From: an archaeon
GTDB taxonomy: Archaea > Hydrothermarchaeota > Hydrothermarchaeia > JALTZZ01 > JALUTC01
Direction: 5' to 3'
DNA: 21,339 bases
Assembly: GCA_027051265.1 (NCBI GenBank)
Contig: JALTZH010000050.1
Span: 1-21,339, forward strand
The notes beneath the pieces were generated by a model that saw only the letters and a list, made by a program, of their open reading frames with translations, made no database searches and was not told the DNA's origin. Within the stretch, counting starts at the first letter, position 1; every line of letters starts with the position of its first letter. Shown piece after piece: positions 1-21,339 of the stretch. The translations under genes were made by a program, and so were the position numbers.

Positions 1-342
1 ATGTCATTAATACAAACAACGTTTCCTATAATCTTCTAGAATTTCTTAATTAGTATGAAAAAAGATATTGAAGGATAGGTTATTATCTTAGATTTTAAAT
101 TTGATAGCCGTAATAATATAGAGTTTCACGATTTTTAAACTAGTGTTAAATTCCAATATAACATGTTTGGAAATTACTCTTATTCTTATTGAGATAATTT
201 ATTCTTTTAAATCTTTTTTAATCTTTCCTTCTTTTATCATCTTTCGCAGTAACTTCTTTTAGGACAGATCCGATAATAGACTAAAATAAGTCTTCCAATA
301 GAAAATTGTTAGAAATTAATGAGAAAATAAATTAAATTATTT
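1..342. other. AT-rich intergenic stretch before the first gene
   Basis: I see no credible gene here on either strand. Positions about 111-155 look like a decayed copy of the tail of the repeat family found at 8514-8645 and 13750-13916: a TAATAATATAGAG segment followed about 12 bases later by TTTTTAAACTAGTG, in the same order and at similar spacing. The preceding hairpin cannot be recognised. The remaining sequence is low-complexity AT DNA that must include the promoter for the gene starting at 343. Confidence 0.4.
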
Positions 343-672
343 ATGGAGGAAGATTTAATAAAAAAAATGGCAAACCTCTTGCTTTCAAAAGCAAAAATGC
401 TTGAAATTCATTGCCCAACATGTAAAATACCCCTGTTTGAAAAAGAAGGAAATATTTTTTGTCCAAACTGTAATTATATATTCAATAAAGAAACACAACA
501 AGAAGAATCTAAATCTAAAACGGAAGAATCTCGAACAATATTATTGGAACCTTTAGATGTTTTAACCTTAAAAGAAAAAGAATTACTGGAAAGATTGAAA
601 AAGGAGAAGAACTTGAAAAGGATTGTAACAATACTAAAGGCTCTTAAACTTATTAAAGAATTAAAAGGATAA
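343..672 (+). CDS. Zinc-ribbon protein of the Sjogren syndrome/scleroderma autoantigen 1 family (UPF0148)
   Basis: A 109-residue protein with an N-terminal helix followed by a treble-clef or zinc-ribbon module. The four metal-binding cysteines are Cys24, Cys27, Cys40 and Cys43, in CPTC and CPNC pairs. A lysine- and glutamate-rich linker follows, then a helical tail (about residues 65-109). This architecture and the motif LLLSKAKMLEIHCPTC match the archaeal relatives of eukaryotic autoantigen p27 (ZNRD2), whose biochemical role in archaea is unknown. The start at 343 could instead be Met9 (367), since the family usually begins just before the MANLL segment. The stop lies 11 bases before the ligase start on the same strand, so the two genes are probably co-transcribed. 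Family assignment is recognition from motif and layout; any functional link to the ligase is inference. Confidence 0.75.
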   Translation: MEEDLIKKMANLLLSKAKMLEIHCPTCKIPLFEKEGNIFCPNCNYIFNKETQQEESKSKTEESRTILLEPLDVLTLKEKELLERLKKEKNLKRIVTILKALKLIKELKG

Positions 673-683
673 AGGGATAAAAC

Positions 684-2432
684 ATGTTATTCATAGAGCT
701 TGCAAACTTTTTTGAAAAAATCGAACGAATAACTGCTAGGTCTACTATAATAGATTCTCTCGTTAATTTGTTGAGAAAAACCCCGAAAGACTTAATAGAT
801 AAGGTTATCTATTTAATACAAGGTGAAATTTTTCCTAGTTTTTATGGTATAGAATTAGGTTTGGGTGAAAAATTAACGCTAAAAGCTGTTTCATTGGCAT
901 ATGGTATAGAATCATATGAACTGGAAAAGATGCTAAAAAGATTTGGAGATATAGGTAAAGTTGCAGAAATTGCAGCAAGTAAGAAAAAACAAGTTACTTT
1001 GTTTAAACAACCTTTAACTGTTAAAAGAGTTTATGAAACGTTGGAAAAAATAGCGAAAACAACTGGTGAGAAAAGTCAAGATCTCAAAGTTAGATTGCTA
1101 TCCGGATTGTTTGTAGATGCCTCTCCAAAAGAAGCTAAATATTTAACCAGGATAATTCTTGGAGAGTTAAGACTTGGAGTAGCAGATATGACGATATTGG
1201 ATGCGTTAACCATAGCATATGCTAAATCAATAGGTTTTAGAGATGAAATTGAAAGGGCTTATAACCTTTGTTCAGATTTAGGAGAGATAGCAAAGATACT
1301 CGTGAACGAAGGTTTAGAAGGAATAAGAAAATATAAGATAAAACCAGGTAGACCTATAAGAATGATGCTTGCACAACGAGTTGAGAACGTTAAGGAGGTT
1401 GCATTCAAAATCGGTGGTAAAATGGCTGCGGAATGGAAATACGATGGTGAACGAATACAAGCACATAAAATCGGTTCCAAAGTTATCCTTTTCTCAAGAA
1501 GATTGGAAAACATAACAAACCAATACCCCGATGCTGTTGAAATGTTGAGAAAGGGATTAAAGTCAAACGAAACGATAGTTGAAGGTGAAATCGTTGCTAT
1601 AAATCCTGATACAGGAGAATTTTTACCATTTCAAGAACTTATGCATAGAAGAAGAAAACACGACATCGAAATAGCGGTAAAAAGGTATCCTATAAATATC
1701 TTTCTGTTTGATATCTTGTATAAAGATGGAGAATCGTTAATAGATAAACCTTATATTGATAGGAGAAAAATATTAGAGGAAATAGTTGAACAAAAAAATG
1801 GATTAATGTTATCAAAACAAATAATAACAGATAATTTAGAGGAGATTGAAAAATTCTTTTTGGAAGCGATTGAAAATGGTTGTGAGGGATTAATAATTAA
1901 AGACCTGAAAGGTACATATAGAGCAGGTGCTAGAGAATGGTTATGGATAAAGTTGAAAAAGAGTTATCATTCTAAAATGATCGAACCCGTTGATCTAGTG
2001 GTTGTTGGTGCATTTTATGGAAAAGGAAGAAGAGCAAAGAGTTACGGTGCTTTACTTGTTGCAAGTTATAATAAAGAAAAAGATATATTTGAGACAGTAT
2101 GTAAAGTAGGATCCGGATTTACAGATACTGATATTGAAAGATTGCCAGAAATATTAAACAAATATCGTATAAATAAATGTCATCCACGAGTGTTTTCAAA
2201 AATGGAAGCTGATGTATGGTTTGAACCCAATGTTGTTATAGAAGTTATAGGTGATGAATTAACGTTAAGTCCTGTTCATACGTGTTGTTATGGTAAGATA
2301 CAAGCAGGAAGTGGTATTGCGATAAGATTTCCAAGATTTTTAAGATATAGATTTGATAAAGATGCAAAGGATGCTACGACAAGTGATGAAATCTTAGAAA
2401 TGTATAAGAGACAATTAAAAAAGGTTGAATAA
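684..2432 (+). CDS. lig: ATP-dependent DNA ligase
   Basis: A full-length (582 residues) archaeal DNA ligase, which seals nicks during Okazaki fragment joining and repair through a lysyl-AMP intermediate. The N-terminal helical DNA-binding domain spans about residues 1-215. The adenylation domain follows, with catalytic Lys252 in motif I (WKYDGER), motif III (FSRRLENIT, about 270-278), an EGEIVA motif (300-305), FDIL (342-345), EGLIIKD (401-407) and motif V (WLWIKLKK, 419-426). The OB-fold domain occupies the rest and ends in the usual basic tail. The start at 684 gives the MLFIELANFFEKIE opening typical of archaeal ligases. The stop is one base from the stop of the convergent gene at 2434, so the two genes meet tail to tail. 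All motifs are intact and nothing is truncated. Confidence 0.97.
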   Translation: MLFIELANFFEKIERITARSTIIDSLVNLLRKTPKDLIDKVIYLIQGEIFPSFYGIELGLGEKLTLKAVSLAYGIESYELEKMLKRFGDIGKVAEIAASKKKQVTLFKQPLTVKRVYETLEKIAKTTGEKSQDLKVRLLSGLFVDASPKEAKYLTRIILGELRLGVADMTILDALTIAYAKSIGFRDEIERAYNLCSDLGEIAKILVNEGLEGIRKYKIKPGRPIRMMLAQRVENVKEVAFKIGGKMAAEWKYDGERIQAHKIGSKVILFSRRLENITNQYPDAVEMLRKGLKSNETIVEGEIVAINPDTGEFLPFQELMHRRRKHDIEIAVKRYPINIFLFDILYKDGESLIDKPYIDRRKILEEIVEQKNGLMLSKQIITDNLEEIEKFFLEAIENGCEGLIIKDLKGTYRAGAREWLWIKLKKSYHSKMIEPVDLVVVGAFYGKGRRAKSYGALLVASYNKEKDIFETVCKVGSGFTDTDIERLPEILNKYRINKCHPRVFSKMEADVWFEPNVVIEVIGDELTLSPVHTCCYGKIQAGSGIAIRFPRFLRYRFDKDAKDATTSDEILEMYKRQLKKVE

Positions 2433-2433
2433 G

Positions 2434-3207
2434 TTAAAGATGATTAAAAGCATGCATGAGAAAATTTAAACTTTTCTCAACATATTTGATATCAGATACT
2501 TCTATCGTTAGGAAAAACTTTCTATCTTTATATGCTTCTAATATCTTTTTAATGTTATCCTTAAGGATTCCATCACCTATTGCTAAGTGCTCATCATAGC
2601 TTCCGTTGTTATCATGTATATGTATATTTTTAAGTCTATTATCGTTTAAAACGTTTAGATATTTCTCAATTTCATTGCATGTTAAAGCATGACCAACATC
2701 TAATGTTATATATAAGTCTTCAACGTTATCTAATACATACATAAACTCATCAAACTTATCACATGTTGCTTCCAGAGATTTTGTTGCGTTCTCAAGACAT
2801 ATATCAACATTATAATTCTTTGCATAACGAACTATTTCTCTTAGACTTTCTATTGTTCTCTGAACTACTTTGAAACGTTTACCATACGTTATACTTGAAA
2901 CTCTACCAGAATGTACTGTTAATAGCTCGCAACCAATATTATAACATAATCTTATAGAATCTTTTATTGTTTCTATGCTACACTTACGTATCCTTTCGTT
3001 TGGGTGTCCTATATTTACATCATACCATGGAGCATGTGATATTACTTTAAAATCGTATTCCTTGATTTTGTTTAATTCTTCTTCATCATACATATCGATA
3101 ACGATTTCCACGTTGCTGATGTTTATTCGATTTACAAATTTGAGAAATTCATCGAGACTTTTCTCAACAAAAGGAAGAGATGAAATTGCAAGATAATCTT
3201 TAAGCAT
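2434..3207 (-). CDS. TIM-barrel metalloenzyme, xylose isomerase-like/endonuclease IV superfamily
   Basis: A 257-residue single-domain protein of the AP_endonuc_2 superfamily. Candidate metal and substrate ligands appear in the expected order: His58 (SHAPW), His68, His99 (VHSG), Glu139 (LENA), Asp170 and His173 (DVGHA), His196 and His198 with Asp199 (IHIHDN), His207, Asp212 (GDG) and Glu236 (IEVS). This is close to the endonuclease IV zinc-ligand pattern, but many archaeal members of this size are uncharacterised sugar-isomerase-like proteins. I therefore cannot choose between AP endonuclease and isomerase or epimerase. The protein is shorter than E. coli endonuclease IV (about 285 residues). 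The tail-to-tail position beside the ligase is suggestive of repair, but neighbours on opposite strands are weak evidence. A 53-bp gap separates it from nikR upstream. Confidence 0.7.
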   Translation of the reverse strand: MLKDYLAISSLPFVEKSLDEFLKFVNRINISNVEIVIDMYDEEELNKIKEYDFKVISHAPWYDVNIGHPNERIRKCSIETIKDSIRLCYNIGCELLTVHSGRVSSITYGKRFKVVQRTIESLREIVRYAKNYNVDICLENATKSLEATCDKFDEFMYVLDNVEDLYITLDVGHALTCNEIEKYLNVLNDNRLKNIHIHDNNGSYDEHLAIGDGILKDNIKKILEAYKDRKFFLTIEVSDIKYVEKSLNFLMHAFNHL

Positions 3208-3260
3208 AAATATAAGAAAAAATTGTAATGGTTGTATTATTAGATAAAATTTATATATTT

Positions 3261-3665
3261 TTAATGTAATATTATAAGATTATCGTATAGTATACCCTTT
3301 ATTGAGGTCAATTTTTTTGCAAAATATTTAATATCAGAAACTTTGCCTCTTAATATTATTATCTCCGAACATTTTCTCTTGTTTATATGAATATGAAGAT
3401 TAGCTCTTATTTCGTTTAGATATTCATGCTGTAAATCTACAATCCTGTCTTCTATATTCTTTTCTTTATGATCATAAACCACTATTAATATACCTATCCC
3501 TTCCTCATCCTCTTTGATATGTTCTTCTTCATAAATAAACTTCATTATTAAATATCTTATTGCCTCAGATCTCTTAGCAAAACCTCGACGTTTTATTGCT
3601 TCATCGAATCTTTCGAGCAAACTTTTTGGCATTGATACACCGAATCTTATTATCTCTTCATTCAT
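3261..3665 (-). CDS. nikR: NikR-type nickel-responsive transcriptional regulator
   Basis: A 134-residue regulator with a ribbon-helix-helix DNA-binding domain (about residues 1-45, IIRFGVSMPKSLLERFD then KRSEAIRYLI) and a C-terminal ACT-like ligand-binding domain. The high-affinity nickel site is complete: His80, His91, His93 and Cys99. Their spacing (11, 2 and 6 residues) equals that of E. coli NikR His76, His87, His89 and Cys95. The protein should act as a tetramer repressing nickel uptake genes, but no nickel transporter is visible in this window. It is divergent from the DsbA-like gene with 50 bp between starts, so it could regulate itself and that gene. The other nickel gene here is the CooC-type ATPase at 18068-18817. 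Confidence 0.93.
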   Translation of the reverse strand: MNEEIIRFGVSMPKSLLERFDEAIKRRGFAKRSEAIRYLIMKFIYEEEHIKEDEEGIGILIVVYDHKEKNIEDRIVDLQHEYLNEIRANLHIHINKRKCSEIIILRGKVSDIKYFAKKLTSIKGILYDNLIILH

Positions 3666-3715
3666 AATTAATATATTTAAGATAATTTTCCATTGTTAAA
3701 AATCTCATTCAACTA
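3666..3715. promoter_or_regulatory. Short divergent promoter region between nikR and the DsbA-like gene
   Basis: Only 50 bases separate the two divergent start codons, so both promoters must overlap here or extend into the coding regions. An AT-rich TATA-like stretch at about 3668-3684 (TTAATATATTTAA) would serve the minus strand. NikR autoregulation is plausible from the family, but I cannot see a convincing long dyad operator. Confidence 0.35.
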
Positions 3716-4555
3716 ATGAGAAAAGAAATTCTCAGCATAATATTAATAGGTCTTCTCATATTAAATCTTGTTATCTCATACTCGATTTACAATTTACAGA
3801 AAAGAACCTTAGATATAATATCAAATATAACCGTTCAAGTAAAAACAGAAGAGGATATGTTTAGAGAGCTTCTTGAATATAAGCAACCAACGATCGATGA
3901 TTATGATCCAAAGTTCAATGAAAATGAGAAGATTGTAATTTTTGAATATACTGATTATCAATGTCCTTTTTGTTCTAGACATAACTTGAACGTATTTCCT
4001 CTTATAAAAGAAAGGTATATAGATAGAGGCTTGATCAATTATGTTTACAAAGATTTTCCTCTAGATAGAATACATCCATATGCTAGAATGATTGCTTCTT
4101 ATTTAAATTGTGCCTATAAAATTTATGGTATAGAAAAATATTCTGTACTAAAGGTAAAAGTGTTTAGGAATCAATCCGCTTTAAAAGAGAATGCAGAGGA
4201 ATTTCTTAGAAAAATTATTCTTGATGAAAACCTTGACTATGATAAGATATCAAAATGTGCAAACAGTACTGAAGCAAAAACAGATATAGAAAATGATTTG
4301 AGTGAAATAACAGAATACAACTTTATGGGTACACCAAGCTTCCTTATAATGTTTGATTCCAAGTTAGTTACGAAAAATAAATATAAAAAATTAAAATATA
4401 TTAAATCAAGGATAGAAGCTTTAGGAGTTAGATTTGATTTGGGAAAAACATATGATGGTAGATATCTAATGATAATGTTCTCTGGAGCTCTACCTTATGA
4501 GGTATTTAGCTCTATATTAGATACAATATTAGAAAGGTCAGCTGCCCCGTCCTAA
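3716..4555 (+). CDS. Membrane-anchored DsbA-family thiol-disulfide oxidoreductase
   Basis: A 279-residue protein with an uncleaved-looking N-terminal membrane segment (about residues 5-25, ILSIILIGLLILNLVISY), then an extracytoplasmic thioredoxin fold. The active site is C83-P-F-C86, preceded by FEYTDYQ as in the DsbA/BdbD/disulfide interchange family. The cis-proline loop is GTPSF (Pro207). Cys132 and Cys181 in the helical insertion could form a structural disulfide. About 50 residues after the thioredoxin core, including the segment LGKTYDGRYLMIMFSGALP, form an extra C-terminal part I do not recognise. The last residues (SAAPS) and stop are encoded inside a hairpin end of an IS200/IS605-type element starting near 4541, so the native C-terminus may have been replaced. 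It is divergent from nikR. Confidence 0.85.
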   Translation: MRKEILSIILIGLLILNLVISYSIYNLQKRTLDIISNITVQVKTEEDMFRELLEYKQPTIDDYDPKFNENEKIVIFEYTDYQCPFCSRHNLNVFPLIKERYIDRGLINYVYKDFPLDRIHPYARMIASYLNCAYKIYGIEKYSVLKVKVFRNQSALKENAEEFLRKIILDENLDYDKISKCANSTEAKTDIENDLSEITEYNFMGTPSFLIMFDSKLVTKNKYKKLKYIKSRIEALGVRFDLGKTYDGRYLMIMFSGALPYEVFSSILDTILERSAAPS

Positions 4556-4830
4556 AGGACAGAGCTTGCTCAATCGATTATTGCTCATTCCAGTAGAAAG
4601 TTCACAGTGGAACATTCGGACAGTTAACAAGTACTCTCTGCTGATCTTTAGAAAAAAGTAATATTAACATGATTCAATATTCTTCTCTACCTTTGAAGGC
4701 GAGATTTCCTCGCAGCAAAAGGTTTATGAATAACAAAAATCTTATCTTTCAAGATTTGTAATAAACGTAAAGATGCTTAGGTCTAGTAAGTTAACCTCTA
4801 ACATACAAATGAAGTCTTGTCGTAAGGGTG
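4541..4830. mobile_element. Decayed IS200/IS605-type element ends (no surviving transposase)
   Basis: This gap between the DsbA-like and DUF763 genes holds two hairpin ends of the type repeated elsewhere in the window. The first is GTCCTAAAGGAC (about 4549-4560), followed by AGAGCTTGCTC. The second is CCTTTGAAGG (4690-4699), followed by GCGAGATTTCCTCGCAGC and AAAAGGTTTATG. The second closely matches the end at 17520-17565, which reads GGATTCGCTGCG then AAAAAGGTTTAT. Positions 4765-4800 weakly align with the non-coding 3' region of the elements at 6970 and 13385. No tnpA or tnpB reading frame can be reconstructed. Subterminal palindromes are the hallmark of IS200/IS605 ends; that these are relics is inference from the shared layout. 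Confidence 0.55.
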
Positions 4831-4883
4831 TTTATGGAATAGAAAAAACTCTAATTTTAGAGATTAGATAGTTTAATTTATAT

Positions 4884-5918
4884 ATGTATGTTGTTGATTT
4901 ACCATTACATAAAGGAAAATGTCCTGCATGGTTATTTCAAAGAATGATTAAACTTTCGAAAATAGTATGTGATAGAATAATTGAGGAATATTCTGAAAAA
5001 ATTTTACTTGAAAGACTATCAAATCCTATATTTTTACAAGCTCTTGGTTGTTTGTTGGGATTTGATTGGCATAGTTCTGGATTAACAACCGTAACGTTAG
5101 CAGCTTTAAAAGAAGCTTTAAAATTTCGTAACGATATCACAATAGTTGGTGGTAAAGGTAGATATGCGTTAAAAACTCCTGAGGAAATAAGCTCTGTAGG
5201 AAAACGTTTGGGATTAAGTTATAAAAGAATAGAAGAACTTAAACGTATAAGTAGATTAGTTTCAAGGATAGACAACCTCGCTTTACAGGATGGATATGAT
5301 TTATACCATCATTGTATGATAATAATTAGAAGTGGTGAATGGTGTATAATACAACAAGGAATGAATTTGAAATCTATGCTTGCGAGAAGATATCATTGGT
5401 ATAATAAGAAGTTCTTTCTGAATGATCCCCACGATTTTATTATCTCATATAAAATTGAAGATAACGTTTTGAATCTAACATCGAAACGTAGTCAAGATGC
5501 TAGAAAAACATGCGTAGATATTGTTAAAGATAGAGAATATTTTAGGTATTTATCAGATAATTCAAACCTAAATCTTTACAACATATTTAGTAGAAAGAAA
5601 ATAGTTTTTAAACATAAAATAAACTGGAAGGCATTAGAACGAGCATACGAATTACAGCCTAAAAATTTTGAGGAACTATTATTAGTAAAAGGAATGGACA
5701 AATATACGATAAGAGCATTAGCTTTAATAGCAGAGATTATATACAACGAGAATATAGATAAAGAGGATCCGGCAAAATATTCTTTTGCTTTTGGTGGAAA
5801 AGATGGCGTTCCATATAAAATTAAAAAAGAAAGAATTGATTATACGATAAAGCTTTTAACAGAATATATTGATAAAAATACCCTTAGAAAAATTTATAAA
5901 ATAACAAATAGGTATTAG
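4884..5918 (+). CDS. DUF763 family protein
   Basis: A 344-residue protein of DUF763, a conserved family with no established function. The family signatures are visible: VDLPLHKGKCPAWLF at the N-terminus, ALGCLLGFDWHSSGLTT (about residues 53-69), IIQQGMN, and ARRYHWYNK, where a basic/aromatic patch follows the QQGMN segment. Near the C-terminus, ELLLVKGMDKYTIRALALIA resembles a helix-hairpin-helix DNA-contact motif, and FGGKDGVPYKI is the conserved terminal motif. The many basic residues and this HhH-like segment would suit nucleic-acid binding, but that is inference. The length is close to family norm (about 350-380). The start is the first methionine before the conserved LPLH; little leader sequence is seen, as in leaderless archaeal messages. 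It is 26 bases upstream of the HPP gene on the same strand. Confidence 0.85.
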   Translation: MYVVDLPLHKGKCPAWLFQRMIKLSKIVCDRIIEEYSEKILLERLSNPIFLQALGCLLGFDWHSSGLTTVTLAALKEALKFRNDITIVGGKGRYALKTPEEISSVGKRLGLSYKRIEELKRISRLVSRIDNLALQDGYDLYHHCMIIIRSGEWCIIQQGMNLKSMLARRYHWYNKKFFLNDPHDFIISYKIEDNVLNLTSKRSQDARKTCVDIVKDREYFRYLSDNSNLNLYNIFSRKKIVFKHKINWKALERAYELQPKNFEELLLVKGMDKYTIRALALIAEIIYNENIDKEDPAKYSFAFGGKDGVPYKIKKERIDYTIKLLTEYIDKNTLRKIYKITNRY

Positions 5919-5944
5919 TTTTTAATAATTTTATAATATCTTTT

Positions 5945-6499
5945 ATGATAGAGAAGAATATTAAAGATTATTTTTCCAAATGGAAAGGCCTCGAAAAAAG
6001 TCCGCCAAGAGTTCCTTTATCTGAAGTATTTTGGTCATGGATCGGTGCATTTATAGGAATAGGATTGGTTGCTGTTCTTCATGAAAAATTATTTGAACCA
6101 AGAGATTTAGTTTTAATAATAGGTTCTTTCGGGGCATCAGCCGTTCTGATATATGGTGCAATAACAAGTCCTTTAGCACAGCCAAGAAATTTAATTGGTG
6201 GACATTTCTTCTCCGCACTATCAGGAGTTACGTTCTACAAATTGTTTCCTAACAATATTGCATTGGCAGCTGCTTTTGCAGTAGCTACAGCAATTGCTAT
6301 AATGCATATAACAAAAACATTACATCCACCAGGTGGTGCAACAGCATTAATTGCAGTAATCGGCGGTGAAAGTATTCATAAACTAGGATATCTATATGCA
6401 ATAGTACCTGCAACAACCGGTGCTTTAATAATGTTGATTGTAGCATTGATAGTAAATAACATACCAACCAGTAGAAGGTATCCAATATATTGGTATTAA
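5945..6499 (+). CDS. HPP family integral membrane protein
   Basis: A 184-residue membrane protein with a short basic cytosolic N-terminus ending in PPRVPLSEVFW, then about four hydrophobic helices (roughly residues 29-47, 55-75, 101-121 and 148-171). The family motif LHPPGGATAL occurs at about 126-135, and the second signature, SFGASAVLIYGAITSPLAQP, precedes it at about 61-80. Plant HPP proteins have been linked to nitrite transport in chloroplasts; most prokaryotic members have no proven substrate. Length is typical. It lies 26 bases after the DUF763 stop on the same strand and may be co-transcribed, but I know of no functional connection. I infer a role as a small-anion transporter only from the family. 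Confidence 0.9.
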   Translation: MIEKNIKDYFSKWKGLEKSPPRVPLSEVFWSWIGAFIGIGLVAVLHEKLFEPRDLVLIIGSFGASAVLIYGAITSPLAQPRNLIGGHFFSALSGVTFYKLFPNNIALAAAFAVATAIAIMHITKTLHPPGGATALIAVIGGESIHKLGYLYAIVPATTGALIMLIVALIVNNIPTSRRYPIYWY

Positions 6500-6599
6500 A
6501 TTTATTTTACTTTTTATAAATATTTTTTAAAATATTTCAATTATAATATTTTTTCGTTTCTTTATCTGATTTTTTTCCTTAGGGATAATAGAGATTCAC

Positions 6600-6932
6600 T
6601 TAGGAATGTAATAATTTTTTTAGATGTTTTATAAACGTTTCCGGATCTTTCACGGATAAAATTATTTTTTTCCAAAATCCTTTCTTCTTAACGATTTCAA
6701 CACTCTTTCCATGATGTGTTACGAAGAATAATTTCTTAGACCATGGATGTAATCTTAAACCCCATCCAATATAGAGTGGAATTCTATCTATAATTCTAAC
6801 ATCTTCTATATCGGAAAATTTTATCGTATATCTGAACGGCCAAACAGATGCTTCAACTCTATTGGAATAAATTTTGAAATATACAGGAAACAGTATCCTA
6901 TAAGATTTTTCTTCGTAAATAATCTTTTCCAT
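6600..6932 (-). CDS. Small conserved hypothetical protein, possibly PH-like fold
   Basis: A 110-residue protein with alternating short beta-strand-like hydrophobic stretches and a single C-terminal helix (DPETFIKHLKKLL). This is the order expected of a bacterial PH-like domain, where a seven-stranded sheet is capped by a helix. Segments IEDVRIIDRIPLYIGWGLRL and SVEIVKKKGFWKKIILSVKD are the most distinctive. There is no clear membrane segment. The start at 6932 is preceded by AT-rich sequence and the element end at 6970 lies only about 40 bases further upstream, so the promoter is squeezed or partly supplied by element DNA. Function unknown; the fold guess is low confidence, but codon use and length support a real gene. 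Confidence 0.6.
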   Translation of the reverse strand: MEKIIYEEKSYRILFPVYFKIYSNRVEASVWPFRYTIKFSDIEDVRIIDRIPLYIGWGLRLHPWSKKLFFVTHHGKSVEIVKKKGFWKKIILSVKDPETFIKHLKKLLHS

Positions 6933-6969
6933 AAAATAAATTATATTAAGTTAACTGTTAATCATTTCT

Positions 6970-8125
6970 GACCTCCTCCCCGTGCTAAATGGCAAGGGTT
7001 TCTTGCAGGGAAGTTTGTGTCTCCAAGAGCTTCTCAACCCTAAAAAGCACAGCTTAGCAAAGAACCCCATTAAATCCTCCTTCTTCAGCTCGTCTAAGTC
7101 TGCTCCTTGCGGAACTAGACTTAGGAGATTTAATTGAGACGAGAGCTATATTTAGCGTAGAGCGTAGCTACAACATCTCTATGTGCTTTTACACCGCAGT
7201 TAAGACATTTAAACAACCTATACTTTTTTAATGAACTTAGCTTATTGCAACGAAGGGCAACGAGAGAAGGTATTATATTCATTTACGGATTCAACTTCTA
7301 GGCCGAAATTTTCGGACGTGATTTTAATTTTTTGGATGATGTATCTATAGCTGAGGAAGTTGTGGATGAGAGCGTTTAACCTTATTGCTTTTATTTTTGT
7401 TTTTTCTTAAGCCTTTGGGGGTTGCCAACAAAAATTATTGTAACACTTTTCTTTAAGCAAAGCTTTATGAACCTATGCACGACAGTATTAACGTAATACT
7501 TAAACCTTTTTTATCTTATCCTATAAAACTTTCTAAGCCTTTTAGAGCTGTACCTATCATTAATTTTTTTAAGAATGCTTTGATATCAAGCAATTTTTTT
7601 ATTCCAATACTACCAATCAGATAGAAGAGGTTTGCCGCTGAAAGCTATGGCTTGTTTCTTGCTTTCGATCTAAGCGGTTATTAAGCAGATAGCACCGATA
7701 TCGACGAAAGCTTTTTTATAACCTTTTACTTCAGGCTTTTAAGCTTAAAGAAATTACGCTCATGCGAAATCATTTTTTTCTTATTATTTACTTTGCAACT
7801 ATTGAACTTAAAATTTTCTTGAACTAGTTGTATAGATCTTTAATACAATTCTCCTTATATAGTTTAACTTATTCTATAGAAGAATCGTAAACATCTCACA
7901 GATTTTGAAAAGCCGTTTCTCCTGTTGTTTTGTTGGATGAAGCTTGAATACGTTGATTCTTTTCAATGTTTTATGCATTTGCTTCTCTGCTTTTTGCATA
8001 TTAATTATTTATAATTCACTATATAAATGTTTAACCTAAAATTTTAATGCTTTCAGATCATTCATATTATTACTGAATTTTTATATCTCCCTGTGAGCTA
8101 AAGCTTCATCTTTTAAGATGGAAAA
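6970..8125 (-). mobile_element. Decayed IS200/IS605-type insertion element
   Basis: An element about 1.15 kb long, read on the minus strand. The tnpB-side end lies at about 6975-7010: an imperfect hairpin CCGTGCTAAATGGCAAGG followed by GTTTCTTGCAGGG. The probable opposite end is at about 8091-8120: CCCTGTGAGCTAAAG, then the palindrome CATCTTTTAAGATG. Between them sits the broken tnpB (7130-7999). Between the tnpB stop and the tnpB-side end, an 8-bp perfect stem CTAAGTCT/AGACTTAG (7094-7122) closes a loop containing CTCCTTGCGGAACT. This is the region where TnpB guide (omega) RNA is normally encoded. No tnpA remains. Exact ends are estimates. Confidence 0.7.
7130..7999 (-). pseudogene. tnpB: Broken tnpB (RNA-guided nuclease of IS200/IS605-type element)
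   Basis: Conceptual translation of the minus strand from the ATG at 7999 gives KTLKRINVFKLHPT, the usual TnpB N-terminus. It continues, through several in-frame stops and at least one frameshift, to a RuvC-like segment AFVDIGAI near 7700, the helical arginine-rich segment ILKKINDRYSSKRLRKFYRI near 7560-7600, IIFVGNPQRLKKK near 7430, ENFGLEVESVNEYNT near 7300, and the C-terminal zinc ribbon YRLFKCLNCGVKAHRDVVAT near 7160-7225, ending SSRLN then TAA at 7130-7132. The upstream CxxC of the ribbon is disrupted (RCPS). Several stops replace expected tryptophans (TGG to TAG). N-terminal and zinc-ribbon parts share one frame, but the segment near 7376 is shifted. At 290 codons it is shorter than a typical TnpB (about 370-400), so there are internal deletions. 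It cannot encode an active nuclease. Confidence 0.85.
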
Positions 8126-8344
8126 GAGTTTTTTATTTTGACTACTAAGTAAACGATAATAACAGGAAGAGTTTATATATGGAAGTGATGTAACATATTT
8201 AATTATAATAAAATTTTCTCACTTAGAAGATTTATGATAACGCTTTTTATCGAAGAGATTTCTCGTCTAAAAAATTTCAACTCCATCTTTATACTCTTAA
8301 ATCTTTAATCTACTTACTCGAATCTTCTTTGACATAATTTTCGA

Positions 8345-8480
8345 ATCATTCGATTTCCTCACTACGCTAGGAAGTGAGGGTTCCTGAGGGAGTGGAAAAG
8401 TAAGTTTGAGGGAGCGGTCTTATTTCCGTTACAGTTATCCGCTATATTGGCGGACTTGCCGTTTGTTCTTTTCGTGAACC
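8345..8480. mobile_element. Solo hairpin end of an IS200/IS605-type element
   Basis: A perfect 7-bp stem, CCTCACT/AGTGAGG (about 8356-8378), is followed by GTTCCTGAGGGAGTGG. The order TTTCCT, hairpin, G-rich turn, then AAGTTTGAG matches the end at 13385-13430. The downstream bases to about 8500 contain a further inverted repeat, ATCCGC/GCGGA (about 8438-8455), but no recognisable transposase. Its relation to the neighbouring decayed element (6970-8125) is unclear; it may be a separate insertion. Confidence 0.45.
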
Positions 8481-8513
8481 GTTGCTACGCATGGTAAGAG
8501 AGGGTCAAATTAA

Positions 8514-8645
8514 ATTTTAACCGTTATAATTATTGTTTGCATTTTTTACATTTTTCATTCTATATATCTTATAAATTCTTGACTGCCTTGAGTCGGAAAT
8601 AATATAGATTTATGAAAGTTTAAGTTATACTAGTAGTATTGGAAG
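8514..8645 (+). repeat. Copy of a ~130-bp structured repeat, abutting the flavoprotein start codon
   Basis: Three parts occur in order. First is an AT-rich lead with ATTGTTTGCATTTTTT (about 8532-8547). Second is a hairpin, TTCTTGACT/AGTCGGAA, with a six-base loop (8577-8598). Third is a tail AATAATATAG, GTTTAAGTTATAC, TAGTAGTATTGGAAG ending at 8645, the base before the ATG of the flavoprotein gene. The same three parts occur at 13200-13331 (inverted) and 13750-13916. The hairpin sequence differs between copies but remains paired. It lies within the promoter and leader of the downstream gene. Confidence 0.7.
8568..8577 (+). promoter_or_regulatory. Candidate TATA box for the flavoprotein gene
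   Basis: CTTATAAATT resembles an archaeal TATA box and lies about 70 bases before the ATG at 8646. Transcription would then start near 8598, giving a leader of roughly 45-50 bases made of the repeat tail. This segment appears as an insertion in this copy of the repeat compared with the copies at 13200 and 13787. Confidence 0.4.
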
Positions 8646-10172
8646 ATGGAAGTAATTGAAACGGATATCTTAATAATTGGTTCAGGAGCTGCTGGATTAA
8701 GAGCATCAATTGAAGCATCAAAAAGGTGTGAGACTATTGTTGTTGATAAGGCGTTGATCGGTATCTCGAGCTCATCTTTTCTAGCAGAAGCAGGTATAAA
8801 TGCAATCGTTAATAAAGAGGATAGTGTTGAAAAATTTTTTTACGACACATTAAGAACTGGTAGGTTTATAAATGATAAAAAGCTGGTGAAAATTCTTGCT
8901 GAGGAATCTTCTTCTCGGATTAAAGATTTAGAAAATTTTGGGATAAAGTTTAGCAAAAGTTTACGAAGATTAAGTGGTTCAAGTATTGCCAGAACAAAAT
9001 TTATCGATAATAAAACAGGAACTGAAATTATTAAAGCTTTACTTAGAAAATCGAAAGAGTATGGAACGGAATTTATCAGTGATTGTTTTTTAATAGACCT
9101 TATATCTAAAAATGGAAAAATTCTTGGGGGTGTTTTTTACAATTTAAAAAAAGGTGAAATATTGATAATTTTTTCAAAGAAAACTATTATTTCAACTGGT
9201 GGAGCATGTAATCTGTATGAAATAACAACGAATCCAACTGTTACCAGCGGTGAAGGTATTAGCTTGTGTTATAAGGCTGGTGCCATGATTTCGGATATTG
9301 AGTTCGTACAATTTCATCCAACTAGTATTAATATTGAAGGATATAGAGGTGTAATGTTAACCGAGGCTTTACGTTACGAAGGTGCAAAAATATTAAACAA
9401 GTATAATAGGAGATTTGTAAACGAAATGGATACGAGAGATATCGTAACGAGAAAAATTTTCGAAGAAATTGAAAAAGGAAATGGACCTATATATCTTGAT
9501 ATCTCAAATATTAATTTGGAAGAAAAATTTCCAAAACTATATGAATTTTTAAAAAGAAATAAGCTTCCTCTTGATAAAATTAAAATAATACCATCAGCTC
9601 ATTATTTCTTAGGTGGTGTTGTAATAGATGATCGTTGTAGAACAAACTTAAAGAATTTATTTGCATGCGGAGAAGTTGCCTCTGGAATCCATGGTGCTAA
9701 TAGAATGGCTGGAAATTCCTTAACCGATACACAAGTGTTTGGTTATAGAGCTGGTGTTTATTCATCAAATGAAGCATTAGAAGAAAAGTTTGATCGTATT
9801 TGTATAAGCAAAAGAGAACTTTATAAATATTATGAGGAAAAAATCTTCAAAAAAAGAAAAGGAGAAAACGTATACATTCTTGTTGATGAGCTAAAGAAGA
9901 TTATGTTTAAATATGTTGGGATCATAAGAGACTACAACTCCTTAATTTATGCAAGAGATCGAATAGAAAGATTATCAAAAAAAAATTTAGAAGTAGAAGA
10001 TGGAAAAATATTTAATTTAAACATTGTTAAATTTTTCGAATTCAAAAACATGTTGATATTGGCAAAACTCATCATTAAAGCAAGTTTAAAAAGAAAAGAA
10101 TCCAGAGGGTGTTTTTTCAGAAGAGATTATCCAAACGAGAATATTAAGTTCAAAAGAAGAATATTCCTATAA
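8646..10172 (+). CDS. FAD-dependent fumarate reductase/L-aspartate oxidase-family flavoprotein
   Basis: A 508-residue flavoprotein of the SdhA/FrdA/NadB superfamily. The N-terminus has the dinucleotide-binding GSGAAGLRA (12-20). Catalytic and substrate-binding landmarks are present: FVQFHPT (220-226), MLTEALRYEGA with Arg243 (238-247), TRDIVTR (263-269), AHYFLGG (318-324), and HGANRMAGNSL with Arg353 (349-359). Where SdhA/FrdA carry the histidine that covalently binds FAD, this protein reads SSSSFLAEAG, so FAD should be non-covalent, as in NadB. The C-terminal helical domain is present, and its usual ESRG-HxRxDYP motif reads ESRGCFFRRDYP with the histidine lost. No iron-sulfur or membrane subunit and no nadA or nadC is adjacent, so aspartate oxidase, thiol:fumarate reductase-like and other roles all remain open. 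It converges with pheT (29 bp apart). Confidence 0.8.
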   Translation: MEVIETDILIIGSGAAGLRASIEASKRCETIVVDKALIGISSSSFLAEAGINAIVNKEDSVEKFFYDTLRTGRFINDKKLVKILAEESSSRIKDLENFGIKFSKSLRRLSGSSIARTKFIDNKTGTEIIKALLRKSKEYGTEFISDCFLIDLISKNGKILGGVFYNLKKGEILIIFSKKTIISTGGACNLYEITTNPTVTSGEGISLCYKAGAMISDIEFVQFHPTSINIEGYRGVMLTEALRYEGAKILNKYNRRFVNEMDTRDIVTRKIFEEIEKGNGPIYLDISNINLEEKFPKLYEFLKRNKLPLDKIKIIPSAHYFLGGVVIDDRCRTNLKNLFACGEVASGIHGANRMAGNSLTDTQVFGYRAGVYSSNEALEEKFDRICISKRELYKYYEEKIFKKRKGENVYILVDELKKIMFKYVGIIRDYNSLIYARDRIERLSKKNLEVEDGKIFNLNIVKFFEFKNMLILAKLIIKASLKRKESRGCFFRRDYPNENIKFKRRIFL

Positions 10173-10200
10173 CTTACTCCTTATTTTCTCTCTCAAACAC

Positions 10201-11841
10201 TTAAGTGAGATAATCCAAGTTAATCTCTAGAAATGCAACTGGACTGTTTAAATCTGCTTCAATTAAAATCTTTGGATTTAACTCTCCAAAAATTCCTATT
10301 TGTCTATTTTTATAATATATTTTACCACATCTATTCTTTAAACAAACATTCTCATCCGTATATTCTAATTTAAAACTCACATTAAAGAATTTTTCTAAAA
10401 CATATATTATAGATAATACATCATTTATATTTGCTTTTGAATCATATATCATTAAACATAGATTTTTTCTTTCCAAAACTTTTTCATCTTCAACAATTTC
10501 GAATACATTTCCGATCTCAAATATTTTTATTGGTAACTCTTTATATTTGTTAATCGTTAAGAATCGAATTAAACTTGGAATTATACTCGTTCTTAAGTTT
10601 TTGTACTCTTTTCCTATCGGATTCTGAATTTCAACAGCATTTTTATTTATACCACATTTCATTTCAAATTCTCGATTGGTTAAAGTTAAGGTTAGAACTT
10701 CGTTAAATCCCAATCCTATGAGTAATTTTCTCAACCTCTTTGCTAGTTCTTCAAATCTATCAGGTTTTGCCATTGTATGAACTTTTGGTATAGTTTCTTT
10801 AATATTAGGATACCCATACCCTATTGCAACATCTTCAATCAAATCTATTTCATGAAATATATCTACTCTATACGGTGGTATCCGAACTTTTAACGTTGAA
10901 GTATTTAGTTCTTCAACAATATAACCCATTCTCTTAAGACATTTAGATATTTCATCTATATTTAATTCTAATCCAAGAATTTCTCTTACATGATCAATTT
11001 TCAAAGGAAATTCTTCAAATCTTAAATTAGGAGTAACTACGATATTATTTTTGTCATAAATTATTTCTACCGATTTTACTTTACAACCTCTTTCAATAAG
11101 GTTTGATGTGAATATATTCATGGCTTTTTCTAAAAGATATTTATCTGTACCAGTCATTTCTACAAAAATTCTTCTCGTATCTAAAGAGATTCTTGTAAAA
11201 TCAGCATTTATTATTGGAGGGAACGATATTATTCTCAGTTTTGAATCTTTTATTACAGGATATCTCTTAGCCTCTTTGATTATATAACCGTATTTTTTTC
11301 CTGTTTCATGATACATCAATATTTCATCTAACGTATATTCTCTTGTTTCATTTAAGGGAATAAACTTTTCGTGCTTTGATGTTGTATAATAAAAGGTTTT
11401 AGATAAGATTTTGTCATAATCATGAATACCTATTGCTACTTTTCTTCTATTCCTACCTAAAGCCCAATGTAAATCTTCCTGAAATTCTATTAGATGTTCA
11501 ATATCCTCATCATCTTCAAATCTTACATCTTCAATTAGACATGCTACAATATATGGTCTTACATGCTTAACAGTTGAATCAACATATACTTTAATGTCTG
11601 ATTTTTCTAGCTTATACTCTTTTGCTTCATCTATTTCAAGAAAATATTTCAAAGCACGTGCAACACCTTCTATACTGTATAAGTCTGGTCTATTTGGAAA
11701 GAATTCTACGTATAAATAATTCTCTTCAATATTTTCAATATCCGAACCTATTATTGGAATTGTTTCTATAATTTTTTCTCTTGATATCTTAAATTCGAGT
11801 AATTTTTCAAGTTTTTTTAAGTTGATTTTAATTACTGGCAT
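10201..11841 (-). CDS. pheT: Phenylalanyl-tRNA synthetase beta subunit (archaeal type)
   Basis: A 546-residue archaeal/eukaryal-type beta chain of PheRS, which with PheS charges tRNA-Phe. The N-terminal signature FFPNRPDLYSIEGVARAL is at 47-64. The B3/4 editing-type domain covers about 85-250, the B5 DNA-binding-like domain about 268-348 (ending RIPPYRVDIFHEIDLIEDVA and GYGYPNI), and the inactive synthetase-like core about 360-546 (IFEIGNVFEI). No OB-fold tRNA-binding or anticodon-binding extension of the bacterial type is seen, as expected. The ATG at 11839-11841 overlaps the end of the MoaD-like gene by 10 bases, and a GGAGGA run immediately before it could be its ribosome-binding site. pheS is not in the window. 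It is the last gene of the operon that starts at 13139. Confidence 0.96.
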   Translation of the reverse strand: MPVIKINLKKLEKLLEFKISREKIIETIPIIGSDIENIEENYLYVEFFPNRPDLYSIEGVARALKYFLEIDEAKEYKLEKSDIKVYVDSTVKHVRPYIVACLIEDVRFEDDEDIEHLIEFQEDLHWALGRNRRKVAIGIHDYDKILSKTFYYTTSKHEKFIPLNETREYTLDEILMYHETGKKYGYIIKEAKRYPVIKDSKLRIISFPPIINADFTRISLDTRRIFVEMTGTDKYLLEKAMNIFTSNLIERGCKVKSVEIIYDKNNIVVTPNLRFEEFPLKIDHVREILGLELNIDEISKCLKRMGYIVEELNTSTLKVRIPPYRVDIFHEIDLIEDVAIGYGYPNIKETIPKVHTMAKPDRFEELAKRLRKLLIGLGFNEVLTLTLTNREFEMKCGINKNAVEIQNPIGKEYKNLRTSIIPSLIRFLTINKYKELPIKIFEIGNVFEIVEDEKVLERKNLCLMIYDSKANINDVLSIIYVLEKFFNVSFKLEYTDENVCLKNRCGKIYYKNRQIGIFGELNPKILIEADLNSPVAFLEINLDYLT

Positions 11842-12110
11842 CTTCCTCCTGCTATTGCTGGAGCAATAAAGATAACATCTTCTTCTTTAACTTCTGTATC
11901 CAAACCTTTTTTCATTCTAACATCTTCGTTGTTTATAAATATCGAAATAACATCTTTTATCTCGTTTCCTTCAAGTATCCTTGAAGCAAATCCTTTATAC
12001 TGTTTATCCAGATTCATTATAACTTCTCTTAAATTTTTACCTTCAACTCTAATTTCCGCCTTATTCTCACAAAATCTTCTAAGAGGAGCAGCAAGCTTTA
12101 CTATTGGCAT
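11832..12110 (-). CDS. MoaD/SAMP-like ubiquitin-fold sulfur carrier
   Basis: I choose the ATG at 12110 (MPIVKLAAPLRRFC), giving 92 residues, because the frame upstream (to 12149) overlaps the preceding gene and adds a hydrophobic stretch foreign to the family. The beta-grasp pattern of MoaD and archaeal SAMP proteins is clear: an N-terminal strand, the helix LREVIMNLDKQY, FINNEDVR and EVKEEDVIFIAPAIAGG. MoaD carries sulfur to molybdopterin via a C-terminal Gly-Gly thiocarboxylate; SAMPs can also be conjugated to proteins. Here three extra residues (RCQ) follow Gly-Gly, which should block activation unless removed. The gene lies 19 bases after the FwdD-like gene and overlaps pheT. MoaD role versus SAMP role cannot be settled from sequence alone. 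Confidence 0.85.
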   Translation of the reverse strand: MPIVKLAAPLRRFCENKAEIRVEGKNLREVIMNLDKQYKGFASRILEGNEIKDVISIFINNEDVRMKKGLDTEVKEEDVIFIAPAIAGGRCQ

Positions 12111-12129
12111 AAAATTTATAAAAAAAATA

Positions 12130-12507
12130 CTAAACTTTAATTTCTTCAATTATCTCCTCAATATTTTTAACCTCTTCATCCGTCGGCTCAATTCGTGCTT
12201 TAATACCTTTGTATAACGGCATCCCAACACTTCTAGTTTTAGCTGAAATCAACTTTGAAAAATAAGGACCAAAAGGTATAAAAGCTACTCCTTTTTGTTT
12301 TCCTTCCGCTTTTTTAACTTTTAGTACAACTTCACCATATTCCGTCTTAACTTTAACTCTATCTCCTTCCTTAACACCTAGTTCTTCCATATCTTCATCA
12401 TCAAGTTCTATTATAGATACTGCTTCAAAATATTCCTTTGAGAATTTATCCTCTACATTCTCACCCTGTTTAATTGTTCGACCTGTAATTATGACAAATT
12501 CTTTCAT
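12130..12507 (-). CDS. FwdD-like molybdopterin dinucleotide-binding protein
   Basis: A 125-residue protein matching subunit D of tungsten/molybdenum formylmethanofuran dehydrogenase (FwdD/FmdD), equivalent to the C-terminal cofactor-binding beta-barrel of formate dehydrogenase-type enzymes. The signatures LGVKEGDRVKVKTEYGEVVL (about 43-62), GVAFIPFGPYFSKLI (about 73-87) and TRSVGMPLYKGIKARIEPT (about 91-109) follow the family order. It should cap the bis-pterin cofactor of a catalytic FwdB-type subunit that is not encoded here. Its start overlaps the stop of the ferredoxin-winged-helix gene in an ATGA arrangement, indicating translational coupling. The neighbouring MoaD-like gene supports a pterin-cofactor context. 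Whether the organism uses methanofuran cannot be told from this window. Confidence 0.85.
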   Translation of the reverse strand: MKEFVIITGRTIKQGENVEDKFSKEYFEAVSIIELDDEDMEELGVKEGDRVKVKTEYGEVVLKVKKAEGKQKGVAFIPFGPYFSKLISAKTRSVGMPLYKGIKARIEPTDEEVKNIEEIIEEIKV

Positions 12508-13139
12508 TTAAACTCCTCCAAGAGTTTATCTATCTCTTCTCTTTCTATTAAATATTTGGATTTAACCGTTGATATTTTTCTTATAGCATTAACGAGCTTC
12601 TCTTCTAACTGTTTTGCTTTCTCGGAATCTATTTTAATTTCAACAGCTTTCTTTTCAACTTTTTTAATCTCCATAGGCTTATGCCAGAAATGTAATGACT
12701 CGTTAATTTTATGCTCAAAAATCAATCCTGCATCTTTTAAAGAATTCAAATAATTTGTAACAATTAAGGTGCTGAGATTTAATTTCGAAGATATTTCCTC
12801 TATAGATAGAGGTTTTTCTGAACTTTTTATGAGTTCGTATATTTCCTTTTTATGACCAAAAAGTCTTTTTTCATCAAATCTTTCTCTCTTATGGAACTTT
12901 TCTTTGAATATTTCTATCTTAATAGCATTAAATCCACAGTTTTTTATACATGTTCCACAGCCAGTACAAAATTCCTCAACAACCTCAACAGTACCATTTG
13001 AGTATGACATCTTTTCAATGTATTCTTTTCCCTTACCAGATGCAATCTCTAGGTTTTCGTAGGATATGATAGGACAAACGGTTAAACAAACGCCACAACC
13101 AACACATTTCTCCTTATCTATTATCAACTTGTATTTCAT
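12504..13139 (-). CDS. Two-cluster ferredoxin fused to a winged-helix domain
   Basis: A 211-residue protein with two [4Fe-4S] motifs: Cys12, 15, 18 and 22 (CVGCGVCLTVCP), and Cys58, 61, 64 and 68 (CTGCGTCIKNCG). Glycine replaces the usual proline after the second motif. A linker is followed by a winged-helix or DprA-type helix-turn-helix segment (about 97-150: IYELIKSSEKPLSIEEISSK, then TLIVTNYLNSLKDAGLIFE). A charged helical tail (about 165-211) follows. The ferredoxin part probably passes electrons to or from the FwdD-containing enzyme; the winged helix could mediate DNA or protein contacts. It heads the operon with the FwdD-like, MoaD-like and pheT genes, overlapping the next gene by 4 bases. 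A copy of the structured repeat sits 61 bases upstream (13200-13331) in the same orientation. Confidence 0.85.
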   Translation of the reverse strand: MKYKLIIDKEKCVGCGVCLTVCPIISYENLEIASGKGKEYIEKMSYSNGTVEVVEEFCTGCGTCIKNCGFNAIKIEIFKEKFHKRERFDEKRLFGHKKEIYELIKSSEKPLSIEEISSKLNLSTLIVTNYLNSLKDAGLIFEHKINESLHFWHKPMEIKKVEKKAVEIKIDSEKAKQLEEKLVNAIRKISTVKSKYLIEREEIDKLLEEFK

Positions 13140-13199
13140 AAATTAAGAAAGATTTTATTTTGTTGCAAGTTTAAAAATAATGTGTGAATCATATCCTTA

Positions 13200-13331
13200 C
13201 TTTCAATACTACAAGTATAGCTTAAACTCTCTTGGACCTATATCATTCCCGACCCTGAGGATCGGGAACTCACGAGATGTATATAGCTTAAGGAAAAATA
13301 TGAAAAAATGGAAATAATTAAATATTAAAAA
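13200..13331 (-). repeat. Structured repeat, inverted copy upstream of the ferredoxin operon
   Basis: Read on the minus strand, this copy has the AT-rich lead TTTTAATATTTAATTATTTC followed by a run of T, then a perfect 7-bp stem TTCCCGA/TCGGGAA around a nine-base loop (13246-13268). The tail GGAATGATATAGGTCC, GTTTAAGCTATAC and TTGTAGTATTGAAAG ends at 13200. It is the best preserved hairpin of the family. It points toward the ferredoxin operon start at 13139, so it would lie in that operon's promoter or leader region. Confidence 0.75.
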
Positions 13332-13384
13332 TATTATAAAGTTACTTTTCATTCTTATAAGCCTTAACTTCCTGATCTTTTTCC

Positions 13385-13570
13385 TGTGCTAAGGTGCGGG
13401 AGCCTCTTGTGGAGGAGGTTTGTGTTTCTACAGAAAAATCGTAGAAGCACAGTTTGGTAAAGCATCCCCGTTAACTCTTCTTTCTTAGCTTCTCTAACCT
13501 ACTCTTTGCGGAGCTAGGCTAAAAGTGTTTCATTGAGACGAGGGTTATATTTAGAGCATTTACGACATCT
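13385..13570 (-). mobile_element. IS200/IS605-type relic: tnpB 3' end plus guide-RNA-like region
   Basis: This region aligns along most of its length with 6975-7180 in the decayed element. Shared pieces in the same order are TGTGCTAAG, GGTTTGTGT, GAAGCACAG, TTTGCGGA and CATTGAGACGAGGG. On the minus strand, positions about 13513-13560 translate as RDVVNALNITLVSMKHF then a stop, a recognisable TnpB C-terminus just after the zinc ribbon. The hairpin closing the TTTGCGGA loop (TAACCTA/TAGGCTA, about 13497-13523) is kept with changed bases relative to the other copy. Nothing of tnpB upstream of this tail is recognisable. Flanked by outward-facing copies of the structured repeat. Confidence 0.65.
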
Positions 13571-13749
13571 CTATAGAATTCTAACTACAAGCGAGGTTAA
13601 GGGTAATGATTATAAATTTGATATTTTATTGGTTTGTGAGAATTTAAGGTAGAAATTTTTTGTAATTGGCACGGAACATTTTAGGCATAGGATTTATTCT
13701 TGCGATTTTTTTGTATAATTTTGTATAATAATCTTTTTTAGAATTCTTA

Positions 13750-13916
13750 ACTTTTAATATTTAATTGTTTGCACTTTTTCTCACTTATTCCTAATCCACA
13801 GGTCGTGAATGATATAGGTTCCAGAGAGTTTAAACTAATACTAGCAGTTTCTAATCTTTAGGATTAGGAACGATATAAGTTTCAGGGATCTTAAACTATA
13901 TTAGTAATATTGAAAG
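13750..13916 (+). repeat. Structured repeat with its tail present twice in tandem (period 61)
   Basis: The lead TTTTAATATTTAATTGTTTG (about 13752-13771) matches the inverted copy at 13200-13331 closely. Two tail units follow. The first (about 13787-13847) has a weakened hairpin, then GAATGATATAGGTTCC and GTTTAAACTAATACTAGCAG. The second (13848-13916) has the hairpin TTCTAATC/GATTAGGAA, then GAACGATATAAGTTTC and ACTATATTAGTAATATTG ending in GAAAG. Corresponding positions are 61 bases apart. No plus-strand gene follows: moeA ends on the opposite strand at 13934. The pair faces away from the inverted copy, with the IS relic between. Confidence 0.7.
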
Positions 13917-13933
13917 AAAATAGTATTAAAAAA

Positions 13934-15184
13934 TTAGTAGTGAAAGTTATAAGTTATGAGTTCTACTTCAACAGTTTCATTCTCTTCGTAACCTTCAACG
14001 TTTTCTTCAACCACTAGAAGTCCATCAGCTTTTAGCAACGATGAGATAATACCAGAGCCTGTTAATCTTATTGGTTCTATTTCGTATTCCCCATTCCTCT
14101 TATATATCTTAACTCTAACAAAATCTCTTCTTCCAAGTTCTGATGCAACTTTTCTCTTCAATTTTCCTTTAATTTTTAATTTTGGAAAACACGTATCTAA
14201 CATCTTTTCAAGAACTGGTCTTACTATATAAAGAAAACCTATGATTGATGCAACCGGAAAGCCTGGAAGCAGGAAAATGAGTTTATCGTTTATCAAACCA
14301 ATACCCGTAGGTTCACCTGGTCGAATCGAAATCCCATGTACAAGTAATTTTCCAAGCTCATTTACTATAAGAGGCATTATATCTTCCTTTCCAACAGATG
14401 TTGCACCAGTTGTTACAATGATATCGTAATAGTTTAAAGCGTTTATCAATTCGTTTTTAATCTTATCATAATTATCTGGTAGTATTTTTCTAATCGCTTC
14501 ACATCCAAAATTTTTTGCTAGAGAATATAAAGCAAAACTATTAATATCATATATTTTTCCATAAATATATTTTTGTCCAGCTTCTATTAATTCATTTCCT
14601 ATGGAAAATATCGCAACTTTTGGTTTTTTATATACTTTTAAATACCTCCTTCCTATTCCTGCTAACGTTGCAACATGATATGGATTTATGATTTCACCTT
14701 TTTTTACTATCAAATCTCCTCTCCTTATATCCTCACCTTCAAGTGATACATTTTTTCCAGGAGGTACTGATTTAATAACTTGAATCCTCTTTTCATCTAT
14801 TGGTATAGTATGTTCAAACTTTACAACAGCCGTTGCATTTTTTGGCATGATACATCCAGTATAAATTTTAACCGCTTGATATCTCTTAAGAACGATCTCT
14901 TTATATTCTCCTATACTCATTTCATCTATAACTTCAAATATTAGAGGATTTGTTATACTAGCACCAAAAGTATCTTCAGCAATTACCGCATATCCATCCA
15001 TCGCCGCCCTTGAGAATGGTGGAAGATTTATATCCGAAATGACATCTTCTGCACAAACTCTTCCCGTTGCATTTTCAATCGAAATGTATTCGGTCCCGAT
15101 TTTTTTAACATACTTAAAAGTTTCTTCTAATGCTTTATCGTATCTTATTAAACGTTCAAAACCTTTTGTTCTTATGTCTTTCAT
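13934..15184 (-). CDS. moeA: Molybdopterin molybdenumtransferase MoeA
   Basis: A 416-residue MoeA, which inserts molybdate or tungstate into adenylylated molybdopterin in the last step of cofactor synthesis. Family landmarks in order: LPPFSRAAMDGYAV (54-67), GEDIRRGD (150-157), IFSIGNELIEAG (192-203), the DINS segment (213-216), VTTGATSVGKED (257-268), ISIRPGEPTGIG (286-296) and LLPGFPVAS (305-313). Asp63, Asp152, Asp213 and Asp268 correspond to the conserved acidic positions near the active site, though I assign these by eye. The canonical TGG.S.G motif reads TGATSVG. The C-terminal domain IV is present, so this is a full-length protein. It follows the radical SAM gene by 6 bases and is probably its co-transcribed partner. 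Paralogues differ in Mo versus W specificity; I cannot tell which this is. Confidence 0.95.
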   Translation of the reverse strand: MKDIRTKGFERLIRYDKALEETFKYVKKIGTEYISIENATGRVCAEDVISDINLPPFSRAAMDGYAVIAEDTFGASITNPLIFEVIDEMSIGEYKEIVLKRYQAVKIYTGCIMPKNATAVVKFEHTIPIDEKRIQVIKSVPPGKNVSLEGEDIRRGDLIVKKGEIINPYHVATLAGIGRRYLKVYKKPKVAIFSIGNELIEAGQKYIYGKIYDINSFALYSLAKNFGCEAIRKILPDNYDKIKNELINALNYYDIIVTTGATSVGKEDIMPLIVNELGKLLVHGISIRPGEPTGIGLINDKLIFLLPGFPVASIIGFLYIVRPVLEKMLDTCFPKLKIKGKLKRKVASELGRRDFVRVKIYKRNGEYEIEPIRLTGSGIISSLLKADGLLVVEENVEGYEENETVEVELITYNFHY

Positions 15185-15190
15185 AAAATA

Positions 15191-16270
15191 TTAAGAAATT
15201 TCAACTCTTTCAGTTTCAATTCGATCATATGTTGGATATTCCTCGATAACGTAATATTTTAAATCTCTTCTTCTAAAATTTCTACTCAAATATCTGACTA
15301 TCTCTACTGAGGTTTCGATTCTACATTTTTCTATATTTAAATAAAAATATTTTTCATCAAATTTATATCTATTTATTATATAACTTAGAATTTCTTTTAA
15401 CATATCAATATCATTACGATCTATCTCTATAATACCTTTGATTAGAAGTCCATCATCCGATATCTTTTCAAAAGGTTTTTTTACGCTACGTGCCATTCTT
15501 CTTAGCCTATTTTTTAATTGAACGGTATCTTTAAATCTAGAACTACAAAAATGAATACATATCTTAACGTTTTTACATTTCTTCATTGCATTTAAAGCTG
15601 TTTCCCTACTATTTTTAACAGCATAGCTCCTCATAGATTTTAATCTATATCCCCTCTTTATCAACTCATTAGCATTAGTATGCGAGAACTCCAATTCGTT
15701 TATATTCAAAAAATCTCCACCAATATCGTTGAGTTTCCTTGCTATTTCTATAATAGTTTCTTCGTTGTTTGGTAGAGCAGGAATCTCTATTCCAGTTTTG
15801 AGTTCCAAACTTATTGCATCGTAAATACTGTTCCATACTTCACTTTCCGTATTAAGCAAATGGTATCTTATTTCGTCTAAACCTGAATCTTTAAGGATCT
15901 TTAACTTTTCTCTAGAAATATTTGATGCTGTATACATATGGATATGAAACTCTTCTCCAAATTTTTTCTTCAGAAATTTTATAAATTTAACAGTTCTTTC
16001 AAATCTTAAATAGGGTTCTCCACCTGTTATACCTGCTCCTCTAGCTTTCATTAACCTTGCTTCTTCCAATATATCATCAAAACTTTTTACTGGACGTTCA
16101 TTTGCATATACAACATCTTTCCATCGCCTTTTTTCTGATAATGGACAATAAAAACATGCTCTATTACAAACTCCAGTAACAAATAACACAAGTTTTGCTC
16201 CTTTTGAACAAATTTTACAACCTTTTGGTAATTCACCTATATAATAATTTGAATAAAATCTTTTTATCAT
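15191..16270 (-). CDS. COG2108-type radical SAM protein
   Basis: A 359-residue radical SAM enzyme related to pyruvate formate-lyase activases. The [4Fe-4S]-binding motif is Cys35-x3-Cys39-x2-Cys42 (CNRACFYC), followed by PLSEKRRWKDVVYANERPV, a distinctive signature of COG2108. A preceding CxxC pair (Cys18 and Cys21, CKICSKGAKLVLF) is typical of that family. The SAM-binding GITGGEPYLRF occupies 80-90. A cysteine/histidine segment KICIHFCSSR follows about two-thirds of the way along. Substrate is unknown. It is not MoaA: the C-terminal MoaA cluster motif and GPP-like end are absent. It lies upstream of moeA with 6 bases between them, hinting at a pterin-cofactor or metalloenzyme-activation role. 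The start codon is only 8 bases from the divergent gatD start. Confidence 0.85.
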   Translation of the reverse strand: MIKRFYSNYYIGELPKGCKICSKGAKLVLFVTGVCNRACFYCPLSEKRRWKDVVYANERPVKSFDDILEEARLMKARGAGITGGEPYLRFERTVKFIKFLKKKFGEEFHIHMYTASNISREKLKILKDSGLDEIRYHLLNTESEVWNSIYDAISLELKTGIEIPALPNNEETIIEIARKLNDIGGDFLNINELEFSHTNANELIKRGYRLKSMRSYAVKNSRETALNAMKKCKNVKICIHFCSSRFKDTVQLKNRLRRMARSVKKPFEKISDDGLLIKGIIEIDRNDIDMLKEILSYIINRYKFDEKYFYLNIEKCRIETSVEIVRYLSRNFRRRDLKYYVIEEYPTYDRIETERVEIS

Positions 16271-16278
16271 TATTATTT
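16271..16278. promoter_or_regulatory. Eight-base divergent intergenic region
   Basis: The starts of the radical SAM gene (minus, 16270) and gatD (plus, 16279) are supported by family N-termini, leaving only 8 bases between. Each promoter must therefore lie inside the other gene. CTATATAATAATTTG at 16237-16251 within the radical SAM gene is a plausible TATA region for a leaderless gatD message. Confidence 0.4.
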
Positions 16279-17517
16279 ATGAAACTTGTCCGAATAAAAA
16301 AGAATGGACTACAATTGGAAGGATATTTGTTACCTAGATACGAGTTAGAGGAAAAGAACTACATAACGATTAAACTTAAGAACGGATACAACGTCGGATT
16401 TAAACTGGATGAAATTGAAGTTGAAGAGATTGGAGAAAAAAAGATAAAGAAAGCATATTTATCTGAAAAAATTAAACAAAAAGAGAATTTGCCTCAAGTC
16501 AAAATAATTGGCACTGGAGGAACAATAAGTTCCAAGATAGATTACGAAACCGGTGCAGTTAAACCAGCATTAACTTCTGAAGAAATTTTAAGAAACAATC
16601 CAGAATTGTTAAATCTTGCAAGAATAGATGCGGAAATCCTTTTCAACATACTTAGTGAAAACATGCAACCAAAACATTGGATTAAAATCGCTGAAAAGGT
16701 ATCAAAAGAATTAAACTCTGGATTTGATGGTGTTGTCATAGCTCATGGTACGGATACGATGCATTTTACCTCCGCAGCTCTTAGTTTTATGTTAAAGAAT
16801 CTATACAAACCAGTAGTTCTTGTAGGATCACAGAGAAGTTCAGATAGGCCAAGTAGTGATGCATTTCTTAACTTATACGCAGCAATACTGGTTGCAATCT
16901 CAGATATTGCCGAGGTTACCGTTGTAATGCACTCTTCAAGTAATGATGATGCTTGTTATATACATAGAGGAACAAAAGTTAGGAAGATGCATACATCCAG
17001 AAGAGATGCTTTTAAGAGTATAAATACACAACCTATAGGAATGGTGAAAAATGGAAAGATACATATATTTATGCCTTATAGAAAAAGAAAAAAAGATGAA
17101 ACCGTATATGTGGATAAGACATTAAATGAGAAGGTATTCTTACTTAAAATATTCCCAGGAATTGATAAAGAAATTGTTGAAAAAATAGTGGATAAATTTG
17201 ATGGTATAGTTATCGAAGGAACTGGTCTTGGACACGTTCCAGAATATTTAATAGATGTTCTTGAAAAAGGAATAAATGAAGGAAAAATTATCTGTATGAC
17301 GTCACAAACAATTTATGGTAGAGTTAATATGAACGTCTATGCTACTGGTAGAAAATTATTATCTATTGGTGTAATTCCATTAGAAGATATGTTACCTGAG
17401 GTTGCGTATGTGAAGCTAATGTATGTTTTAGGAAAAACAAAGGACTACAATAAAGTAAAAGAACTTATGCTTAAGAATATTGCTGGAGAAATTTCAGATC
17501 GATCATTATATTCATGA
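16279..17517 (+). CDS. gatD: Glutamyl-tRNA(Gln) amidotransferase subunit D
   Basis: A 412-residue archaeal GatD, the asparaginase-like subunit that releases ammonia for conversion of Glu-tRNA(Gln) to Gln-tRNA(Gln) by GatDE. The N-terminal beta-barrel (GLQLEGYLLPRYEL then ITIKLKNGYNVGF) is followed by the asparaginase domain: IIGTGGTISS with Thr82 (76-85), VVIAHGTDTMHFTS with Thr158 and Asp159 (152-165), and VGSQRSSDRPSSDAF (182-196). The ATG at 16279 is chosen because the family starts just before the barrel; an upstream in-frame extension (16195) overlaps the divergent gene and looks spurious. The usual C-terminal NIAGEISDRS is present and the frame stops shortly after, where an IS-type hairpin end begins (17518). 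A few terminal residues may have been altered. gatE is not in the window. Confidence 0.95.
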   Translation: MKLVRIKKNGLQLEGYLLPRYELEEKNYITIKLKNGYNVGFKLDEIEVEEIGEKKIKKAYLSEKIKQKENLPQVKIIGTGGTISSKIDYETGAVKPALTSEEILRNNPELLNLARIDAEILFNILSENMQPKHWIKIAEKVSKELNSGFDGVVIAHGTDTMHFTSAALSFMLKNLYKPVVLVGSQRSSDRPSSDAFLNLYAAILVAISDIAEVTVVMHSSSNDDACYIHRGTKVRKMHTSRRDAFKSINTQPIGMVKNGKIHIFMPYRKRKKDETVYVDKTLNEKVFLLKIFPGIDKEIVEKIVDKFDGIVIEGTGLGHVPEYLIDVLEKGINEGKIICMTSQTIYGRVNMNVYATGRKLLSIGVIPLEDMLPEVAYVKLMYVLGKTKDYNKVKELMLKNIAGEISDRSLYS

Positions 17518-18067
17518 ACTGTTCTCCTCGCCACAAGTGGCAAGGATTCGCTGCGAAAAAGGTTTATACTTCAAGCTTCACAGATATGTTGATTTGTGTG
17601 AGAATTACCGATTTCTCTATTCTGAAGCACGGTACGGTTTGGCAACGTATCTTGTTAAACCCCTTTCTTGATCCCTTTAAACCTATTCTGTTACTAATTC
17701 GGCTTAGAGAGTTTCATTGAGACGAAAACTATATTTCAATGTTTAGTTATCCAAAATGATATTTAAAGACTTTGCCATCAACGTCTCCCAATTTATTTCA
17801 GCTTTGAAAAACGAGGCTTTCTTAGCGATGTTTGTAATTTTTACCGAAACAATACTTATTTGCTTAGCGATTAAGTTATTGGAACCAATGTTATTAGCTT
17901 GATAACACTTTTAAGTTATAATGTGGAGTTTCTTCAATATAAATTTTTAAGTCTAAAAATATTTTAATATTTTATCAAGAGATAACAAAATAATATAATT
18001 TCCCAAGCAAAAAATTATAGTTTAAATTAGCATGGGATTAAACGTTAAACATTTATAATTTAAAGTT
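17518..18067. mobile_element. IS200/IS605-type relic followed by AT-rich spacer
   Basis: A hairpin GCCACAAGTGGC (17529-17540), then GGATTCGCTGCG and AAAAAGGTTTAT, starts immediately after the gatD stop. Further matches to the elements at 6970 and 13385 run to about 17760: GAAGCACGGTACGG, an ACC/GGC-type stem near 17680-17707, and CATTGAGACGAAAACTATAT. The last corresponds to the tnpB 3' end read on the minus strand (NIVFVSMKL). From about 17760 to 18067 I see only AT-rich DNA that must hold the promoter for the CooC-like gene; TTTATAATTTAAAG just before its ATG is TATA-like. Apparent reading frames of 63-68 codons here are within the relic and not genes. Confidence 0.55.
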
Positions 18068-18817
18068 ATGTTAAAAAATAATTTAAAAATATTGATAAGT
18101 GGTAAAGGAGGATGTGGAAAAACATTTATAACAAATCTTTTAGCAAGAGAGTTTTCGATAGATAATTCTGTTCTTGTAATAGATGCGGATGAATCCAATA
18201 TTAGTTTATATAAGATGTTAAACGTTAAAAAACCAAAAGATTTCGTGTATTTTTTTGGAGGGAAGAAAAATTTGAAAAAAAAGCTTAAAGAAAATTTGTT
18301 CAAAAAACATATAAGTATTGAAGAGATTCCAAGGGAATATTTAGCATTAAAAGATAACATTTGTATAATCTCAGTTGGAAAAATAGAAGAAGTTTTAGAA
18401 GGATGTGCATGTCCTCATAATGTATTATTAAAAGAGTTTTTACGTAACTTAAATTTTAATGGCATAATAATTATTGACACAGAAGCAGGAGTTGAACATT
18501 TTGGTAGAGGTGTTGAAAAAGAAGTTGACGTGATACTTGGAATTGCTGAACCAACATTAGATTCAATAGAACTACTAAAGAAAATAGAGATGTTTTCAAA
18601 AAATCTTAATAAAATATTTATTCCTGTTATAAATAAAGTACCACATATACTTAGAGAACATTTTAAAGATTACATGTTTATAATTCCTTACATTGAAGAT
18701 GTTCAAATCAAATGTTTTAAAGGTGAAGAAATAGCTATTAGACTTGATGTAATAAAAAAATTAAAATTCGAAATATTAAAAACAGTAAATATCGTTACTA
18801 ATAGAGAAAACGTATAA
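18068..18817 (+). CDS. cooC: CooC-type nickel-insertion ATPase (MinD/ParA superfamily)
   Basis: A 249-residue SIMIBI-class ATPase. The deviant Walker A motif is GKGGCGKT (12-19), with the signature lysine Lys13 and Lys18. VLVIDADESN (35-44) is the switch I-type segment, and IIIIDTEAGVEHFGRGVE (133-150) the Walker B/switch II region, with DTEAGxEHFGRG diagnostic of CooC. The motif GCACP (112-116) gives the Cys113-x-Cys115 pair that CooC uses at its dimer interface to bind nickel. CooC matures the nickel-iron-sulfur site of carbon monoxide dehydrogenase (CODH/ACS), so such an enzyme is predicted elsewhere in the genome. A related accessory role for another nickel enzyme is possible. It is a single gene here, bounded by an IS relic upstream and a convergent gene downstream. 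Confidence 0.88.
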   Translation: MLKNNLKILISGKGGCGKTFITNLLAREFSIDNSVLVIDADESNISLYKMLNVKKPKDFVYFFGGKKNLKKKLKENLFKKHISIEEIPREYLALKDNICIISVGKIEEVLEGCACPHNVLLKEFLRNLNFNGIIIIDTEAGVEHFGRGVEKEVDVILGIAEPTLDSIELLKKIEMFSKNLNKIFIPVINKVPHILREHFKDYMFIIPYIEDVQIKCFKGEEIAIRLDVIKKLKFEILKTVNIVTNRENV

Positions 18818-18875
18818 ATAAGCGAAATACTACGTATCCACCTCTAAATTTTCATACTAAAAATTTCATAACTTA

Positions 18876-19979
18876 CTATAATTTCGGTTTTATAAGTATT
18901 TTAAGCATTTCTGCAGAAAACGTAAGCAACGTTAAAAACAGTAATACTCCACCTAAAATCTTTAGATATATTATGCCAGCAATAAATCCTAATATAAATA
19001 AAATTAATGATGTATTTAATAAAATATATATTATTATTGATAATTTTTCACTGAACAACTCCTTAAAATGTTTCACCATTATTCCTTTTTTAATATATTC
19101 TATATAGACTGTTGTTGGAACTATATGATACATCGCACCTATTATTGTCTGAATTATAAATCCTATTAAAAGTACATGCCATAAGAAGCCAAGATCATAC
19201 TTAATCATTAGATATGAGGTTCCAATCAACATATAAAACAAAGAAGTAACAAAAAATCTAGCTTCAACGGATTTTACTTTTTTCTTATCCTTCTTGAAAT
19301 AAGTTGCGATCATGTTTATAAAGAACAATACTAAAAGAATAATTGTCATAATTTTGAACAATACGTTATTTGTGAGGACTAACCCTAATATTGAAATTAC
19401 AAATAAATATAACAAATACTCAACTATTTTCTTACTGAAAACTTCTTTAACTAAAACCATTGGCAGCATGAAACTCATCGCACCAATTATTATGAGAGTA
19501 ACACCACCCAATATCGTTAAGTACATATGAGTTATTGTTAATCCACCTAGTAATAAATTCAGAACACCAAATGTTACACCTATAGTTAATATAACAGACG
19601 AACACAAGTAATAATAGATAATATTTGGTTTAACTTTTGATCTAACAATGGTTGCAACCACATTTATCATGTAGAGATAAAAAGATATCATGAGGATTAT
19701 TGAACCAATTATTCTCTCGATTATAAATATGATCATTCCTATGTTAAATAAATAGAACGTGCCTTTTTCTAATTTACTACTGAAAAGTTCACTCGAGGTT
19801 AAGACAGTAATTTGTCTGAACATTGTTGCTATAATAACCTGAGCTATGAAGCCGATAAGAATTAGATGAGAATGTAAATATTTTAAGTATAAAAGATTTG
19901 GGTTGAATAACATTAAAATTCCGAGGATAATTCCAGCTATAAAATAAATGAAAGAAGCGATGTAAAATTTATCTATCAA
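18876..19979 (-). CDS. Polytopic membrane protein resembling haem-copper oxidase subunit I
   Basis: A 367-residue protein with about ten to twelve hydrophobic helices and very few charged residues outside short loops. Three helices start with a histidine and end in a similar pattern: HSHLILIGFIAQVIIATMF (36-54), HMYLTILGGVTLIIIGAMSF (151-170) and HVLLIGFIIQTIIGAMYHIV (268-287). This is the helix style of cbb3-type CcoN and NnrS-like relatives, where such histidines bind haem. Haem binding here is inference. There is no clear cluster of copper-ligand histidines, so it is unlikely to be a functional terminal oxidase alone. The start is a TTG at 19979, two bases after the stop of the 40-residue zinc-finger gene (19982-20104), implying co-translation. 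It converges with the CooC-like gene. Confidence 0.65.
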   Translation of the reverse strand: MIDKFYIASFIYFIAGIILGILMLFNPNLLYLKYLHSHLILIGFIAQVIIATMFRQITVLTSSELFSSKLEKGTFYLFNIGMIIFIIERIIGSIILMISFYLYMINVVATIVRSKVKPNIIYYYLCSSVILTIGVTFGVLNLLLGGLTITHMYLTILGGVTLIIIGAMSFMLPMVLVKEVFSKKIVEYLLYLFVISILGLVLTNNVLFKIMTIILLVLFFINMIATYFKKDKKKVKSVEARFFVTSLFYMLIGTSYLMIKYDLGFLWHVLLIGFIIQTIIGAMYHIVPTTVYIEYIKKGIMVKHFKELFSEKLSIIIYILLNTSLILFILGFIAGIIYLKILGGVLLFLTLLTFSAEMLKILIKPKL

Positions 19980-19981
19980 AA

Positions 19982-20104
19982 TTATTCACCATGTATCATT
20001 ACAGGTAAACATTTAGCACAAACATAATTTTCTTTTCCTTTAAAATGATATACAAGAATTTTTACTTCTTCCTCACTCCTACCACAATAACTACACTTCT
20101 TCAT
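19982..20104 (-). CDS. 40-residue treble-clef zinc-finger protein (ClpX-type zinc-binding-like)
   Basis: A short gene with ATG at 20104 and TAA at 19982. The product begins MKKCSYCGRSEEEVK and ends with CAKCLPVMIHGE. The two CxxC pairs (Cys4, Cys7, and Cys29, Cys32) are about 21 residues apart. The CSYCGRSEEEVK segment closely resembles the N-terminal zinc-binding domain of ClpX (CSFCGKS..EV), a treble clef used for dimerisation and protein docking. Here it stands alone without any ATPase domain. The stop is two bases before the TTG start of the downstream membrane protein, so the two are almost certainly one transcription unit. It may serve as an assembly or metal-delivery partner, which is inference from context. 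Coding potential rests on the motif and tight spacing. Confidence 0.7.
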   Translation of the reverse strand: MKKCSYCGRSEEEVKILVYHFKGKENYVCAKCLPVMIHGE

Positions 20105-20334
20105 AAAATATTTTGTTATATCATCATATTTAAATTTTATCACGAAAATATAAGGTTTTTTATTTAATATATTTTAAGAGATATTTTTTAGTATAAGTTA
20201 ATTTTCAAAACAAAAATATTTTAGATATTTTAAAAAATACGTTATTAATGTTTCTTTTTGATAATATCATAGACTGAATGAAACTAATAATTAATAATAT
20301 TTAAACATTATAATCTTTACTTTACTTTCAGAAA

Positions 20335-20655
20335 TTAAACCAATTGGATACCAATTAGTGCAGATAATAGGATAGTGAGGATCGTCGAGGTAGTAATAAT
20401 AAGCTTTCTCATATCGTCTAATCTTTTATCGATGTAATTTCTCATGTCGTCCAATCTTTTATCAATGTAATGAATGATTCTTGTTTCAAGGTCTTTCAAA
20501 TCGTTTTTCGTGGCGACGTTTGGTATAACGGATTTTAGGATTAATTCTTGTAGAGGTTTTTGCTTCGCCACCTTTATCGCAAACCCTCTTAGAAAATCCT
20601 CATCCTCTAATAATGCATCTCTTATTCTTGATATATCTATCCCCATATTCTCCAT
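20335..20655 (-). CDS. Small coiled-coil protein with C-terminal membrane anchor
   Basis: A 106-residue protein. Residues 1-45 form a charged helical N-terminus (DALLEDEDFLRGFAIKVA), followed by ATKNDLKDLE. A coiled coil then contains the ten-residue unit YIDKRLDDMR twice in tandem (about residues 63-72 and 74-83), separated by one residue. A single C-terminal hydrophobic helix (about 85-105, IITTSTILTILLSALIGIQL) anchors it, with the bulk in the cytosol. Similar ATKxDL-coil-anchor proteins are common in thermophilic archaea with no known function. The duplication is visible in DNA as two near-identical 30-base units near 20410-20475. No adjacent same-strand gene suggests a partner. A simple repeat expansion within a real gene is the best reading. 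Confidence 0.65.
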   Translation of the reverse strand: MENMGIDISRIRDALLEDEDFLRGFAIKVAKQKPLQELILKSVIPNVATKNDLKDLETRIIHYIDKRLDDMRNYIDKRLDDMRKLIITTSTILTILLSALIGIQLV

Positions 20656-20714
20656 AAACTTTAATAACGTAATAAAATATTCCCAGATATATTTCTTCGA
20701 AATGTCTAAAATTT

Positions 20715-20800
20715 AGATAAACGGGGAAGGAGAGGGAGAAGGAAGAGAAATCTTTCTGGAAGAGTTTAAAAGAGGAGGGAGGAAGGAGAGGAGGGGGTTA
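20715..20800 (+). other. Purine-rich tract
   Basis: Nearly all bases on the plus strand from about 20722 to 20798 are A or G, interrupted by short pyrimidine segments near 20751-20769. On the minus strand it is a C/T-rich tract following the structured RNA candidate and could act as its 3' tail or a pyrimidine-rich terminator. Such tracts can also form triplex DNA. Confidence 0.4.
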
Positions 20801-21016
20801 CGGGTTCAGGACTGGTGGAAATTTATGGAAATTTGAGGAGCTTCCACCAGTCCTTTGGGCGTTATTGATCTCAGCTTCCCCTTTCATTGGGGAGCAAGTC
20901 ATCGATCTCCACCCCGATCCGGGCAACCCCGCCCAGAGCCTGTGATGCACCTTCCACCGAGAGATCATTTTATTGATCACTACACGGTAGAAGGTGCTTG
21001 GGGGCTCTGGGGAAAT
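20800..21016 (-). ncRNA. Candidate structured non-coding RNA, class unknown
   Basis: This block is far richer in G and C than the rest of the window, a known marker of structural RNA in AT-rich archaea. In plus-strand coordinates, four nested or consecutive stems are exact or nearly so: GGACTGGTGGAA/TTCCACCAGTCC (20809-20820 with 20842-20853); GGGCG/CGCCC (20857-20861 with 20930-20934) enclosing GCTTCCCC/GGGGAGC (20874-20881 with 20889-20895); AGAGCC/GGCTCT (20935-20940 with 21003-21008) enclosing GCACCTTC/GAAGGTGC (20947-20954 with 20990-20997), extended by inner GATC pairings. The minus strand is favoured because a BRE/TATA-like CAAATTATAAAC lies at 21031-21042, about 25 bases before the first stem. 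I looked for RNase P and SRP RNA signatures and found no convincing set. Predicted length is about 220 bases. Confidence 0.55.
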
Positions 21017-21030
21017 CCCTTCATTTATGT

Positions 21031-21042
21031 TGTTTATAATTT
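21031..21042 (-). promoter_or_regulatory. Candidate BRE/TATA box of the structured RNA
   Basis: On the minus strand CAAATTATAAAC combines an A-rich BRE-like start with a TATA core. Standard archaeal spacing places transcription initiation near 21010-21016, exactly at the edge of the GC-rich folded block. Confidence 0.4.
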
Positions 21043-21223
21043 GCATAAATCCCCCTATCAATTAAATATCTCTCAAATTCTCTTAATATCTCATCATTTA
21101 AATATTTCTTTAAATAAATATTTTTATGTATTTTATCCGATAATATTCCATAAACGTTATAATAAGTGGTTTCTTTTAAATTTTTATTTTGAAATATATT
21201 ATCAAAATTAAAATAAAAAGATG

Positions 21224-21296
21224 TGGACCCGCCGGGATTTGAACCCGGGACATTGGCTTGCGAGGCCAACGTCATTCCAGGCTAGACCACGGGCCC
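21224..21296 (-). tRNA. tRNA-Ala (anticodon CGC)
   Basis: A 73-base tRNA read on the minus strand. The acceptor stem GGGCCCG pairs with CGGGTCC and includes the G3-U70 wobble that identifies alanine tRNAs; the discriminator is A. The anticodon stem TTGGC/GCCAA encloses the loop CTCGCAA, giving anticodon CGC, which reads GCG codons. The T arm is CCGGG-TTCAAAT-CCCGG. CCA is not encoded and there is no intron in the anticodon loop. A run of T follows on the transcribed strand (21212-21219), consistent with termination. A TATA-like AATATAAATTTT lies at about 21328-21339 upstream. Confidence 0.96.
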
Positions 21297-21327
21297 TCTA
21301 TTAAAAAATTATAAAACTATTACTTGC

Positions 21328-21339
21328 AAAATTTATATT
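21328..21339 (-). promoter_or_regulatory. Candidate TATA box for tRNA-Ala
   Basis: AATATAAATTTT on the minus strand lies about 32-43 bases before the mature tRNA 5' end, allowing a short leader of roughly 10 bases removed by RNase P. It runs to the window edge, so any BRE is only partly visible. Confidence 0.4.

Follow-up and report, generated by a model that had tools for sequence, protein, structure and literature searches.

A GC-rich block at positions 20802-21011 of the window (the whole 21,339-nt stretch of DNA analysed here) was identified, with a probability of about 0.93, as the 3' terminus of a tnpB gene of the IS200/IS605 type together with its omega RNA (reRNA/sotRNA) and the right end of the element, located on the minus strand and lacking the protein gene. 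TnpB omega RNA is an already known kind of transposon RNA; the form present in the block is covered by no Rfam family. The copy in the window is most likely a decayed and inert solo relic with an intact-looking scaffold, because its left end is gone, as is almost the whole of tnpB, and the genome contains neither a close TnpB nor a Y1 transposase.

Composition and folding of the block

The sequence and coordinates given in the earlier note were correct, and the GC-rich, strongly folded block that it described proved to be real. The GC content of the block was 0.525 (53%) versus a window mean of 0.299 (30%; sd 0.050). In the whole window, only the 217-base stretches starting at positions 20720-20807, all of which overlap the block, reached this value. 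The minus strand folded with a z-score of -6.3 and the plus strand with one of -4.9; none of the 200 shuffles was as low in either case. The perfect stems reported previously were all found, namely 12 bp (20842-20853/20809-20820), 8 bp (20990-20997/20947-20954) and 6 bp (AGAGCC/GGCTCT, within 21003-21011/20932-20940). The proposed closure of a nested domain by GGGCG/CGCCC was discarded as a conserved pairing because the homologues do not keep it; the comparative evidence pairs CGCC (20858-20861) with GGTG (20910-20913). Likewise, the TATA-like element TTATAAA (21039-21033, minus strand) was not accepted as evidence of a promoter, because such an element is expected by chance: TTWWWWA occurs 10 times per kb on the minus strand, which gives about 0.8 occurrences in 78 bases. 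The plus-strand octamer GGAGCAAG, said to recall RNase P, is merely the complement of the H4 hairpin arm.

Rfam searches, one of the checks suggested at the outset, returned nothing for the block at the gathering score and no match for its homologues. At E values up to 10, only implausible plant microRNA-like chance matches to the hairpins of the block appeared. RNase P RNA and SRP RNA, the signatures of which had already been judged not convincingly present, gave no match even at this level and were rejected as identities.

A long purine-rich tract (GGGGAAGGAGAGGGAGAAGG...) extends over 20722-20800 of the plus strand, directly beyond the right end, and raises the local GC content; on the minus strand it reads as a run of pyrimidines and would constitute the guide and the sequence downstream of it. 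The block is adjoined by a small ORF (20335-20655, minus strand, 106 aa) containing two IDKRLDDMR repeats and a C-terminal hydrophobic helix. The nearby tRNA-Ala gene (21223-21296) gives the location of the block no visible meaning.

Relatives of the block at tnpB 3' ends

A DNA search (blastn) with the block across genomes matched three genomes, its own included. The other two belonged to unrelated archaea, and both revealed tnpB; homologues are mostly too divergent at the DNA level for blastn. The match at locus L027 fell within the 3' part of a 418-aa ORF (reading ...TKTCPRCGGRMKRLEGQVLECDRCRLRINRQLNGAINLYLRMWGFPPSPSTFHRVV...), the protein product of which carries Pfam OrfB_IS605 and Cas12f1-like_TNB and matches the TnpB structures 8bf8 and 8h1j. 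The earlier statement that no frame across the block looks protein-like therefore held only in part. The minus-strand frame reads GISPEPPSTFYRVVINKMISRWKVHH..., a remnant of the tail of an L027-type TnpB, and positions 20858-21010 match residues 363-413 of the L027 protein at 35% identity (tblastn, E 3.8e-5), making the block partly protein-derived. About 50 codons of the C-terminal tail are left in the window, and the rest of the gene is absent.

A contig scan with the C-terminal part of the L027 TnpB as the query gave further relatives, among others in Archaeoglobaceae (L078), Thermoproteota (L079), Geoarchaeota (L081), Desulfurococcales (L082), Bathyarchaeota (L083) and Terraquivivens (L084). 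In distant archaea, intact tnpB genes end in the same block with the same orientation (L027, L028, L078, L079 and L082). Among the matches of the covariance model R1 (described below), 29 were inspected, all from other genomes (L095-L101, L103-L124); a full or partial tnpB in the same orientation lay immediately upstream of, or overlapped, 27 of them, the exceptions being L117 and L124. The sense overlap with the tnpB 3' end that characterises omega RNAs was thus observed on the same strand in the relatives, and the window has retained the tnpB tail. A cognate TnpB was present in the relatives and was found neither in the element nor in the draft genome, which makes the window copy an orphan, not another kind of RNA.

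Scaffold architecture

All relatives that were read shared a layout downstream of the zinc ribbon. GGGGUU and CCC-GA(A/U)-GG come first, then stem H2, which is short, stem H3 and NAUGA. These are followed by the GC hairpin H4, UGA, the return strands and AA, and the layout ends with the long hairpin H5 and GAACCCC, beyond which similarity is lost. Exactly this layout is seen at 20802-20934 on the minus strand of the window (Table 1). It includes two further hallmarks of omega RNAs, the pseudoknot of the 5' loop with the guide-adjacent motif and the right-end hairpin. The letters of H5 are wholly different between species. Stems equivalent to the 5' hairpin H0 were recognised by eye, with different letters, in L027, L028, L079 and L084, and H0 overlaps tnpB codons in the homologues. 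An additional candidate hairpin, which spans the zinc-finger codons (CCUGCCCCC...GGGGGCAGG) and lies upstream of H0, was observed in L002 (contig C232), L003, L027 and L147, and is kept even in copies that have lost the reading frame.

Table 1. Features of the tnpB-derived block and their positions in the window
Feature	Position	Strand	Basis
Omega RNA (reRNA) scaffold core including right-end hairpin and guide-adjacent motif	20802..20934	-	R1 model, 90 bits, E 7e-23 (the window sequence is one of the nine R1 seeds); 29/30 conserved pairs retained
5' hairpin H0: CCCAGAGCC (21003-21011)/GGCTCTGGG (20932-20940), inner GCACCTTC/GAAGGTGC	20932..21011	-	Folding, coordinates
Pseudoknot 5' strand GGGGUU	20925..20930	-	Pairs with AACCC at 20802-20806; comparative test
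Pseudoknot 3' strand AACCC, directly before the guide (transposon-encoded motif)	20802..20806	-	Alignments
Stem H2, 5' strand GGUG	20910..20913	-	Covariation with CGCC 20858-20861
Stem H2, 3' strand CGCC	20858..20861	-	Covariation
Arm H3 (GAUC/GAUC) with kink-turn-like loop and hairpin H4 (20889-20895/20874-20881)	20867..20907	-	Covariation
Kink-turn-like internal loop GAUGA/UGA, within the H3/H4 arm	20899..20903/20871..20873	-	Aligned letters
Right-end hairpin H5, perfect 12 bp	20809..20853	-	Double changes at all 12 pairs in 27 sequences
Would-be guide position, flank just beyond the right end	20782..20801	-	Inferred from homologues and the C232 empty site
Remaining codons (about 50) of the C-terminal tail of tnpB	20858..21010	-	tblastn, L027 TnpB residues 363-413
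5' truncation point, where similarity to other copies stops (approximate)	21012..21024	-	Alignment of copies

Between H3 and H4, the letters NAUGA/UGA, which are those of a box C/D-type kink-turn (GA/GA), occurred in 17 of the 20 aligned sequences having the arm; seven aligned sequences had no arm. A canonical kink-turn consists of a C-helix, a three-base bulge, tandem GA/GA pairs and an NC-helix. Here a bulge of 2-3 nt precedes the NC helix, and the NAUGA/UGA letters are also codons in the intact relatives, so that a box C/D-like kink-turn in the scaffold, parallel to those of the Pyrococcus abyssi RNAs sRkB and sRkC, is a prediction. The H4/kink-turn arm was missing or unaligned in L111, L114 and L118-L121, and may be an optional module of the scaffold. 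None of the papers searched dealt with TnpB together with L7Ae and kink-turns.

Covariation of the scaffold pairs

Conservation alone cannot prove RNA function in this case, because the conserved letters overlap codons in the intact relatives; covariation can. A hand alignment of 12 sequences with trimmed variable loops (A2) was used because MAFFT alone misaligned the terminal hairpin, and it was then checked with model matches from other genomes. With the pseudoknot included, 94.2% of the cells in A2 were paired and changes on both sides were seen in 17 of the 30 pairs. The covariation value was 0.629; shuffled alignments gave 0.235 (0/500 as high), and sliding the partner strand gave no more than 0.128. 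The hand alignment leans towards the structure, as do the model alignments, and the slid controls were far lower despite this.

The covariance model R1, built from nine of the 12 A2 sequences, detected the RNA in 31 of the 247 archaeal genomes searched (17 of 179 genera). In an alignment of 27 R1 matches, two of which correspond to seeds (the window, and L098, whose tnpB equals that of L079), 89.7% of the cells were paired, double changes affected 23 of the 27 pairs, and covariation reached 0.568 versus 0.175 after shuffling (0.491 versus 0.168 with the pseudoknot added). A compensated pseudoknot, GGGGUC/GACCCC, was found in L103. Homologues with compensatory changes, which the earlier note had proposed to look for, thus exist. 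Compensatory changes were seen in each of the stems. The covarying pairs include H2, H3 and the pseudoknot, which lie inside the scaffold, and G-U pairs are used on the minus-strand reading.

Copies of the element in the same genome

The genome containing the window is a draft assembly of 1.46 Mb in 257 contigs (95% complete). The block gave seven matches on six contigs and is therefore a dispersed repeat; R1 gave six matches, and the number of RNA copies was estimated at about 4-6. The other copies retain 24-28 of the 30 conserved pairs and are decaying. Copies on contigs C232, C139 and C99 have a further upstream stretch in common, which represents the left end and is followed almost directly by the omega RNA, tnpB being nearly gone. 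The C99 copy was damaged by a further insertion, and the miniature copies on C232 and C139 retain the whole omega RNA scaffold. The left end shared by these three copies is missing from the window copy.

The 401-bp miniature copy on C232 interrupts a different tnpB gene. At other places in the genome, homologous tnpB copies carry the corresponding empty site, TTTAAATGTC|TTAACT, without interruption, which defines exact ends without target duplication and places the right end of this copy at the boundary between scaffold and guide. Insertion without target duplication is the behaviour of IS200/IS605 elements. No Y1 transposase was found in the draft genome, and no TnpB close to this subfamily, the nearest one being about 30% identical over most of its length. 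The element family now looks immobile in this genome because both are lacking, and a cognate TnpB could be absent from the assembly while present in the organism, because the genome is a draft.

At the syntenic site of two related genomes (G001 and G002), the flanking small gene was conserved and the next stretch was unrelated, which shows the absence of the block and not the exact junction. Same-genus and same-order genomes lacked the block at the site and gave no R1 match at threshold (the same-genus genome is 81% complete). Elsewhere in the window, TnpB zinc-ribbon fragments at 7163-7349 (minus strand) mark a second, decayed tnpB remnant. A weak match to HgcC (6957-7060, minus strand, E 0.73) is located downstream of it, and the two together span 6957-7349.

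Proposed mode of action and alternative readings

By analogy with the studied relatives, the block RNA would be transcribed, bound by TnpB and used as a guide. In intact relatives, tnpB mRNA would be processed into an omega RNA with a scaffold of approximately 120-130 nt, comprising the GGGGUU loop, stem H2, the H3/H4 arm with its kink-turn-like loop and the right-end hairpin H5. The scaffold would be followed by AACCCC, paired with GGGGUU in the pseudoknot, and then by a guide read from the flanking DNA. Together with the omega RNA, TnpB would act as a nuclease on DNA that matches the guide, cut the empty donor site and so keep the element there. In the window, the left end of the element has disappeared along with almost the whole of tnpB; the scaffold and guide position remain. 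The scaffold is almost undamaged, and a purely dead relic need not be so, which counts against the relic interpretation.

Alternatively, the orphan omega RNA may still be transcribed and loaded in trans onto a TnpB encoded elsewhere in the genome, which we consider unlikely. The nearly complete set of scaffold pairs, the 105-108 bits scored by orphan copies in an unrelated archaeon (G196), as high as a scaffold beside a full tnpB, and the transcription of P. abyssi sRkB and sRkC, which are related to the OrfB 3' end (PMC3124441), all fit such a live guide. The lack of a cognate TnpB in the genome, the lack of a usable promoter signal at the block and the decay of the other copies speak against it. 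The wider proposal of a broad archaeal omega RNA with an L7Ae-binding kink-turn, the tnpB-less miniature copies of which would be standalone guides for one TnpB in trans, is equally doubtful. The G196 miniature copies (L148, L149 and L150) lack tnpB, have intact scaffolds and share an upstream GTTAAATATT motif, which could be a left end or a promoter.

It is unlikely that the palindromes matter only as DNA, i.e., as single-strand transposition ends from which no RNA is made. In IS200/IS605 elements the transposase acts on right-end hairpins, and most of the gene is missing from the window copy, both of which suit this explanation; the covariation of H2, H3 and the pseudoknot, which lie apart from the terminal hairpin, with G-U pairs on the minus strand, argues against it. 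It may nevertheless be true of this single dead copy. Co-option by the host as a kink-turn RNA acting via L7Ae, e.g., in the regulation of a neighbour independently of TnpB, appears quite improbable: the kink-turn-like loop is conserved and L7Ae is bound in vitro by orphan RNAs that P. abyssi derives from transposase genes (PMC3124441), but the site is not conserved in the same-genus and same-order genomes. The earlier interpretation as a minus-strand structured RNA without a curated Rfam match stands. A wholly new class, or a housekeeping RNA (RNase P or SRP RNA) that has diverged, would be compatible with the empty Rfam result at the gathering score but is refuted by the association with tnpB; several copies per genome, absence from most relatives, location at tnpB 3' ends and no RNase P or SRP match even at the permissive E value all speak against it.

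Comparison with known systems

In the TnpB omega RNA of ISDra2, the scaffold measures 116 nt, forms stems 1-4 and pairs -5..-3 with -103..-105 in a pseudoknot; cleavage requires neither the TnpB C-terminal tail nor the RNA 5' of -117 (PMC10097598). Cutting by ISDra2 TnpB, directed by the guide just past the right end, favours transposon retention at the donor site (PMC8612924). The block resembles this RNA in the sense overlap with the tnpB 3' end, the pseudoknot between the 5' loop and the guide-adjacent motif, the right-end hairpin, the stem arm in the middle and the guide derived from flanking DNA (PMC8612924, PMC10097598). It differs in having no recognisable sequence match, a longer GC-rich pseudoknot (GGGGUU/AACCCC) and a box C/D-like kink-turn loop in the arm, and in being an orphan copy. 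Haloarchaeal omega RNAs likewise have a pseudoknot of a hairpin loop with a transposon-encoded motif and a right-end hairpin; the sotRNAs among them (RF02656/RF02657) are sense transcripts over the tnpB 3' end, as proposed for the block (PMC12558985), but these models have no match in the window.

Similar RNAs are P. abyssi sRkB, sRkC and sRk52, GC-rich orphan RNAs of a hyperthermophile with dispersed copies, kink-turns and a relationship to the 3' end of IS605/IS607-type OrfB genes, a likeness drawn from their description; sRkB and sRkC, related to the IS605-type OrfB 3' end, bind L7Ae through kink-turns (PMC3124441). The P. abyssi RNAs were shown to be transcribed and L7Ae-bound, whereas the RNA of the block is predicted from its sequence. 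Haloquadratum PATEs and terminal-only IS605 derivatives (PMC3119063) are also short, have lost the transposase gene and make no target duplication; unlike the PATEs, the miniature copies on C232 and C139 have kept the omega RNA scaffold complete.

HgcC (RF00062) of Thermococcus kodakarensis is another archaeal RNA that was found by its high GC content and is sense-transcribed within transposase genes (PMC4247193). RF00062 does not match the block, which was not among its 20 matches in the own genome at E up to 10. In this genome, HgcC matches are often found directly after the zinc-ribbon end of a tnpB gene (e.g., C138:6386-6477, C32:5255-5346, C21:5168-5259 and C79:7543-7629), which suggests that HgcC, too, is a family of TnpB omega RNAs; none of the papers searched links HgcC to TnpB.

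The analysis assigns a striking orphan structured RNA to the TnpB omega RNAs and yields a model, backed by covariation, for which Rfam has no equivalent. Two questions follow from the predicted kink-turn and the copies reduced to a scaffold: whether L7Ae takes part in TnpB complexes of archaea, and whether scaffolds without tnpB can still act as guides. One explanation would account for three separately named archaeal RNAs, HgcC, sotRNA and the sRkB-type kink-turn RNAs.
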